A stretch of DNA of 64,000 bases from Oscillospiraceae bacterium. Its GTDB lineage: Bacteria > Bacillota > Clostridia > Oscillospirales > CAG-272. The position numbers were made by a program, and so were the translations under genes. Position 1 is the first letter of the stretch. Each line of letters opens with the position of its first letter. The DNA lies in contig SVSB01000004.1 in assembly GCA_015064505.1 (NCBI GenBank), forward strand, positions 1 through 64,000. Reading direction: 5' to 3'. This document shows, piece after piece, positions 1 through 64,000 of the stretch. The notes beneath the pieces were generated by a model. It was given only the letters and a program-made list of their open reading frames with translations, made no database searches and was not told the DNA's origin.

Positions 1-37
1 GCATTATATCTCTTCCGTTTTGTCCTCTGCTTAACAT
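1..37 (-). CDS. Possible 5' end of a gene running off the left edge
   Basis: On the minus strand an ATG at 37 is preceded by an AGGCGGTGA-like ribosome site and, about 30 bases upstream, by a TATAAT hexamer (66-71). Only twelve codons are visible (MLSRGQNGRDIM), so no product can be named. The reading frame stays open to the edge. This is only a suggestion from the start signals. Confidence 0.3.
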   Translation of the reverse strand, partial: MLSRGQNGRDIM

Positions 38-84
38 TCTTTCACCGCCTGTCTTTTCTTGCTTCTATTATACCATATCTAACG

Positions 85-114
85 CAAAAAAGCCACCCCG
101 TAGAGTGACTTTTT
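85..114 (-). terminator. Intrinsic terminator after the CorC-like gene
   Basis: Read on the minus strand, an A-rich stretch leads into a GTCAC/GTGGC stem (one G-U pair) with an eight-base loop, followed by six T. It lies about 50 bases after the stop of the CBS-domain gene. Confidence 0.55.
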
Positions 115-125
115 CGACAGACTGA

Positions 126-157
126 GCGGAAAAGCTTCAAGCTTTTCCGCTGTTTTT
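126..157 (+). terminator. Strong palindrome with T-run on the plus strand
   Basis: GCGGAAAAGCTT and AAGCTTTTCCGC form a perfect 12-bp stem around a single C, followed by TGTTTTTATA on the plus strand. The T-run is on the plus side, so it would stop rightward transcription entering the convergent CorC-like gene. No plus-strand gene is visible to its left. Confidence 0.45.
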
Positions 158-160
158 ATA

Positions 161-1456
161 TTATTCGTTTTCGCTATCCTCGTCCGCGGGCTTTTTCACC
201 GTAACGGTGGCCTGCTCTATGCGATGCTCCTTGATGCCCGTTACCTTTATGTACATTTGCTCGGTTTCAAGCTCAAAGGTTGTATCGTCGTCGGGGATCG
301 ATCCGTAAATGCCGAGAACGAAGCCGCCGAAGGTATCGGATTCGCATTCCTCAAGGGTGATGCCGATAGCCTCCTCAAGCTCGGAAACGGCAACGGTTCC
401 GTTTATCTGCCAGGTATTTTCCTCAAGCTGAACGATGGGAGCGATCTCCTCGCCCTCCTCGTCATCCTCGGAAAAGTCGCCAACGAGGCATTGCACCAGA
501 TCGGTGAAGGTAATAACGCCGAAGAGTCCGCCGTACTCGTCAAGCACGATCGCCATGGATTCCTTGTTCTTCTTCATATTGCGGAACAGCACGTCTGCCT
601 TAACGCTTTCGGGCACGTAGTAAGCGGGGCGCAGAGCGTTTTCAAGAAGGCTCTCGCGGCTCTTATCCTCAAGGCGGAAATACTCTCTGGTATCAAGCAC
701 GCCGATAATATCGTCCACGTCCTCGCCGTATACGGGTATACGGGAGAAGCGGTTATGCTGAATGATCTCCTCCCATTCTTCGTCCGTTCCGTCCTTTGCA
801 AGGGTGGTAAGCTCGGTGCGGTGGGTGGCGATCTCGGCGGCGGTCAGATCGTCAAAATCAAATATGTTCTCAATAAGCTCCTTGTTGTATTCGTCGATGC
901 TTCCGTCCTCGTGTGCTTCGTCAACAAGGGTAAGTACCTCTCCCTCCGTAACGGTATCCACCTCGCCCGGCTTGAAGATAAGGTTAAGAAGCTTTCTCCA
1001 GAGCACGAAAATAAGGTTTACGGGGGTAAGAATAATGCCGATGAGGTTAAGAATGGGCGCAACGGTCATGGCGAAATACTCGGGTCTTCTCTTTGCCAGA
1101 CTCTTTGGTGATATCTCTCCGAAGAGAAGAACTACCACAGTGACGACAACGGTGGAGACTGCGGATGCGGCGCCTGCCCGGGACGTGCCTGCAAGCAGAT
1201 CCACGAAGAGAAGAGTTGCCATGGAGGAAAGCAGAATGTTTACGATGTTGTTACCCACGAGTATGGTGGAAAGCAGCTTGTCGTAATCCTCGGACATTTT
1301 AATAACGCGGGCGGCGCGTCTGCTTCCTTCAGCCGCAAGGTTTTTCAGTTTGGTCTGGTTTGCGGAGGTGAAGGCCGTCTCCGTTGCGGAAAAGAACGCA
1401 GAGAAGACAAGGCAAATGAGCATAACGATGATCTTGGTACTACTACCGTCGGGCAT
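161..1456 (-). CDS. HlyC/CorC (CNNM) family CBS-domain membrane protein
   Basis: 431 residues. The N-terminal half is a DUF21/CNNM transmembrane module with several hydrophobic segments and the motif SATETAFTSAN near residue 20. Two CBS repeats follow (around ATHRTELTTL and YYVPESVKADVL). A C-terminal CorC_HlyC domain follows and includes the DEYGGLFGVIT and ESDTFGGFVLG motifs. The family is linked to divalent cation (Mg or Co) efflux or homeostasis. The start at 1456 was chosen over the longer track ORF because AAGGAGAA lies seven bases upstream; the longer ORF would run through a terminator and a leader ORF. Expression is probably controlled by that upstream attenuator. Family assignment is firm; the ion is not. 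Confidence 0.9.
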   Translation of the reverse strand: MPDGSSTKIIVMLICLVFSAFFSATETAFTSANQTKLKNLAAEGSRRAARVIKMSEDYDKLLSTILVGNNIVNILLSSMATLLFVDLLAGTSRAGAASAVSTVVVTVVVLLFGEISPKSLAKRRPEYFAMTVAPILNLIGIILTPVNLIFVLWRKLLNLIFKPGEVDTVTEGEVLTLVDEAHEDGSIDEYNKELIENIFDFDDLTAAEIATHRTELTTLAKDGTDEEWEEIIQHNRFSRIPVYGEDVDDIIGVLDTREYFRLEDKSRESLLENALRPAYYVPESVKADVLFRNMKKNKESMAIVLDEYGGLFGVITFTDLVQCLVGDFSEDDEEGEEIAPIVQLEENTWQINGTVAVSELEEAIGITLEECESDTFGGFVLGIYGSIPDDDTTFELETEQMYIKVTGIKEHRIEQATVTVKKPADEDSENE

Positions 1457-1518
1457 GATTTTCTCCTTGGTCAAAACGGTTGAATTAACGCAGATAAACG
1501 GTAAAGGCTCCGTAACGC

Positions 1519-1558
1519 AAAAAAGCACAGCCCGAAGCATTCCTCGGGTTATGTGCTT
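1519..1558 (-). terminator. Attenuator-type terminator in the 5' leader of the CorC-like gene
   Basis: On the minus strand AGCACA and CCCGA pair with TCGGG and TGTGCT, followed by a run of six T. It sits between promoter and start codon, so transcription must pass it to reach the gene. Its 5' arm starts about ten bases after the stop of the leader ORF, close enough for a ribosome at that stop to block folding. Confidence 0.7.
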
Positions 1559-1566
1559 AATAAATA

Positions 1567-1608
1567 TCAATATTCGGTGCGCGTACTTCGACTGTTACCG
1601 TCGTCCAC
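1567..1608 (-). CDS. 13-codon leader peptide ORF upstream of the CorC-like gene
   Basis: A GTG start with a good AAGGAGA ribosome site eight to nine bases upstream opens an ORF reading MDDGNSRSTRTEY and ending in TGA. It is too short for the ORF track. Its position between a sigma-A-type promoter and an intrinsic terminator is that of a regulatory leader peptide. I infer that ribosome stalling or occupancy at its end decides whether the terminator forms, perhaps sensing a divalent cation. No known leader family was recognised with certainty. Confidence 0.6.
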   Translation of the reverse strand: MDDGNSRSTRTEY

Positions 1609-1668
1609 TTTTCGTGTTCTCCTTAAAAATTCAGGACTTGCCTGCGTGATCGTTTTCGACCGACGAAT

Positions 1669-1696
1669 ATGATACCATAAATTTTCGGTTTGTCAA
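1669..1696 (-). promoter_or_regulatory. Sigma-A-type promoter for leader plus CorC-like gene
   Basis: Minus strand TTGACA, a 16-base spacer and TATCAT. It would start transcription about 55 bases before the leader peptide start, giving a leader of about 200 bases before the CBS gene. Confidence 0.7.
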
Positions 1697-1805
1697 GAGT
1701 TTTTTTGAAATATGTACGTTTTTCGGTAATGTGAGATTATACTGTGCGTTCTCATTTTGCTTTTCCGAAAAAATGCGGAAAAATACAAAAAGAGGATTTT
1801 GCACA

Positions 1806-1834
1806 TTTACAAAGGCGGGCTCGTGGCATATACT
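1806..1834 (+). promoter_or_regulatory. Promoter of the 3-hydroxyacyl-CoA dehydrogenase-like gene
   Basis: TTTACA, 17 bases, TATACT, about 30 bases before the start codon at 1866. The spacing is canonical. Confidence 0.55.
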
Positions 1835-1865
1835 TGACGTGAAAAACAGACATTTTGGAGGATAT

Positions 1866-2798
1866 ATGGAGATCAGAAAGATAGGTATTGCCGGTGCGGG
1901 ACTTATGGGGGCAAGTATGTCCCAGATATTCGCAAAATACGGCTATGACGTGGTCGTTTACGACGCTTTTGAAAGCGCCCTTGAAAAGGGAAGAAGGCTT
2001 ATTGAGGTAAATCAGCGCACCCAGACTGAGGCGGGCGAGCAGAGCGCGGAGGAAGAAGCGCGCGTTCTTGCCGCACTTAAATACTCAAACGATATAAACT
2101 CCCTTGCAGACAGAGATATTATAATAGAAAGCATAATTGAAAATCTTGAGATAAAGCAGAAATTCTGGGCACAGCTTTCCCGTATCGTCAGGGAGGATTG
2201 CATTCTTACTACCAATACCTCGGGACTTCCCATCGACAGTATTGCCGCCGATATCGTGGGTAAGCACCGTTTTCTCGGTATGCATTGGGTAAACCCCGCC
2301 CATCTCATTCCATTCATTGAGATAATAAGGGGAAGCGAAACGGACGATGCAAGCACATCGGCAGTTACGGAGCTTGCCCATAAGGTTGGCAAGAAAACGG
2401 GCGTGTGCAAAAAGGACGTTCCCGGCTTTATATTCAACCGCATTCAGCTTGCGGTCATAAGAGAATGTATTTCTCTGGTGGAGCAGGGAATTGCCGACCC
2501 CGAGGACGTGGATGCCACCGTAAAGTACGGCCTTGGCTTCCGCTATGCGGCAATAGGTCCCTTTGAGGTGGTCGATCTCGGTGGTATAGACACCTTCCAT
2601 CATATCGCTTCTTATCTTAACCGCGAGCTTTGTGCAACGCCGGAGGTCCAGCCTCTTATGGACGAGCTGTACAAGGCGGGCAATTACGGCGTTAAGACGG
2701 GAAAAGGCTTTTACGATTATTCGGAAGGCAAGGACGTGGAGGCGCTTAAAAACCGCGACGAGAAATTCCTTAAGATATATAACGCGCTTTACAAATAA
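1866..2798 (+). CDS. 3-hydroxyacyl-CoA dehydrogenase family protein
   Basis: 310 residues with a Rossmann NAD site at the N-terminus (GIAGAGLMGASM) and the family segments NTSGLPIDSIA and GMHWVNPAHLIP. The latter holds the catalytic His and the NP turn. The C-terminal helical dimerisation domain starts around DVPGFIFNRIQ. The W-NP-HLIP variant resembles the carnitine/gulonate dehydrogenase side of the family more than butyrate-pathway Hbd, so the substrate is open. No thiolase, crotonase or acyl-CoA dehydrogenase gene is adjacent, which weakens a beta-oxidation or butyrate role. The start at 1866 has GGAGG just upstream; the longer track ORF lacks this. Confidence 0.85.
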   Translation: MEIRKIGIAGAGLMGASMSQIFAKYGYDVVVYDAFESALEKGRRLIEVNQRTQTEAGEQSAEEEARVLAALKYSNDINSLADRDIIIESIIENLEIKQKFWAQLSRIVREDCILTTNTSGLPIDSIAADIVGKHRFLGMHWVNPAHLIPFIEIIRGSETDDASTSAVTELAHKVGKKTGVCKKDVPGFIFNRIQLAVIRECISLVEQGIADPEDVDATVKYGLGFRYAAIGPFEVVDLGGIDTFHHIASYLNRELCATPEVQPLMDELYKAGNYGVKTGKGFYDYSEGKDVEALKNRDEKFLKIYNALYK

Positions 2799-2801
2799 GA
2801 T

Positions 2802-2842
2802 AAAGGGGATGCAAAGAAATCGGGTTTCTTTGCATCCCCTTG
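2802..2842 (+). terminator. Terminator after the dehydrogenase gene
   Basis: A 17-bp hairpin (AAGGGGATGCAAAGAAA, five-base loop, complementary arm) begins four bases after the stop. Its T-tract is short, so it may act partly as a stability hairpin. Confidence 0.6.
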
Positions 2843-2871
2843 TTGCATTGACGCGTAATGTGTGATAAACT
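2843..2871 (+). promoter_or_regulatory. Promoter of the GH30 gene
   Basis: TTGCAT, 17 bases, TAAACT, followed 10 bases later by the GGAGG of the GH30 gene. A very similar GTGATAAACTG element precedes the gene at 20180. Confidence 0.5.
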
Positions 2872-2892
2872 GAAGAAAAACGGAGGTGCGTT

Positions 2893-4230
2893 ATGGCTAT
2901 TCAGTATTCCGTGAACAAAAACGGCGAGTGCCTTGAACGGGAGGTATTCTGTTGCGAGGGGATGAACGGTGCTTCTTTGCTGAAGACGGAGGATGCTCCC
3001 TCTGCTTCAGATATGCTGGGCGTTGGCGTTGCCCTTACTGCGTCCTCCTGCTATCTGCTTGCAAAAATGGAAGCAAATGAGCGCAGGGAGCTTCTTGAGA
3101 AAGTATTCACTCCGAAGGGACTTAACCTTTCCGTTATCAGGGTAAGCATCGCGTCAAGTGATTATTCACCGGAGCTTTATTCCTACGACGACGTGCCCTT
3201 TGATACGGAGCTTAAGCATTTTTCCGTTGAGAGGGATGAAAGATACGTTATCCCCATGATAAAGGAAGCTCTGGCGGTGAACCCCGATCTGTACGTATTT
3301 GCTTCTCCGTGGAGCCCTCCCGGTTGGATGAAAACGGGCGGTCAGCTTTGCGGCGGACATATGCGTGATAAATACGTGGACTGCTTTGCGGATTACGTTA
3401 TAAAATTCATAAAGGCTTACGGTGAGCACGGCATCAGGATAAGGGCGATAACCCCTCAGAACGAGCCCGAAAACCATCAGTTTGCCCGTATGCCCGCTTG
3501 CGTATGGAGCCCCGATACGGAGGCAAAGTATATTATATCCCTTAAGAAAAAGCTGAAGAAGAATTGCCTTGACACCGAGATATGGATATATGACCACAAC
3601 TTCTCCGGTGCAGACAGGGTGGACTGGATGCTTGCGGAGTATCCCGAGGCTTTGGATGCGGCAGACGGCTTTGCCTTCCATTATTACGGCGGTAATATAG
3701 AGCAAACGGCGTATCTTGCAAAGAAATACCCGGGAATGAAGCTGCACTTCACGGAAGCCGGCCCCCGCCTTTACGATAATTACTCCACCGATATATGCAA
3801 ATGGGCGATAATGCTTTGCCGCGCAATGAAATGCGGCTACAGCTCATTTACGGGCTGGAATATGATGCTTGACGAAACGGGATGGCCCAATATCGGTCCC
3901 TTTGGCTGCGGAGGACTCGTGACCCGCAACAGCCAAACGGGAGATATTACCTACAGCGGGCAGTACCGCGCCTTTGAGCTGATAGCAAAGAATATAACGC
4001 CTAAGTCCGTTATTTATCCCATCGTAAGCCACGAGCTTGCCAAGGGAGCTATGTTCGAGTACCCGAAAACGAGAGAGGTGTGCGAAGGCGTTTGCATTGA
4101 TAACGGAGGGGAGCTTGCGTTTATCGTTGTAAACCCCGGCACCGTAAAAAAGCAGACGGTAATAGAAACGGGCGGCAAAAAGCTCTATGCGGAGCTGATG
4201 CCCGAAAGCGTTTCCGTTATAAGTGAATAA
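2893..4230 (+). CDS. GH30 family glycoside hydrolase (glucosylceramidase-like)
   Basis: 445 residues; a (beta/alpha)8 hydrolase followed by a short C-terminal beta domain. The segment ITPQNEPE carries the presumed acid/base Glu (about residue 191) and LHFTEAGPR the presumed nucleophile Glu (about 288), both typical of GH30. SPWSPPGWMK is another family hallmark. There is no signal peptide, so it should act in the cytoplasm on an imported glycoside. The subfamily and substrate cannot be read from sequence alone. It has its own promoter and GGAGG site and faces the glycyl radical enzyme gene across a palindromic repeat. Confidence 0.88.
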   Translation: MAIQYSVNKNGECLEREVFCCEGMNGASLLKTEDAPSASDMLGVGVALTASSCYLLAKMEANERRELLEKVFTPKGLNLSVIRVSIASSDYSPELYSYDDVPFDTELKHFSVERDERYVIPMIKEALAVNPDLYVFASPWSPPGWMKTGGQLCGGHMRDKYVDCFADYVIKFIKAYGEHGIRIRAITPQNEPENHQFARMPACVWSPDTEAKYIISLKKKLKKNCLDTEIWIYDHNFSGADRVDWMLAEYPEALDAADGFAFHYYGGNIEQTAYLAKKYPGMKLHFTEAGPRLYDNYSTDICKWAIMLCRAMKCGYSSFTGWNMMLDETGWPNIGPFGCGGLVTRNSQTGDITYSGQYRAFELIAKNITPKSVIYPIVSHELAKGAMFEYPKTREVCEGVCIDNGGELAFIVVNPGTVKKQTVIETGGKKLYAELMPESVSVISE

Positions 4231-4233
4231 AAA

Positions 4234-4511
4234 AGACGGTGTAAAAGGCAGGTTCTCATAAGGAAGTTTGATTTCTCCTTGTAGGGACCGGCGTCCTCGA
4301 CGGTCCGAGACATATTTTGCTACGCAGGAAACAAATAATTAACCCCGACAGATTTGCAACAAAATCTGTCGGGGTTTTATCATATTCCGTAACGTATTGC
4401 CTTCCATTCGTTCCAAAAGGCAATAGGACCGTCGAGGACGCCGGTCCCTACAATTTTGTAAACATCCTTATGAGAAGGAGCGTAAGAAACGCGAGTTTCT
4501 TTACACCGTCT
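4234..4511. repeat. MITE-like palindromic element between convergent genes
   Basis: The element is bounded by inverted 12-mers, AGACGGTGTAAA at the left and TTTACACCGTCT at the right. Inside, a second inverted pair (TAGGGACCGGCGTCCTCGAC and its complement, with flanking CTCATAAGGA/TCCTTATGAG) surrounds a central hairpin. The only coding signal is a spurious 70-codon ORF. It fits a miniature inverted-repeat or REP-type element that inserted between the 3' ends of two genes. This accounts for most of the gene-free stretch 4231-4588. Confidence 0.65.
4343..4378. terminator. Bidirectional terminator at the centre of the palindromic element
   Basis: CCCCGACAGATTT and AAATCTGTCGGGG form a perfect 13-bp stem with a six-base loop and TTTT on the plus side. 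It separates the plus-strand GH30 gene from the minus-strand glycyl radical enzyme gene. Confidence 0.65.
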
Positions 4512-4588
4512 ATATTCTTTTTACCTTAACCGGAGTATTGTTGCCGATGAACTCTATCCACGAGGAAACGGTTTCGCTATTTGGTGGA

Positions 4589-6778
4589 TCATTCGAAAGA
4601 CTGTTCATTGCGATCTATGACCTCTTGCTGAATATCCGGTGGGAGCTTGGTGAAATATGCGGAAAAGCCGCTGACACGAACGAGCAAGTCTTTGTACTGT
4701 TCGGGACGCTCCCTTGCATCAAGCAGGGTTTGATTGCTGACACAGTTAAACTGCAGCTCCATTCCGCCGCGCTCAAGAAACGTTCTGATTATGGCAAGAA
4801 TATTATCCTCGTTCTCGCCGCTCATCTGTCCGGGGGTGAATTTCATATTGATGACGATACCGCCCATAAAGGGAGTATGGTCCCAACAAGTGGCGGAAAG
4901 CAACGCGGCGGTAGGACCTTTCGTTTCCATTCCCGCTGTGGCGGCAGAGCTTGCGGCAAGGGGAAGTCCTGCAAGTCTACCGTCAAGAGTTGCTCCGGTT
5001 ACTCTTCCGAGTGTACCGTTTTCTACGTAAGTAAAGGTTCCCGGCACAAGGGTGCTGTGTCGGTAAGTTGTTATTCCCTTACACGCGTCGACGATAATGG
5101 AAGTAACTTTTTTTGCAAAACTATCGGGCATCGGTTCGTCCGTGCCGTAATGCGGTATACGATTTATGATATACTGACGAAGCGCCTCGTTGCCTTCGTA
5201 ATTCTTGTCGATTACGTCAATCAGCTCCGAAACGGTCATGCGCTTTTGATCGAAAACCAGGGTTTGCAAAGTAGCAAAGGAGTCTACAACGTTAGAGATG
5301 CCAACAAACGTAGGTTCTATGTGATTGTATACGGCGCCGCCCTCGTCGATCGCTTTACCGCGCTTGATACAATCACCCACAAGACAAGACACTCGCAACG
5401 GTTCTCCGCCGTTTCTTGCTCTTTCCATTTGTCTGCGGTTAATAGTAAGGTTTTCTTCAAATATCTCTTTGCGCAGTTGCTTTGCAAGCGCATTCAAAAG
5501 CACATCACAGCTTTCTGCATCTTGATTTGCACGCAAAACGTCGTTGAATATTCTCGCCATATTATGATACGGTGCACAGGGATAGAGACCGGATTTTCCT
5601 ATGGGTGTCATTTCCACACATCCGGTATTAGCGTAATAATGTGCATCCTCCGGCGCAATACCCATCCGCATAAAGCCTTCTACAATAACGTCGTCGTTAT
5701 AAAGAGCAGGCTGTGTTGCTCCCGTTGCATTGACCTGAATAGCCCTGCGCAGCAAGCGCTCACTGCTTTTCTTGGAGATAGCGAGAGCGATCTTGCCGTT
5801 GCCTGCGTGCACGATCTCTGCCGCATCAAGAGCTATAAACGTTACGTCGTTTTCAACGGGATCTCCGTTTGCGTCCGTTCCGCCGATCATTGAATCGAGC
5901 GCGACGTTGGGAAGTATGTATGCTTCGGGCAAAAGAAGGAAGCAGGCAAACAGCTCCACCGCATCGTCATAGGTAAGCCTTCCCGCCTTTACGTCCGCTT
6001 CATAATACGGATAAAGATACTGATCCACCCTACCGAAATAATACAATTCCCAAAGATTGAAATTGTAAAAATGCACGGCCTGAAGCGCTTCATAAAAATC
6101 ACGCGCAGGCTCGGCGGGAACGTGCAAAAGTATCCCGTGCAAGCGTTCAAGCTCTTCTTTTCTTTTTCCCGTTGCGGTCTTTGCCATTTCTGCCGCCTTT
6201 TCGGCATATCTGCGCTGGAGATCCAAAAGAGCCTCAAGCTCCATAAGAGCGCCTTCGTAAAACTCGTACTTGGAAAGATTCTCCGGGACGTTCAGATCAA
6301 GAGCCTCCATAAGAGTTTTTATCTCGTTGACAAGACCGTTTACACCCACTCTAAGCAACTTGGGATAATCAAGCGACATATGACCCAAAGTAAGCCTTGT
6401 GGTGTTTGGGGCGCCTCTCATTGCTATCTCAAGTTGACGGTATTCCGCTTTTTCCTCCTCTGTCAGCGGAGTATAATCGGGACGACCGACAATCAGCTCG
6501 TCATCTCCTATTTGCGGTTCCATATTCTTCAGAATCGCCGCCTCCGCATAGGCAAGACGCAAACGGGCTGTGTACGGACGGTCAGCAAGCAGTTTTCGGT
6601 TTCTTTCGGTTACGGCGGGACCGATGCTTTCCGTGCCGATGCAATTGATATACGCACGCATAAAATTCAGCTTTTGACGCAAAACACGCGTATACCCGTA
6701 GTGATGCTTGAATACGGGTTGATCCATATAAAACGCCCGTATGCGCTCTATTCTCGACAGTTGCTCTTCTTTTAGCAT
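4589..6778 (-). CDS. Glycyl radical enzyme (PFL-like; CxE dehydratase/lyase type)
   Basis: 729 residues with both glycyl radical landmarks. NTGCVEM puts the thiyl Cys at about residue 387 with a Glu two positions on. RVSGFSAYF near the C-terminus carries the radical Gly at about 704. Cys-x-Glu is known from glycerol/diol dehydratase, choline lyase and hydroxyproline dehydratase types, whereas pyruvate formate-lyase uses Cys-Cys. I therefore infer an eliminase rather than a formate lyase. The start has AGGAGA upstream. No radical-SAM activating enzyme gene lies in the window, so activation must come from elsewhere. The substrate is unknown. Confidence 0.88.
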   Translation of the reverse strand: MLKEEQLSRIERIRAFYMDQPVFKHHYGYTRVLRQKLNFMRAYINCIGTESIGPAVTERNRKLLADRPYTARLRLAYAEAAILKNMEPQIGDDELIVGRPDYTPLTEEEKAEYRQLEIAMRGAPNTTRLTLGHMSLDYPKLLRVGVNGLVNEIKTLMEALDLNVPENLSKYEFYEGALMELEALLDLQRRYAEKAAEMAKTATGKRKEELERLHGILLHVPAEPARDFYEALQAVHFYNFNLWELYYFGRVDQYLYPYYEADVKAGRLTYDDAVELFACFLLLPEAYILPNVALDSMIGGTDANGDPVENDVTFIALDAAEIVHAGNGKIALAISKKSSERLLRRAIQVNATGATQPALYNDDVIVEGFMRMGIAPEDAHYYANTGCVEMTPIGKSGLYPCAPYHNMARIFNDVLRANQDAESCDVLLNALAKQLRKEIFEENLTINRRQMERARNGGEPLRVSCLVGDCIKRGKAIDEGGAVYNHIEPTFVGISNVVDSFATLQTLVFDQKRMTVSELIDVIDKNYEGNEALRQYIINRIPHYGTDEPMPDSFAKKVTSIIVDACKGITTYRHSTLVPGTFTYVENGTLGRVTGATLDGRLAGLPLAASSAATAGMETKGPTAALLSATCWDHTPFMGGIVINMKFTPGQMSGENEDNILAIIRTFLERGGMELQFNCVSNQTLLDARERPEQYKDLLVRVSGFSAYFTKLPPDIQQEVIDRNEQSFE

Positions 6779-6893
6779 AGCCTTCTCCTATCTGCGGTTG
6801 TTACCGGTCAAGACCGCCGTTTATAAACACGGGTCTGCCGGCTGTCCTGTTTCCCGTTTCGGAAGCCATATTTATTATTTTTCCTTAGCTTAG

Positions 6894-8612
6894 TTATTCT
6901 ACTATATCTTCAATATCGTAAATTCTGAGCTTTGCCATTTTCATATCGGCGTACAAATATTTGTTCAGTCTGTAATCCGGAAATACGTTGTTTACGTAGT
7001 AAATGCTTCCGTCCGTGCCCGTGAAGAATCCAAGGGAATATGCGTAGTTTGCGGAGGAGTCCAGATTATAGTCGTAGGGAAGAGGATTTTCAAAGGCATG
7101 CCACGTTTTTCCAAGGTCAAAGCTTGCAAAAAGCTTGGAGCCGTCTCCTCTTTTGTTATCTCCGTCCGCGATATACCAATCGGGTCTTGAGAATCTGCCT
7201 GCGGCAATTATCGTTCCGTATTCGCCGCCTGCGGGAGTCCAGGTGCAATAGGGAGTACATCCCGTGAATTCTCCGTTGGTGCCGGTGACTCTGGTGCCCT
7301 TGTCAAGAGGGTCCCAATCCGTGAGTGAATCGGATATTTTTGTGTATACGGGGCCGCCAAGCTCTTCTATCATTTCGTAGCAAAGGACGTATCCGTGCTC
7401 ACCCATCTTTGCAACCGTTACCATTCCGGGACGGAGAGCCTTATTGGCGGGTGCAACGCAGTATTGCTTTTCACCCCAATTCACGCCGTCCTTTGATACT
7501 TTGAATACCAGTCTTTGGCCACCCACGTTGCTTACTTCGGTTTCATCGGAGTAGAAGCAGACGAGAGATCCGTCCTCATCGCAGATCAGGAAAGGCTCGT
7601 ACATTCCGTCCTTCGCTCCGTTACCCGAGTCAACAACGGTAAATTCCTCCCAGGTTTTTCCAAGGTCGTAGCTTCTCCAAATGCACATGAGAGTCTCTTT
7701 TTCCACGTTGTTGTCACGCGTGCATCCGGCAAGAAGGAGAGTACCCGCAGGCATTTCGCCAACCTGATTCGGAAGCTCGTAAATGTGAGGCTGCCAGCTT
7801 GCAACGTATTCGTTTGAAGGCTTTAACTGCTCGGAAACCGTTGTGATAAGGCGCCAGCTCTTTCCGTCGTCGTCGCTTCTGTATATGGGGTAATCTCTTC
7901 CTGCCCACTGTCCCGTTGCAAAGAGAACTCCGTTGTTTTCCCCGTTGTGCTGAAGCTGAAGGATCCTTTCGTAGGTGGGCCACTTGACCGACTCCGTGGA
8001 TGCGTGTATGACGGAGGTGTACAGGGTCTTTACACACTTTCCGTTGTCCAGAACCGCCGTTCCTTTATCAAGAGAGCCCGTAAGGGAAACCTCTTCCCTT
8101 GCGTTGATCACGCCTTTGTTATCCGATGAAATTACGAACAGGCGCATAAATTCCTTTACGGCGTAATAAACGGCTTCATCGGATTTGCCGTTAAGAACTA
8201 TCTTATTGCCCTTTATTTCGATTATATAATCGGCGTTTTTATCGGAGTTCAGCTTTTCAAGCGCGGAAACGGAGGCGTCTCTGTTGGTGTTTCCTATGAG
8301 AATTTCGGTAAGGGAATTATCGGGTGCTTCCCCTGTGTTTACCTCGTCCGTTTTTATCTTAAGGGATACGCCTGCGTACTCGTTGATAAGCTGTCTGAGA
8401 TTTCTGGTGGCGGTTATATGGTCCTTACCGGCATCCACGTTTCTGACGATAACGTATTCCGAAAGATCGCATTCGGGTTCCGTTGCTTCCGTTATGATCG
8501 GTGCGTCGGTGGTGTCGCCCGTACTTGAAGCGGAATGCCCGTCGGAACAGGAAACGAAAAAGGGAAGCGTCGTCAGAATTAAAAGCATTGCGGTGAATCT
8601 GATTTTTTTCAT
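6894..8612 (-). CDS. BNR-repeat (sialidase-fold) lipoprotein
   Basis: 572 residues. A lipoprotein signal peptide ends at the lipobox FVSC (about residue 22) and is followed by a Ser/Thr-rich linker. A domain at about 45-165 resembles the N-terminal domain that accompanies many secreted glycosidases. The rest is a beta-propeller-like region with Asp-box-like strings such as YRSDDDGKSW, WRSYDLGKTW and FASFDLGKTW. This suggests a surface exo-glycosidase or glycan-binding protein, but no complete sialidase active site could be confirmed by eye. Start at 8612 from AAGGAGA. The 115 bases between it and the glycyl radical gene show no clear promoter. Confidence 0.75.
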   Translation of the reverse strand: MKKIRFTAMLLILTTLPFFVSCSDGHSASSTGDTTDAPIITEATEPECDLSEYVIVRNVDAGKDHITATRNLRQLINEYAGVSLKIKTDEVNTGEAPDNSLTEILIGNTNRDASVSALEKLNSDKNADYIIEIKGNKIVLNGKSDEAVYYAVKEFMRLFVISSDNKGVINAREEVSLTGSLDKGTAVLDNGKCVKTLYTSVIHASTESVKWPTYERILQLQHNGENNGVLFATGQWAGRDYPIYRSDDDGKSWRLITTVSEQLKPSNEYVASWQPHIYELPNQVGEMPAGTLLLAGCTRDNNVEKETLMCIWRSYDLGKTWEEFTVVDSGNGAKDGMYEPFLICDEDGSLVCFYSDETEVSNVGGQRLVFKVSKDGVNWGEKQYCVAPANKALRPGMVTVAKMGEHGYVLCYEMIEELGGPVYTKISDSLTDWDPLDKGTRVTGTNGEFTGCTPYCTWTPAGGEYGTIIAAGRFSRPDWYIADGDNKRGDGSKLFASFDLGKTWHAFENPLPYDYNLDSSANYAYSLGFFTGTDGSIYYVNNVFPDYRLNKYLYADMKMAKLRIYDIEDIVE

Positions 8613-8655
8613 TGAGTATCTCCTTGCGGTGGGGATTTTGGAACTGTATGAAACG

Positions 8656-8684
8656 AGTATATCATTGAATTTTTGAAAAAACAA
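8656..8684 (-). promoter_or_regulatory. Promoter of the BNR-repeat lipoprotein
   Basis: Minus strand TTGTTT, 17 bases, TATACT, located 44 bases before the start codon. Confidence 0.5.
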
Positions 8685-8792
8685 GTCGCGCAAGCGAAGA
8701 TCAGTTCTCAAAAAAACAAACCGCGGCACGCGCAACGCGGATAAGCGTTGGAACGCAACGGAATAATTCGTTACCTTGCGGCTTACTTGTTG

Positions 8793-8821
8793 TTGACAAA
8801 GGCATACCTATATGCTATACT
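8793..8821 (+). promoter_or_regulatory. Promoter of the DtxR-like regulator
   Basis: A perfect TTGACA, 17-base spacer, TATACT. The transcript would begin near 8828, at a CGGAGCG/CGCTCCG palindrome (8828-8843), and pass a second palindrome before the start codon. Confidence 0.8.
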
Positions 8822-8858
8822 GAAGAACGGAGCGGACGCTCCGATCTTTCGATACGTG

Positions 8859-8876
8859 GGTTAGCTTTGGCTAACC
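8859..8876. promoter_or_regulatory. Palindromic operator GGTTAGC-N4-GCTAACC
   Basis: A perfect 7-bp inverted repeat separated by TTTG in the 5' leader of the DtxR-like gene. The TTAGC half-site recurs in the array upstream of the next operon. I infer autoregulation. Confidence 0.6.
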
Positions 8877-8887
8877 TTGGAGGAAAT

Positions 8888-9262
8888 ATGACAGCGGCAG
8901 GACTTAAATATCTTATAGCAGTAAACGATCTGGGTGCGGCAGGTATTAAAATTACCGAAATATCGGAAAAAATGGGTATTTCAAAGGTAAGCGTGTACCG
9001 TGCGGTATCGCGCCTTGAGGCGAGTGGGTACACGGTGAGAGACGAGAAGAACAGAGTTGTCATCACGGAGCAGGGAAAGGAACAGCTTGAAAAATACAAT
9101 CTGCTGACCTCTTTGCTTGCACACCACCTGAACACCTGCGGACAAATAAGGGCAGAGGTGGCAAAAGAGGACGCCATTAACGCGGTTTGCGCGGTAAGCG
9201 ACGAGTGCAGGGATGCCATTTTCAAGCTCCTTACGGCAAAGGCAAAGGGCGAGAATAAATAA
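8888..9262 (+). CDS. DtxR/MntR-family metal-dependent transcriptional regulator
   Basis: 124 residues. An N-terminal winged helix-turn-helix (ITEISEKMGISKVSVYRAVSRLEASGYTV) is followed by a helical dimerisation/metal region. The latter contains LLAHHLNTCG and KEDAINAVCAVSDECRDAI, which align with the His/Glu/Cys-bearing helices of DtxR-like repressors. There is no SH3-like C-terminal domain, as in MntR. In the second segment several positions usually occupied by Glu/His are Asn/Cys, so metal specificity is unclear. Start at 8888 chosen from GGAGG. TTAGC palindromes before this gene and before the next operon make it the likely local regulator. Confidence 0.85.
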   Translation: MTAAGLKYLIAVNDLGAAGIKITEISEKMGISKVSVYRAVSRLEASGYTVRDEKNRVVITEQGKEQLEKYNLLTSLLAHHLNTCGQIRAEVAKEDAINAVCAVSDECRDAIFKLLTAKAKGENK

Positions 9263-9350
9263 ACGCAACTCCTCAACTTTGCAATGCGGATGCCTCAAGA
9301 TTGCAAAATATACCGATTTTGAGTCCGCAAAAAACGAAATAATGAATTTT

Positions 9351-9405
9351 TTAGCCATAGCTAACTTAATTTTAGCTATGGCTAACTTATTGTTAGCTAT
9401 GGCTA
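9351..9405. promoter_or_regulatory. Three tandem TTAGCTATGGCTAA palindromes at 21-bp spacing
   Basis: Copies start at 9351 (TTAGCCATAGCTAA), 9372 (TTAGCTATGGCTAA) and 9393 (TTAGCTATGGCTAC). The period is exactly two helical turns, so bound dimers would sit on one face. The last copy ends four bases before the -35 of the downstream promoter. Confidence 0.7.
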
Positions 9406-9409
9406 CTCC

Positions 9410-9437
9410 TTGACCTGCGTAAATAATATGGTATAAT
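9410..9437 (+). promoter_or_regulatory. Promoter of the putative iron/haem operon
   Basis: TTGACC, 16 bases, TATAAT. It lies between the operator array and the palindrome at the start point, so repression by steric block is likely. Confidence 0.75.
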
Positions 9438-9440
9438 GAC

Positions 9441-9454
9441 TTTAGTTAACTAAA
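9441..9454. promoter_or_regulatory. Operator TTTAGTTAACTAAA at the transcription start
   Basis: A perfect 14-bp palindrome whose centre falls about ten bases after the -10 element. TTAG/CTAA outer half-sites match the tandem array upstream. Confidence 0.6.
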
Positions 9455-9502
9455 ATTCGCGGAAAATGTAAAAACGGCTCCGCGATGAAGGGAGAATTCA
9501 GT

Positions 9503-10282
9503 ATGAAAAGATATTTATCTGTAATAATGGCGGCAATTATGCTTCTTGCGTGCCTTTTTACCGTATCCTGCGGAGAGAAGCCGGTGACCGTTACCCGTTC
9601 CTTTATCGGCGGTTACGAGCAGACGGTGAATATGGGCGGAAACGAGAGTGGGATGAGCGGCAGAGTGCTGATGAATCTTAAGAGCGACGGCACCGCCGAT
9701 ATCTACGTTTCCCTCGTTGCTATGGGCAAGACCACTACTGCACAGTATAGCGGCACGTACTCCTTTGGCGAGAACGAGGAGTTTGACGAGACCATTACTC
9801 TTAACTACACATACGGCGAGGGTCAGAGCGCGGAGATAAAGGACGCGGTACTGATAGACAGCGTGTTTGAATCCCCCTTCTATATGGTTGCTTCCATGAC
9901 CTCCGCTCCCATAAGATTTTACGAAACCGCACCCGCAAGCGTTGACGGTGACGTTTACGTTGGATACCTTGCAAAGACGGGCGGTATGGGCTCTATGGTA
10001 TACGCTTACTCCGTTTGCCTTAAGGCGGACAACACCTTCAGCGTAAGCATTATGCAGCTTGCAAGCGTTATGCACGTCTGGGGCGAGAGCGTTGGTACTT
10101 ACGCTATCGACGGCGATAAGATCACCTTCACCTACGGAGTTTCCGACGGAGAGGGCGGAATTGCCGCAGAGGATTTCGTTTCCGAGGGCGTTGGATATTC
10201 CGCAGAGGGCTTTGAAGTGGGCTTTAACATAGGTCAGACCAACGTGCGCGCATCAAACGCCGTATTCATCAAGGTAAAATAA
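9503..10282 (+). CDS. Lipoprotein with two lipocalin-like beta repeats, first gene of the operon
   Basis: 259 residues beginning with a signal peptide and lipobox (VSCG, Cys at about residue 23). The mature part is beta-rich, with two related halves. Each has a strand pattern ending in a GTYSF or GTYAIDGDKITFTYG-like segment, reminiscent of small lipocalin-like domains. No catalytic motif is seen. A second lipoprotein with similar strands closes the operon. A surface-exposed binding role, perhaps for haem or another iron compound, is inference from context only. Start at 9503 follows GAAGGGAG; the upstream in-frame ATG at 9485 lacks such a site. Confidence 0.7.
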   Translation: MKRYLSVIMAAIMLLACLFTVSCGEKPVTVTRSFIGGYEQTVNMGGNESGMSGRVLMNLKSDGTADIYVSLVAMGKTTTAQYSGTYSFGENEEFDETITLNYTYGEGQSAEIKDAVLIDSVFESPFYMVASMTSAPIRFYETAPASVDGDVYVGYLAKTGGMGSMVYAYSVCLKADNTFSVSIMQLASVMHVWGESVGTYAIDGDKITFTYGVSDGEGGIAAEDFVSEGVGYSAEGFEVGFNIGQTNVRASNAVFIKVK

Positions 10283-10328
10283 AATCATCAGAACGTTAAC
10301 CATTTCATTTACATAAAGGAGAATCATC

Positions 10329-11015
10329 ATGGAAAGAGCAAGACTTGAATCAGGCGAGCTTAACAGATTTTTTAACTGGGCGTACAGGACCCGCGGCAAT
10401 ACGGTAAAGGCACTCGCGGAGGGCACGATGATGTCCCCCGAAAAGATATTCCTTTCCTTTACCTCTCACGATCCCGTATTTATCTCCAACGGCCCCGCAG
10501 GACTTAACGGATCCGTTAAGGGAATCGGCTTCATTCCCAAGGAGGAGTATCTTGAGGAGGCTCTTGCCGCCTACATCGAGCATATCAAGACCTACGATCC
10601 CGAGGACAAGACCTACAGCGACAGAGGACTTAAGCTGCTTATGAAGTGGCTCTACTCCGAGGAAGCGGAGAAGACCGTTGATTTTGAGCATATCTACAGC
10701 GTTGAGATGGCGTTCAAGCACAGCTGGGCAAACTATCAGGTAAATCCCGAGGCAACCCTTATGTTCTATCAGCCTCCCGTGCTTTCCTACGAGGTGCGCG
10801 GTAAGATGGAGATCGTCGGTAATCACAACGAGCTTGGCTCCATCTCTCCCTACGAGCTGCCCCTTATCCAGCAGTTCATCAACGCACAGCACGACGTTTA
10901 CCACTCTCCCAACATTGAGCGTTGGGTGACCCGTCCCGCATATAAGTTCACCGTTGAGGAGATCTTTGATAACTCCGCAAACAAGGTGGGCTTCGGTACG
11001 CAGATACCCTATTGA
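10329..11015 (+). CDS. Unrecognised cytoplasmic protein in the putative iron/haem operon
   Basis: 228 residues, no signal peptide or membrane segment, good AAGGAG site. The stretch NPEATLMFYQPP followed by EVRGKMEI resembles a strand pair in split-barrel flavin-binding (pyridoxamine oxidase-like) proteins. The C-terminal half has conserved-looking His/Asn/Trp clusters (NAQHDVYHSPNIERW). I do not recognise the family. A split-barrel flavin or haem protein such as a HutZ analogue is a speculative reading suggested by the HutX-like gene nearby. It overlaps the next gene by one base (TGATG). Confidence 0.55.
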   Translation: MERARLESGELNRFFNWAYRTRGNTVKALAEGTMMSPEKIFLSFTSHDPVFISNGPAGLNGSVKGIGFIPKEEYLEEALAAYIEHIKTYDPEDKTYSDRGLKLLMKWLYSEEAEKTVDFEHIYSVEMAFKHSWANYQVNPEATLMFYQPPVLSYEVRGKMEIVGNHNELGSISPYELPLIQQFINAQHDVYHSPNIERWVTRPAYKFTVEEIFDNSANKVGFGTQIPY

Positions 11016-12934
11016 TGAAGATGAAAAGAATAATTGCACTTATATTGGTCGCCGCATCCCTTCTGTGCGCGACCTCCTGCGCCGTAAGACAGGATAAGTA
11101 TGCGGATTCTCTCCGCATAGGTACCACGGCGTTGCCAAAGAATCTTAATCCCTACTCCTCCACCGCATCCTCCTCCACCTTTTTCGTCAGTCTGTTCTAT
11201 AACACTCTGCTTGGAAGCGTGTCTGTTCCTGCGGATTACGAGGAGGGCAAGACTTACACTTTCCCCGACGGAACGGTGTTCACTCCCGCAGATACCTCCG
11301 TGAACCCTCTTGCCTTTACAGACGGACTGCTTGAGTACGAGGGCGCTCTCCCCAAGAAGGAGGGAAGCCTTTACGGCTACGAGTATTTTGACCCCACCGA
11401 GGAGCAATGGAAGGAGCAGTGTGAGAGGGAGAGCATCAGGTTCGGCGTTGACGAAAACGGTAATCCCATGCTGGAGACCAAGGAAGAATTTGAGGCTCGC
11501 GCCATTATCGCGGTGCCCAAGACCAACTGGATGCGCTTCCGCTTCAAGGTGGTTGACGGTTATTCCTGGAACGATGGCACTCCCTTTACCGCAGAGGACA
11601 TAAAGTTCACACTTGATTACATCATCAAGCACGCAGGCTCTCTCGGAAGCCAGGCGTACTTCCTTACGGATTATTATCAGAGCTCCGTTATAGACGGGGA
11701 TCTTGAGTTTATTCTGGCAAGCAACAATTACACCTCCATGAAGAGCATCTGCAACTCCATAGTAGTGCTTCCGAAGCACATCTGGGAGAAGGTGCGCAAC
11801 CCCGCAAAGGAAAAGAACCTTTCCCCCGTGGGAACGGGAGCTTATTATATTGCTGAGGGCGACTACATTGAGGACAGCACCATAACCGTTACGTACCGCA
11901 GTGATTTTGACGCGACCCTTGCGGCGGAGATGTTTGCGGGCGAGCCCATAAAGAATATTTCCGTTATACTTATGAGCAACGAGGACGTGCTTATAAACGC
12001 CCTGCGCGACGGAAGCATCGATCTTATGATGGATACGGTAAAGCCCTCCAAGGCTTACGCAGTTGAAAACAACGCCGCATACGATAAGGTGCAGATCTGT
12101 GCGGTAAATAACGAGTTCGTTACCACTCTGCTCTTTAACGTGGGGCTCTACGGTGCCTTCGGGGATGGCGGATTCAACGGTTATTCCAAGGAGATCAGAG
12201 AAGCAATATCCCTTTGCATAGATCAGAAGAAGCTTATTGACGAGGTGCTTCACGGTATGGGCACGGAGGTGGGCGACTGTCTCGTGCAGGATTATTACGA
12301 TCACGCATACCTCGGCGAGGACGGCAAGTACGTATACCATAAGACGGACGTTGCCGCCGCAAACGCTCTCCTTGATACCACCTCCTACAAGATGGATGCA
12401 AACGGCAGCAGGGGTATTACTCTTACCGTGTTTGCCACTCCCGAGAACGAGGTTACCGTAAAGGCCCTTGCATCCCAGCTTTCCGCTATCGGTATCACCC
12501 TTGAATACGATCAGGCTACCTCCACCTACGCTGACGATATCAAGCAGCAGAATCACGCGGATTTTGATATGATAATCAACTCCGTGTCCTTCACGGCGGA
12601 CAAGCTGCTTATGTACAGCGCAAGATACAGCGTGTATCCCGGAGGGGACAGCGTTCGTCTGTTTAACTATTCCGGTATTAAGGACGATAAGCTTATCGGG
12701 ATGATAAGCGAGATGGAGCTTGCACCCAACACCGCAGAGCAGTATTCCCGTTGCCGTGAGGTGCAGAAGTACGTGGCGGATCTTGCCATAGAGCTCCCTC
12801 TGTACTCAGAGCATACCATCACCTTCTATTCTTCCCAGAGGTGGGAAGGCTGGATGGAGGTGCGCGGTGCATCGGTATGGAACAGCTATTCCATCCGCTA
12901 TCTCAAAAAGGTTGCAACCGCCCCCGTTCAGTGA
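11015..12934 (+). CDS. ABC transporter substrate-binding lipoprotein, family 5 (Opp/Dpp type)
   Basis: 639 residues. A lipoprotein signal (TSCA, Cys near residue 22) is followed by a family 5 solute-binding fold. Hallmarks are LRIGTTALPKNLNPYSS near the N-terminus, VVDGYSWNDGTPFTAEDIKFTLDY, LSPVGTGAYYI, and a C-terminal lobe with REAISLCIDQKKLI. The family carries peptides, nickel chelates and, in the E. coli Dpp system, also haem. The ATG at 11015 overlaps the preceding stop (TGATG), implying translational coupling; the track start at 11012 is TTG. The ligand is unknown. Confidence 0.88.
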   Translation: MKMKRIIALILVAASLLCATSCAVRQDKYADSLRIGTTALPKNLNPYSSTASSSTFFVSLFYNTLLGSVSVPADYEEGKTYTFPDGTVFTPADTSVNPLAFTDGLLEYEGALPKKEGSLYGYEYFDPTEEQWKEQCERESIRFGVDENGNPMLETKEEFEARAIIAVPKTNWMRFRFKVVDGYSWNDGTPFTAEDIKFTLDYIIKHAGSLGSQAYFLTDYYQSSVIDGDLEFILASNNYTSMKSICNSIVVLPKHIWEKVRNPAKEKNLSPVGTGAYYIAEGDYIEDSTITVTYRSDFDATLAAEMFAGEPIKNISVILMSNEDVLINALRDGSIDLMMDTVKPSKAYAVENNAAYDKVQICAVNNEFVTTLLFNVGLYGAFGDGGFNGYSKEIREAISLCIDQKKLIDEVLHGMGTEVGDCLVQDYYDHAYLGEDGKYVYHKTDVAAANALLDTTSYKMDANGSRGITLTVFATPENEVTVKALASQLSAIGITLEYDQATSTYADDIKQQNHADFDMIINSVSFTADKLLMYSARYSVYPGGDSVRLFNYSGIKDDKLIGMISEMELAPNTAEQYSRCREVQKYVADLAIELPLYSEHTITFYSSQRWEGWMEVRGASVWNSYSIRYLKKVATAPVQ

Positions 12935-13012
12935 ATGGCTCAAACGGAATAAAAGCCAAAACCGTGTCTGTAGCTTTTCGGCTTTTATAAAAATAACATT
13001 GCTCATATATAC

Positions 13013-13045
13013 GAATTGCACATTGTGTTCAGCAATGTGCAATTC
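13013..13045 (+). other. Stable intercistronic hairpin between binding protein and permease genes
   Basis: GAATTGCACATTG and CAATGTGCAATTC form a perfect 13-bp stem with a seven-base loop. No T-run follows, so it is more likely an mRNA-stabilising or processing hairpin favouring the binding protein than a full terminator. A weaker ATAAAAGCC/GGCTTTTAT pair lies just upstream (12949-12988). Confidence 0.55.
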
Positions 13046-13091
13046 GCGTTAAGAAAATGCGCAATTTGACGTAAATGGTTTGGAGAAAAGA

Positions 13092-14198
13092 ATGAAAGGT
13101 TATTACCTGAAAAAGATATTAAGCTCGCTATTCGTGCTTTTTATCATAATAACGCTGAACTTTTTCCTGCCGAGAATGATATTCAGCGATCCCGCACAGC
13201 CATATTTTGCGGGCGTGCCCGAGGATGCGGTTGCTCTCCGTGATCAGATCAGGGAGGCAAACGGCTTCAACGATCCTGTAATAGTACAGTATCTTGACTA
13301 CCTGGGCAGAATCGTCACTCTTGACTTCGGAGAATCTCATTATTATAAGGAATCCGTCTGGAAGGTAATGTTCTCGCGCATTCCCTGGTCCATGGTCCTT
13401 ACCGTTTCCTCCATGATCTTTTCCATTATTTTCGGAATTATCTTCGGTGCGATAGCGGGTAAGAAGCGCGACCGCGGCGCCGATAAGGCGTTGCTTGCCC
13501 TTTCGGGCGTTACTACGGCGATACCCTCCTTCTGGCTTGCTCTTGTGTCGCTGATGCTCTTTGCGTTTACGTATAAGATCTTCCCTTATCGCGGCGCAAT
13601 GACGGCGGGCTATACTCTTTCTTTTAACGGAACTGCGTTCCTTATCGTATTCGCGGCAGTCATGGTGCTTTCTATAGCGCTGAAGCTTATAACAAAAAAG
13701 ACTCTGTTCATCTTTGCGGGTATTCCCGTATCTCTGCTGGCGGCAATATTTGCCTCCATTCCCATGGGAGATATTATGGACGTAGCGTATCACGCGGCGC
13801 TTCCCGTAATGATCGCGGTATTTTCGGGCGTTATCTCTTACGCGTTGCTCGTAAGAAACAGTATGATAGCCGTAACCAACGAGGATTACATACTTACCGC
13901 CCGCGCAAAGGGTCTTCCCGCGGGAGTAGTGCTTTATAAGCATACCTTCCGCAACGCGCTTCTTCCCCTTATTACCAACGTGGGTATGTCCATGGCGGGT
14001 CTTATGGGCGGAAGCGTGCTGACCGAAAAAATATTTTCATGGCCCGGTATGGGTCAGCTTTTGCTTGACGCCTGCAACAACGGCGACTATCTTCTCTCTC
14101 AGGCAATACTCTTGCTTTTTGCGGTCATAACCGTGGTATGTAACTTTATAACCGACCTTGTGTACCACAAGTTTGACCCCAGAATAAAGGAGGTGTAA
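13092..14198 (+). CDS. ABC transporter permease, DppB/OppB type
   Basis: 368 residues with about six hydrophobic segments. The N-terminal motif ITLNFFLPRMIFSDP and the C-terminal EAA-like loop (YILTARAKGLPAGVVLYKHTFRNALLPLIT) are typical of OppB-like permeases that contact the ATPase. An extra hydrophobic pair around residues 175-235 makes it slightly longer than usual. Start at 13092 has GGAG upstream; the track ORF starts at a TTG. It follows the binding protein after a 157-base gap with hairpins. Confidence 0.88.
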   Translation: MKGYYLKKILSSLFVLFIIITLNFFLPRMIFSDPAQPYFAGVPEDAVALRDQIREANGFNDPVIVQYLDYLGRIVTLDFGESHYYKESVWKVMFSRIPWSMVLTVSSMIFSIIFGIIFGAIAGKKRDRGADKALLALSGVTTAIPSFWLALVSLMLFAFTYKIFPYRGAMTAGYTLSFNGTAFLIVFAAVMVLSIALKLITKKTLFIFAGIPVSLLAAIFASIPMGDIMDVAYHAALPVMIAVFSGVISYALLVRNSMIAVTNEDYILTARAKGLPAGVVLYKHTFRNALLPLITNVGMSMAGLMGGSVLTEKIFSWPGMGQLLLDACNNGDYLLSQAILLLFAVITVVCNFITDLVYHKFDPRIKEV

Positions 14199-14201
14199 GT
14201 A

Positions 14202-15206
14202 ATGAAAAAGCTTGGAATCACCCTCCTTTCCGCACTCAAGGGCATAGGTAGCTTTATCCTTAAGGTGCTGAAGAACCCCAAGGGCAGACTTGGCGTTATT
14301 CTCGTGGGTATCGTGGTGACGGCGGCGGTATTCGCTCCGTATCTCACCCCCTACGAGCTTGACGATTACGATATTGCAAACGGACTTGCAAAGCCGAGTG
14401 CGGAGCATCTTCTCGGTACCGATAAGAACGGTATAGATATTCTTACTCAGCTGCTCTACGGCGCCCGTATATCACTTATCATCGGCGTTACCACGGGTCT
14501 GTGCGTAACTCTGCTTGGCGCCACTCTCGGTATCGTTTCCGCGTATTTCGGTAAGGTTAGCGCCACCGTGATACTTAATATCATCAACGTGTTGCTTGTT
14601 ATCCCCACAACTCCCCTTATGATGATAATGAGCAATCTTTCCTCCAGCTATCTGATGATGATAGCAATATTCACCCTTATCGGCTGGTGCGGAACCGCAA
14701 GAATGGTACGCGCTCAGGTGCTTTCCATAATGAATATGAACTACGTCCGTGCCGCAGAGCTGGCAGGCGGATCCAAGAGCTATATTATGTTCCGCCACAT
14801 TATGCCCTCCGTTTCCCATCTGCTTATTATGAACTGTGCGCTTTCCTGTGCGGGATTTATGATAGCGGAGGCGGGACTCAGCTTTATCGGTCTTGGTGAC
14901 CCGTCCGTAATGAGCTGGGGTAAGATACTGGTTGCGGCGCAGGAAAGCGCCTTTACCTCGGGTCTTTGGGCGTGGGTGCTTGCTCCCGGTGCCGCCATCT
15001 TCATTACCGTTTTCGGATTTATGCAGATAGGCTACGCCCTTGAGGAGATACTTAACCCCAAGATGAAGCGCAAAAAAGATACCCGCACCAAGGGACTTTC
15101 CCCCGAGGCGGCTGCTGCAGCGGTTTTTGCCGAGATAGGCGATATCAGCGAGGCAGAAGCCGATGCCCTGAAGGAAAGCTTTGAAAAGGAGGGGCAGAGG
15201 GTATGA
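14202..15206 (+). CDS. ABC transporter permease, DppC/OppC type
   Basis: 334 residues. The N-terminal helix is followed by the OppC signature LLGTDKNGIDILTQLLYGARISL. Five core helices follow, with the EAA-like segment YVRAAELAGGSKSYIMFRHIMPS and LSFIGLGDPSVMSWG. A charged, Ala/Glu-rich C-terminal tail of about 50 residues is not usual for the family. It overlaps the next gene by four bases (ATGA), so the two are likely translated together. GGAGG precedes the start. Confidence 0.9.
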   Translation: MKKLGITLLSALKGIGSFILKVLKNPKGRLGVILVGIVVTAAVFAPYLTPYELDDYDIANGLAKPSAEHLLGTDKNGIDILTQLLYGARISLIIGVTTGLCVTLLGATLGIVSAYFGKVSATVILNIINVLLVIPTTPLMMIMSNLSSSYLMMIAIFTLIGWCGTARMVRAQVLSIMNMNYVRAAELAGGSKSYIMFRHIMPSVSHLLIMNCALSCAGFMIAEAGLSFIGLGDPSVMSWGKILVAAQESAFTSGLWAWVLAPGAAIFITVFGFMQIGYALEEILNPKMKRKKDTRTKGLSPEAAAAAVFAEIGDISEAEADALKESFEKEGQRV

Positions 15207-16198
15207 ACGTACTTGACATTAAAAATCTTAAAATAATCTTCCGCACGGGTGAAGGCTTCGTTCGCGCCGTTGAGGGCGTGGATATCTCCATCGGCGAGGG
15301 AGAGCGCGTTGCCATCGTTGGTGAGAGCGGATGCGGAAAAAGCGTTACGGGTCTTTCATGTATGAGCCTGCTTACCACTCCCCCCGCATACGTCAGCGCA
15401 GACGAGTTCACCTTTACATCCCGCGACGGAGTGAAGCATGATATCCGCGAAAAGACGGAAAACGAGATGCTTCGCCTCCGTGCGGAAGAGATGGCGATGA
15501 TATTCCAGGATCCATCTACTTTTCTGAATCCCGTAATGACCATCGGCGAACAGCTTGACGAGGTGTTCATATATCATATGAATATGAAACCCAAGGAGGC
15601 AAGAGCACGCAGCATCGAGATGATGAAAAAGGTTGGTATTCCCGACCCCGAGATGCGCGCACAGCAATATCCCCACGAGCTTTCGGGCGGTCTTAAGCAG
15701 AGAATACTCATTGCCATGGCAACGTCCCTTTCACCCAGACTTCTTATTGCGGACGAGCCCACCACAGCTCTTGACGTTACCATTCAGGCGCAGATACTCA
15801 ATCTTATCTCCGAGCATTGCGAAAAGGAGAAGATGTCTTTGCTTATGATAACTCACGATCTGGGAGTCGTGCGGGAGATGGCAGACAGAGTGTACGTTAT
15901 GTACTGCGGAAAGATCGTGGAGGAGGGAACGGTGGAGGAGATAATCCGTAACCCCCGTCACCCTTACACCAAGGCGCTTATAGATACCGTCCCCGGAATG
16001 GACGAAAAGGTGGAGCGCTTCGTGCAGATACCCCATAACGTGCCCCATCCCATGAACAAGCCCCAAGGCTGTTATTTTTCCAATCGCTGTGCTTACTGCA
16101 CGGAGCTTTGCAAGAAACAGCAGCCGCCCCTTTACGATCTCGGAGGCGGCAGAAAGAGCCGCTGTTATTACCGACCGGAGGAGCTATGGGAGAAATAA
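15203..16198 (+). CDS. ABC transporter ATP-binding protein, DppD/OppD type
   Basis: 331 residues with Walker A GESGCGKS, signature LSGG, Walker B LLIADEPTTALD and the switch His in MITHDLGVV. The C-terminal oligopeptide-transporter extension includes four clustered Cys (GCYFSNRCAYCTELC), the place where related ATPases can carry a metal cluster. It powers uptake by the two permeases just upstream and overlaps the paired ATPase gene downstream by 13 bases. Confidence 0.9.
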   Translation: MNVLDIKNLKIIFRTGEGFVRAVEGVDISIGEGERVAIVGESGCGKSVTGLSCMSLLTTPPAYVSADEFTFTSRDGVKHDIREKTENEMLRLRAEEMAMIFQDPSTFLNPVMTIGEQLDEVFIYHMNMKPKEARARSIEMMKKVGIPDPEMRAQQYPHELSGGLKQRILIAMATSLSPRLLIADEPTTALDVTIQAQILNLISEHCEKEKMSLLMITHDLGVVREMADRVYVMYCGKIVEEGTVEEIIRNPRHPYTKALIDTVPGMDEKVERFVQIPHNVPHPMNKPQGCYFSNRCAYCTELCKKQQPPLYDLGGGRKSRCYYRPEELWEK

Positions 16199-17163
16199 TC
16201 TTAAAAACCAACGGACTTACCGTAGATTTCAAGATAAAGAAAAATCTCTTCGGTAAGGCTTCCCGTCTTTCCGCCGTTCAGAACGTTGATCTTGAGATAC
16301 GCCGCGGAGAGATCTACGGCCTTGTAGGCGAGAGCGGATGCGGAAAGACCACTCTTGCAAACGCCATCCTCGGCTTCGTGCCCATTACCTCCGGCTCCTT
16401 TGAAGCATTCGGGCACACCGTTACGGCAAGCACGAAGCCCCGTGAATGGAAGGACGTGCGCCGCCATATGCAAACGGTGTTCCAGGATCCTTATTCCTCC
16501 CTTAACACCCGTCTTGCCGTATGGCAGATAATTTCCGAGCCGCTGTACATCAGGGGCGAGAGAAACGAGAAGATACTGCGGGAGCGAGCAGCCGCTTTGG
16601 TGGAAAAGGTCGGACTTTCCCTGCGCGATCTTGACAGATACGTATTTGAGTTTTCCGGCGGTCAGAGGCAGAGAATAGCCATTGCCCGTGCCCTTATTTC
16701 GGGTGCGGAGCTTATAATTTGCGACGAGCCCACCTCGGCGCTTGACGTTTCCGTTCACTCCCAGATATGCAATCTTCTTCTTGACTTGCGGGAGGAATTC
16801 GGACTTACCTACCTGTTTATCTCCCACAATCTTTCCCTTATCAAGCACATAACCGACCATATGAGCGTTATGTATCTGGGCGAGGTCATGGAAAGCGGAA
16901 AAACGGAGGAGATATTCGGTAACCCCCAGACTCCTTATACGGAGGCGCTGATGTCCGCTATTCTTGAGGTGGATCCCAAGGAGAAGCGGGAGCGTATCAT
17001 TCTTACGGGTGAGGCGCGTTCTCCCATTGATCCCCCCGATATCTGCCGCTTTGCAAACCGCTGTCCCAAGGCCTGCGAGCTGTGCCGTAATTCACCCCTG
17101 CCGGCGCCCGCGCAGATATCTGAGGAACACGTTGCAAGGTGCCATCTGATAGGAGGGAAGTAA
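16186..17163 (+). CDS. ABC transporter ATP-binding protein, DppF/OppF type
   Basis: 325 residues. Walker A GESGCGKT, signature FSGGQRQRIAIARAL, Walker B LIICDEPTSALD and the His switch in FISHNLSLI. It ends with the Cys-containing tail CRFANRCPKACELC. The start at 16186 is supported by GGAGGAGCT; the track ORF begins 26 codons earlier in the upstream gene. It is the fifth and last component of the Opp/Dpp-type importer. Confidence 0.9.
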   Translation: MGEIILKTNGLTVDFKIKKNLFGKASRLSAVQNVDLEIRRGEIYGLVGESGCGKTTLANAILGFVPITSGSFEAFGHTVTASTKPREWKDVRRHMQTVFQDPYSSLNTRLAVWQIISEPLYIRGERNEKILRERAAALVEKVGLSLRDLDRYVFEFSGGQRQRIAIARALISGAELIICDEPTSALDVSVHSQICNLLLDLREEFGLTYLFISHNLSLIKHITDHMSVMYLGEVMESGKTEEIFGNPQTPYTEALMSAILEVDPKEKRERIILTGEARSPIDPPDICRFANRCPKACELCRNSPLPAPAQISEEHVARCHLIGGK

Positions 17164-17164
17164 T

Positions 17165-17833
17165 ATGGGAGAATTAAAATGCCCCTGTATGCCCCAATGC
17201 CCCAATTACGGAAAATGCCGTGAGTGCATTGAAGCCCACGCGAGGTTTTACACCGTTCCCCATTGCATAAAGACCATGCAGAAGGAAATGAAGGAAAAGC
17301 ATCTGCATCCCTCAAATCCCCATATAAAGAAGACCCTGCCCGAGAGGATAGCGGAGTTTTACGCCGCAAATCCCGAGGCGCATCTCCGCACCGTTGCCGA
17401 GGAGCTGAATATCACCGAATGGCAGCTGCTTGACGGGATGGAGAAAACCGCTTCCGTTCCCGCAGAGGACGTTGACGGCATACTTGACGCCCTTTCGGAG
17501 CTTGATAAGGTAATGCTCCACGTGGATACGGGAAGTGTTCTCTTGCAGCTTGCCTGCAAGCTTCCAAAGCCCGTGGATATGAAGGGAACGAAGCTTATAA
17601 AGGCGGCGGAGGGAGATATGGAGCTTACCTCTCTTATCTTCTCAAAGAGCTTTTACGCGGTATTTCTCGTAAGGGAGATACTGTACGGAGGCAAGGAGAG
17701 TCTCAGCTTCGCTTTCGTTGGTGAGGACGAAAAGATCGCCCTTTCCGTTTACCTGCGCAGAGGCGCGGACAATACCGTAGAACCCAAATCAAAGGCTCTG
17801 TTTGAGGAGCTTTGGGCGAAATATACACTTTGA
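17165..17833 (+). CDS. HutX-like haem carrier protein fused to a Cys-rich N-terminal domain
   Basis: 222 residues in two parts. Residues 6-34 hold seven Cys (CPCMPQC, GKCREC, PHC), a likely metal-binding knuckle seen in small clostridial proteins. From about 58 on, the sequence follows the HutX/HugX/ChuX layout. It opens with a short helical region with EELNITEWQLLDGM, then LDALSELDKVMLHVDTGSVLLQ, and ends FLVREILYGGKESLSFAF with VYLRRGADN. In known systems this family binds or hands over haem in the cytoplasm. It directly follows the ABC ATPases (one-base gap), linking the transporter to haem or iron. The fusion is unusual. Confidence 0.7.
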   Translation: MGELKCPCMPQCPNYGKCRECIEAHARFYTVPHCIKTMQKEMKEKHLHPSNPHIKKTLPERIAEFYAANPEAHLRTVAEELNITEWQLLDGMEKTASVPAEDVDGILDALSELDKVMLHVDTGSVLLQLACKLPKPVDMKGTKLIKAAEGDMELTSLIFSKSFYAVFLVREILYGGKESLSFAFVGEDEKIALSVYLRRGADNTVEPKSKALFEELWAKYTL

Positions 17834-17849
17834 ATTCAGGAGAGAAATT

Positions 17850-19025
17850 ATGAAGCGTTTAATTATTGCAGTTCTTATTCTCGCGTTTATGCTTTCCGCC
17901 GTTGCTTGCGGCAACGGTACTCCCGCAGTGACCACAGATCCCGCAACCGATGCTCCCGTAACCGACGCGCCAGTAGTTACGGAGCCTGCCGTAAACGAGG
18001 GCGCCTTCAAAGCCGGCGTTTATACCGCTACGTCCTCCTATGCCGCAGAGGGAATGAATATGACATGGAATTTCGTTCTTACCCTTAAGGCAGACGGAAG
18101 CTTTACTCTGGCAAACGACGCAGGCGAGGTTAAGGGTGAGGGTACGTACGCTCTTGCCGGCGACCACTACGAGATGAAGTTCAACGACGATAGAACCGGC
18201 GCTTTCGTCGTTACCGCAGACGGCAAGCTTAAGATGACCGCAGATATGCCCTACGGTATTGCCACCATTCAGCTTGCGCTGGTTGGTGATATCATCTTCT
18301 CCTTCTCCGCAGACGTTCCCGCCGATACCGAGGCAGACACCACTGCAGCAGGCGGCGAGGCTGCTACGGGCTTTGCCGTTGCCGCCGGTAATTATTCCGC
18401 AGAATACGAGAAGGTAAGCGCAATGGCAGGCACCGTTGTGTATAAGTACAGCGCAACCGTTGGTGAGGACGGCACCTTTGCTTACTCCGTTACCTTTGCA
18501 ATGGGCGGACAGAACATGGACGGCTCCTCCGCAAAGGGTACCTTTAAGATCGATGGCGGTAAGTTTATCTTTACCGATAGCGAGGGCAACGTTACCGAGG
18601 GTAAGGTAACCGCCGAAAACACCATCGTTATCTCCCTTAAGGCATCCCAGATGGCGTCTACCCCCTATGAAGTAACCTTTACTCCCGCTGTTCCCACCGT
18701 TGCGGCGGGCGTTTACACCGCTGCCTACGAGAAGGTAAGCGCAATGGCGGGCACGGTAGTGTATAATTACACTGCAATCGTTGGCGAGGACGGCACCTTT
18801 GCTTACTCCGTTACCTTTGCAATGGGCGGACAGAACATGGAAGGCTCCTCCGCAAACGGTACCTTCAAGATCGATGGCGATAAGCTTATCTTTACGGATA
18901 GCGAGGGCAACGTTACCGAGGGTAAGGTAACTGCCGATAACACCTTCGTTATCTCTCTTAAGGCGTCTCAGATGGCATCCTCGCCTTATGAAGTAACCTT
19001 TACTCTTGCCGAAGACGAGAAGTAA
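17850..19025 (+). CDS. Lipoprotein with tandem duplicated beta domains, last gene of the operon
   Basis: 391 residues; signal peptide with lipobox VACG (Cys about residue 20), then a Thr/Pro/Ala-rich linker (VTTDPATDAPVTDAPV). Three beta domains follow. The first is divergent; the second and third are nearly identical 107-residue units (for example YEKVSAMAGTVVY, GEDGTFAYSVTFAMGGQNM, FTDSEGNVTEGKVTA). The strands resemble those of the first lipoprotein of the operon. No enzyme motif is visible; surface ligand binding is inferred. Start at 17850 is set by AGGAGAG; the longer track ORF overlaps the HutX-like gene. Confidence 0.7.
   Translation: MKRLIIAVLILAFMLSAVACGNGTPAVTTDPATDAPVTDAPVVTEPAVNEGAFKAGVYTATSSYAAEGMNMTWNFVLTLKADGSFTLANDAGEVKGEGTYALAGDHYEMKFNDDRTGAFVVTADGKLKMTADMPYGIATIQLALVGDIIFSFSADVPADTEADTTAAGGEAATGFAVAAGNYSAEYEKVSAMAGTVVYKYSATVGEDGTFAYSVTFAMGGQNMDGSSAKGTFKIDGGKFIFTDSEGNVTEGKVTAENTIVISLKASQMASTPYEVTFTPAVPTVAAGVYTAAYEKVSAMAGTVVYNYTAIVGEDGTFAYSVTFAMGGQNMEGSSANGTFKIDGDKLIFTDSEGNVTEGKVTADNTFVISLKASQMASSPYEVTFTLAEDEK
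18408..19020 (+). repeat. 321-bp in-frame direct repeat inside the lipoprotein gene
   Basis: The segment beginning GAGAAGGTAAGCGCAATGGC at 18408 recurs at 18729, an offset of exactly 107 codons. Near-identity extends over most of the unit at the DNA level, including many synonymous positions. This points to a recent duplication or gene-conversion event. Confidence 0.85.
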
Positions 19026-19048
19026 TATTTTTATTTAAGTACCGACAC

Positions 19049-19084
19049 AAAAAGCGCTCTGCTTTCCAAAGCAGAGCGCTTTTT
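19049..19084 (+). terminator. Terminator closing the putative iron/haem operon
   Basis: AAAAGCGCTCTGCTTT and its complement flank CC, followed by TTTTG. It starts 24 bases after the lipoprotein stop. Confidence 0.85.
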
Positions 19085-19139
19085 GTTGACTGCGGAGAAA
19101 AAATATGTTAAATTGTATACGGATTACGCGGAGGTGCTT

Positions 19140-20102
19140 ATGATAAACAAGATAATTATAAAAACAGTTTCGGTTTTTTTGCTGGTGAGCGGAATCTCGG
19201 CGGGAGCGCTTTTCTTTAATTTGGGACTTCGGACGGTGAAGGACGGGGAAAGTGCCGCCACCGTAACTCTGTGCTTTGCGCTTGCGCTGCTTTCCTTCGT
19301 TTTGGGCGGATTCGGTGCAATGCTGATAAACTACGGAAAAAACACCTATCTCAGAATCGAGAACGGCAGAATAAAGGCGTGTTACGGGATGGGCACCACC
19401 GTTGATCTTCCCCTTGAGGAGGTGGAGGACGTATACGCCTACGGCAACGTTCTTACTCTTTTCGGAAAAAGAAGGGCGTACCGCATCCTGCTTTACGAGG
19501 AGTATGCGGAAACGGTTACGGAGCTTCTCGCTTACTCAAAGGATCCGAAAAGCGTGAATGCGGATAAGGAGAACCGTGGGTACGCCCGCGCCTCCGTGCG
19601 CCGTATGTTCTTTGCCTGGGCAAGCCTTATTATGGGCGCGGTGATCATACTGAATATGATACTGTGCGTGGGACTTACGGACGGAAAGGACGTTACGGAT
19701 TTTACCCCAAGAGACGATAATATATGGCTCGCCTGCTTTGCAGCTCAGGTGGCTTCGGCACTCGCTTTCTTCTTTTTTGCTCATATGGGAAGAAAGGCGA
19801 CTTTGGAAAGAGAAAAGCATCTTCACCGTCTCGGCTCCGCTCTCGGGTATGAAAACAGATATGGTGATACGGACGTGGGCGGTACCGTTCTGCGGGTGAT
19901 CTTCGTGGATAATTACAGGGCGCGGGTGATCCTTTCCGAGAATCTCGGAGTATTTATCTATAGCCTGTACGTAATGGATCCCGGCTCGGGGAAATGGATC
20001 GTTGTGGAAACGCAGACCTGCGAAAGCCGCGAGGAGCTTGACGAGCTTTTTGAAAGCCGACTTGGAAATCTTGCCGTTTGCGAGGAAAAGCTTTTCGGAT
20101 AA
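19140..20102 (+). CDS. Membrane protein of unknown function
   Basis: 320 residues. Two hydrophobic segments near the N-terminus (about 8-25 and 40-62) are followed by a PH-like soluble stretch with IENGRIKACYGMGTTVDLPLEEVEDVYAYG. Two more hydrophobic segments occur around 158-180 and 200-220, then a soluble C-terminal domain. I do not recognise the family. Start at 19140 has GGAGG upstream. No partner gene is evident; the next gene has its own promoter. Confidence 0.6.
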   Translation: MINKIIIKTVSVFLLVSGISAGALFFNLGLRTVKDGESAATVTLCFALALLSFVLGGFGAMLINYGKNTYLRIENGRIKACYGMGTTVDLPLEEVEDVYAYGNVLTLFGKRRAYRILLYEEYAETVTELLAYSKDPKSVNADKENRGYARASVRRMFFAWASLIMGAVIILNMILCVGLTDGKDVTDFTPRDDNIWLACFAAQVASALAFFFFAHMGRKATLEREKHLHRLGSALGYENRYGDTDVGGTVLRVIFVDNYRARVILSENLGVFIYSLYVMDPGSGKWIVVETQTCESREELDELFESRLGNLAVCEEKLFG

Positions 20103-20116
20103 ATTCCGCTCATTTG

Positions 20117-20145
20117 TTGTATTTTGCCGAATTATGTGATAAACT
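20117..20145 (+). promoter_or_regulatory. Promoter of the 728-residue unknown gene
   Basis: TTGTAT, 17 bases, TAAACT, 35 bases before the start codon. It shares the TGTGATAAACTG core with the GH30 promoter. Confidence 0.5.
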
Positions 20146-20179
20146 GTAGTAAAATCCGATTATCGGGAGAGAGGACGTT

Positions 20180-22366
20180 ATGTTCAGAATAGCATTGATA
20201 CAGAATACCTCGGAGATGCGCAATTATTCCTTTGCCGATCTGCGCGTGCCGCTTGCCGAAATGGGCTTTGAGGTGGCGCATTATACCTGCGAGAATATCA
20301 CAAGCCTTTGCAGAGATCTTTCAAACGGCATAGATTGCGTGGTTTTCGTTTCCAACTCTCTCCACGACGACGTGATCAGAAATTACGTATATTCCGACGA
20401 GTTCTGCGCCGCCTTTGATAAGTATCTTGAAAAGGGTGCGGCACTTATTATGCATCAGCACAAGCTGGCAAAGGTAGCGGGCAACCCTCTTCCTTTCCTT
20501 GGGGATACCGTGGAAAAGCTTGAAAAGGACTACCACGGGGCAAACGAGGATGAAAAGGAAAAGAACGCCTTTTTTGAAACGGCGTACGGTAAGCCTTATT
20601 TTTCCTTCCCCAATTCGGTAACGGCAGAGGACGTGCTTGTTCACGCGGAGAGCAGCCCCGGCATTCCCGGGGATTATTGGCAGGTGCTTAAGTACAGAGA
20701 AAACACCTGGCTTCCCATAATGACGGATAAATACGGGAACTCTGTCATTCAGCGTATGGCAGGGGAGAGAAGAGTTATTTTTTCCTCCGTTCTGCTTGAT
20801 TATCAGCAGCATTACGCGCTTCTTGAAAATCTGCTCATCAATCTGCTTACGAACAATATGTCCCTTGCGGTGTTCAAGGACTCAAGAGAAAACGCTCTCG
20901 GCTTCAGCTATTTTCTCAATCATCTTGAGAATATGAAGTTCTATTTCCGCCATTACGGAGCCGAGGAGAAGGATTATATGCTTGCAAATATCGAGTGCGG
21001 CGTGCACAGCGGTATTCTTGTGGGCAGCGGTATGATGGAAAAGCTTTCCGAGGAGGATCGACGCATCATAGACCGCAACGGCGTTAAGCTTATAAAGCTT
21101 CGCCATAAGAACACGGACGGCGACGACTTCTTTGAGGTACATACCGTTGATAAGACCAGCTGTCTTAACTTTGCAAAGGCGGAGATAGAGGTACAGCAGG
21201 AGCTGGCAAAGGATCCCAAGGACAGCAGCTTTCTCGTGCGTGCGGATCTTCTTTCCGCCATTATGGAATTCAAAAATATGGGTCTTGCCCAGGGAGATTA
21301 CTCGGAAAAGAAGCTGAGAGCCGTGCTTGACGACGCAATCGCTCATATAGACGATAAAAACGGCTCCTACGATAACACCTACGGAGCTACCTGCAAGGCG
21401 CTGTGGCTCTTTTATACCTTCCTTGGCAAGAACAGCATCTTTACCAAGGCCGCGTACGAATATATCAAGGATTACGACGTAAGCCGCAACGCCGCCCGTG
21501 AGCAGCTGGAAAAGTATCTCGTGCTTTCGCTGTTCGAGGACGATGCGGTGGAATATATGAAGCGCTCCTGCGCTCCCGTTATCGCATCGGTGGATATGTC
21601 TGCGGTGAACGAATACGATCTTTTGATGCTTTTTCGCGTTGCGTTGATGACCGACGACAGAGAGCAGCTTAAGAAGCTCGTTGAGTTTATCGGCGAGAAC
21701 GTAAACGCAACGGAGGTTCGGTTAGGCATTTACGTTGCCGCGTGCACCACCTCCTTGCTTATAGACGCTTACGGCAAGCTGAGCGATCATAGGGATGAGG
21801 AAAGCCTTAAGCTTTGCCGCAGGATAGAGGAGCTGCTCTTTACCCTCGTTAAGCATCTGCACGTTGCGGGTGCCGAGGCAAGGCGCGTGGAGGAAAGACT
21901 GCGCATTGCCTGCGCTCTCTATAAGTTTGAAAACATCACCGCTTTCCCCGTTGCGGATCTTGCGGAGCTGCTGTATAAGACGGGCACCTTCCCCAATGCC
22001 AAGCGTATGCACGAAAATTATCTGAACACCTATCAGCAGGCAAGAGTAGAGAAGGATACCCTTAAGGCGGAAAAGCAGACCCTTACGGAGACGGTATCGG
22101 AGCTTAACGAAAAAATGGAAAAGCTCCGCACGGAAACGAATCTCACAAAGCCCTATAAGCCTGCGTTTTATATCGCGCTTTCTCTGCTTGTAGTGGCACT
22201 TTATTTCGTCGTTTATCTGGTAATAATGCTCTTGGATACGGATCCACACCTGTTTACCACGCTGTTCAATAAGGCGATCGAATCCTGGCCCGCCTTCTTC
22301 GGCGTGCTCATTATTCCCCTCGTTAAGTTCATCTTCGACCACCAGATAAAGAAAAGGAAAAAGTAA
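20180..22366 (+). CDS. Large protein with amidotransferase-like N-terminus and C-terminal membrane anchor
   Basis: 728 residues. The first about 220 residues resemble a class I glutamine-amidotransferase-like alpha/beta fold (RIALIQNTSEM, DCVVFVSNSLHDDVI, ALIMHQHKLAKVAG, RRVIFSSVLLDYQQHYALLENLL). No catalytic Cys nucleophile elbow is evident, so it may be a sensing or scaffold domain. A long helical middle region follows. Residues about 620-660 form a coiled coil (AEKQTLTETVSELNEKMEKL), then two hydrophobic segments (about 665-690 and 700-720) and a basic tail. Function unknown. It precedes a DMT transporter gene by 40 bases. Confidence 0.6.
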   Translation: MFRIALIQNTSEMRNYSFADLRVPLAEMGFEVAHYTCENITSLCRDLSNGIDCVVFVSNSLHDDVIRNYVYSDEFCAAFDKYLEKGAALIMHQHKLAKVAGNPLPFLGDTVEKLEKDYHGANEDEKEKNAFFETAYGKPYFSFPNSVTAEDVLVHAESSPGIPGDYWQVLKYRENTWLPIMTDKYGNSVIQRMAGERRVIFSSVLLDYQQHYALLENLLINLLTNNMSLAVFKDSRENALGFSYFLNHLENMKFYFRHYGAEEKDYMLANIECGVHSGILVGSGMMEKLSEEDRRIIDRNGVKLIKLRHKNTDGDDFFEVHTVDKTSCLNFAKAEIEVQQELAKDPKDSSFLVRADLLSAIMEFKNMGLAQGDYSEKKLRAVLDDAIAHIDDKNGSYDNTYGATCKALWLFYTFLGKNSIFTKAAYEYIKDYDVSRNAAREQLEKYLVLSLFEDDAVEYMKRSCAPVIASVDMSAVNEYDLLMLFRVALMTDDREQLKKLVEFIGENVNATEVRLGIYVAACTTSLLIDAYGKLSDHRDEESLKLCRRIEELLFTLVKHLHVAGAEARRVEERLRIACALYKFENITAFPVADLAELLYKTGTFPNAKRMHENYLNTYQQARVEKDTLKAEKQTLTETVSELNEKMEKLRTETNLTKPYKPAFYIALSLLVVALYFVVYLVIMLLDTDPHLFTTLFNKAIESWPAFFGVLIIPLVKFIFDHQIKKRKK

Positions 22367-22406
22367 ACGAGCCGAAAAAGCTTGAAAATCAGGAAAAGGA
22401 GAACAA

Positions 22407-23246
22407 ATGGCGGTTCTCGGACTGTTGTTTGCTTTGCTTGATTCGTTAAGCAAGGCGATCGATACGCTTATAAACAAAAAAATAATGCGTACCCGCTCTG
22501 CAGAGGAGCATGCGGTACTCAGGATAATGTTCGTTATCCCCATATTTTTTATCGCCTCGCTGTTTAACTATCGCCTTGAGGCGGGATGTATCGGCTTTCT
22601 TTTGCTCTACGGCGCCCTTGAGGCGGTAAATATCTTCTGCCATCAGCTTGCCGTTAAAAGCTCCAACGCCGTGCACGTGGAGATGATAGCAAAATCGAAG
22701 GTGCTTCTTGCTATGATAGTATCCTTCGTGCTGGTGATAGATACGCTTTCCGTTGGCGGCGTTATCGGTATCGTGGTGTTCGTTGCGGGCGCAGTTCTCA
22801 CCATCAATTTTCAGAATAAAAATGATGACAGAACGGGTGCCAAGGGGATATTTTTCGAGATAGTTTCGGTTATCGCACGCACCTTTAAGCCGTTCATACT
22901 CAAGACCTGCGTAAAGCGCGGACTTATCTCAAACGAGACTATGCTGTTTTTCAGCATGGTGGTTGCTTTGGTACTGCTTTTTGCGGTGTTAAGACCCCGA
23001 ATTGATCTTAATACGGTTCCCGTAAAGGCGTATACCGCACAGGCCGCAATGGTTGCCGCGGGAATGATCCTTTCCGGTTGGGCGGTAATATATGCAAATA
23101 TCGTTATAGTAAACGCTATCGAAAGTATGTCCGTATTTTTCGTTATGCTTATTTCGGCTGTGCTGTACAAAAAGAAATATACGGCGCTTTCGGCTATAGG
23201 TTGTGCTCTTTCGGTGCTGGGCATCGTTATTTCTATATTTTTTTAA
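22407..23246 (+). CDS. EamA/DMT-superfamily transporter
   Basis: 279 residues with about ten hydrophobic segments in two halves, the usual DMT arrangement. The first helix motif (LFALLDSLSKAIDTLINKK) and the central conserved region (AVKSSNAVHVEMIAKSKVLLAMIVSF) fit EamA proteins, which export metabolites such as amino acids or sugars. AGGAGAA precedes the start. The next gene follows 15 bases on, so the two are probably co-transcribed. Confidence 0.75.
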   Translation: MAVLGLLFALLDSLSKAIDTLINKKIMRTRSAEEHAVLRIMFVIPIFFIASLFNYRLEAGCIGFLLLYGALEAVNIFCHQLAVKSSNAVHVEMIAKSKVLLAMIVSFVLVIDTLSVGGVIGIVVFVAGAVLTINFQNKNDDRTGAKGIFFEIVSVIARTFKPFILKTCVKRGLISNETMLFFSMVVALVLLFAVLRPRIDLNTVPVKAYTAQAAMVAAGMILSGWAVIYANIVIVNAIESMSVFFVMLISAVLYKKKYTALSAIGCALSVLGIVISIFF

Positions 23247-23261
23247 TATTCGGAGGACGGT

Positions 23262-24290
23262 ATGAGAAAGTATCTTTTACCCGAAAGCGGTAACTACTAC
23301 AAGGCAAATCTTCATTGCCACACCACGGTATCCGACGGAAAGCTTCCGCCCGAGATAGTGAAGAAGGTGTATAAGGAAAAGGGATATTCCGTGGTTGCGT
23401 TCACGGATCACGATATTATGATCCCCCATCCCGAATTGAAGGACGAGGAATTTCTTCCCCTTTCCGGCTACGAGATGGAGTTCACGGAGCCGCCCCGTAC
23501 GGACGGATACTCCAAGCGCACCTGCCATCTCTGCCTTATCGCTCCCACGGCGGAGGACACGGATCAGGTCTGCTGGCACCGCGAAAAATATCTTTTCGGC
23601 AACGCGCCCTATTACAGAGACAGAGCGAAGTTTGACGACAGCATTCCCGATTTTGAGAGGGAGTACTCCGTTGAATGCGTAAATACCGCTATAAAGACCG
23701 CCGAGGAGAAGGGATATTTCGTTACCCTCAATCATCCCGATTGGTCAAGAGAGCTGATATCCGATCTCGTACAGTACGAGGGAATGGACGCAATGGAGAT
23801 AGCAAACTACTCCTGCCTCGTTGGCGGATACGGGGATTACGTTCCGTGGCTTTACGACGAGATGCTCCGCGTTGGCAAGACCGATCTGTTCGTTATAGGT
23901 GCAGACGATAACCATAACGTCCATCCTTTGGGTCACGCCCGCTTTGATTCCTGCGGCGCGTGGACCATGATCAACGCGGAAAGCCTTACCTACGAGAATA
24001 TCTTCGCTTCTCTCAAAAAGGGAGATTTCTACGCCTCCCGCGGCCCCGAGATAAAGGAGCTGTACGTTGAGGACGGTAAGCTGTACGTAAGCTGCTCCGA
24101 TGCATTCTGCATCAAGGTGGTCTGCCCCCTGAGAAAGGGCCGCTCCGCTTATAATAACGCAGGCGGGGTCATCAATTCCGCGTCCTTCCCCCTTTCAAGG
24201 GAGGATAAATACATCCGCGTTACGATAGTGGATGAAAGAGGTAATACCGCAGATACCCATTATTATTCCGTTGACGAGCTGTTGGGATAA
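23262..24290 (+). CDS. PHP-domain phosphoesterase
   Basis: 342 residues. The N-terminal PHP motif ANLHCHTTVSDGKL and VAFTDHDIM provide the first metal-binding His/Asp residues. Further ligands come from TLNHPDWSR and VIGADDNHNVHPLG. PHP enzymes are metal-dependent phosphoesterases, often acting on nucleotides or histidinol phosphate; this one lacks the HisJ-specific layout and is likely a stand-alone hydrolase. GGAGG-type site (GGAGGACGGT) at the start. The C-terminal about 80 residues look like a small beta domain. Confidence 0.82.
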   Translation: MRKYLLPESGNYYKANLHCHTTVSDGKLPPEIVKKVYKEKGYSVVAFTDHDIMIPHPELKDEEFLPLSGYEMEFTEPPRTDGYSKRTCHLCLIAPTAEDTDQVCWHREKYLFGNAPYYRDRAKFDDSIPDFEREYSVECVNTAIKTAEEKGYFVTLNHPDWSRELISDLVQYEGMDAMEIANYSCLVGGYGDYVPWLYDEMLRVGKTDLFVIGADDNHNVHPLGHARFDSCGAWTMINAESLTYENIFASLKKGDFYASRGPEIKELYVEDGKLYVSCSDAFCIKVVCPLRKGRSAYNNAGGVINSASFPLSREDKYIRVTIVDERGNTADTHYYSVDELLG

Positions 24291-24330
24291 GAACAGATTA
24301 AAAAACGAAGAAACGGAATCCTTTGTGGAT

Positions 24331-24915
24331 ATGGATGGACTGAATAAAAAAACGTTACCTCAACGGAAGAATCCGAGGCTTGCGGGATTTGATTACTCCT
24401 CGGGTGTATTCTTCGTAACGGTCTGTACCCAAGACAGAAAAGGATTGTTGTCTGACATTTCGGCAGTAGGGGAGGGGCTTGCTCCTCCCGAAGAAATATC
24501 CGTTCTGCTAAAACCCTGCGGTGTGATAGCCAAAGAACAACTTTTTGCTCTTGAAGATCGGTTTGACGGACTGAAAATAGTCGATTACGTAATAATGCCC
24601 GAACACATACACGCCATTATCGTTTTGCCGCATAAAACCCGAAGTATTCAGATGGCGGGAGGAGCAAGCCCCTCCCCTACCGTGGTAGATGATAGCAGAT
24701 CGCACATAAGGGAGCTTGACAGAGTGATCTGTGCGTTCAAATCGTTGACTTCACGCCTGTGTAAACAACAGCACGGAACAGAAAAGATATTCCAAAGATC
24801 GTATTACGAACACGTTATCCGTAATAATGACGATTATAGGCTTTGCCGGAATTACATCCTTGACAATCCCGAAAAGCGATTTCTTCAGGAATTACACCGG
24901 AATACCGACAAATAA
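24331..24915 (+). CDS. REP-associated tyrosine transposase (RAYT, Y1/HUH type)
   Basis: 194 residues. The HUH pair is in MPEHIHAIIVL (His at about 92 and 94). The catalytic Tyr is in QRSYYEHVIRN (158/159), followed by the usual DNP segment YILDNPEK. Family members act on REP-type palindromes. The gene holds, within its reading frame, an inverted pair of a REP-like sequence whose close copy lies at 33806. Start at 24331 was taken from the conserved N-terminus; no good ribosome site is present, and the longer track ORF overlaps the PHP gene. It is followed by a strong terminator. Confidence 0.85.
   Translation: MDGLNKKTLPQRKNPRLAGFDYSSGVFFVTVCTQDRKGLLSDISAVGEGLAPPEEISVLLKPCGVIAKEQLFALEDRFDGLKIVDYVIMPEHIHAIIVLPHKTRSIQMAGGASPSPTVVDDSRSHIRELDRVICAFKSLTSRLCKQQHGTEKIFQRSYYEHVIRNNDDYRLCRNYILDNPEKRFLQELHRNTDK
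24466..24490 (+). repeat. REP-like sequence inside the RAYT gene, arm 1
   Basis: A 25-base sequence beginning GTAGGGGAGGGGCTTGCTCC, encoding VGEGLAPP. It is an exact reverse complement of the segment at 24656-24680. Confidence 0.75.
24656..24680 (-). repeat. REP-like sequence inside the RAYT gene, arm 2
   Basis: Begins CGGGAGGAGCAAGCCCCTCC and ends CCTAC; it encodes AGGASPSPT. It differs by one base deletion from the intergenic copy at 33806-33829. Confidence 0.75.
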
Positions 24916-24956
24916 AAAATCTCCCCGTGAACCGATCGGTTCACGGGGAGATTTTT
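24914..24956. terminator. Bidirectional terminator between RAYT and the macroglobulin-like gene
   Basis: AAAATCTCCCCGTGAACC pairs with GGTTCACGGGGAGATTTT, with A- and T-runs on both sides, so it can stop both converging transcripts. Confidence 0.85.
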
Positions 24957-24963
24957 CGTTTGG

Positions 24964-27900
24964 TTATTTGAGGGTTATGGTACCTCTCTCGCTGACGGCG
25001 AAGGCGCCGCTGTCGGTATTCTGTGCAAACGCCGCTTCAACTACGTATTCGCCGGGGATGGCGGTACGGATATAGTAGGAGAAGGAACCCGTATAGGTGC
25101 GGCTCACAAGGCCCGAAATACCTTTGGAGTCGTTATAACAGCCGAGATACCCTTCCATGGTCTGGGCGGAATTAGAGAGCCACAGATAAGAATTTTTTGA
25201 GTGTGTGGAGTTTGAGCCGTGGCGGAGGAAGCGCGCGCCCGAGGGGATGGTATCTGTAATTCTGAACTGCACGTTATCCTTATCGCTTACAACCTTATAG
25301 GAAACGGTAACCAGATAGATACCGTTACCTGCGGGGACTACGGTCTTTTCTATATTCAGCTCGTCGCTTCTCATGTTCTCGCCCGCCGCCTCTTCGGCAC
25401 TGCCGATATAGCGCACGTATGCGGAAAGGTCCGTTGCCTCAAGCACCTCAAAGCTTTCAAATTCCGATTTCGTCAGCATAATACGGAAGAAGCTGCCTGC
25501 CTTGAGGGTCTGGGTCATCTTTTCGCCGCCCACGGTATATACGAGGGTGCTTTCCGTGCTTACGGGAGGAATATAGTTTGCAAGATAGAAAGCAATGGGC
25601 AGATCGTACAGCTCCACGCGGGAGGTGTGGGAGAGCAGGAAGTCAACTATCAGCCTTGCATCATCTCTTGCACATACGGATGCGGAAATAAGCGCCGTTG
25701 CGGAGAGGGCAAGCTTTTCCTCGGTATTCATATTCTTCGTGCCGAAATAACCGAGCGTGCCGTTATCGGTAACGGTGAAGAGCTTGGAGCGGATGTCGGA
25801 ATAGATCTCCCAAGCGGCACCGTGGTCGCCGATGACCGCAAAGGCGGCGGCAAGAACCAGCTTGCTTTCGTCGGAGAATTTCTCACAGCCCGAGGCGACT
25901 TGCTCAAGGTCGGTGAGTATCGGCTCGCCGCACGCGGCAAGTCCGAGCAGGGAATAAACCAGCTCCTCTTCGGTGCATTTGCCGTTTAAGTGGCGGTAGA
26001 AGGTGACGGAAAGCGTATCGAGCGTGGTTTTCGTTAACGCGTCCGTGCTGCAGGCGGCAATAAGGGCAGAAAGCTTAAGCTCGCCCGATGAGTAGGGAAG
26101 CAGGGAGAGAAGGCCGCTGTTCGTGTATCTTGAATTGAGCGCGGTCTTCTGCTTTGCACCGTCGCGGATAGTTCCCGTATAAGCGGAAAGAAGATTCTGC
26201 GCGGAAATCGATGCCGCAATGGCGTCGCTCCTGGTGCTTCCCGTATAGGAAAGTCTGTGGGCAAGATTTAAAAACTCGCGCTGTTCCTTGTTGACGAAGG
26301 AGAGGATCACGGGATATTTTGCAGGGGTGATGTCCTTGATTTCCTTTATCTCCAAGGGCTTTTCTATCTCTGCGAGGACGGCGGTCTTAACTACGGAGAA
26401 GGGATACTGTACCGCATCTCCCGCGCCGAGGGCGGTGCAGGTAATGCGGAGCACGTATTCTCCTGCCTCCAGCTTGCCAAAGGAGAAATAGCTGAACTCG
26501 CCCGCCTTTGCGCTTGCGGTGAGATCCTTTATAAGCTTGCCATTTTCGTCGTATACTGCGGCAACGGTGTTAAAGCTCTTGCTTACTGCCTTGCCGTAAA
26601 CGCGGGCACTGCAGGTCACGTCGTCGCCTTCAATATAGCTTTCAAGATACCCGGCGTTGATAAAGAAGGGCAGAGTTACGATAACGTCCGTTGAAGCGTT
26701 GCCCGCAAGGATGCTTCCGTTGGTGCCGCCAAGGGAATAAGCGGCGGCAGCGGTAAGGCGCCATTCTGTAATATTATCGGGGGCGGTGAAGGTGAAGCTT
26801 GCACTTCCGTTTTCGCTTACCGTCATCTCGTATACGGGATTATCGGCAAAATAACTGCGCACGCGCACGTTATCGGCTTCAGCTCCGCCGCCGGTTGCTG
26901 TGGGGGCTTCCGTCATTGCAGCGTCCTCGGCAACCTCGTTTTTGCTCATTCCCGAATACAGATAGTATCTTGTGGGATCGTATGCGTAGAACAGGGAGAA
27001 GGACCAATTTCTTTCAAGAGATGGGGTACGGACGCCGCCGTAAAGGGCGGAAAGAATATCAAGGGTCTGATCGCCCAGAGCAAAGCACGCCTCGTCCACC
27101 ACCGCAAGGGTCACTCTGGTGCCTACGGGAGCGGCTTTGCCGTTTTTGTCCGTGACCTTCACGGTAACGCTGACGGTATCTCCCGGCTTATATTCCGTTC
27201 CGTCGGGAACTATCTCCAGAGTGAGTCCGCTGTTTTTCACGTAGTCGTAAAGGGGACGGCAGGAGATGAGATTGACGGAATTCTCTTCCACTACCGTAAC
27301 GTTTACCGAAACGCCCGAAACGTATTCCTCTTTGTATGGCAATTCAAACTCGCGGTCGTTCGTAACGAAATGCTCGTAGGAATCGCGGCACAGCACCGTA
27401 ACCAGGTAGCTGCGCAGCGTGTCGGTCGTTTCGGGGTATTCGGTAACGGTGAGGCGCATCGTATCGCCAACGGAGTACGCCTCCTTGTCGCAGGTCAGGG
27501 TAAAGCCTTCCCATGCGGCGTCGTAATTATCCACGTTGCGGCTTGTGGCGTTAACGCGGAGTGTGTAGTCCTTATAGGTGACCGTGTAGTAATAGTAACC
27601 GTTAAATCCCGCCTCGTTCTCAATATGCTCAAGGCGCATAACGCCGTCGTTAAAGAGGCGTACCTCGGACTTTACCACGTCCTCGCGTCTGTCGTAGGTG
27701 AATCTTTCGTTAGTAACCTTATTGATGGGATCGTATTCAACGCCCATGCTGCGGCGCACGTAGGTGACCTTGGTAAGGGTCACTCTTGCATCTCCGTCCA
27801 TGGGCTTACCCACGGTGTTTTTGGGGAAAACGGTGTAATTCAGATCGGCTTCGGTCTTTATTGCGGAGGTGTCAACCTTGTTAAGGAGCACCTTGCCGTA

Positions 27901-30021
27901 GGAAACGCCGTTTTCGTAAGCGGTTTCTGCAGTAAAGTAGAATTTGCTGTGTATATAGGTTGCGCTGTTTGAGATATACAGGCTTGCGGTTTCATTTCCC
28001 ATAAGCTCAGCCGTTGCACTGACGTAGGTGGGATAGGTGGAGCTTACGTCGGGGCGGGGAAGCCTGTAGCTTACGGTTGCGGTGCCGTCCTTTGCGGTTG
28101 TAACCTCAAAATCCTTTCTGCTTCCCGGTACGTGTACGTACACGCGGAACTTAAGGCCCGATGCGGGAGTACCGTCAAAGAACGTGGCGTTAACGGTGAT
28201 ATTTGCGGTGTCGCCCGATTCGTAGAAAAGCTTATCGTAGGTGATATTTGCGGTGTAAACGGGCTTATCCTCTGCCGTTACGCGCACGAATTGAGAGGCG
28301 AGTATTTTTCCTTGCTCATCCGAAAACTGCAGGGTGATGCCGTAGCCGTAGAAGCCTTCAAGCACGTAGCTGCCCTCAAAATAACCGTCCTCGGCAACGG
28401 AAATGGGATATTTTGCGCCGCCGTAGTTGGTACGCAGCCAGATCTTCTCGGGCACCGTGCCGTCCGCAAGCATTATGATGCCGCTGAAGTTAACGGTGTC
28501 GTCACCGAAATAAACGGAGCGGTCGGTAAACACGTAGGAATATCTCTGCTCTGCCGCAATGCCGTCGAGTCCGCCGGGGAACAGAAGCAAAGTGGACTTT
28601 CCGCTTTTGATTTTGCAGATAGACGCCCTGCGGTCTTCGGGTACCTCAAAGCGGGCAACGCCGTCCTCTGCGGTCTTTGCCGTTTGCTTCGTATAGGATG
28701 CGGATGCGTTTTCCGTGGAGAAGTTCTGCTGTCTTGAGAAGAATTCCGCGGTTATTTCCGCGTTTTTGACGGGGGTCGCACCCTCGTGCGTCCAGATAAG
28801 AAGCTCCTTTTCCGTCTGCTCAAAGTAAGCGGAGATATCGCTTACCTGCAGAAGTATCTGGGTGGTTTCCTTTTCCGTTTTACCGCCAACCTTTATTTCA
28901 AGGGTAATATCCGCAAGATAATAACCTGCGTCAAGCTTCGGAAGGTATGCAAAATGATTTCTGCCCGTGGTATTTTTATGATATTCAAGCTCTCCTGTAT
29001 ATGCTTTGGATAGCCCTTGGCTTGGGTAGCGGTATGCCTCTCCCGTTGCGATAAGCTCCGCGCCCTTTTCGTTAAATTCCTTAACGGCGTTAAGCATCGC
29101 GTCTGCGTTTTTATAGGCGTATATGCTTGCGCTTAATTGCTTTATCTCCGCATTGTAATCTCTGTACGTGCCGAATGCAAAGGAGAACACTCCGCTCTCT
29201 CCCGTTCTTACGGTAATGGGGGCGGGAGAAAGATTGATATAATACTTTTTGTCCGCTATGCTTCCCGCCTTGTCTGCGGAGGTGCGGAAGCGGATTGAAA
29301 TATCGTTTTCAAGGGCTTCACCGTTTGCGGCGGGAAAGCCTTTTTTAACGGTTACGGTATATTCGGCGTTTTTGTCCAGATGCTTTTTGGGTATGACCGC
29401 AAGGCGCTTGCCGTTGGGGTAAAGCTCTGCGCTCCATTCAAAAGCGGGAGAAACGCTGATATAATCGGAAATATCCGTGCCGCTTTTTATCTGAGAGGTA
29501 AAGTCAAGCTCAATGCCGCTGTTAACGGGCACGTTGGTGGCAAGATCCGCGGGAATGGTGGAGGATACGGCGAATCTGCTCTCCGTCTGGAAGGCAAAGG
29601 AGATCTGCGCCTTTCCGTCGGTGCCGAGAGAAAGGCGGTAAACCGTTCCCGGATCAAGCTCATTTTCGGGAGTCGCTATATATTCCGTATCGGATACGCG
29701 GCTGATATTCAGGGATGCGGCGGGGGAAAGATAGAGATGCTCCTCCACCGTTTCCGTATTCGTCGGGGCGCTGAAGCGCAGAGTAAACTCCGTATTGGTG
29801 GGAATGGTTCTGCCAACGGAGCTTTTTGCCGTAACGGCAACGCTGCAGAGCTCCTCGGGAAGACCCATATTTGCCGCAGCGGTGCCAACCAAAGTGGATG
29901 GCAGCTCGTATCCGTTACCTATATCAATGGTAACGGGCACCTTTTTCGGTGCGCAGGCAAACATAAGAGGGGCTACTGTCGTAATAACGAGAATGAATGA
30001 TAAAAAACGCTTTAGCTTCAT
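24964..30021 (-). CDS. Alpha-2-macroglobulin-like lipoprotein
   Basis: 1685 residues. The signal peptide ends in a lipobox (MFAC, Cys about 23). Two Ig-like Big_5-type domains at about 60-255 (IPTNTEFTLRFSAPTN, VPVNSGIELDFTSQIK) are followed by macroglobulin-type beta domains. Landmarks include VYFGDDTVNFSGIIML and the alpha-2-macroglobulin core STDVIVTLPFFINAGYLESYIEGD near residue 1110. No thioester CxEQ motif is found where the helical toroid begins, so it belongs to the YfaS-like, non-thioester type. It probably lies on the outer face of the membrane; protease trapping or a surface structural role is inferred. GGAGG precedes the start. Confidence 0.85.
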   Translation of the reverse strand: MKLKRFLSFILVITTVAPLMFACAPKKVPVTIDIGNGYELPSTLVGTAAANMGLPEELCSVAVTAKSSVGRTIPTNTEFTLRFSAPTNTETVEEHLYLSPAASLNISRVSDTEYIATPENELDPGTVYRLSLGTDGKAQISFAFQTESRFAVSSTIPADLATNVPVNSGIELDFTSQIKSGTDISDYISVSPAFEWSAELYPNGKRLAVIPKKHLDKNAEYTVTVKKGFPAANGEALENDISIRFRTSADKAGSIADKKYYINLSPAPITVRTGESGVFSFAFGTYRDYNAEIKQLSASIYAYKNADAMLNAVKEFNEKGAELIATGEAYRYPSQGLSKAYTGELEYHKNTTGRNHFAYLPKLDAGYYLADITLEIKVGGKTEKETTQILLQVSDISAYFEQTEKELLIWTHEGATPVKNAEITAEFFSRQQNFSTENASASYTKQTAKTAEDGVARFEVPEDRRASICKIKSGKSTLLLFPGGLDGIAAEQRYSYVFTDRSVYFGDDTVNFSGIIMLADGTVPEKIWLRTNYGGAKYPISVAEDGYFEGSYVLEGFYGYGITLQFSDEQGKILASQFVRVTAEDKPVYTANITYDKLFYESGDTANITVNATFFDGTPASGLKFRVYVHVPGSRKDFEVTTAKDGTATVSYRLPRPDVSSTYPTYVSATAELMGNETASLYISNSATYIHSKFYFTAETAYENGVSYGKVLLNKVDTSAIKTEADLNYTVFPKNTVGKPMDGDARVTLTKVTYVRRSMGVEYDPINKVTNERFTYDRREDVVKSEVRLFNDGVMRLEHIENEAGFNGYYYYTVTYKDYTLRVNATSRNVDNYDAAWEGFTLTCDKEAYSVGDTMRLTVTEYPETTDTLRSYLVTVLCRDSYEHFVTNDREFELPYKEEYVSGVSVNVTVVEENSVNLISCRPLYDYVKNSGLTLEIVPDGTEYKPGDTVSVTVKVTDKNGKAAPVGTRVTLAVVDEACFALGDQTLDILSALYGGVRTPSLERNWSFSLFYAYDPTRYYLYSGMSKNEVAEDAAMTEAPTATGGGAEADNVRVRSYFADNPVYEMTVSENGSASFTFTAPDNITEWRLTAAAAYSLGGTNGSILAGNASTDVIVTLPFFINAGYLESYIEGDDVTCSARVYGKAVSKSFNTVAAVYDENGKLIKDLTASAKAGEFSYFSFGKLEAGEYVLRITCTALGAGDAVQYPFSVVKTAVLAEIEKPLEIKEIKDITPAKYPVILSFVNKEQREFLNLAHRLSYTGSTRSDAIAASISAQNLLSAYTGTIRDGAKQKTALNSRYTNSGLLSLLPYSSGELKLSALIAACSTDALTKTTLDTLSVTFYRHLNGKCTEEELVYSLLGLAACGEPILTDLEQVASGCEKFSDESKLVLAAAFAVIGDHGAAWEIYSDIRSKLFTVTDNGTLGYFGTKNMNTEEKLALSATALISASVCARDDARLIVDFLLSHTSRVELYDLPIAFYLANYIPPVSTESTLVYTVGGEKMTQTLKAGSFFRIMLTKSEFESFEVLEATDLSAYVRYIGSAEEAAGENMRSDELNIEKTVVPAGNGIYLVTVSYKVVSDKDNVQFRITDTIPSGARFLRHGSNSTHSKNSYLWLSNSAQTMEGYLGCYNDSKGISGLVSRTYTGSFSYYIRTAIPGEYVVEAAFAQNTDSGAFAVSERGTITLK

Positions 30022-30132
30022 AAATTGCCTCCTGAGTGTTGGTTACGTCCTTTAGACGACGGGAGAGGGAAAATGTTCCGCTCTTTGAATAAAATCCACA
30101 GTTTTACCAAAAATTGCACTCTTGATTTGTGC

Positions 30133-30172
30133 AATAAAAACAAGGGCGCGAGGCTCATATTCAGCCTCGCGC
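30133..30172 (-). terminator. Terminator overlapping the end of the S26-peptidase gene
   Basis: On the minus strand GCGCGAGGCT and AGCCTCGCGC enclose a seven-base loop and are followed by CCTTGTTTTTATT. The upstream arm includes the last codons of the peptidase. It ends the minus-strand transcript from ProS/RodA/PqqD. Confidence 0.75.
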
Positions 30173-30625
30173 GAACTTCGTTTCGTATTTGTAGCTTTTT
30201 GATACTCTGCGCAGAACGAAAAGCGCACAGCGGCGCAAAAAGAGGGAAGCGCACCACAGCCTGCAGTACAGCTTATAACCTCCGTGCTTTTCAAGCTCCA
30301 CGCACTTATCGTCGCGGAAGATGCTCTGCACGTATCCAAGCACCGCATCGTTTTTTATAGCTTCCTTGGTTATCTGGTTATCGCCGCACATCACAAGCGT
30401 CTCGCCATCCGTTTTCAGCAGACGGTGGGCAATAATTTCGTGGGCGTTGGTATAAACCAGGATATCGTATTTCTTCGGCGCTCTCGTAAGGGCCTTTATG
30501 CACATTCTATCCCGTGAATTGCGGATAAGGGGGAGCATGCTGGTGCCCTTGCCCTGCACTACGGCAAAGCCGTGCTTGCTGAGGGCGTCCTTTAAGGACA
30601 TCAGCTCCGTTACGGGCTCACTCAT
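30161..30625 (-). CDS. S24/S26 (SipW-like) signal-peptidase family protein
   Basis: 154 residues. The serine nucleophile lies in GKGTSMLPLI (Ser about 29). The second catalytic position is EIIAHRLL (His about 67), as in the Ser/His SipW type rather than the Ser/Lys bacterial type. MCGDNQ supports the fold. The usual N-terminal membrane anchor is absent, but a hydrophobic/basic segment near the C-terminus (LWCASLFLRRCALFVLRR) could attach it. The start overlaps the PqqD gene by eight bases, so the two are likely translated together. In related genomes such pairs accompany peptide maturation, but no precursor is visible here. Confidence 0.75.
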   Translation of the reverse strand: MSEPVTELMSLKDALSKHGFAVVQGKGTSMLPLIRNSRDRMCIKALTRAPKKYDILVYTNAHEIIAHRLLKTDGETLVMCGDNQITKEAIKNDAVLGYVQSIFRDDKCVELEKHGGYKLYCRLWCASLFLRRCALFVLRRVSKSYKYETKFARG

Positions 30626-30884
30626 CTAAAAGACCTGCGCCTCTGATGGACTCAACGAATGCGGAGATGTCTTTTTTGGCCGTTTCCCCGTCGGTATCGT
30701 AGCTTTCAAGCATTGCCGCAACCATAGCTTCCTCGGTGGTGTCGCTTTCAAGAAGCTTCCAAAGAAATGCTCCCGTTGGGTTAAGCCTGATCATGCCGCG
30801 GAATTTCGTTGCCGCCTCGCCAACTGCGATAACCACGTTCTCTCCCGCAACCTCGCGCAAAATAAATCCGTTTTTGATCTTCAT
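30618..30884 (-). CDS. PqqD-family RiPP recognition element protein
   Basis: 88 residues with the PqqD layout: an N-terminal beta region (FILREVAGENVVIAVGEAATKFRGMIRLNPTGAFLWKLL) followed by three helices ending in IRGAGLLDE. The LNPTGAFLWKLL segment is diagnostic. These domains bind the leader of ribosomal peptides. It overlaps the S26 peptidase gene and has AAGGAGAA before its start. No radical-SAM enzyme or precursor peptide lies in the neighbourhood, so its partner peptide is unknown. Confidence 0.82.
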   Translation of the reverse strand: MKIKNGFILREVAGENVVIAVGEAATKFRGMIRLNPTGAFLWKLLESDTTEEAMVAAMLESYDTDGETAKKDISAFVESIRGAGLLDE

Positions 30885-30899
30885 ATCCGTTCTCCTTGG

Positions 30900-32027
30900 C
30901 TATACGTCCTCACGCTCAAAATGGTATTTTTTGGCGTGTGTACAAATGCTTTGTATAATTCCCACCATAAGATACAGCGAAAGCACGGAGGATCCGCCGT
31001 AGCTTAAAAAGGGAAGAGTAATGCCCACAACGGGCAGCATGGCAAGCGCCATACCGATATTTTCCGTAACCTGCGCAAGCAGCAAAGCTCCGCAACCCAC
31101 GGCAATGTAAGCGCCGCAATCCTTGCGCGCCCTGATGGCAACCACGAAGATGCGAATTATCAGCACGGCAAAAAGCACGACCACCGTGGCGCAACCCACG
31201 AATCCGAGCTTTTCTCCGATCATGGCAAAAACGAAGTCGTTGTTTGCCATCGGCACGTCCTCGTAATATCCGCCGCCGTTAAGACCCGTGCCGAATATAC
31301 CTCCTGCGGTGATGGCACGGCGCGACATAAGCGCCTGCATACCGAAATCGGTGGGGTCAAGCTCGGGATTGAATCCAACGAGAATACGCATTCGCTGATA
31401 TTCGCCGAGATGGGGCCAGATGTAAGGGAATGCGATAACCGCGGCAGTGCCGCCGATTATGTAGTACCAAAGGCTGAGACCCGCCGCGTACATCATTGCA
31501 AGAGCAATAACGAAATAAACGAGGGCGGTACCCAGATCGTCCTGCAGAAAAACGAGTCCCGCAAGAATGCCCACGTGCGCCGCAAGGCGCAAAACGGAAA
31601 GGGGGTGGTTTATCTTTGCGCGCAGCAGCTCCAGATGCTTTGCAAAGGTCAGTATCAAAAACAGCTTTACAAACTCGGAGGGCTGGATGGTCAGCGGAAT
31701 GCCGGGGATCTGTATCCAGCTTTTTCCGCCGAACTTGCCCGTGGAGCCGATAACGAGGGTTAGGAGCAAGGCGGCGGCTCCGCCGATAAACAGCGGAAGC
31801 GCCAGCTTATCGCAAATGTCCTGATAGTCAAGAGTTGCTATCATCAGTGCAAGGAAAACGCCAAGCACCGTTGCAAAGGACTGCACCAGCACGCGGCTCG
31901 TGCCGTATACCTCGCGTGCTCCCCAGTGGGTGAGAATTCCGATAAAGGAAAGGGCAAGCACGCAGAACATTATAACGAAATCAAGATTACGGAGCCGCCC
32001 GCGTATGGAATTAAGAAACGACTTCAT
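30900..32027 (-). CDS. rodA: RodA/FtsW/SpoVE (SEDS) peptidoglycan glycosyltransferase
   Basis: 375 residues, about ten transmembrane segments. SEDS hallmarks include GKSWIQIPGIPLTIQPSEFVKLFLIL, LVFLQDDLGTALV with the catalytic Asp, and ITLPFLSYGGSSVLSLY. The length and the RodA-like ending (no long C-terminal tail) favour RodA over FtsW. It polymerises lipid II during cell elongation, working with a class B PBP that is not in the window. GGAGGCTCTGCCC precedes the start. The gene shares a transcript with ProS upstream by orientation and short spacing. Confidence 0.88.
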   Translation of the reverse strand: MKSFLNSIRGRLRNLDFVIMFCVLALSFIGILTHWGAREVYGTSRVLVQSFATVLGVFLALMIATLDYQDICDKLALPLFIGGAAALLLTLVIGSTGKFGGKSWIQIPGIPLTIQPSEFVKLFLILTFAKHLELLRAKINHPLSVLRLAAHVGILAGLVFLQDDLGTALVYFVIALAMMYAAGLSLWYYIIGGTAAVIAFPYIWPHLGEYQRMRILVGFNPELDPTDFGMQALMSRRAITAGGIFGTGLNGGGYYEDVPMANNDFVFAMIGEKLGFVGCATVVVLFAVLIIRIFVVAIRARKDCGAYIAVGCGALLLAQVTENIGMALAMLPVVGITLPFLSYGGSSVLSLYLMVGIIQSICTHAKKYHFEREDV

Positions 32028-32050
32028 GGGCAGAGCCTCCGTTTTTCAGA

Positions 32051-33493
32051 TCAATATGCGTTGCCCCAGTAAACGAGGGTGTCTGCGTCCTCGCCGCAGC
32101 AAACGCACTTGTTGCCGTTCGCCTCAACGCCGAAGGGGATGCAGCGGGAGCTTACGCCCGTCAGCTCCTTAACCTTCTTTTCGCATTCGGGAGAGCCGCA
32201 CCACATAGCGCGGATAAATCCGTCGCCGTTCTTTGCAAGTACTTCCTTGATCTCGTCGGTGGTTTTGCAGTCGTAGGTGCGCTTCTCGCGGTTTTCAAGA
32301 GCCTTCTTGAAGAGTCCGTCGCGTACCTCGGTGAGCTTTGCCTTAACGGCTTCTCCGATGTTCTCAAGGGGCAGAACGGTCTTTTCGCCGTTGTGGCGGG
32401 TTGCAACTACGCAGCAGCCGTTCTCTATATCACGGGGGCCGATCTCAATGCGAACGGGCACGCCCTTCATCTCGTATTCCGCAAACTTCCAGCCTGCGCT
32501 GTTATCGCTTGCGTCAAGCTTTGCGCGGATGCCCGCAGCCTTGAGCTGCTCGGTAAGGGCGGTTGCCGCCTCGATAACGCCCTCCTTGTGCTGTGCAACG
32601 GGAATTACGATTGCCTGCGTGGGAGCAATGGCGGGGGGAAGAACGAGTCCGTTGTTATCGCCGTGGGTCATAATTACCGCGCCGATAAGACGGGTGGTAA
32701 CGCCCCAGGAGGTCTGATGAGGATAGCACTTCTTGTTCTCTCTGTCGGTGAACTGAATGTCGAACGCCTTCGCAAATCCGTCACCGAAATAGTGGGAGGT
32801 TCCTGCCTGAAGGGCCTTACCGTCGTGCATCAGCGCTTCGATGGCGTAAGTGGAAACCGCGCCCGCAAACTTATCGCTTTCGGTCTTCTTGCCCTTAACT
32901 ACGGGAATTGCAAGAGCATGCTCGCAGAAGTCGGCGTATACGTCAAGCATACGCTCGGTCTCCATGATTGCCTCCTCTGCGGTCTCGTGGATGGTGTGGC
33001 CCTCCTGCCACAGAAATTCTCTGGAGCGGAGGAAGGGACGGGTGGTCTTCTCCCAACGAACAACGCTTACCCACTGGTTATAGAGCTTGGGCAGGTCGCG
33101 ATAGGAGTGAATGATATTTGAATAATGCTCGCAGAATAGCGTTTCGGAGGTGGGGCGCACGCAAAGACGCTCCTCCAGCTTCTCACTTCCGCCGTAGGTT
33201 ACCCAGGCAACCTCGGGAGCAAAGCCCTCAACGTGGTCCTTCTCCTTGTTAAGAAGGCTCTCGGTGATGAACATGGGCATGCACACGTTCTCGTGTCCCA
33301 GCTCCTTGAAGCGGGTGTCAAGTATCTTCTGGATATTCTCCCAGATAGCGTAGCCGTAAGGGCGGATTACCATACAGCCCTTAACGCTGGTGTACTCGAT
33401 AAGCTCTGCTTTTTTTACGATATCGGTGAACCATTTTGCAAAATCCTCGTCCATGGAGGTGATCTGTTCTACCTTTTTCTTGTTGTCTGCCAT
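32051..33493 (-). CDS. proS: Proline--tRNA ligase, archaeal/eukaryal type (ProS type 3)
   Basis: 480 residues. Class II synthetase motif 2 appears in [19 protein letters not shown]. Anticodon and C-terminal zinc-like domains follow; the end is rich in paired Cys ([10 protein letters not shown] and [18 protein letters not shown]). The short form without the bacterial editing insertion is the type found in archaea, eukaryotes and some Clostridia. The start at 33493 (ADNKKKVEQ) was chosen because the 104-codon extension in the track runs through an intergenic repeat. The leader is short and shows no T-box. Confidence 0.93.
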
Positions 33494-33608
33494 AATAACC
33501 TCTCGCAAATGGAATATAGTTTTAGTTAATAGAAGTATTTTATCATACCCCTGCGCGGATGTCAATACGGATAAGCCATAACCGTAGCCCCCATAGGGGT
33601 GTTTTTGT

Positions 33609-33645
33609 GCAAAAAACAAGGCAGAACCGTGCAGGATCTGCCTTG
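33609..33645 (-). terminator. Terminator ending the minus-strand accessory genes
   Basis: On the minus strand CAAGGCAGA and TCTGCCTTG form a 9-bp stem followed by TTTTTTG. It lies between the accessory island and ProS. Confidence 0.7.
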
Positions 33646-33805
33646 TTGTGATGGTGCGCGCATTGCCAAAGGCATCGCTAACCGTTCCCTGTCTTGTGAA
33701 AATAATGTGAAGAAAAGGCGGGGGAACGCAGTTCGCCCCTACGGGGAACCGCAGAAACCGTAGGGGACGGCTCCTAGACGTCCCGCAAATACGGCGAAGA
33801 AACAT

Positions 33806-33829
33806 CGGGAGGAGCAGCCCCTCCCCTAC
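33806..33829. repeat. Intergenic REP-like palindrome related to the RAYT-internal sequence
   Basis: CGGGAGGAGCAGCCCCTCCC followed by CTAC; nearly identical to the RAYT-internal arms. It lies in a patch of short GC-rich palindromes (33730-33900) with no gene. Confidence 0.65.
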
Positions 33830-33854
33830 AAAGGAGGAACTGCGGGCGCAAGTA

Positions 33855-33898
33855 CAGGGGACGGTTCTGTGTCTTATTCGCCCAGGACAGAGAACCGT
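33855..33898. repeat. Palindromic repeat, GGGGACGGTTCTGTGTC family, copy A
   Basis: CAGGGGACGGTTCTGTGTCT, a short spacer, then CAGAGAACCGT. The same sequence with a fuller right arm recurs at 35527-35586, and a degenerate form at about 37892. This and the previous repeat fill most of 33646-33906, where no gene is seen. Confidence 0.65.
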
Positions 33899-33906
33899 AT
33901 TCCGCC

Positions 33907-34446
33907 TTAGTCTATATATCCTCGATTATGGTAATTCACCCTGTAATAATACCAATCGGAATCGCCGATTCGTTTGTAGTCCTTACCTAAATAGTCGAAT
34001 TCGCTATTTGCATGAAAATAGGCGATTCCACCGTAAGCTTCAAGGCGTTCTGAATACCAATATGTAAAGGTAACAAAATCATAAGGTTTTCCTTTTTCAA
34101 TGCTCCAACTTTTCTTATCTCCAAATAGAGAATCTATAGCCGATATCAAGGTGGCTTTTTGCTCTTCGGTCAGTTCAAAATCATCAGTTATCAAAGCAAC
34201 GGCATTGTCAGAATTGACTATTGAAGAACTATTATCAGAAGCAAGTAGCCAATCGGAAATTGTTTCAAGCTGTGCTTCGTGTTTCGATAGATAATACCTT
34301 GTTGCAGTTCTGCCGTATCTGCAATTGTCAACAAGTCTCGCTAAATTGGGTATTAAAAACACTAAAATGAGGGCGGCTGTTAACAGCGCGACAACAACTC
34401 TGACGATCTTTCCGGTTCTTTTTGCAGAGGCTAAATGTTTATTCAT
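33907..34446 (-). CDS. Small membrane-anchored protein of unknown function
   Basis: 179 residues: an N-terminal hydrophobic segment ([20 protein letters not shown], about 16-35), then an extracytoplasmic region rich in Tyr and Trp ([12 protein letters not shown]). No family was recognised. Its base composition is more AT-rich than the flanking housekeeping genes. The start overlaps the end of the LRR-like gene by eight bases, so the two were probably translated together. It belongs to the accessory island with RHS remnants. Confidence 0.55.
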
Positions 34447-35424
34447 TATTATTTACCTCCCCTGTGTTCATTGCCTTCTCCATATCATCTGCGGTTTGTC
34501 CGAAAACGATTGTTTGGGTATCGACAAAGCCCCAATAGAGCATAAAAGCTTCAACACTGTCAACTTCAAGGTGATCGACGTAACCGGGAGGCCAACTGTC
34601 GTACCAAGTCTTGATTTGAGGAAAGTAATCGTCTAAATTACCGCAATATACTGTTGCTGTGGGGGATAAATCGGCAAAAGGTGGATTATCCAAAGTGTTC
34701 CATCTTATAGCGCTTTTGGGCAGGTATACGAAGGACATATTATCACAATCAGCAAACGCACTGCCGCCAACAAGAATATTTTCCGGAAGAAATACACTTG
34801 TTATATTGTCGCAGTTAACGAACGCACCGTACCGTATTTTTTTAATGTTACTTAAGCTATATCGGTCTAATGAAATACTCGTATGCGAAAAAGCGTAACT
34901 ATGTATTTCTTCACATTCATTAGGAATTAAATCAATATTTTTTATCGCTCTAAAAATGATTTTTCTGTCTTTTGAAACCAAGCTGCCGTTTAAAGTATCG
35001 AATTCATTATTGTCAGTATGAACTTGAAATGTTTTTACTGAATATTGGCTGTTATCGCCGCAAACATCATATCGCCAAACATCCTTTCCCAGTACTATCT
35101 CCTCCAATTTCGAACACATACAAGGTTCTGCAACGATTTCAACTTTATTTGGAATAATCAATTTTGTTAAATCATTTTGGTTTGAAATTCCGTACACCCA
35201 AACAGCAGTTTTTCCGTCTATCTCGCAATCAAATTCAAAAACTTGCGGTAGCTGTCCTGATATTTTTGCCATTACATAATTGTCGTTCTGCGTCTCACCG
35301 TATAAATATGGCTCAATCTCAATCGCATAAGGTTTAAAATTGTTTTTTGCTTTCAGAGCATATATAAATATACCAACAAAAACAAAGCTAACAGCTAAAA
35401 GTAAAACAACGATTTTTTCTTCAT
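34439..35424 (-). pseudogene. BspA-like leucine-rich repeat protein, frameshifted near the start
   Basis: The track ORF (34439-35272, 277 residues) is the downstream part. It carries BspA-type LRR strings such as LTKLIIPNKVEIV, CDNITSVFLPENI and CDNMSFVYLPKSAI. Upstream, an AGGAGG site precedes ATG at 35424, which reads MKKKSLFYF and stops. Adding one A to the six-A run at 35413-35418 would instead give MKKKIVVLLLAVSFVFVGIF and continue in frame into the LRR part through KPYAIEIEPYLYGETQND. I conclude a one-base loss in a homopolymer: a true frameshift, phase variation, or an assembly error. Confidence 0.7.
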
Positions 35425-35526
35425 AAGGCCTCCTGATTACTTAACGATATGAGCTAAACTTTCATCGTAGTCCACAATTCGCTTGTACTTTTCATAATCA
35501 TCTTGATCCCTTCGGTCCGGGGTCAA

Positions 35527-35586
35527 TAAGACAGGGGACGGTTCTGTGTCTTATTCGCTTAGGGCAGAGAACCGTCCCCTGTCTTA
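35527..35586. repeat. Palindromic repeat, GGGGACGGTTCTGTGTC family, copy B
   Basis: TAAGACAGGGGACGGTTCT and its exact complement flank GTGTCTTATTCGCTTAGGGC. It matches copy A closely. It overlaps the end of the truncated RHS fragment and supplies its last codons. Between it and the LRR-like start (35425-35526) no gene is seen. Confidence 0.7.
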
Positions 35587-35738
35587 CGCGCGTAGGTATA
35601 GCGGGTCGTCTGCGTGTCCTCGGCGGCGTTGCCGCTTACCTCGTATTCGCAGGCAACCACCGAGGCAAGCGCCGATTGCCCCGTGATAAGTATCACGGAG
35701 CAGAGCAAAATGCTTAAAAGGCGCTTGAAAATACACAT
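35559..35738 (-). pseudogene. N-terminal remnant of an RHS/YD-repeat secreted protein
   Basis: A 59-codon ORF, absent from the track. It has a signal-peptide-like start (MCIFKRLLSILLCSVILITG), then VVACEYEVSGNAAEDTQTTRYTYA, which looks like the opening of YD repeats. It runs into palindromic repeat copy B, where it ends after KTGDGSLP. The remainder of the RHS protein is missing. The carboxy-terminal RHS core lies about 1 kb upstream. I infer decay by repeat insertion or deletion. Confidence 0.5.
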
Positions 35739-35771
35739 TTTGAAACCTAGATAATTAACACAAACTTATCG

Positions 35772-36608
35772 CTACTTTTTTGAAATCTCCTTAACTTCAA
35801 ATTCGTACATGTAAATTTCGCCGTTAGGATTTCGTCCGCCGAAACGTATGTACACTACCATTTGATACTTCCGTGTTTCAACAACAAATGGGCGCCAATT
35901 TTCACCGTTATTATCTCGCTTTATTGGCCAATCCCGCGCACGGGAAATTTTTTTAGGTTTACCGTACTGCGAAACGAAAGATTCGTTTTTCCTCAAAAAA
36001 TCTTTAACTTCCTCAAAGTAGAGTGCATCATATTGATACCATCCGCCTTTTACACCGTACAATTCTTCAAGCTTGTAGCCGATAAGCGACAGCGGATCCT
36101 TTTTATATCCGCGCCTGTCTACCCATTCGTAATATACTTTACCATCGCTAAAGAGCGCGTGAACATACGCCTCGCCAAATTCAATACTGTCAATCTTCTC
36201 AGTACCCTCTTCAACGTTATTCATACAGTTGTCAAGCAAGATTTCAAGCTCTTTTACTTGCTCCGCAGAAAGCTTGATTTCATCATAGATTATACCAAAA
36301 TCTTCGCGAGTAAAGGTTGTGTTGGGATAATATGCTATTGCTTCTTCATAAGTGAGGAAATAACCTCGGTCTGTTATATAACTACTTTCGGCATAACCGT
36401 TGCCGCGCAATAAAGTGCCGTCTTTACCGACCTGATAATACGTGGAATGACCACCGCCAAATTGAGATATTGAAAAGCAGAAAAGCAAATTATCTTTTGC
36501 GAGATGTCGTTCTTCAGATTCGTATCGAGGCTCACAATAACTTGCAACAAGAAATACAATACAAGTTAAAACAATTATTGATATCAAAAAGACTAACATT
36601 TTTTTCAT
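35772..36608 (-). CDS. Membrane-anchored protein next to the RHS tip; possible immunity protein
   Basis: 278 residues with an N-terminal hydrophobic anchor (MLVFLISIIVLTCIVFLVASYC). The mature region is Tyr- and Glu-rich with no recognised motif. Its start lies one base after the stop of the open frame that extends the RHS C-terminal tip, with a GGGGGT-type site overlapping that frame. Such tight coupling is usual for toxin-immunity pairs, and a membrane anchor is common among immunity proteins. The assignment is inference from position only. Confidence 0.5.
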   Translation of the reverse strand: MKKMLVFLISIIVLTCIVFLVASYCEPRYESEERHLAKDNLLFCFSISQFGGGHSTYYQVGKDGTLLRGNGYAESSYITDRGYFLTYEEAIAYYPNTTFTREDFGIIYDEIKLSAEQVKELEILLDNCMNNVEEGTEKIDSIEFGEAYVHALFSDGKVYYEWVDRRGYKKDPLSLIGYKLEELYGVKGGWYQYDALYFEEVKDFLRKNESFVSQYGKPKKISRARDWPIKRDNNGENWRPFVVETRKYQMVVYIRFGGRNPNGEIYMYEFEVKEISKK

Positions 36609-36609
36609 A

Positions 36610-37270
36610 TCAATACCCCCTTACACCAACATATGCTGGTCTCGTATCTAATACAGAGTGTTTCTTCTTATTAGCCCTTACATACAGATTCGGGCTACTC
36701 TCTATATCAAAAATAATACTCGCATCTCCACCTACGCCATTGTAATAGTATGAGGAGAGTCAATGAGTGTCGCTATTAGCTCATTACCTATCGGCGTTTC
36801 TTCGGCTATGTTCCCTTTTTTATAGGTAAGCTCATTTGTAGAAAAACTATAGAATAATTCGTATTCCGTCAATTCATTTATACAACTTAAAGCCTCAATA
36901 ATGTAATCGTCATTTTCACTAGATACGATTACCGTATTTCCGCTCGGATCCACATACCCTACAGGATTCCCATAGCAATAGACATAAAGATTAAGGCTCA
37001 AGGGGTCGTTGGGGTTGTAATACGCCCAAGAATCTTGCTGTGTGAATCTACCCGTTGCGGGGTCGTACCAACGTGCGCGGAGGAAGTAAGTTCCCGTTGC
37101 TGTATCGAAGTATTCTCCACAGTAGCGGAAGGGGTTTTGGTCGGAAATCAAGGCGTTTGCGGTGTTGCGGTCATTACCGAAAGCATCGTAATCGTATGTG
37201 GTTACGGTAATGCGGTCGGAACCGATAGTTCGCACCACGTCACCGTGAGCATTATGGCGGTCAGTCCGTC
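36610..37270 (-). pseudogene. C-terminal RHS core with variable toxin-like tip, truncated and frameshifted
   Basis: The fragment holds the RHS-associated core (YDYDAFGNDRNTANAL, NPFRYCGEYFDTATGTYFLR, LNLYVYCYGNPVGYVDPSGN) and then a variable tip. The track ORF ends at TMA (36732). An overlapping frame continues YNGVGGDASIIFDIES to a stop at 36610 just before the next gene, so a frameshift near 36747 is likely. The 5' side is lost: homology starts at RHNAHGDVV, at the stop of the upstream gene. I infer an orphan or decayed RHS toxin tip. Confidence 0.65.
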
Positions 37271-37863
37271 TCGCTTGTTTCCTCTTCGTTGCGCGGAGAT
37301 AATTTCGATAAGTTTTCAAGATCCAACCGCCAAACCTCACGGAAGCTTTCTTCATAAACGGTTTCTCCGGTTTTTCCGTCAATGAACGTAAAGGTAACTT
37401 TCACGTCACAAGGGGCGGTGCCGTTCATCAATTGCGCAATACGGAGGGCGTACAGGGTAGAAAAGGGCATTTTTTCGACCATTGCACTTACGTCCTCCCG
37501 ATATCCCTCAAAGGAAACGTGATAATAATCATCGGATATTTTAATGCCCAGTTCTTTTGCCGTGATTATGAACGGTTCGTAAAACTCACAAATGATCTCT
37601 TTTTGATCGGCGGTGATCCCCACTATCAGATCGCCGTTTTTATCCACGTAGGAATTTTCGCGGAAATCGCCAATGTCATCATAAAACGGAAAATGCTCAT
37701 TAAAAAATTCGGTCGGCGTTACGGAAAAGTAGCGTTCGCACTCTTCCGGTGTGAAAACAAATTCGGTAATTCTGTTTTTGTAATTATTTACAGCAATGGC
37801 TGCAATCGCTACGATAACGAGTATGCAAATTGAAGCGTATCCAGGTAATAGTCTCTTTCTCAT
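37261..37863 (-). CDS. Membrane-anchored protein of unknown function beside the RHS remnant
   Basis: 200 residues: a hydrophobic segment at about 8-26 (GYASICILVIVAIAAIAVNN), then an acidic, extracytoplasmic-looking domain with FVFTPEECERYFSVTPTEFF and an ITADQKEIICEFYEPF segment. No family recognised. Start at 37863 was chosen with CGGAG upstream; the track ORF adds 27 codons of repeat-derived sequence. Its last codons abut the broken 5' end of the RHS fragment, suggesting it was brought in by recombination into the RHS gene. It may be an immunity gene of a lost tip. Confidence 0.5.
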   Translation of the reverse strand: MRKRLLPGYASICILVIVAIAAIAVNNYKNRITEFVFTPEECERYFSVTPTEFFNEHFPFYDDIGDFRENSYVDKNGDLIVGITADQKEIICEFYEPFIITAKELGIKISDDYYHVSFEGYREDVSAMVEKMPFSTLYALRIAQLMNGTAPCDVKVTFTFIDGKTGETVYEESFREVWRLDLENLSKLSPRNEEETSETD

Positions 37864-37972
37864 AAACAACTCCGATTGAAGGCCGGCTCGTGACGGGGAC
37901 GCGGTTCTGTGCGTTCCCGTTCGGTGTGGTGAAGCGTTCTTCACTTTTTGTAAAGACCGAGCGCCGGTCGGA

Positions 37973-38740
37973 TTATAAGGATCTCATAAAATCGCAGAAG
38001 CTCTTAAGGCTTTCCGGCGTTTTCTCTCCACCACCCTCAAAGGACACGGTGGCGTCGTATCCTCCCTTGCGGAGATAGTCGATAAACTGCCCGTAATCAG
38101 CGCCGTCGTCGGGGGTGGGAAGGGTACGTTTGCAGGGGGAAGCTACGTGGGTGTGAAAAATGTTTTTTGCCAAAGTCTCAAGCTTTGACATCTTCTCACC
38201 ATTCTGCATAAGGTGGTAGTAATCAACGTGGGAGCCAACGTTGTCGCAGCCCGTCATTTCGGCAAGCCTTGCTGCGTCCTCGGCATAGTTGATTATATTG
38301 CATTCCGCGGTGCGCAGAGGTTCTATGCATACCCATTGCCCGTGCTTTTTTGCTACTTGCGCAAATATTTGCGTGACCCTTACAAGCTGCTCCATCGCCT
38401 CGTCAAAGTCAAAGCCCTCGGGCACCTCCTTTGCCTTGGAGGAGCCGAAAACGAGCATTTTAACGCCCAGCTTTGCCAGCTTTGCAAAGCTGCTTTCGGA
38501 AAAATCGCGTATTTTTTCGTAATCCACGTCGGGCCCCGTGAGACGAAGGTCCGGAGGAACGAGTCCGTTGCAGGCGTAGAAAAAGCCCTCGGGCAAGGTG
38601 CTTTTGAGAGCAAGCATATTCTTAAATGCCGCCTCGTCTGATTTTGCGAGCTCCCAATTGCTTACTTCAACGAAATCAAGGCCCGATTCGTATGCGGTTT
38701 TTATCATAGCGGGGTTCGTAGTGCAAATTCCGATTTTCAT
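37973..38740 (-). CDS. Sugar phosphate isomerase/epimerase-type TIM-barrel protein
   Basis: 255 residues with the xylose-isomerase-like TIM-barrel signatures: MKIGICTTNPAMIKTAYESGLDFVEV at the first strand, VCIEPLRTAECNIINYAEDA with a metal-ligand Glu, VGSHVDYYHL with Asp/His, FHTHVASP, and ATVSFEGGGEKTPESL at the end. The family interconverts sugars or acts on inositol-type substrates. The substrate cannot be inferred, as no other sugar gene is adjacent. GGAGAA precedes the start. The 109 bases between it and the next gene hold degenerate repeat copies only. Confidence 0.8.
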   Translation of the reverse strand: MKIGICTTNPAMIKTAYESGLDFVEVSNWELAKSDEAAFKNMLALKSTLPEGFFYACNGLVPPDLRLTGPDVDYEKIRDFSESSFAKLAKLGVKMLVFGSSKAKEVPEGFDFDEAMEQLVRVTQIFAQVAKKHGQWVCIEPLRTAECNIINYAEDAARLAEMTGCDNVGSHVDYYHLMQNGEKMSKLETLAKNIFHTHVASPCKRTLPTPDDGADYGQFIDYLRKGGYDATVSFEGGGEKTPESLKSFCDFMRSL

Positions 38741-38897
38741 AAAGTTCTCCTGCTACGGTGCGTGTCGTGTGTTTTTAATTTAGCATATTTAGAACGTAAA
38801 GTCAACGGTTTCGCCACGGAGTTTTGCCGCTTTCCCACAGAGAGCTACGGCATTTTATTACTTAATAATAATATAATTAAAATATCTTGCAAAGGCA

Positions 38898-38926
38898 TTG
38901 AAAAAGCGGAAATACTATGGTATAAT
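38898..38926 (+). promoter_or_regulatory. Promoter of the alr operon
   Basis: TTGAAA, 17 bases, TATAAT, 47 bases before the start of the small membrane protein. It is the only clear promoter at the left end of the long plus-strand run. The gene-free stretch 38741-38897 otherwise shows only AT-rich sequence. Confidence 0.7.
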
Positions 38927-38973
38927 AGCACGATAATAAGTATCTTGGAAAAGTATGCACACAGGAGGCGCGG

Positions 38974-39501
38974 ATGGATAACGGTGTCGGTATATTCGGC
39001 TATTCCCGCAGGGCGAAGAGACGCGGGGCTTACTTGCGCAAATGCGTGATGACGGCCGTGCTGTGGGTCCTTTTGGCGCTTGTAAACGGCTATGCGGCCT
39101 TGTGGCTGGGTTCTCCCGCCGCCATCGGCTTTGCCGTGATAATTGAAATAACCGTTATTTTGCTTACTCTTCCCAACTTCAGGCTTGAATACGATTATGA
39201 GATCGAGGATGGCGTTTTTACCGTTGCAAAAATTAACGGCGTCTCTCGCCGCAAGGTGCTTACCTCCTTTTCCCTCCGCGATGCGGTGCTCCTTGCGCCC
39301 TTAAGCGACGACGTGCTCCGCAAATGCGAAAACGAGCGTCCCGCAAGGGCACTTGACGTTACGAGCGGCTTTGAGCCCGAAAACAGAGCGGCGGTGCTTT
39401 ATCCCGACGAAAAGGGAAGGCTTACGCTTCTTCTGTTCGATGCAAACGAAAGATTCTTCAAGGCGGCAAGATTTTACTGTCCTGCGGCTATGCGCCGCTG
39501 A
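38974..39501 (+). CDS. Small membrane protein (DUF6106-like) preceding alanine racemase
   Basis: 175 residues. Two hydrophobic segments (about 27-42 and 47-66) are followed by a PH-like cytoplasmic domain starting FRLEYDYEIEDGVFTVAKI and ending FFKAARFYCPAA. The arrangement resembles uncharacterised clostridial DUF6106 proteins; that name is from memory and not checked. AGGAGG precedes the start. It lies 14 bases before alr in the same transcript. Confidence 0.6.
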   Translation: MDNGVGIFGYSRRAKRRGAYLRKCVMTAVLWVLLALVNGYAALWLGSPAAIGFAVIIEITVILLTLPNFRLEYDYEIEDGVFTVAKINGVSRRKVLTSFSLRDAVLLAPLSDDVLRKCENERPARALDVTSGFEPENRAAVLYPDEKGRLTLLLFDANERFFKAARFYCPAAMRR

Positions 39502-39515
39502 CAGGAGGCGATTAC

Positions 39516-40652
39516 ATGCAAAACAAAGAAATTTTGAAAACATATGCAAAAATAGATCTGGGAGCACTTGAGCATAATTATCTTGCTATCAAGGCTCACA
39601 TAGATAAGGATACCCCCCAATGCCGGGTTATGTGCGTGGTTAAGGCGGATGCCTACGGTCACGGTGCGGAGAACTGCGTGAAGCGGCTGGCGGGTCTTGG
39701 GGTGCGGCGCTTTGGCGTTTCCTGCATTGAGGAGGCCCGTCAGGTACGCCGCTTTGCCCCCGAAAACAGCGATATTCTCATCCTTGGCTACACTCCCGTG
39801 GAGAACGCGGGGGAGCTTGCGGAGAGCGGATATATCCAGACCGTCTACAGTCCCGAATACGGCAGGGCGCTATCGTGCGCCGCCGTTGAGGCAGGGCAGA
39901 CCGTCAGAGTGCATATCAAGGTAGACACGGGAATGAACCGAATCGGCTTTTCTGCGCTTGACGGAGCGGCTTGCGCCGAGGAGATAAGCAAGGTGACGGA
40001 GCTTGGCGGCATTCGTGCCGAGGGAATATTCACCCACTTTGCCTGTGCAGACGGGGCGATCGAGGAAACGGAGCGGCAGCACGATCTGTTCGCGGGCGTG
40101 CTTGATGCTCTTGGGGAAAAGGTGAAGGGGCTGTGCGTTCACTGCTGTAACAGTGCGGCGGCAATGCGCTTCCCCGAGTACAGGCACGATATGGTGCGCG
40201 TTGGCATCATTCTTTACGGGCTTTCCCCCGATAGGGAGCTTGCGTTGCCCGTAAGCCTTGAGCCCGTTATGACCTTTATGACCACGGTCATCCACGTGCA
40301 TTCCCTGAAGGCGGGGGAGAGGATAAGCTACGGCGGAAGCTATACGGCGGAGAGGGATATGCGCGTTGCCACTCTCGGAGTCGGATATGCAGACGGTTTT
40401 CTCCGCGCATTCTCCGGCGGCGGTCAGGTGCTTATAAACGGCAGCCCCGCGCCCGTCGTTGGCAGAGTCTGTATGGATCAGTGCATGGTGGATATCGGAG
40501 ATCGCGAGGTGCGTCCGGGCGACGTTGCCGTGATCTTTGACAGCGAGGGCAAAAATATAGAAAAGCTTGCGGCATCCGCAGATACCATCTGCTACGAGCT
40601 CGTTTGCCTCGTTGGAAAGCGAGTAAAGAGGATATCCGCAGAAAACCCATAA
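39516..40652 (+). CDS. alr: Alanine racemase
   Basis: 378 residues. The PLP Lys is in VVKADAYGHGA (about residue 43), and the catalytic Tyr region is ISYGGSYTA. GRVCMDQCMVDIG is also diagnostic. The enzyme makes D-alanine for peptidoglycan. AGGAGG precedes the start codon. Length and domain order (PLP barrel, then beta domain) are normal. Confidence 0.95.
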   Translation: MQNKEILKTYAKIDLGALEHNYLAIKAHIDKDTPQCRVMCVVKADAYGHGAENCVKRLAGLGVRRFGVSCIEEARQVRRFAPENSDILILGYTPVENAGELAESGYIQTVYSPEYGRALSCAAVEAGQTVRVHIKVDTGMNRIGFSALDGAACAEEISKVTELGGIRAEGIFTHFACADGAIEETERQHDLFAGVLDALGEKVKGLCVHCCNSAAAMRFPEYRHDMVRVGIILYGLSPDRELALPVSLEPVMTFMTTVIHVHSLKAGERISYGGSYTAERDMRVATLGVGYADGFLRAFSGGGQVLINGSPAPVVGRVCMDQCMVDIGDREVRPGDVAVIFDSEGKNIEKLAASADTICYELVCLVGKRVKRISAENP

Positions 40653-40692
40653 GCGTGCGCTTGCACAACAAAAGTACACAAAAGGAATTTTA

Positions 40693-42135
40693 ATGGACAA
40701 GAACAACCAAAACCAAACGAATACCAACAGGCATAAATGGCGGCCGTTCGTTCTTATTATGGCTCTTGCAGTGTGCGTTGCCTCCGCCTTCGTTGTGGGC
40801 AGAGGAATGAACGCCCCGACAACGGAGCAATCGCCTACGACGGAGGAGACCGTGAAAACTCTCGGCGCCGTTAAACCGCCGGACGAGACCGTGATGGTAT
40901 ATCCCGGATCGGTTGCGGATTTTGAGGGCGGCAGCTTCAAGATACTGGTTGCCGACAAGGAGCGCAATACGGGCTTTGACGGCGACAGCGCTCCAACGAT
41001 ACTTTCCCGCATAGACGCCGACGAGGGGCAGATGCTTGCTTTTGATCTTAATATAGACCTTAAGGTGGTAAGACTTGCGGATCCCGTTGCTTACGTTATG
41101 GCGGCTCACGCCGCAAACGAGGGAGATACGGCGGATCTGCTCGTGCTTGACCTGTTCGTTGAGAACACCTCGGAGCTTAACCACCACGCGGCGGATCTGC
41201 TTGCGGGAGGTCTGCTTGCGGATCTCAACCGAGTGGAGAACGTACACCTTGACGGAGACGGTTATTATACCGATATAAATACGGCGCTCTCCGTCCGCGG
41301 CAAGACGTTTCTTGCGGCATCGGATGCCACCGCAGGCTTCCGTGACTCTCTTGTGGGAGTGATATTTGATAAAGAGCAGCTGGACGTTGCTCCTTCCGAG
41401 CTTGCGGCAACGGTGGAAAGCGGAAAATGGACTCTTGATACCCTCCACGGCATCGTGAAGGAGCAAAGCGGGAACGGCGTATATACCGACTGCAACGAGG
41501 CGGTGGTGTGGATGCTGGGAATGGGAGCAAGGGATGCGGTCCCAACCGAGGACGGATTCCGCGTTTCCGTTACCGAGAACGGCGCCGTGGAGCTGTTCGG
41601 CAAGCTGAAGGGCTCACTGTACGGCAACGTGAGCTCAAAGGGTGTTGTGGGCAGTGCCGACGCGGTGTTCCGCCAGGGCACCGTCGGTGAATTCGGCACC
41701 CTTGATACCGCCACCTACGGTATGCTCCCTCTGCCAAAGGCAACCGAGCAGGGGAGCTACGTGTCCGTTGCGGATCCGAGCAGGGCAACGGTCATGGCTA
41801 TCACCTCCTTCTGCGACGACAGGGAGCGCAGCGGTACGGTGATGGATAATCTGGTAAAGCGCACGGCAGAGCATTTTGCCGAGGCTTACATAAACGACGT
41901 TTCAAGAGGGGATACGGTCAGCCGTGCAAGCATTGAAAAAATGTTTGAGAGCCGTTCCGTGTGCGTAATTGCGGTGCTGGGTTATCCCGACACGCTGGAA
42001 GACGCCTGCGAAACGCTGATACTCGGCAAAAACACGGACCTTAACGCCTTCCTGAAGCAAAGAAGTTACTTTTTGCAGAACGCTCTTGACATTATCGTTT
42101 CCGATATTGCAGGGGACGAGGATGCAGAGCAATAA
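40693..42135 (+). CDS. Membrane-anchored solute-binding-like protein
   Basis: 480 residues: a short basic N-terminus, one hydrophobic helix (FVLIMALAVCVASAFVVG, about 20-37), a Thr/Pro-rich linker, then an extracellular domain. Strings such as FKILVADKERNT and SLVGVIFDKEQLDVAPSELAATVESGKWTLDTL resemble family 1 sugar-binding proteins. The anchor is a helix, not a lipobox, and no ABC genes are adjacent. A sensor or orphan binding protein is a reasonable guess. AAAGGAATTTTA precedes the start. It sits between alr and aspS in the same direction. Confidence 0.6.
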   Translation: MDKNNQNQTNTNRHKWRPFVLIMALAVCVASAFVVGRGMNAPTTEQSPTTEETVKTLGAVKPPDETVMVYPGSVADFEGGSFKILVADKERNTGFDGDSAPTILSRIDADEGQMLAFDLNIDLKVVRLADPVAYVMAAHAANEGDTADLLVLDLFVENTSELNHHAADLLAGGLLADLNRVENVHLDGDGYYTDINTALSVRGKTFLAASDATAGFRDSLVGVIFDKEQLDVAPSELAATVESGKWTLDTLHGIVKEQSGNGVYTDCNEAVVWMLGMGARDAVPTEDGFRVSVTENGAVELFGKLKGSLYGNVSSKGVVGSADAVFRQGTVGEFGTLDTATYGMLPLPKATEQGSYVSVADPSRATVMAITSFCDDRERSGTVMDNLVKRTAEHFAEAYINDVSRGDTVSRASIEKMFESRSVCVIAVLGYPDTLEDACETLILGKNTDLNAFLKQRSYFLQNALDIIVSDIAGDEDAEQ

Positions 42136-42178
42136 AAAAGATAATGAAAGATGGGCAAAGCCCGGAAAGGAACATAAA

Positions 42179-43972
42179 ATGGCAAATTTACTTTCAGAAA
42201 ACGATAAGAGGACGTGCCGTTGCGGCGAGCTTACCGAAAACGATATCGGCAAGACCGTGACGGTCATGGGTTGGACCCAGCGCCAGCGCGACCTGGGACA
42301 GCTTATATTCATCGATCTCCGCGACCGCAGCGGAATCATCCAGCTTTCCTTTGACAAGAATACCGACGAAAAGAGCTTTGAGACCGCGTACGGAGTAAGA
42401 TCCGAGACGGTGCTTATGGCAAAGGGCGTTGTGCGCAGCAGAGGAGAGGGCGCCATCAACCGCAAGATACCTACCGGTGCTATCGAGGTTGCGGTTAAGG
42501 AGCTTACGGTTCTTTCCCGTTCCGAGACGCCTCCCTTTGAGATCGTGGAGAACAGCCAGGTGCGCCCCGAGCTCCGTATGCGTTACCGCTATCTTGACCT
42601 CCGCCGTCCCGATCTTGCGAAAAACATTATCGCAAGAAGCAAAATAGCGCAGATCACCAGAGAGTACTATATGGGTGAGGGCTTCCTTGAAATAGAAACC
42701 CCCAACCTTATCGGACCTACCCCCGAGGGCGCACGTGACTATCTTGTTCCCAGCCGCGTTCACCCCGGCAAGTTCTACGCGCTTCCCCAGTCTCCTCAGC
42801 TTTACAAGCAGCTTTTGATGGTATCGGGCTTTGACCGCTATTTCCAGCTTGCCCGTTGCTTCCGCGACGAGGACCTGCGCGTTGACCGTCAGCCCGAGTT
42901 CACCCAGATAGATACCGAGTATTCCTTCGTTACCCAGGAGGACGTTATTGCCACCACCGAGGGATACCTCAAGAAGGTATGGAAGGAATTCAGAGGCGAG
43001 GATATAGAGCTTCCCCTGCCCCGTCTTACTTATGCGGAGGCAATGGAGCGCTTTGGCTCCGATAAGCCCGACGTGCGCTTCGGCTTTGAGCTGAGGAACA
43101 TCTCCGATATCGCAGGCAAGACTTCCTTCAAGGTATTTGCAGGCTGCGTTGAGAACGGCGGAAGCGTTCGCGCCATCAACGTAAAGGGCGGCGGATCTAT
43201 GCCACGCAAGGAGATAGACGGCCTCGGCGAGTTCGTAAAGACCTACAAGGCAAAGGGTATGGCTTGGTATAAGATGAATAAGGGCGAGGTTTCCTCCTCT
43301 TACGCCAAGTTCCTTACCGAGGAAGAGAATAACGCCATCCTCAAGGCAATGGAATTTGAGGACGGCGACCTTATCTGCATCGTTGCGGATAAGGACAGCG
43401 TGGTATTTGACGCCCTGGGCGCGCTCAGATGCGAGTGCGCAAAGCGCCTGGGTCTGCTTGACCCCATGGAGACGAAGCTTCTTTGGGTAACGGACTTCCC
43501 CCTCTTTGAATACTCCGAGGAGGACGGCAGATACTATGCAAAGCACCACCCCTTCACCATGCCCAATCCCGAGGATCTGGATAAGCTGGAGAGCGACCGC
43601 GGAAACGTTCGTGCCATCGCCTACGATATCGTTATGAACGGTACCGAGATCGGCGGCGGTTCCATCAGAATCCACGATCCCGAGATCCAGCAGAGAATGT
43701 TTGCCGCCCTCGGCTTTACCCCCGAGGAGGCACAGGCAAAGTTCGGCTTCCTGCTTGATGCGTTCAAGTACGGCGTACCTCCTCACGGCGGTCTTGCCTT
43801 CGGCTTTGACAGACTTGTGACTCTGCTTCTGGGTCTTGAGGATATCCGCGACGTTATAGCCTTCCCCAAGGCGCAGAACGCTTCCGAGCTTATGACCAAG
43901 TGCCCTGCAGAAGCTGATGCAAAGGCTCTTGACGAGCTTTCCATCGCTATCACCCGCAAAGAGGAAGAGTAA
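42179..43972 (+). CDS. aspS: Aspartate--tRNA ligase
   Basis: 597 residues, the bacterial type. The N-terminal OB-fold (VMGWTQRQRDLGQLIFIDLRDRSGIIQL) is followed by class II motif 2 (FRDEDLRVDRQPEFTQIDTEYSF), a GAD insertion and motif 3 (GLAFGFDRLVTLLLG). The start at 42179 with AAAGGAAC upstream fits the family; the track ORF begins in the preceding gene. A further in-frame ATG at 42122 cannot be excluded. Discriminating versus non-discriminating activity is not decided here. Confidence 0.95.
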   Translation: MANLLSENDKRTCRCGELTENDIGKTVTVMGWTQRQRDLGQLIFIDLRDRSGIIQLSFDKNTDEKSFETAYGVRSETVLMAKGVVRSRGEGAINRKIPTGAIEVAVKELTVLSRSETPPFEIVENSQVRPELRMRYRYLDLRRPDLAKNIIARSKIAQITREYYMGEGFLEIETPNLIGPTPEGARDYLVPSRVHPGKFYALPQSPQLYKQLLMVSGFDRYFQLARCFRDEDLRVDRQPEFTQIDTEYSFVTQEDVIATTEGYLKKVWKEFRGEDIELPLPRLTYAEAMERFGSDKPDVRFGFELRNISDIAGKTSFKVFAGCVENGGSVRAINVKGGGSMPRKEIDGLGEFVKTYKAKGMAWYKMNKGEVSSSYAKFLTEEENNAILKAMEFEDGDLICIVADKDSVVFDALGALRCECAKRLGLLDPMETKLLWVTDFPLFEYSEEDGRYYAKHHPFTMPNPEDLDKLESDRGNVRAIAYDIVMNGTEIGGGSIRIHDPEIQQRMFAALGFTPEEAQAKFGFLLDAFKYGVPPHGGLAFGFDRLVTLLLGLEDIRDVIAFPKAQNASELMTKCPAEADAKALDELSIAITRKEEE

Positions 43973-43980
43973 AACGGGGT

Positions 43981-44898
43981 ATGCAGAATACTTCAACTCG
44001 CCCCTTCGGCGTTCTTCTGATAGATAAGCCGGAGAATATGACGAGCCACAATGCGGTTAACCGCGTGCGCAGGCTGTATAACACCCGCGAGGTGGGTCAT
44101 ACGGGCACCCTTGACCCTATGGCAACGGGACTTCTCGTTTTGCTGGTGGGCAGAGCAGTGAAGGCATCGGAGTATTTTTCCGAGGGCGATAAGGGATACG
44201 AAGCCCGTATGCGCCTCGGTATGATAAGCGACACGGAGGATATATGGGGGCAGACGGAGAAAACCGCCGCCCCCATCCCCGCGAGGGAAAGGGTGCTTGA
44301 ATGCGCACGATCCTTTTGCGGAGATATCCTTCAGGTGCCTCCCATGTACAGCGCTCTCAAAAGAGACGGGCAAAAGCTCGTTGATCTTGCAAGAAGCGGC
44401 AAGACGGTGGAGCGTGAGCCCCGCCCGGTCACCGTATATTCCCTTGAGGCGGATGCAATATCCGACGAGGAATACAGCCTGAGTATATCCTGCTCCAAGG
44501 GCACGTATATACGCACCCTTTGCGCGGATATAGGTGCCGCACTCGGATGCGGAGGGGTAATGAGCGCACTGAGGCGCACCGCCGCCTGCGGTTTTTCCGT
44601 TGAGAAGGCTCACACCTTTGATGAGCTGGAGCAGATGACGGAAGAGGAACGGGACGCGTTGCTTCTGCCAACGGAGGCGGCGTTTTCCCATCTGCCGCGG
44701 GTATATCTTACGGAGTTTTTTGCAACTCTTGCAAAGCGCGGTAATCAGATATATCAGCATAAGATAGGAACGGATATGCCCTTGGGCACGAGGGTATTGC
44801 TGTTCGATAAAGACGGCTTTTTTGCATTCGGTGAGGTAAAAAGCTTCCCCGAGGGAAGCGCAATAAAGCCGATAAAACAGATAAGACTTGATTTTTGA
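43981..44898 (+). CDS. truB: tRNA pseudouridine-55 synthase
   Basis: 305 residues with the TruB catalytic motif GHTGTLDPMATG (Asp at about 45), LLIDKPENMTSHNAV at the start and the RNA-contact segment CSKGTYIRTLCADIGAALG. It modifies U55 of the T-arm. A small PUA-like C-terminus is present. It lies eight bases after aspS with an ACGGGGT site. Confidence 0.93.
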   Translation: MQNTSTRPFGVLLIDKPENMTSHNAVNRVRRLYNTREVGHTGTLDPMATGLLVLLVGRAVKASEYFSEGDKGYEARMRLGMISDTEDIWGQTEKTAAPIPARERVLECARSFCGDILQVPPMYSALKRDGQKLVDLARSGKTVEREPRPVTVYSLEADAISDEEYSLSISCSKGTYIRTLCADIGAALGCGGVMSALRRTAACGFSVEKAHTFDELEQMTEEERDALLLPTEAAFSHLPRVYLTEFFATLAKRGNQIYQHKIGTDMPLGTRVLLFDKDGFFAFGEVKSFPEGSAIKPIKQIRLDF

Positions 44899-44905
44899 GG
44901 TGGAT

Positions 44906-45712
44906 ATGTTCAGACCTGTACGGGCAGAAAACGGAGTTGTATTCTACCGAAGCGATATGCTTGGGGAGGTCATACACGGCTTTTCCGCCCGTATAGGCGG
45001 AGTATCCCGATTGACGCACACCGCCTGCCTCAATCTTGCCTTTGGGCGCGGAGATGAGGATGAAACGGTGTTAAAAAACACGGAGCTGTTTGCTGATGCC
45101 GTTGGCTTTGATGCAAAACGGCTCGTTTCCGTACCCCAGATACATTCCTCAAGGATATTCACCGTTACGGAGGATATGCTCGGAGAGGGAGTCTACAGAA
45201 AAGCCACTGCTGAGGGGGACGGATATATTATTACGGAGCGGGGAATGTTTGCGGCGGTAAAGACCGCAGACTGCGTTCCCGTACTGCTTTACGATCCCGC
45301 AGAAAAAATATGCGCCGCCGTTCACGCGGGCTGGCGCGGCACCTTCGCTCTCATTGCCGCAGGGGCAGTGGGGCGAATGAAGGAGCTTGGCTGTAAGGCG
45401 GATAATATCCGCGTTGCCATCGGTCCCGCCATCGTAGGTGCTTGCTACGAGGTTGGCAAAGAGGTGGCGGATGCCGCCATAGGGGCTCTCGGAGAAAAGG
45501 CAGAGCACGTGCTCGTGCGCGGCAGATCGGAGGGAAAATACCTCTGCGATCTGAAAACCGCCAACAGCATCATCCTTTGCAACGCGGGAGTTAAAAAAGA
45601 AAATATCGACGTTTGCGGCCTTTGCACCCATTGCGAGAGGGAAACCTTCTATTCCCATCGCGCAAGCGGAGGCGTGCGGGGCACTATGATGTCTGTTATA
45701 GGTATGAAATAA
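44906..45712 (+). CDS. pgeF: PgeF/YfiH-family multicopper-oxidase-like purine/peptidoglycan editing protein
   Basis: 268 residues. Family motifs are TADCVPVLLYD, AAVHAGWRGT and CGLCTHCE with RASGGVRGT near the end; Cys and His residues form the zinc or copper site. Formerly called polyphenol oxidase or laccase domain protein; homologues edit peptidoglycan precursors or act on purine nucleosides. The start at 44906 has GAGGTGG upstream; the track start is a TTG within truB. It overlaps the next start by one base (TAATG). Confidence 0.88.
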   Translation: MFRPVRAENGVVFYRSDMLGEVIHGFSARIGGVSRLTHTACLNLAFGRGDEDETVLKNTELFADAVGFDAKRLVSVPQIHSSRIFTVTEDMLGEGVYRKATAEGDGYIITERGMFAAVKTADCVPVLLYDPAEKICAAVHAGWRGTFALIAAGAVGRMKELGCKADNIRVAIGPAIVGACYEVGKEVADAAIGALGEKAEHVLVRGRSEGKYLCDLKTANSIILCNAGVKKENIDVCGLCTHCERETFYSHRASGGVRGTMMSVIGMK

Positions 45713-46209
45713 TGAAAGAGATCACCTGCTGTTTTACGGGGCATCGGCATATTGCCGCAGAGGATATATCGCCCCTGAAGGAGCTTTTGCGGTGCGAGGT
45801 GGAAAAACGGTACGCATCGGGCAAAAGAGTATTCTGCGCGGGCGGCGCGCTCGGCTTTGATACTCTTGCGGCGGAGGCGGTCCTTGCGCTGAAGGAAAAG
45901 CATGGGAACGTAAAGCTGCTACTGTTTTTGCCCTATAAGGATCAGGCAAAGGCGTGGTGTGAGGCGGACAGGCTTAAATACGAAAAGATACTTAAAGAGG
46001 CGGACGGCGTAAGCTATGCGTCGTCCGAATACGTTTCCCAGTGTATGTTCACCCGCAACCGTCAGCTTTGCGATGCATCGTCCGTATGTATCGCGTTTCT
46101 TGACCGTGCCTCGGGAGGCACCTTTTACACGGTAAAATACGCCCGTCAGAACGGGCTTGAGATAGTAAATCTTGCAAAGAAGCTCAGAGGTATAGACGAT
46201 GAAAATTAA
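45712..46209 (+). CDS. SLOG-family (DUF1273-like) nucleotide-binding protein
   Basis: 165 residues with a Rossmann-like SLOG fold: TCCFTGHRHIA at the start, CAGGALGFDTLAAEAVLAL as the glycine-rich nucleotide loop, and MFTRNRQLCDASSVCIAFLDRASGGTFYTVKYA in the second half. This matches the YpsA/DUF1273 group, whose ligand is uncertain. The start codon overlaps the preceding stop, implying translational coupling to pgeF. Start at 45712 chosen on homology; the track ORF is longer but runs into pgeF. Confidence 0.8.
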   Translation: MKEITCCFTGHRHIAAEDISPLKELLRCEVEKRYASGKRVFCAGGALGFDTLAAEAVLALKEKHGNVKLLLFLPYKDQAKAWCEADRLKYEKILKEADGVSYASSEYVSQCMFTRNRQLCDASSVCIAFLDRASGGTFYTVKYARQNGLEIVNLAKKLRGIDDEN

Positions 46210-47020
46210 AAGAATGACATTGATATGCTTGATCATTTCCGCCTTTGGCGGTATTGCGGGGGCAATATTCAGAACCGTTGCCCTGCTTAATAATTACGAC
46301 TCCGCAAGCGGTCATTTTATGATAGGAGATCCTCAGCCCGTTCTGGGGCTCAGCTGGGCGTTCCCCGTTATCTGCGTGCTTGCTGTTTGCGCTCTGTGCA
46401 TCGTTTGCCGCAAGCGTCTTAAAGAAAAAAGAATCATCCACGGCATTGACTATACCGTAGGAGCTTTTGCCGCCGCGATGACGTCGCTTATCGTGTTTTT
46501 TGAGTCCGTTTCCTCTATTGCGGCAGGCTCTGCCTTCAGCCGCGGTCTGGAGATGGGGATTGCGGTTTTTGCCGTTCTCTCCTGCGTTACGGTTCTTGCG
46601 GGCGCTCTTATTCCCGCTAAGGGAGTCAATCTTTTGCGTGCCGGCGTTTCGCTTACCCCCGCGCTGTTCATTATGCTGCCCGGCTTCAGAGCGTATTTCG
46701 ATCCCGAGCTCGTAATGAACTGCCCGAACAAAAACGTTTACATTATTGCCGCGTGCTTTGCCGCACTTTCCGTTATTTCGGAATGCAGATTCAACACCGC
46801 TGAGCCAAAGCCTCTGTGGTTCGTTATCTGCTGCTGCGGTGCCGTAAGCTTCGGTCTCCTTTGCGCTATCCCCGATCTTATCTATCTTGCGGCAAACAAG
46901 ACGTCTCTGCTGAGAGGCTGGGGAGCCGATGCTTCCATCTTCGGCTTCGCGGTATTCTCCGCTTTGCGTCTCATATCTGTCAGAAACGGTGCAAAAAGAT
47001 TAAAGAAGGCTGACGAGTGA
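46199..47020 (+). CDS. Polytopic membrane protein of unknown function
   Basis: 273 residues, about seven hydrophobic segments distributed over the length, short loops and a basic C-terminal tail (RNGAKRLKKADE). No family recognised. It overlaps the SLOG gene by 11 bases and the polA start by one base, so it is embedded in the operon; a role in DNA metabolism or membrane physiology cannot be told apart. Confidence 0.6.
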   Translation: MKIKRMTLICLIISAFGGIAGAIFRTVALLNNYDSASGHFMIGDPQPVLGLSWAFPVICVLAVCALCIVCRKRLKEKRIIHGIDYTVGAFAAAMTSLIVFFESVSSIAAGSAFSRGLEMGIAVFAVLSCVTVLAGALIPAKGVNLLRAGVSLTPALFIMLPGFRAYFDPELVMNCPNKNVYIIAACFAALSVISECRFNTAEPKPLWFVICCCGAVSFGLLCAIPDLIYLAANKTSLLRGWGADASIFGFAVFSALRLISVRNGAKRLKKADE

Positions 47021-49512
47021 TGAAAAAACTGCTTGTTATCGATGCAAACAGCATACTTAACCGTGCCTTTTACGGTATATCTCCTCTTACCTCGCCGTCG
47101 GGCATACCCACTAACGCAGTGTACGGAATGATAAACACCGTAATGGCACAGCTGGATGCTCTTTCTCCCGATATGTGTGCCGCCGCCTTCGACGTGAAGG
47201 CCCCCACCTTCCGCCATAATATGTACGGCGAGTATAAGGCCGGAAGAAAACCAACGCCACCGGAGCTTCTTGCCCAGTTCCCAATAGCAAAGGACTGCCT
47301 TTCCGCCATGGGAGTATATGTTGCGGAAAAGGCGGGCTTCGAGGCCGACGATATTCTCGGTACTCTTGCGGCAGAGGCTACGGCAAAGAATGTTCGCGTG
47401 TACCTGCTGACGGGCGACAGAGACAGCCTGCAGCTTATTGATGAAAACGTTACCGTGCTTCTTTCGGGAAACAAGGAAACGGCGGTAATGACGCCCGAAG
47501 CGTTCAAGGAAAAATACGGTGTGCCCGCAGAAAATTACGTTTACTGCAAGGCGCTGATGGGAGACAGCTCCGATAATATTCCCGGAGTGCCCGGCATCGG
47601 TGAAAAGACCGCATTCAAGCTTATCGGCGAATACGGCGATCTTGATACGCTTTATAAGGCGCTTCCCGAGGCGGCTATCCCCGCGGGGCAGAAAAACAAG
47701 CTTGAGACGGGAAGGGAGCTTGCCTATCTTTCCCTTGAGCTTGCCACCATAAAAAGAGATGCGGAGCTTGGCTTCGGCATCGCGGAAATCGAAGAGGTAA
47801 AGCGCGATAACGCACGGCTTGCCTCCATCTTCTCCGAGCTTGGCTTTGCAAAGCTTACGGAGCGCCTTGACGTGAAGTCCGAGCGCCCCGAAAACATTGC
47901 GCCCGCTGAGGCAAAGACAGTTACGGCGGCGGAGCTTTTTGCGGCAACCGAGAAAAAAACGGCGGTCTTTACATTCCTTGAGGACGGCGGTATTGCCGTT
48001 GGCTGTGATGGGAGCTACTATTTGCTTTCCCCTGAGGAAGCTAAGAACGCAGACGGATTTTTCGGCGGCGGCGTGCAGCTTGTGTGCCACGATCTGAAAA
48101 GCTGTTGCCACAAGGCGGGAAGGATCGTGCACGGCTGTGTGTTCGATACCATGCTTGCGGATTATCTGCTGGATCCCGGTACCTCGGATCACGGCGTTGA
48201 CGCGGTATTTGCAAAGCACCCCGAAAAAGCCGATTGCGTGCTTAAATATTTGGAGCTGCTCCAAAAAAAGCAAAGAGCGCTTCTTGAGGAGAACGGGGAG
48301 CTTTCCCTGCTTTCCGATATAGAGATCCCCGTTGCCGAGATCCTTTACACAATGGAAAAGCACGGCTTCCTCGTGGACGTAGAGGGACTTGAGCGCTTTG
48401 GAAATATGCTTATGCTTCTTGCAAAGGAGCTTGAGGAGCGGATATTTTTCTTGGCGAACAGAGAGTTCAATATAAACTCCCCAAAGCAGCTGGGCACGGT
48501 GCTCTTTGAAGAGATGGGGCTTAAGGCTCCCAAAAAGACCAAAAACGGTTACTCCACTGCGTCGGACGTGCTGAACAAGATTTCGGATCACGAGATAGTT
48601 TCTCTGGTTCTGGAGTACCGCCACGTAACCAAGCTTAATTCCACCTTCGTTGCGGGGCTTGTGAACGCCGCAGACGGTGAGGGCAGGGTTCACTCCACCT
48701 TCCACCAGAGCGTTACCGCCACGGGCAGACTTTCCTCCACGGATCCCAATCTGCAGAATATTCCCATAAGGACGGAGCTTGGAAGGGAGCTGCGCAAGTT
48801 CTTTATTCCGAAGAAAGGCTATCTGCTTGCCGATGCGGACTATTCACAGATCGAGCTTCGCGTGCTTGCCCACGTAAGCGGCGATGAGAATATGCGCAAC
48901 GCATTCGTAAACGGCGAGGACATCCACACCTCCACGGCTTCTGCCGTGTTCGGCGTGCCGGAGGAGCTGGTGACCTCCGAGCTTCGCAAGCGGGCAAAGG
49001 CAGTGAACTTCGGTATCGTTTACGGCATAGGAGATTTTTCGCTTGCGGAGGATCTGCATATTTCCCGCAGAGAAGCGAGAGAGTATATAAACAGCTATCT
49101 GGAAAGATACCCCGGCGTGCACGAATATCTCCGCAGAATTGTGGAGGAGGCCAAAGAAAATGGCTGTGTCAGCACCGTATTCGGCAGGCGCAGAAAGATA
49201 CCCGAGCTTCAGTCAAGCAACAAGAATCTGCAGGCGTTCGGCGAGCGCGTGGCAATGAACAGCCCCATTCAGGGAAGTGCCGCAGATATAATAAAGATAG
49301 CTATGATAAACGTCTATCGCCGTCTTGCAAGGGAGCTGCCCGAGGCAAGACTCGTATTGCAGGTGCACGACGAGCTGCTTGTGGAGGCGCCCGCAGATAA
49401 AATAGAAGAAGCCGCCCGTATACTGAGGGAGGAGATGGCAAATGCAGTAAGCCTTGCCGTGCCTCTGCCCGCAGATTGCGGAACGGGCGAGAATTGGTTC
49501 GTTTGCCATTGA
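47020..49512 (+). CDS. polA: DNA polymerase I
   Basis: 830 residues. The N-terminal 5'-3' exonuclease (LLVIDANSILNRAFYGI, EADDILGTLA, LMGDSSDNIPGVPGIGEKTA) is followed by a middle domain. The latter lacks the first DxE of the 3'-5' exonuclease (TAVFTFLEDGG), so proofreading is probably absent. The polymerase domain has motif A DADYSQIELRVLAH, motif B KAVNFGIVYG and motif C QVHDELLVEAP. The ATG at 47020 overlaps the preceding stop (TGATG); GTG at 47017 is an alternative. Repair and Okazaki fragment processing are the family role. Confidence 0.95.
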   Translation: MKKLLVIDANSILNRAFYGISPLTSPSGIPTNAVYGMINTVMAQLDALSPDMCAAAFDVKAPTFRHNMYGEYKAGRKPTPPELLAQFPIAKDCLSAMGVYVAEKAGFEADDILGTLAAEATAKNVRVYLLTGDRDSLQLIDENVTVLLSGNKETAVMTPEAFKEKYGVPAENYVYCKALMGDSSDNIPGVPGIGEKTAFKLIGEYGDLDTLYKALPEAAIPAGQKNKLETGRELAYLSLELATIKRDAELGFGIAEIEEVKRDNARLASIFSELGFAKLTERLDVKSERPENIAPAEAKTVTAAELFAATEKKTAVFTFLEDGGIAVGCDGSYYLLSPEEAKNADGFFGGGVQLVCHDLKSCCHKAGRIVHGCVFDTMLADYLLDPGTSDHGVDAVFAKHPEKADCVLKYLELLQKKQRALLEENGELSLLSDIEIPVAEILYTMEKHGFLVDVEGLERFGNMLMLLAKELEERIFFLANREFNINSPKQLGTVLFEEMGLKAPKKTKNGYSTASDVLNKISDHEIVSLVLEYRHVTKLNSTFVAGLVNAADGEGRVHSTFHQSVTATGRLSSTDPNLQNIPIRTELGRELRKFFIPKKGYLLADADYSQIELRVLAHVSGDENMRNAFVNGEDIHTSTASAVFGVPEELVTSELRKRAKAVNFGIVYGIGDFSLAEDLHISRREAREYINSYLERYPGVHEYLRRIVEEAKENGCVSTVFGRRRKIPELQSSNKNLQAFGERVAMNSPIQGSAADIIKIAMINVYRRLARELPEARLVLQVHDELLVEAPADKIEEAARILREEMANAVSLAVPLPADCGTGENWFVCH

Positions 49513-49519
49513 GGTGAGT

Positions 49520-50116
49520 ATGGGAAAGATATTAAAAACGGTTCTTGTTACGGGAATATTCCTTTTCTGCGGAATGTTCATTCTTCGCATCGGTCTTTCG
49601 GATTACTATCCTGCCGCCGCCAAGGAAGTGCTTGTAAACGACGCGCTCAGCGCGGCGTATTCCGAGGACGGCAGTGCTCCGCAGGCGTTTACTCAGGATC
49701 CCGTAACGCCCTACGATAACAAGGACAGGGCGCATTTCTTCTTTAAATTCCTTGTGGTGGTGCCCGAGGCAAAGCAGCTTCAGCTTACTCTCAGGTATAA
49801 CGACAGCACCCTTGAGGATATACAGAACGATCTTAAGCTTGATAAGCTGCCTGAGGGCGACGACGAGGGCTTTTCCTTCTATCTCCGTGATGCAAACGGA
49901 AAGCTTTATCCCCTTTCCGACGCATCCTACGAGCATTTTATGATATATAACTACCGCCGTCTGGTGTTTGATAACGTGGATACCACCGCAACGGGAATGC
50001 TTTATCTGGACGTTTACTTCGGAGAAGCAGACCCCGAAACGGACGTGCCCTACGGCAGTATGCTTATATTCGTACCCGAAAAATCAGTTAAAAATTACGA
50101 GCTTCCCGTTAAATAA
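49520..50116 (+). CDS. Membrane-anchored extracytoplasmic protein of unknown function
   Basis: 198 residues: one N-terminal hydrophobic helix (TVLVTGIFLFCGMFILRIGL, about 7-26), then a beta-rich domain with AKQLQLTLRYNDSTLEDIQNDL and MLYLDVYFGEADPE. I do not recognise the family. GAGGTGAGT precedes the start at 49520, seven bases after polA; the track ORF starts earlier inside polA. It follows polA and precedes an aminotransferase in the same direction. Confidence 0.6.
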   Translation: MGKILKTVLVTGIFLFCGMFILRIGLSDYYPAAAKEVLVNDALSAAYSEDGSAPQAFTQDPVTPYDNKDRAHFFFKFLVVVPEAKQLQLTLRYNDSTLEDIQNDLKLDKLPEGDDEGFSFYLRDANGKLYPLSDASYEHFMIYNYRRLVFDNVDTTATGMLYLDVYFGEADPETDVPYGSMLIFVPEKSVKNYELPVK

Positions 50117-50137
50117 GGAGCTGAAAAGAGGAACGTT

Positions 50138-51334
50138 ATGAATTACAATTTTTCCGATAAGATCAAAAGTCTTAAACCCTCTGCAATAAGAGAGATGTTC
50201 AAATCTCTCGTGGACCCGGAGGTCATCTCCTTCGCCGCGGGAAATCCTGCGCCCGAGTCCTTCCCCGTGGAGGAGCTTGCGCGCCTTTCTGCCGATATTT
50301 ATAAGAACAGCGCGGTTCCTGCCCTGCAGTACAGCATGACCGAGGGCTACGCGCCTCTCCGTGCCGCTATCACAAAGCGCCAGGGCGAGCGCTTCGGCGT
50401 TGTTTCGGAGGACGACGATACCCTCGTCGTCAGCGGCGGTAATCAGGGAATCGAGCTTGCCGCAAAGATCTTCACAAACGAGGGCGACGTTGTTATCTGC
50501 GAGGAGCCTACCTTTATCGGCGCTCTGAACGCATTCCGATCCTGCGGTGCCCGTACCGTCGGCGTAAAGCTTCACGACGACGGCATAGATCCCGATGAGC
50601 TTGATAAGACCCTCACCGCAACTCCCAACGCAAAGATGATATATCTTATCCCAACCTTCCACAACCCCTGCGGCACGTCTACTTCTCTTGAAAAGAGAAA
50701 GGCTATCCTTGAGGTGGCAAAGAAGCACGGCGTTGTGATCTTTGAGGACAACCCCTACGGAGAGCTTCGCTTTGAGGGCGAGGATATTCCCACGCTGAAG
50801 TCTCTTGATAAGGACGGCATAGTTATTTATTGCTCCTCCTTCTCAAAGATCCTTTCCGCAGGTATGCGCGTTGGCTTCGTTATTACAAATAAGGAAATAA
50901 TCGCAAAGATGACCGTTGCAAAGCAGAGCGAGGACGTACACACCAATATCTTCTTCCAGATGCTGTGCTATAAGTATATGACCGAGTGTGATCTTGACGC
51001 CCACATTGAAAAGATACGCGGCATTTATAAGCACAAGACTTCCCTTATGCTTTCCGCGCTTGACGCAAATATGCCCGATTGCATCAGTTACACACGTCCC
51101 CAGGGCGGTCTGTTCATCTGGTGCCGTCTGCCTGAGGGAGTAACTGATTGCTCCGATTACATAAAGGCCTGCATGGCAAATAAGGTTGCGGTGGTTCCCG
51201 GTTCCACCTTCAACTGCGATCCCTCCAAGCCTTCAAACGGGTTCCGCCTTAATTACTCCACCCCCTCCGACGAGCAGATAATTCTGGGCGTTGAGCGCAT
51301 ATCAAAGGCGGCAAAAGAAATGTTCTGCCGCTGA
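50138..51334 (+). CDS. PLP-dependent aminotransferase, class I/II (2-aminoadipate aminotransferase-like)
   Basis: 398 residues, fold type I. The N-terminal substrate-binding motif ISFAAGNPAPESFP, the turn LQYSMTEGYAPLR, the PLP-binding EDNPYGELRF and the Lys-bearing SSFSKILSAGMRVGF define the group often annotated as LysN/2-aminoadipate or MocR-type aminotransferase. There is no N-terminal DNA-binding domain, so it is an enzyme and not a MocR regulator. The amino donor and acceptor are unknown. AAGGAG and GAGGAA precede the start. Confidence 0.88.
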   Translation: MNYNFSDKIKSLKPSAIREMFKSLVDPEVISFAAGNPAPESFPVEELARLSADIYKNSAVPALQYSMTEGYAPLRAAITKRQGERFGVVSEDDDTLVVSGGNQGIELAAKIFTNEGDVVICEEPTFIGALNAFRSCGARTVGVKLHDDGIDPDELDKTLTATPNAKMIYLIPTFHNPCGTSTSLEKRKAILEVAKKHGVVIFEDNPYGELRFEGEDIPTLKSLDKDGIVIYCSSFSKILSAGMRVGFVITNKEIIAKMTVAKQSEDVHTNIFFQMLCYKYMTECDLDAHIEKIRGIYKHKTSLMLSALDANMPDCISYTRPQGGLFIWCRLPEGVTDCSDYIKACMANKVAVVPGSTFNCDPSKPSNGFRLNYSTPSDEQIILGVERISKAAKEMFCR

Positions 51335-51349
51335 GGAAAGGAAACTGAA

Positions 51350-52372
51350 ATGAACGAAGTAATGACAAACGAAGTAAAAAAGAAGATAGTATATTCGGGC
51401 GTACAGCCCTCCGGTAATCTTACTATCGGAAACTACCTTGGAGCCATCAAAAACTTTTCCGCCTTTTCAGAGGATTACGAGTGCTATTACTGCGTGGTGG
51501 ATCTGCATTCCGTTACGGTGCGTCAGGTGCCTGCGGAGCTGAGAAAGCGTACCTACGAGGGACTTGCCGTTTATATGGCTTGCGGACTTGATCCCCAAAA
51601 GAATACCCTTTACGTGCAGAGCCACGTGCACGAGCACGCAGAGCTTTCGTGGCTTCTTGGCTGTAACACTATGTTCGGCGAGCTTTCCCGCATGACGCAG
51701 TTCAAGGATAAGAGCCGCAAGCACGCAGAGAATATAAACGCGGGACTTTTCACCTACCCCGTGCTGATGGCGGCGGATATACTTCTTTATCAGACCGATA
51801 TAGTGCCCATAGGAAGCGATCAGAAGCAGCATCTTGAGCTTGCAAGAGATATTGCCGTGCGTTTCAACACCACCTACAGCGAGACCTTCAAGGTGCCCGA
51901 GCCCTATATGCCCAAGAGCGGTGCAAGGATAATGTCCCTTGCGGAGCCCACCCAGAAGATGTCCAAATCCGATCCCAACGCAAACGCGATCGTATACATC
52001 CTTGATAAGAAGGACGATATCATCCGCAAGTTCCGCCGTGCGGTAACGGACAGCGGAAGCGAGATCGTGATGGGCGAGGGCAAGGACGGTATCAACAATC
52101 TTATCACTATTTACAGCGTGCTTTCCGGCAAGACCTGCGAGGAGGTGGAGAGAGAATTCGCAGGGAAGGGATACGGAGACTTCAAGACCGCAGTGGGAGA
52201 GCTTTGTGCTGACGTGCTTCGCCCGGTGCAGGAGGAATACGCACGTCTTATAGCGGATAAAAAGTATCTGGAAGAGGTAATGAAGCTGGGCGCAGAGAGA
52301 GCGTCCTACGCCGCAAGAAGGACTCTTTCCAAGGTTAAGCGCAAGATGGGCTTTACCGATATTCCCAGATAA
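51350..52372 (+). CDS. trpS: Tryptophan--tRNA ligase
   Basis: 340 residues, class I synthetase. HIGH-type motif in GVQPSGNLTIGNYLGAI, KMSKS-type motif in QKMSKSDPNANAI. The fold and length are normal for bacterial TrpS. AAAGGAAAC precedes the ATG at 51350; the in-frame ATG four codons later is an alternative. Only 15 bases separate it from the aminotransferase gene, which leaves no room for a T-box. Confidence 0.95.
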   Translation: MNEVMTNEVKKKIVYSGVQPSGNLTIGNYLGAIKNFSAFSEDYECYYCVVDLHSVTVRQVPAELRKRTYEGLAVYMACGLDPQKNTLYVQSHVHEHAELSWLLGCNTMFGELSRMTQFKDKSRKHAENINAGLFTYPVLMAADILLYQTDIVPIGSDQKQHLELARDIAVRFNTTYSETFKVPEPYMPKSGARIMSLAEPTQKMSKSDPNANAIVYILDKKDDIIRKFRRAVTDSGSEIVMGEGKDGINNLITIYSVLSGKTCEEVEREFAGKGYGDFKTAVGELCADVLRPVQEEYARLIADKKYLEEVMKLGAERASYAARRTLSKVKRKMGFTDIPR

Positions 52373-52383
52373 TGGAGGACGCA

Positions 52384-53475
52384 ATGATAAGCACCGAATG
52401 GATATATGCTATAGTGTCTGTGCTCTGCGCGGCACTGCTTGCATTCTCATCCACCCCTGCCGTAAGGGTGCTGGCGTTTAAGATAAACGCCATAGACCGC
52501 GCCAAGGACGGCAGAAGAATGCATAAGGAGCCCATTCCCCGCATTGGCGGACTTGCAATGTTTTTCGGCTTTTTTGTGTCGACTCTCGTATTTTGCGATA
52601 TAACGAGAGATCTCGTTGCCGTATGGACCGGCGGATTCGTACTGGTTCTTCTCGGCATAGTAGACGATATTTATTCTCTTAAGCCCTGGATGAAGGCGAT
52701 AGTGCAGTTTGCCGTTGCCTTTATTCCCATATCCCAGGGAATACAGATAAGCTTTCTTCACCTTTTCGGCAAGACGGTTCTTCTTGGCGGGTGGAGCATA
52801 CCCGTCACCGTTTTGTGGATCGTGTTCGTTACCAACGCCGTTAACCTTATCGACGGACTCGACGGACTTGCCTGCGGAGTTTCCACCATTTGCGCAATTT
52901 CTCTCACGGTGGTAATGCTTCTGGGCGGCAACGCTTATTACGCACTTCTTACGGCTATTCTTGCGGGTAGCTGTGCGGGATTTTTGCCCTTTAACTCTAA
53001 CCCTGCAAAGATAATCATGGGCGATACGGGCGCGCTCTTCCTCGGCTACACCCTTTCCGTGCTTTCCGTTGGCGGCGTATTTAAAATGGATGCGGTGCTT
53101 GCGTTCCTTATTCCCTTGGCCATCTTCGGTCTGCCATTGTTTGACACGGTATTTGCCATCGTGCGCCGAGTTGCCCATGGAAAAAGCCCCTTTGCGGCGG
53201 ACAGAGGACATTTGCACCACAGGCTGATAGATATGGGCTTCGGTCATAAGCAGAGCGTAAGGATACTTTATTCCATCAGCGGAACTCTCGGCATTGCGGC
53301 GGTGCTCCTTATGGAGTCCTCCTTCGTTCCTGCCATCTGCCTCGTTACCGCGGCGCTGGGTCTTTATATCGCGCTGTACTTCATTATGAAGAACAGCGAG
53401 CTGAGAAAGCTGACGGGTCTTGAGAATATTGACCCTCATCCCGATGATATTCAGTCTCCGGACGACGGTAAATGA
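52384..53475 (+). CDS. Undecaprenyl-phosphate GlcNAc-1-phosphate transferase (MraY/WecA/TagO type)
   Basis: 363 residues with ten or so membrane helices. The catalytic motifs are PRIGGLAMFFGFF, GIVDDIYSLKP (Asp pair), NAVNLIDGLDGLACG and ADRGHLHHRLIDMG (His-rich loop). The last motif is typical of WecA/TagO and not MraY. The product starts wall or capsule polymer synthesis by loading a sugar phosphate on undecaprenyl phosphate. GGAGG with a five-base gap supports the start at 52384 over 52372. Confidence 0.88.
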   Translation: MISTEWIYAIVSVLCAALLAFSSTPAVRVLAFKINAIDRAKDGRRMHKEPIPRIGGLAMFFGFFVSTLVFCDITRDLVAVWTGGFVLVLLGIVDDIYSLKPWMKAIVQFAVAFIPISQGIQISFLHLFGKTVLLGGWSIPVTVLWIVFVTNAVNLIDGLDGLACGVSTICAISLTVVMLLGGNAYYALLTAILAGSCAGFLPFNSNPAKIIMGDTGALFLGYTLSVLSVGGVFKMDAVLAFLIPLAIFGLPLFDTVFAIVRRVAHGKSPFAADRGHLHHRLIDMGFGHKQSVRILYSISGTLGIAAVLLMESSFVPAICLVTAALGLYIALYFIMKNSELRKLTGLENIDPHPDDIQSPDDGK

Positions 53476-53510
53476 GCTTATAAACAAAAATAAAAAAACA
53501 GGAGGAAGAA

Positions 53511-54314
53511 ATGAATCGGGATAAACGACATAACGATATACTTTCCGTGCTGCTGCTTGCGGTGGTGCTGGTGGCACTTCTTTCTCTTGCACTTTTCGGT
53601 CTGCACAAGGCGGGCATAGTCAATTGGTTTAAGCAGGAGCAGACTGCTGAACAGCCCGACGACGGACAGGCTATTGCAAACCTGCTTGAGAGCCTTGCAG
53701 AGCGGGAGAAAAACGGTGAACTGACCTACGTTACCCTTGATTCTTCCATAATCAAGGCTGTGCTTGCAACGGGCGGTGCAGGTAATCAGTATCTGCACGA
53801 GTACACCATAACCTACGGCAACAGAGATACCCCGTCCATTTCCTGCAGCGTGCTGCGCCTTGATAACGATTTCCATCTTTTGGAGTTCAAGGACGGCAGA
53901 CTTATGCGCGAGGTGCTCTGCGTTGACAGGATAGCGCAGGTATTTGACAGCCGCGTGGGAAGGAGCGAAGTCCTGACGGGTGTGCCTGCCGAATATTTTG
54001 AGCAGAATACGGGAAGTGTCAGCGCCATTGACCTTATAAATCTTATTATCAATTTCAAAACGGGAACCCCCGTAAGCTGGAAGCTTGGCACCGTGCAGGA
54101 TTGCATAGTTGAGGCTCTTCGCGAGGAGAGCGTCAATATGGCGCGTATCACCCTCGATTACGGAGATCACAAGGATATATATATGCTTGATATAGACAGC
54201 AGAGCGCTGTATTCCTACGAGAGCTATTCGGGCGACGTGCGTATGGTGCGTATGCAGACCACCAATTTTACTTATAAAATAGAAGGAATGGAGCTTCGCT
54301 CTGTCCTTGAATAA
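53511..54314 (+). CDS. Membrane-anchored protein of unknown function
   Basis: 267 residues. A single N-terminal helix (ILSVLLLAVVLVALLSLALFGL, about 10-31) is followed by an extracytoplasmic domain. A heptad-like patch (IANLLESLAEREKNGEL) lies near its start and a beta-rich end reads MLDIDSRALYSYESYSGDVRMVRM. No family recognised. GGAGG precedes the start. It lies 35 bases after the glycan transferase gene, perhaps a wall-associated partner, but that is a guess. Confidence 0.6.
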   Translation: MNRDKRHNDILSVLLLAVVLVALLSLALFGLHKAGIVNWFKQEQTAEQPDDGQAIANLLESLAEREKNGELTYVTLDSSIIKAVLATGGAGNQYLHEYTITYGNRDTPSISCSVLRLDNDFHLLEFKDGRLMREVLCVDRIAQVFDSRVGRSEVLTGVPAEYFEQNTGSVSAIDLINLIINFKTGTPVSWKLGTVQDCIVEALREESVNMARITLDYGDHKDIYMLDIDSRALYSYESYSGDVRMVRMQTTNFTYKIEGMELRSVLE

Positions 54315-54329
54315 CAAAGGAGAACAAAA

Positions 54330-54599
54330 ATGAAAGCAGTTGTATCGGTTATAGGTAAGGACAGCATCGGTATCATTGCCGCAGTAAGCGGTGAATGCGC
54401 CGATTTCGGAGTTAATATCATTGAGATAACCCAAAGCGTTCTTGACGAATACTTTGCAATGATAATGATAGTAGACATTTCAAAGATAAATCGCCCCTTC
54501 TCCGAGTTCGTTGACGCTATGTCGGAGCTGGGCAAAAAGAGCAATCTTGAGATCCGCGCAATGCACGAGGATATCTTTGACGCAATGCACAGAATATGA
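54330..54599 (+). CDS. ACT-domain protein (UPF0237 type)
   Basis: 89 residues, one ACT domain: VVSVIGKDSIGIIAAVSGECADFGVNIIEI followed by a second-half strand MIMIVDISKI. This small protein is commonly encoded just before DUF711 (UPF0210) proteins, as here. A ligand-sensing regulatory subunit is the usual reading. AAAGGAG precedes the start; the next gene follows after nine bases. Confidence 0.88.
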   Translation: MKAVVSVIGKDSIGIIAAVSGECADFGVNIIEITQSVLDEYFAMIMIVDISKINRPFSEFVDAMSELGKKSNLEIRAMHEDIFDAMHRI

Positions 54600-54608
54600 G
54601 GACGAAAA

Positions 54609-55967
54609 ATGCTTAATACCAGAGACATACTTGAAACCATAAATATGATAAGGGAGGAGAACCTGGACGTAAGAACCGTTACGGCGGGAATCTCTCTCTT
54701 CGATTGCGTTGCGGATGATAACAAAAGGCTTTGCGACAAGATATACGATAAGATAACCAAAACGGCAGAGCATCTCGTTCCCGTTGCTTCTTCCATTGAG
54801 AAGGAGATCGGTATTCCGATAGTGAATAAGAGAATTTCCGTAACTCCCATATCCCTTGTGTGCGGTAACGCAACGCCCGACGATTGCGTTGAGATAGCCC
54901 GCACCCTTGACCGCGCCGCCGCCACCGTTGGTGTAAACTTCATAGGCGGCTACGGTGCTCTCGTGCAGAAGGGAATGACCAAGGGCAGTGCCGCTCTTAT
55001 TGATTCAATTCCCGACGCTCTTGCAGAAACCAATATCGTTTGCTCCTCCGTAAACGTTGCCTCCACCAAGGCGGGCATCAATATGGATGCGGTTGCAAAG
55101 ATGGGTCAAATAATCAAGGCAACTGCGGAAAAGACCGCAGACAGAGATGCAATAGGATGCGCTAAGCTGGTGGTATTTGCAAACGTGCCCGAGGATAACC
55201 CCTTTATGGCAGGTGCATTCCACGGTATCGGTGAGTCGGATTGCGCCATCAACGTTGGCGTATCGGGTCCCGGCGTCGTTGCAAAGGCTATTGAGCGCGC
55301 AGGCAACGTAAGCTTCGGCGAGCTCAGCGACGTTATAAAGAAGACCGCCTTCAAGATAACCCGCGTTGGTCAGCTCGTAGCGTACGAGGCTTCCCGCAGA
55401 CTTGGAATACCTTACGGTATCGTTGATCTTTCTCTGGCACCCACTCCCGCTATCGGTGACAGCGTTGCTCACATTCTGGAGGCTATGGGCCTTGAGGTAT
55501 GCGGCACTCACGGAACCACTGCCGCGCTTATGATGCTTAACGACGCCGTTAAAAAAGGCGGCGTTATGGCTTCATCCCACGTTGGCGGACTTTCGGGCGC
55601 GTTTATTCCCGTTTCCGAGGATGCGGGTATGATCCACGCGGCGGAGATCGGCGAGCTTTCCATAGAAAAGCTGGAGGCAATGACCGCCGTTTGCTCCGTT
55701 GGCCTTGATATGATAGCAATTCCCGGTGATACCTCGGCAGAGACTATTTCCGCGCTTATTGCGGACGAGATCGCCATCGGCGTTGCCAATACAAAGACCA
55801 CCGCAGTGCGCGTTATTCCCGCACCCGGAAAGAAGGTTGGAGATTCCGTTGAATTCGGCGGACTTCTCGGTTACGCACCCATTATGCCCTTGCGCACTCC
55901 CTCCTCTGCGGCGTTCATCGCCCGCGGCGGCCGTATCCCCGCGCCGATACATAGTCTTAAAAACTGA
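54609..55967 (+). CDS. DUF711/UPF0210 family protein
   Basis: 452 residues matching the UPF0210 family along its length: an N-terminal [28 protein letters not shown], the Gly-rich core [17 protein letters not shown], and [16 protein letters not shown]. The fold is related to glycyl-radical/PFL-like barrels, but no radical Gly loop is present. The biochemical activity is unknown in the family. It is tightly paired with the ACT protein upstream. GAGGACG precedes the start. Confidence 0.88.
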
Positions 55968-55980
55968 AAGGAATACATAT

Positions 55981-56757
55981 ATGGCAAAGGAACTTATTTG
56001 TGTAAAGGGACTTTCCAAGGAATTTGACTTAAGTGCGAAGCAAAGAAAGCTGAACAATACCACGGAAAAGGTAAAAATTGCGGTAAACGACGTAAGCTTT
56101 TCCGTTTACGAGGGCGAGGTGTTCGGTCTGCTCGGCCCGAACGGGGCAGGAAAGACCACCACCCTCCGTATGCTCTCCACTCTTATAAAGCCCACCTCGG
56201 GCGATGCCCTTGTGGACGGTGCAAGTATCGTTACGGAGCCCGATAAGGTAAGGGCAAAGATCGGTTTTCTTACAAGCGAATTGAAGCTTGAGCAGTTTTT
56301 CACCCCCGACTATCTCTTTGATTTCTTCAGCGAGCTGCACGGCGTTCCTTCCGACGTGGCAAAGGCCAGAAAAAAGGAGATGTTTTCCCGCTTCGGTATC
56401 GACGAGTTTGCGGCGATCAAGGTGGCAAATCTCTCAACGGGTATGAAGCAGAAGGCCTCGCTCGTTATCTCCCTCGTTCACGATCCCGACGTGGTGGTAT
56501 TTGACGAGCCCACCAACGGACTTGATATTATCACCGCAAAGACGGTGACGGATTTTCTTCTGGATCTCAAGGCGGAGAAAAAGACCGTTATGATCTCCAC
56601 CCACATATTCAGCCTTGTGGAAAAGCTGTGCGACAGAGTGGGCATTATCATAGACGGTAAAATGATAGCCTGCGATTCGCTTGCCGCCGTTTGCGGAGAG
56701 ATGAATCTGGAGGATCGCTTCTTTGAGCTTTACAGAACGGTAAAGGGGGCGGAGTAA
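55981..56757 (+). CDS. ABC transporter ATP-binding protein (NatA-like)
   Basis: 258 residues. Walker A GLLGPNGAGKTTTLRML, signature NLSTGMKQKASLV (with the NLSTG variant), Walker B VVVFDEPTNGLDI and the His switch STHIFSLV. NatA-type domains power export of sodium or drugs with a partner membrane protein, which is the next gene. Start at 55981 has GAAAGGAAT upstream; the track ORF begins 85 codons earlier in the DUF711 gene. It overlaps the next gene by one base. Confidence 0.9.
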   Translation: MAKELICVKGLSKEFDLSAKQRKLNNTTEKVKIAVNDVSFSVYEGEVFGLLGPNGAGKTTTLRMLSTLIKPTSGDALVDGASIVTEPDKVRAKIGFLTSELKLEQFFTPDYLFDFFSELHGVPSDVAKARKKEMFSRFGIDEFAAIKVANLSTGMKQKASLVISLVHDPDVVVFDEPTNGLDIITAKTVTDFLLDLKAEKKTVMISTHIFSLVEKLCDRVGIIIDGKMIACDSLAAVCGEMNLEDRFFELYRTVKGAE

Positions 56758-57938
56758 TGAAAAACAACAAGATATGGGCGGTAATGCGCAAGGAGTTTGC
56801 CCGTTTCTTTGGTGACAGAAGGCTTGTGCTTACCACGATAGTTTTGCCCGGACTTATGATATACGCCCTCTATTCATTTATGGGAAGCGCAATGGGAAAT
56901 ATGTTCGGAACCGAGGAGGACTATGCGGCAAGATGCTATGCGGTCAATATGCCCGCAAGCGCGGAGACTCTCCTTGAGGCGGGTCTCGGCACCGATATTG
57001 AGCATATAGGCGCGGATCAGACGGATGAATACAAGCAGCTGATTGCCGACGGAGAGGCGGATCTTGTGATAGTTTTCCCCGAAGGTGCGGAAAAGCTCTT
57101 TGACGGCACTGCCGTTCCGTCCCTGAACGCTCCCTCCGTTTCGCTGTTTTATAATTCCGCAGAGGTGGATTCCTTTAACGCCTTTGACGGCGCGAACGCG
57201 GTGCTTCAGGGTTATGAGAGCTCCGTTACCAATCTTTTTGACGTAAACGTCGGTGAAGAGAAATACGATCTGGCAACGGACGAGGCGGCGGCGGGGCAGG
57301 TGTTCTCAATGATGATGCCCATGCTGCTGATGATGTTTATGTTCACGGGCTGTATGTCGGTTGCGCCCGAATCCATTGCCGGTGAAAAAGAGCGCGGCAC
57401 CATTGCCACCTTGCTGATAACTCCCCTTAAGCGCTCTCATCTTGCTTTGGGAAAGATCTTCAGTCTTGGCGTTATTGCCATACTTTCCGGCGTTTCCAGC
57501 GCCGTTGGAACCATACTGTCCCTTCCAAGGCTTATGAACTTTGAGGGAATGAACGTGGACGCAAGCGTATACGGCTTATCCGATTATCTTATGCTTGGCT
57601 GCGTTATTATTTCCACCGTGCTACTGCTTGTGGCGCTTATATCCTGCGTATCCGCTTTTGCAAAGAGCGTGAAGGAGGCGTCCACGGCGCTCTCGCCCAT
57701 AATGATAATCAATATGCTTATCGGCGTTACCGCTATGCTCGGCGCCGCGCCTGCAAACGGAGTAATGTATTGCATTCCCCTTTACAACAGCGCCCAGTGC
57801 ATGAACGCCATCTTCTCCTTTGCGGCAAACCCCGTGCATATCGCGATTACCTGCGGAGTAAACCTCGCCGTAATGGGAATACTCGTGTTCCTGCTGACTA
57901 AGATGTTTGATAACGAGAAGGTTATGTTCTCGGCTTGA
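56757..57938 (+). CDS. ABC-2 type transporter permease (NatB-like)
   Basis: 393 residues. One helix near the N-terminus (LTTIVLPGLMIYALYSFMG), an extracytoplasmic domain of about 160 residues, then five to six helices. The latter include MMMPMLLMMFMFTGCMS and the conserved GEKERGTIATLLITPLKRSHLALGK loop of ABC-2 permeases. It pairs with the NatA-like ATPase immediately upstream (TAATG overlap). A sodium- or drug-export role is family inference. A terminator follows. Confidence 0.88.
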   Translation: MKNNKIWAVMRKEFARFFGDRRLVLTTIVLPGLMIYALYSFMGSAMGNMFGTEEDYAARCYAVNMPASAETLLEAGLGTDIEHIGADQTDEYKQLIADGEADLVIVFPEGAEKLFDGTAVPSLNAPSVSLFYNSAEVDSFNAFDGANAVLQGYESSVTNLFDVNVGEEKYDLATDEAAAGQVFSMMMPMLLMMFMFTGCMSVAPESIAGEKERGTIATLLITPLKRSHLALGKIFSLGVIAILSGVSSAVGTILSLPRLMNFEGMNVDASVYGLSDYLMLGCVIISTVLLLVALISCVSAFAKSVKEASTALSPIMIINMLIGVTAMLGAAPANGVMYCIPLYNSAQCMNAIFSFAANPVHIAITCGVNLAVMGILVFLLTKMFDNEKVMFSA

Positions 57939-57944
57939 TGTTAA

Positions 57945-57978
57945 TAAAAAATCTCTGCGAATTTCGCAGAGATTTTTT
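57945..57978. terminator. Bidirectional terminator between NatB-like and AraC genes
   Basis: AAAAAATCTCTGCGAA pairs with TTCGCAGAGATTTTTT. The A- and T-runs on both sides serve the convergent plus and minus transcripts. Confidence 0.85.
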
Positions 57979-57979
57979 A

Positions 57980-58831
57980 CTATAGGTGAAACGGGGCTGT
58001 TCCTTGAGTTGACATTCTGTATTGGCGCGGAGTAACACCGAATTTGCGTTTGAAAAGAACGATGAAATGAGAGCAATCGGAGAATCCTGCGTGCAGGCAG
58101 GCGCTCATGACAGATTCACCGTTTTCGAGAAGCTTTGCGGCGGCTGCAAGCTTATGGGATCTCAAAAGTGCGTGGGGTGAAAGGTGTAAGTGCTTTTGAA
58201 AAAGCCGATTTAGTGTGGAAGGGCTTGTGTAATGTCTTTCGCAGAGATGTTTGACATTTCGGATATCGGTGCAGTTTTCATTTATATCATTTAAGATCTG
58301 TTGGAAAAGCGGAGAAGGGGCACTGCGGTATTCCGATGTGATTGCAGTATCACGCAGAGTACAAACAGCTTGCAGGATCAGTGAAGACAGATAGAGTGTG
58401 TCATTCGTTTCCAAAGTCTTTTCAATTTCGGAAAGCAGGAAACACAGCTTGCTTAAATGCTTTGCGTCCGGTTGAATGTAAGGTGTGGAAAGATTGCGGA
58501 GTGCCTCTGCGATAGGGGAGCTTTCGGGGATATCCAACCAAAGGCAGTAGTTTTCTTGCTCTATCGGATAACTTACAACGCGCATATGCAGATCTTTGGT
58601 CGCTGTAAGGATAACATCCCCTTTTTTTAAGGAATATAGGTGACCGTTGACCAAAAAAGAACCCTCATCGGACAGATGAAGATAGATCTCCCAATACGGA
58701 TGCAAATGTAACGGGTCGTTCTTTTTGCTATCGGGATAAACGATCGTGCGGTTATGCATCAGAGCAAAGCGTGTGCAGGATACGGCATCGGGTAGAGAAT
58801 GGATCTCCGGTATATTTATCGGTTCGTACAT
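57980..58831 (-). CDS. AraC-family transcriptional regulator with cupin sensor
   Basis: 283 residues. The N-terminal cupin carries LHLHPYWEIYLHLSDEGSF and LKKGDVILTATKDLHMR; the C-terminal pair of helix-turn-helices lies in IRNVKHLCERHYTSPSTLNRLFQKHLHLSPHALL and MSACLHAGFSDCSHFIVLFKRKFGVTPRQYR. The start at 58831 has AGAGG five bases upstream; two upstream ATGs are less supported. It is divergent from a DMT transporter and a GH36 gene, so it probably controls that sugar cassette. Confidence 0.88.
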   Translation of the reverse strand: MYEPINIPEIHSLPDAVSCTRFALMHNRTIVYPDSKKNDPLHLHPYWEIYLHLSDEGSFLVNGHLYSLKKGDVILTATKDLHMRVVSYPIEQENYCLWLDIPESSPIAEALRNLSTPYIQPDAKHLSKLCFLLSEIEKTLETNDTLYLSSLILQAVCTLRDTAITSEYRSAPSPLFQQILNDINENCTDIRNVKHLCERHYTSPSTLNRLFQKHLHLSPHALLRSHKLAAAAKLLENGESVMSACLHAGFSDCSHFIVLFKRKFGVTPRQYRMSTQGTAPFHL

Positions 58832-58947
58832 AACAGCCTCTATTGACATAAAAATCATATTTTATGGGATGAAACTCATAGAAATATTGTTTTTATTTTG
58901 TTATGATTATATTGTAAACTAATCGGATTGTCAATACGGTGTTTTAT

Positions 58948-59826
58948 ATGAATCATTATATTTTGCTTTGTCTTTCATTACTTGCTTGCCTTGCGGGCGG
59001 CGTGTTCCGAAAAATATATACTCTTCACACAAGCGGGAATATGGCATCTATATTCCTCTTCAATGCCGTCTCCTCAATTGTTTCGGCGGGCGTATTGCTG
59101 TTATGGGGTGTTTCCGTGCCCTCTGCGTTCACAATATGGCTCGGTATTTTGTTCGGCGTAGTTACGGCATTGCAGTCGCTTGCGTTTCTTTGGGCGTTGC
59201 AGATAGGCCCGATGTCCTATACTTCCGTTATCGGCTCATTTTCCACGTTGGTCACGGCGGTTTCGGGTGTGCTTTTCTTTGATGAAGGCATAACTGTTTT
59301 GCAGACGGTGGGAATTGCAATTATGCTTTGCAGCTTTGTATTTGCCGCAGAGAAGGATAAGGACAAGAAGAAATCCTCATTCCTTTGGTTGCTGCTTTGC
59401 ACGGTAAATTTCCTTTCCATTGGTTGTATAGGCATTATGCAAAAGGTGCATCAATCCTCCCCCTACCGTGCAGAGCTGAACTCGTTTTTAGTTATTGCAT
59501 TTGTTGTGGCGGGCTTACTTTCGCTTTTTCTTGCTCTGCTGTTTTTCAAAAGCACCGCGGGGGAAAAGAAAAACAAGAGTTCCCTTGTGCTTTTGCTGCT
59601 TTGTATGCTCGCCGCAGGCGTGGGAGCTGCATTTAATAACAAATTCAATCTGTATCTTTCGGGAGTGATCGACAGCGCAGTTTTCTTTCCCGTTGTCAAC
59701 GGCGGCGGACTGATTTTATCCACCCTTGCCGCAGTTGTGTTCTTTAAAGAACGCCTTGCGAAAAAGCAGTGGATAGGCATGGTACTGGGGATTGTTGCGG
59801 TGCTTATGCTTTGCACTCCGACTTAA
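58948..59826 (+). CDS. EamA/DMT-superfamily transporter next to GH36
   Basis: 292 residues with about ten helices and the EamA pattern in both halves (LGILFGVVTALQSLAFLWALQIGPMSYTSVIGSFSTLVTAVSGV and VVNGGGLILSTLAAVVFFKERL). The start at 58948 is an ATG; the track uses a GTG nine bases earlier, and neither has a strong ribosome site. It is transcribed away from the AraC gene and lies 41 bases before the GH36 gene. Sugar or sugar-derivative transport is inferred from that setting. Confidence 0.75.
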   Translation: MNHYILLCLSLLACLAGGVFRKIYTLHTSGNMASIFLFNAVSSIVSAGVLLLWGVSVPSAFTIWLGILFGVVTALQSLAFLWALQIGPMSYTSVIGSFSTLVTAVSGVLFFDEGITVLQTVGIAIMLCSFVFAAEKDKDKKKSSFLWLLLCTVNFLSIGCIGIMQKVHQSSPYRAELNSFLVIAFVVAGLLSLFLALLFFKSTAGEKKNKSSLVLLLLCMLAAGVGAAFNNKFNLYLSGVIDSAVFFPVVNGGGLILSTLAAVVFFKERLAKKQWIGMVLGIVAVLMLCTPT

Positions 59827-59867
59827 TCATCCAAAAAATAATAACATATATACGAGGAGGAATGAAC

Positions 59868-61850
59868 GTGTTAAACAATCTTAAATCTCAAAAAAGAATC
59901 TCTTTTCTGCTTGACGGAAAGCCTTTTGATGCCGCTGAGCCTACCGTTACGGTAAGCGAGAACGGAAATACCGTTACTACCGTCTACGAATTTATGGGTG
60001 GGCTGAAGCTCACGAACGTTTTTACATCCTACCCCGAGCATAATGCCTGCGACTGGGTAAACTTCTGGGAGAATACCGGAAGCGAGCCCACCGAAATTAT
60101 CACCGAGCTTTGGGATTCGGCGTTTTCTCTGCCTTTTTCTCCCTGCGCGCCCAAGACTACGGGCAGGGCATACCTTCCGGAGTCGGAAAACGTTATCAAG
60201 GTATGGGTTCCGCGCGGTTCGGAATGGTCGGGCGACGAGTTTTATTGTGACATTGACCGCATATTCGGAAATCACTACCCAAATTGGCTTGAATACGTTG
60301 GCACGGTTAAGAGATACTCTGCAACCGCAGGTCGCTCCGCACAAGGAGCGTATGCCCCGTTTTTTAACATCAAGCATGGAGGAAAGGACGAAGGATATAT
60401 CGTTGCCGTGGGCTGGACCGGGCAGTGGAATGCCACGGTCACCCGCACCGAAGACGGTGTATTCTTCCAGAGCAAGCTTGAGGATACTGCGTTTAGTTTG
60501 CTCCCCGGTGAAAGCTTCCGCACTTCTTCTGTGACGGTTATGGGATATAACGGCTCTTTCGCCGACGGTCAGAATCGCTTCAGACAGTTGGTCAAGGACG
60601 TTTACTCTCCCGTTGGTAAGGGAGAGGTTCCTACAGAGCTGCCGTTTTGCGCAGGTCTTTGGGGCGGCATGAGCACCGCAGGTTGTCTTGAACGTATCGA
60701 AAAAGTGGAAAAAGCAAAGCTTCCCTTTAACTGCTACTGGATGGATGCAGGTTGGTACGGCGCGGGTGAGCAGGTATCGCCCGATGAGTTTGAGGGCGAC
60801 TGGGGACAGCATACGGGCAACTGGGAGGTAAACGCATTCCGCCATCCCGACGGGCTTGCCGACGTTGTTTCTGCGATCGATAATACCGATAAGCGCTTTC
60901 TTCTCTGGGTGGAGCCTGAGCGCGTAAGAAGAATTGCACCGATCGTCGCCGAGCACCCCGAATATTTTATCTTTCCGAACGATGAAAAAAATCCCAATCT
61001 GCTTTTGAATTTGGGAGACGACTCTGCTTGGCAGTATTGCTTTGACGTGCTTTCCGGGCTTATAGAACGCTTGCATCTTGCGGTCTACCGCCAGGATTTC
61101 AATTTCGGACCCCTTGATTACTGGCGCAAAAATGATACCGAGGGAAGGATAGGAATCAGCGAGATCAAGCATATCAACGGCTTATACCGACTCTGGGATG
61201 CACTGCGTGAAAAATTCCCGCATTTGCTGATAGACAACTGTGCTTCGGGCGGCAGACGTATAGATATTGAAACGCTGAGGCGCTCCGTTCCTCTTTGGAG
61301 AAGCGACGTACAGTGTCCAGCAAATCCTACACCCGAAGCAACTCAGGCGCACGCGCTTGCCTACGGCTCGTGGATGCCGTATTCGGGAACCGGTACGGGC
61401 AGAATCTGGTTTGATACATACCGTTTCAGAAGCGCGTACGCTCCGGCGCTTACGACTAACTTTACCTTCTCGGAAAAAAATGCCTTTGGCGACGACCCCG
61501 AGGCTATGCGTTGGCTTAGTTGTATGTGCGCTGAGTATGTAAAAGTGAGACCGTATCTTACAAAGGACATCTATCCCCTTACCAAGGCGAGTCCGGCAAG
61601 CGATATATGGAGCGCGGTGCAGTACCACGATCCCGAGACCGATTCCGGCATTGTGCTTGTTTTCAGACGCGAAAACGCGCCGTATACCGAGTGCTGCTTT
61701 AACCTTTTCGGACTTACCGAGGAAAAAACTTATACATTTACCGAGGTAGATGGAGAAACGTATCCATTTGACGGAGCTTCGTTGATGAAAAAAGGTATTA
61801 CCGTACGTATAGAAAAGAGAAGGGAATCTAAACTCTACCTATATAAATAA
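59868..61850 (+). CDS. GH36 family alpha-galactosidase
   Basis: 660 residues. An N-terminal beta-sandwich is followed by the (beta/alpha)8 domain. Family landmarks are FNCYWMDAGWYG, LWVEPERV, YRQDFNFGPLDYW (nucleophile Asp about 410) and CASGGRRIDIETLRRSVPLWRSD (acid/base Asp about 480). No signal peptide, so intracellular. The start is set at GTG 59868, seven bases after GAGGAGG; the track ATG 59862 overlaps the ribosome site and is unlikely. It follows a DMT gene under an AraC regulator and ends at a terminator. Confidence 0.9.
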   Translation: MLNNLKSQKRISFLLDGKPFDAAEPTVTVSENGNTVTTVYEFMGGLKLTNVFTSYPEHNACDWVNFWENTGSEPTEIITELWDSAFSLPFSPCAPKTTGRAYLPESENVIKVWVPRGSEWSGDEFYCDIDRIFGNHYPNWLEYVGTVKRYSATAGRSAQGAYAPFFNIKHGGKDEGYIVAVGWTGQWNATVTRTEDGVFFQSKLEDTAFSLLPGESFRTSSVTVMGYNGSFADGQNRFRQLVKDVYSPVGKGEVPTELPFCAGLWGGMSTAGCLERIEKVEKAKLPFNCYWMDAGWYGAGEQVSPDEFEGDWGQHTGNWEVNAFRHPDGLADVVSAIDNTDKRFLLWVEPERVRRIAPIVAEHPEYFIFPNDEKNPNLLLNLGDDSAWQYCFDVLSGLIERLHLAVYRQDFNFGPLDYWRKNDTEGRIGISEIKHINGLYRLWDALREKFPHLLIDNCASGGRRIDIETLRRSVPLWRSDVQCPANPTPEATQAHALAYGSWMPYSGTGTGRIWFDTYRFRSAYAPALTTNFTFSEKNAFGDDPEAMRWLSCMCAEYVKVRPYLTKDIYPLTKASPASDIWSAVQYHDPETDSGIVLVFRRENAPYTECCFNLFGLTEEKTYTFTEVDGETYPFDGASLMKKGITVRIEKRRESKLYLYK

Positions 61851-61890
61851 AGCGGTATTAAGAAAAAACGATAATAAGAAGATAATGGTA

Positions 61891-61931
61891 AAAAACGCAA
61901 TTCCCGATATGATCGGGAGTTGCGTTTTTTT
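61891..61931 (+). terminator. Terminator after the GH36 gene
   Basis: AAAAACGCAATTCCCGAT and ATCGGGAGTTGCGTTTTTTT form a long stem with one G-U pair and a T-run of seven. It marks the end of the host sugar cassette before the phage genes. Confidence 0.8.
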
Positions 61932-61970
61932 GTTGCAAAAAAATTCAAAAAAATTTTAAACTTGTACGTT

Positions 61971-62001
61971 TTGTACGGAAATTTGGGTTTATAGTTATAA
62001 T
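61971..62001 (+). promoter_or_regulatory. Possible promoter of the phage packaging genes
   Basis: TATAAT at 61996-62001 lies 30 bases before the first phage gene. TTGTAC with a 19-base spacer is a weak -35 partner; an A/T-rich tract upstream (61937-61960) could assist. Confidence 0.35.
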
Positions 62002-62030
62002 GCGGTCGGAAAAGATCAAGGAAATGAGGG

Positions 62031-62393
62031 ATGAAAATATCGGCAAAAAACAGTGAGAAAAAGGAGGAGACGGCAGGCGGAAAGCCGAAGCGAAAGCGCA
62101 AGACCAAGGAGGAAAGGGAGCGGGAGCAGCTGCGGAAGATATGGACGCGCTCCGATGCACTCCGAGGGCTTAAGCAGGTGGTAAGCGTTTCCATTGAGGC
62201 GGCGCGGCAGGAGGTCACCGACGAGGATGGGGAAGTGAGTGAGGTGAAGTTCAATCCCAGTGCCGCCAATGCCGCCACGAAGGCTATCGAAGCCGCCAAC
62301 CGCCTTTGCGGTTACGATGGCGAGCCCGAAGACAAAGAGGATGACGACGAGATAGTTATCTGCTTTGAGGAAGGAAAAGAGCTGGCAAGGTGA
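62031..62393 (+). CDS. Putative phage terminase small subunit
   Basis: 120 residues. A very basic Lys/Arg/Glu-rich N-terminus (KRKRKTKEEREREQLRKIW) precedes a helical part (ALRGLKQVVSVSIEAARQEV and NAATKAIEAANRLCGYDG) and an acidic tail. No clear family is visible, but size, composition and position directly before the large subunit (four-base overlap) fit a TerS. It would bind pac or cos DNA and hand it to TerL. The start has GGAAATGAGGG upstream. Confidence 0.6.
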   Translation: MKISAKNSEKKEETAGGKPKRKRKTKEEREREQLRKIWTRSDALRGLKQVVSVSIEAARQEVTDEDGEVSEVKFNPSAANAATKAIEAANRLCGYDGEPEDKEDDDEIVICFEEGKELAR

Positions 62394-63697
62394 AGCTGAC
62401 CCTGCCGCGACCCTTCGGGGCCCAGAGAAAATTCCTTGAGGCGGACACCCGTTACGTTGCTTACGGCGGCTCACGCGGCGGCGGCAAGAGCTTTGCCGTA
62501 AGGATGAAAGCCATCCTCCTTTCAATGAACTATCCCGGAATCAGAGTGCTTATCGTCCGACGTACCTACCCCGAGGTATATGAAAATCACATAAAGGAGC
62601 TGACGGTGCAGACGGCAGGAGCGGCAGTCTACCGTGACTCGGATAAGAGTCTTACCTTTAAGAACGGCTCGCGCATCAAATTCGGCTACTGCGCCTGTGA
62701 CTCCGATCTTACCCAATATCAGGGCGTGGAGTACGACGTGATATTCATGGACGAGGCGACCCAATTTACGGAATATCAATTCCGCTTCATTGCCGCATCA
62801 CTTCGCGGCGCAAATTCTTTCCCAAAGAGGTTTTATCTGACCTGCAATCCCGGCGGTGTGGGGCACGGCTGGGTGAAGCGTTTATTCGTTGACCGCCGCT
62901 ATAAGAAGGGGGAGGACCCCGGGGACTATACCTTTATCCGCGCGGGAGTGCGGGATAATCTGCCCTTGCTATCCACCGACCGTGCATATCTCGGCGCTCT
63001 GGAAAACCTGCCCGATGATCTGCGTCGTGCGTGGCTTGACGGGGACTGGGATGTGTTTGCTGGGCAGTACTTCCCGGAATTCTCAAGAGAGAAGCACACC
63101 GTTGAACCCTTTGTTATTCCCGAAAATTGGCGCAGGTACCGCGCCTTTGACTACGGACTTGATATGCTTGCCGTCCTTTGGGCGGCTGTGGACGAGGAGG
63201 GAACGGTCTATATTTACCGCGAGCTTTGCGCTCCCGAGCTTATAGTAAGCGAGGCGGCGGCAGAGATACGGCGACTATCCGAGGGGGAGCGCTTCTGCGG
63301 CACCGCCGCACCGCCCGATATGTGGAACAGACAAAAGGACACGGGTAAATCCATGGCGGAGATTTTCCGCGAAAACGGTCTTCTTTTGACCCGTGCCGAT
63401 AACGACCGCATTCAGGGATGGATGCAGATAAAGGAGCTTCTTGCAAAGGAGGATGGTGTGCGTATCTTTACCACCTGCACCGAGCTGATACGCTGTCTTC
63501 CTGCTCTTCTTCGTGATAGCAAGGACCCCTGCGACGCTTCCGTAACGCCCCACGAGATCACCCATATTTGCGACGCCTTCCGCTATCTTGCCATGCTCCG
63601 CACCCGTAAGACGGATACGGTGCGCAAGATGAGCTGGGAAGAGGAGCACAGAAAAAAGACCATCGAAAGATGCAGACGCGGCGCCATGCGCCGTTAG
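62390..63697 (+). CDS. Phage terminase large subunit
   Basis: 435 residues. ATPase motifs: Walker A GGSRGGGKS (about 26-34) and Walker B VIFMDEAT, with a coupling motif in YLTCNPGG. The C-terminal RNase H-like nuclease begins with RAFDYGLDM and has a late acidic pair in EITHICDAFRYL. It packages concatemeric DNA into proheads. The start overlaps the small subunit stop by four bases. No integrase or repressor precedes it in the window. Confidence 0.92.
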   Translation: MKLTLPRPFGAQRKFLEADTRYVAYGGSRGGGKSFAVRMKAILLSMNYPGIRVLIVRRTYPEVYENHIKELTVQTAGAAVYRDSDKSLTFKNGSRIKFGYCACDSDLTQYQGVEYDVIFMDEATQFTEYQFRFIAASLRGANSFPKRFYLTCNPGGVGHGWVKRLFVDRRYKKGEDPGDYTFIRAGVRDNLPLLSTDRAYLGALENLPDDLRRAWLDGDWDVFAGQYFPEFSREKHTVEPFVIPENWRRYRAFDYGLDMLAVLWAAVDEEGTVYIYRELCAPELIVSEAAAEIRRLSEGERFCGTAAPPDMWNRQKDTGKSMAEIFRENGLLLTRADNDRIQGWMQIKELLAKEDGVRIFTTCTELIRCLPALLRDSKDPCDASVTPHEITHICDAFRYLAMLRTRKTDTVRKMSWEEEHRKKTIERCRRGAMRR

Positions 63698-63733
63698 AGT
63701 GACGGAGATATGCGTCACTCTACAGGAGGAAAA

Positions 63734-63970
63734 ATGAAAAGCTACGTAACAAAAAAGACGAGGCGCATATGCAGTGTTCCCGGCTGCGGCGCCAAGGAGA
63801 GCTATCTGCTCTCCAAGTCAAAGGATCTTACGGGAAGTGTATTTCTCTGCAAGGACTGCCTGGAGGCGGCATCCGCCCTTCACGGTGCGCTGAAGAGCGA
63901 TGCAAAAAAGTCAGGTAAAAAAGCCGCAACCGAAGACGGAGGAAACGTCAATGAAAAAGCAGGCGGCTGA
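63734..63970 (+). CDS. Small Cys-rich protein in the phage module
   Basis: 78 residues with two Cys pairs (CSVPGC and CKDC) that could bind zinc, and a Lys-rich tail. AGGAGG precedes the start at 63734; the track ORF begins a few codons earlier. It lies between the terminase and the next phage gene, with its 3' end overlapping the next start by 20 bases. Function unknown; DNA binding is possible. Confidence 0.6.
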   Translation: MKSYVTKKTRRICSVPGCGAKESYLLSKSKDLTGSVFLCKDCLEAASALHGALKSDAKKSGKKAATEDGGNVNEKAGG

Positions 63971-64000
63971 AGCCGTACAGGCAGAGAAGGGGGAAAAGCC
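63951..64000 (+). CDS. Start of a further phage gene running off the right edge
   Basis: ATG at 63951 with GGAGG eight bases upstream opens a frame reading MKKQAAEAVQAEKGEK to the edge, and it overlaps the Cys-rich gene. In tailed phages the portal protein often follows the large terminase, but nothing in these 16 codons identifies it. Confidence 0.5.
   Translation, partial: MKKQAAEAVQAEKGEK

Follow-up and report, generated by a model that had tools for sequence, protein, structure and literature searches.

A candidate leader-peptide attenuator with an acidic leader upstream of CNNM and other cation exporter-type genes in Clostridia

Acidic N-terminal codons destabilise the ribosomes of E. 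coli and Salmonella when Mg2+ is low, and they control both mgtA and mgtB (PMC11282234, PMC8092293). MgtL, the short leader of the Mg2+ transporter gene mgtA, carries the acidic residues E2 and D4, and termination depends on translation of the full leader (PMC11282234). In MgtQ of Salmonella mgtCBRU, the Asp2 and Glu5 codons destabilise ribosomes and control a Mg2+ transporter gene (PMC8092293). High Mg2+ induces CorC and MgpA in Salmonella, for which intrinsic ribosome destabilisation (IRD) and the YoaL leader have been put forward as the mechanism (PMC12421838). CorB/C proteins are Mg2+ efflux proteins (PMC9276622). Leader peptides are also present in Firmicutes, where histidine leader attenuators have been described (PMC2965389).

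The locus reported here lies in a 64,000-nucleotide stretch of an Oscillospiraceae genome assembly (GCA_015064505.1, contig SVSB01000004.1), referred to below as the window. A preliminary description of this DNA had proposed a sigma-A-type promoter, a 13-codon leader ORF and an intrinsic terminator in front of a CBS domain gene, and had likened the arrangement to the Mg leader switches of enterobacteria. No earlier description of the leader was found in the literature searched, where most subscription papers are absent.

The locus and its close orthologues

All of these parts were present in the window in the place proposed for them, on the minus strand. The promoter (TTGACA-16-TATCAT, 1669..1696) had 11/12 matches, with TTGACA at 1696-1691, TATCAT at 1674-1669, a 16-nt spacer and a TG preceding the second hexamer. 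The leader ORF, VDDGNSRSTRTEY, comprised 13 codons (1567..1608) and was preceded by the Shine-Dalgarno sequence AAGGAG (1619..1624); a GGAG-type site was also present in the orthologues. Its start codon, at 1608, was GTG and not ATG, with fMet still the first residue, and its stop codon was TGA. Acidic residues were restricted to D2, D3 and E12, and there was no EPDP-like motif. The rare codon pair CGA-AGT (1585..1590) stood immediately 3' of the acidic stretch. The 5' arm of the intrinsic terminator hairpin (1523..1558, -19.6 kcal/mol) began 8 nt past the leader stop codon. The hairpin was followed by T6 and GCG, such that the terminator end, GCTTTTTTGCG (1516..1526), comprised a U-tract with an elemental-pause-like G-N6-TGYG.

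The downstream gene (161..1456, minus strand) had its own AAGGAG Shine-Dalgarno sequence (1463..1468) and an ATG at 1456, and encoded 431 aa with CNNM, CBS and CorC_HlyC domains (Pfam PF01595, PF00571, PF03471). By Pfam the product belongs to the CNNM family of Mg2+ exporters; transport is predicted. The CNNM frame was open 5' of its ATG, through the terminator and as far as the leader (1454-1591, minus strand, with a TTG at 1570); automatic gene calling may consequently place the start too early (469 aa). A divergent 3-hydroxyacyl-CoA dehydrogenase gene was located at 1866-2798 on the plus strand (Pfam 3HCDH_N and 3HCDH).

Single promoter and terminator matches in the window occurred at close to the shuffle expectation, and the case for the element is therefore comparative. 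The core pattern, at up to 3 mismatches, was present only once in the genome, and no such leader was seen at the other CNNM paralogues of the source genome. When the window was searched against Rfam, no match reached the gathering threshold and nothing relevant was returned at E values up to 5.

Close orthologues (57-82% identity) were collected from species and family genome scans, giving 20 sequences, or 21 with the window. The named records were Clostridia/Oscillospiraceae MAGs, mostly from ruminant gut. Promoter, GTG-started leader, and hairpin with T-run preceded the gene in all 21, and the TTGACA/TATAAT-like boxes occupied the equivalent relative position in each; the proposed attenuator layout was thus strongly supported. 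The consensus leader peptide was VDNGDSDGNCRSTY, followed by a variable tail. The distance from the leader start to CGAAGT was 18, 21, 24, 27 or 30 nt, a multiple of 3 in 19/19 cases. CRST was lost in two orthologues (L028, L029). Beyond TTTTTTGCGTT the UTR was not conserved among the close orthologues.

Spread across taxa and downstream genes

A DNA search with the whole leader across the family yielded hardly more than a single relative (69% identity), and covariance models were therefore used. R1 was built from 21 sequences and R2 from 57. At E <= 0.01, R1 matched in 56/295 family genomes and 45/394 order genomes; R2 matched in 15/391 class genomes and 4/399 phylum genomes. Since the models contain no gene information, the association of the leader with CNNM genes constitutes an independent test. 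Beyond the closest set, 38 R1 matches were scanned for downstream genes. A gene with CNNM, CBS and CorC_HlyC domains followed in 23, a P-type ATPase with Cation_ATPase_N in 8 (best NCBIfam of the PMR1/SERCA type) and an AI-2E transporter in 2. One further locus, L140, had a gene fragment after an ATPase-type leader. Four R1 matches (L144-L147) were judged to be due to chance, having unrelated genes, no acidic leader led by a Shine-Dalgarno (SD) sequence and E values of 9e-5 to 3e-4. With R2, a CNNM gene was downstream in 14/14 new class and phylum loci that had a gene in reach.

The leaders preceding the PMR1/SERCA-like ATPase genes in L119, L127, L128, L131, L132, L137, L141 and L149, from several families, were near-identical (MDDADSSDADRSN) and were likewise followed by a terminator. 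A leader was also located 5' of an AI-2E-family transporter gene in L112/L034 (one contig) and in L113; in L034/L112 a CNNM gene follows the AI-2E gene in the same direction.

CNNM loci were also collected by protein homology alone (L032-L054; 23 loci at 38-46% identity), with leaders assigned partly by eye. In 15/23 an Asp-rich leader ORF was preceded by a ribosome site, and nearly all of these leaders were followed by a hairpin and T-run. L034 sits behind the AI-2E gene that bears the leader (L112), and L043 had no leader within 330 nt. By automatic count, 83% of these upstream regions contained an SD-led ORF with two or more acidic residues among its first 10 codons, versus 18% of dinucleotide shuffles and 29% of regions upstream of other window genes. 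The remaining 6/23 loci (L035, L036, L042, L046, L047, L052) carried, upstream of CNNM, a leader with an acidic/proline N-terminus and no clear intrinsic terminator. In L035, L036, L046 and L047 this second leader type had an Arg/Lys-containing tail closed by RC (L035: MEEPPLCN...RKPPARRPFRC). It is reminiscent of MgtL.

R2 gave no match on 23 other CNNM loci (L072-L094). Given these loci and the source-genome paralogues that lack the element, it is not universal to CNNM genes. On these sequence comparisons the layout is not a product of chance, and it occurs across families, order, class and phylum. Conservation in relatives had been set beforehand as a check on the preliminary description; ORF and terminator were kept far beyond the genus.

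Leader codons and hairpin geometry

Acidic residues were concentrated at the start of the leader, accounting for 179/540 residues (33.1%) in codons 2-10 versus 28/464 (6.0%) in codons 13-21. D or E occupied position 2 in 88% of leaders and position 5 in 52%. The leader stretch was acidic/Gly/Ser/Asn and held no run of codons for a pathway amino acid. Arg was encoded by CGA in 40/47 leader codons versus 19/392 in CNNM genes, and Ser by AGT in 78/121 versus 70/891 (p about 6e-35 and 7e-44, respectively, with relatives counted as independent). In the window genes the corresponding counts were 33/782 for CGA and 55/1041 for AGT. The protein-found subset kept the bias (CGA 10/12, AGT 19/34). Asn, Gly and Thr codons in the leaders were used as in genes. 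Among the 30 of 33 tRNA matches scanned, in a genome that is 89% complete, Arg tRNA genes with anticodons ACG, CCG, TCT and CCT were found and, provisionally, none with TCG; decoding of CGA would then depend on inosine wobble.

No stop interrupted the leader frame between codon 6 and a point 12 nt short of the hairpin in 45/47 non-redundant leaders; the two alternative frames were open over this interval in 21/47 and 9/47. Most stop codons of the leaders fell between -13 and +24 nt relative to the hairpin arm. The stop position is not fixed, since the ORF ran through the entire terminator in L066 and in several class-level leaders. In L151, L152, L155, L158 and L159 the leader ORF spanned the whole terminator and stopped 3' of the T-run, the hairpin arms coding for an AYLR...RRRAFLC-like tail. 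The CGA codon lay 19-54 nt upstream of the hairpin arm, and consequently a ribosome occupying the acidic stretch or CGA would mostly leave the arm free, while a ribosome at the leader end would overlap it.

The terminator helix was conserved, with 97% of cells paired and with covariation. G-N6-TGYG, which is the consensus of elemental pauses, ended 36/47 leader terminators versus 12/204 controls, although the controls were crude and the leaders are related. When leaders were cut before the 3' arm and folded with alifold, no conserved antiterminator was obtained beyond a 4-bp core hairpin, and half of the arm was paired in only 7/21 single folds. The ribosome itself is therefore the likely antiterminator.

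Proposed gating by the ribosome, and alternatives

A leader-peptide transcription attenuator is well supported by the comparative evidence above. The reading that we favour, with some confidence, is that it controls a cation exporter gene, that it is gated by the ribosome completing the acidic leader, and that the signal is Mg2+, with the gene ON in high and OFF in low Mg2+. A ribosome reaching the leader end would cover the 5' arm of the hairpin, the terminator would not form and the exporter would be transcribed. If instead the ribosome were still at the acidic stretch or CGA, or had dropped off there, the arm would remain free and transcription would end. In low Mg2+ the acidic nascent chain would destabilise the 70S ribosome, that is, by intrinsic ribosome destabilisation, and the slow CGA and AGT codons may prolong the vulnerable moment. 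With sufficient Mg2+, ribosomes would finish the leader and the exporter would be ON; in low Mg2+ it would be OFF. An exporter that is on only in a Mg2+-replete ribosome state would be the expected logic. In the preliminary description, terminator formation was prevented by a ribosome paused at the end of the leader. The geometry fits such a block; the informative part of the leader is the acidic N-terminus with the rare CGA and AGT codons, and not an end-of-leader pause.

Mg2+ is the presumed signal because the downstream genes are nearly all of cation exporter types and because the acidic residues are placed as in MgtL and MgtQ; the metal sensing raised in the preliminary description is retained to that extent. 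Against it, the window leader has few acidic residues, and two acidic residues alone are often insufficient (PMC11282234).

The comparison with MgtL holds in the placement of acidic residues, at positions 2-5 before a Mg2+ transporter-type gene. MgtL differs in using a Rho-dependent terminator upstream of an importer, such that ribosome drop-off turns the gene ON, whereas the clostridial leaders precede an intrinsic terminator and exporter-type genes, and drop-off is predicted to turn them OFF. The suggested likeness to the enterobacterial switches thus extends to residue placement, while the output is likely the reverse. The clostridial leaders lack the EPDP motif and have the rare CGA and AGT codons instead; no sequence homology is claimed. 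D2 and E5 of MgtQ match the clostridial acidic positions 2 and 5, but MgtQ acts on translation, by way of an intra-operon hairpin that sequesters the RBS, and the clostridial element uses a terminator. The proposed logic, on at high Mg2+, is the same as that for YoaL/MgpA and for the N-terminal IRD of CorC (YbeX), the Mg2+-protective CorC-domain proteins of Salmonella and E. coli (PMC12421838). In these Gram-negatives control is translational or in-gene, and the YoaL mechanism is not established, whereas transcription attenuation is proposed here. Attenuators of the trpL/hisL type and the Firmicutes histidine attenuators share the succession of leader ORF and intrinsic terminator; the clostridial leaders are without a pathway-codon run and without a conserved antiterminator. 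The element probably works like a leader-peptide attenuator and like MgtL, yet lacks defining features of classical attenuators and of MgtL.

The same translation-coupled attenuator could respond to a signal other than Mg2+, namely the general translation state, as set by initiation rate, by an ABC-F factor that targets acidic chains, or by inhibitors that slow the ribosome at CGA. The geometry and coding evidence are neutral as to the signal, the CGA/AGT bias points to elongation speed, and the acidic residues on which EttA acts lie in the first 30 aa (PMC11282234). A general translation signal does not, however, predict almost exclusively divalent-cation exporter types downstream, and it is considered unlikely.

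It is improbable that the response has the opposite sign, with readthrough caused by stalling of the ribosome at CGA or within the acidic stretch. Stalling or drop-off does mean ON in classical attenuators and in MgtL, but this would call on an upstream RNA segment that pairs alternatively with the 5' arm of the hairpin, of which no conserved instance was found, or on a ribosome close enough to block the arm, and at 19-54 nt a ribosome on CGA is mostly too distant.

It is regarded as very improbable that the element acts at the RNA level, with a protein or metal bound by the conserved CGAC-loop-GTCG hairpin or by GTCGAAGTAC and with an ORF that is there by coincidence. Most sequences could accommodate helix 1 (83% of cells paired), although the alignment had been fitted to it, and nucleotide conservation of GTCGAAGTAC was high in close orthologues. 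Set against this are the signs of selection on the peptide: in-frame indels, frame-specific avoidance of stops, and acidic residues kept through differing codons (GAC/GAT) in distant leaders. No Rfam family matched. M-box and yybP-ykoY riboswitches likewise exert cis control of metal transporter genes through termination, but neither these nor NiCo gave an Rfam match in the window, and what is conserved in Clostridia is an ORF and not an aptamer fold; a riboswitch was rejected for lack of an Rfam match and for selection at the peptide level. Attenuation through charged tRNA-Asp or tRNA-Arg, suggested by the recurrence of Asp and one Arg codon, was rejected as barely credible, the downstream genes being for cation transporters and not amino acids and an antiterminator being lacking.

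Whether the Mg2+-gated reading extends to a widespread clostridial class, in which the ribosome serves as the Mg2+ sensor through an acidic leader and programmed slow codons (CGA, AGT), inversely to MgtL and in common for CNNM exporters and P-type cation ATPases, is evenly balanced in our judgement. If so, intrinsic ribosome destabilisation by acidic chains would be a general bacterial readout of Mg2+ and not an enterobacterial curiosity, and the leaders would form a natural sequence collection from which to learn what patterns of acidic residues and rare codons destabilise ribosomes. It would also give a form of regulation for CNNM exporters, for which none was found described, and a predicted function for hundreds of unannotated leader ORFs. 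Clostridia would then use an intrinsic terminator and an inverted output, with exporters on at sufficient Mg2+.
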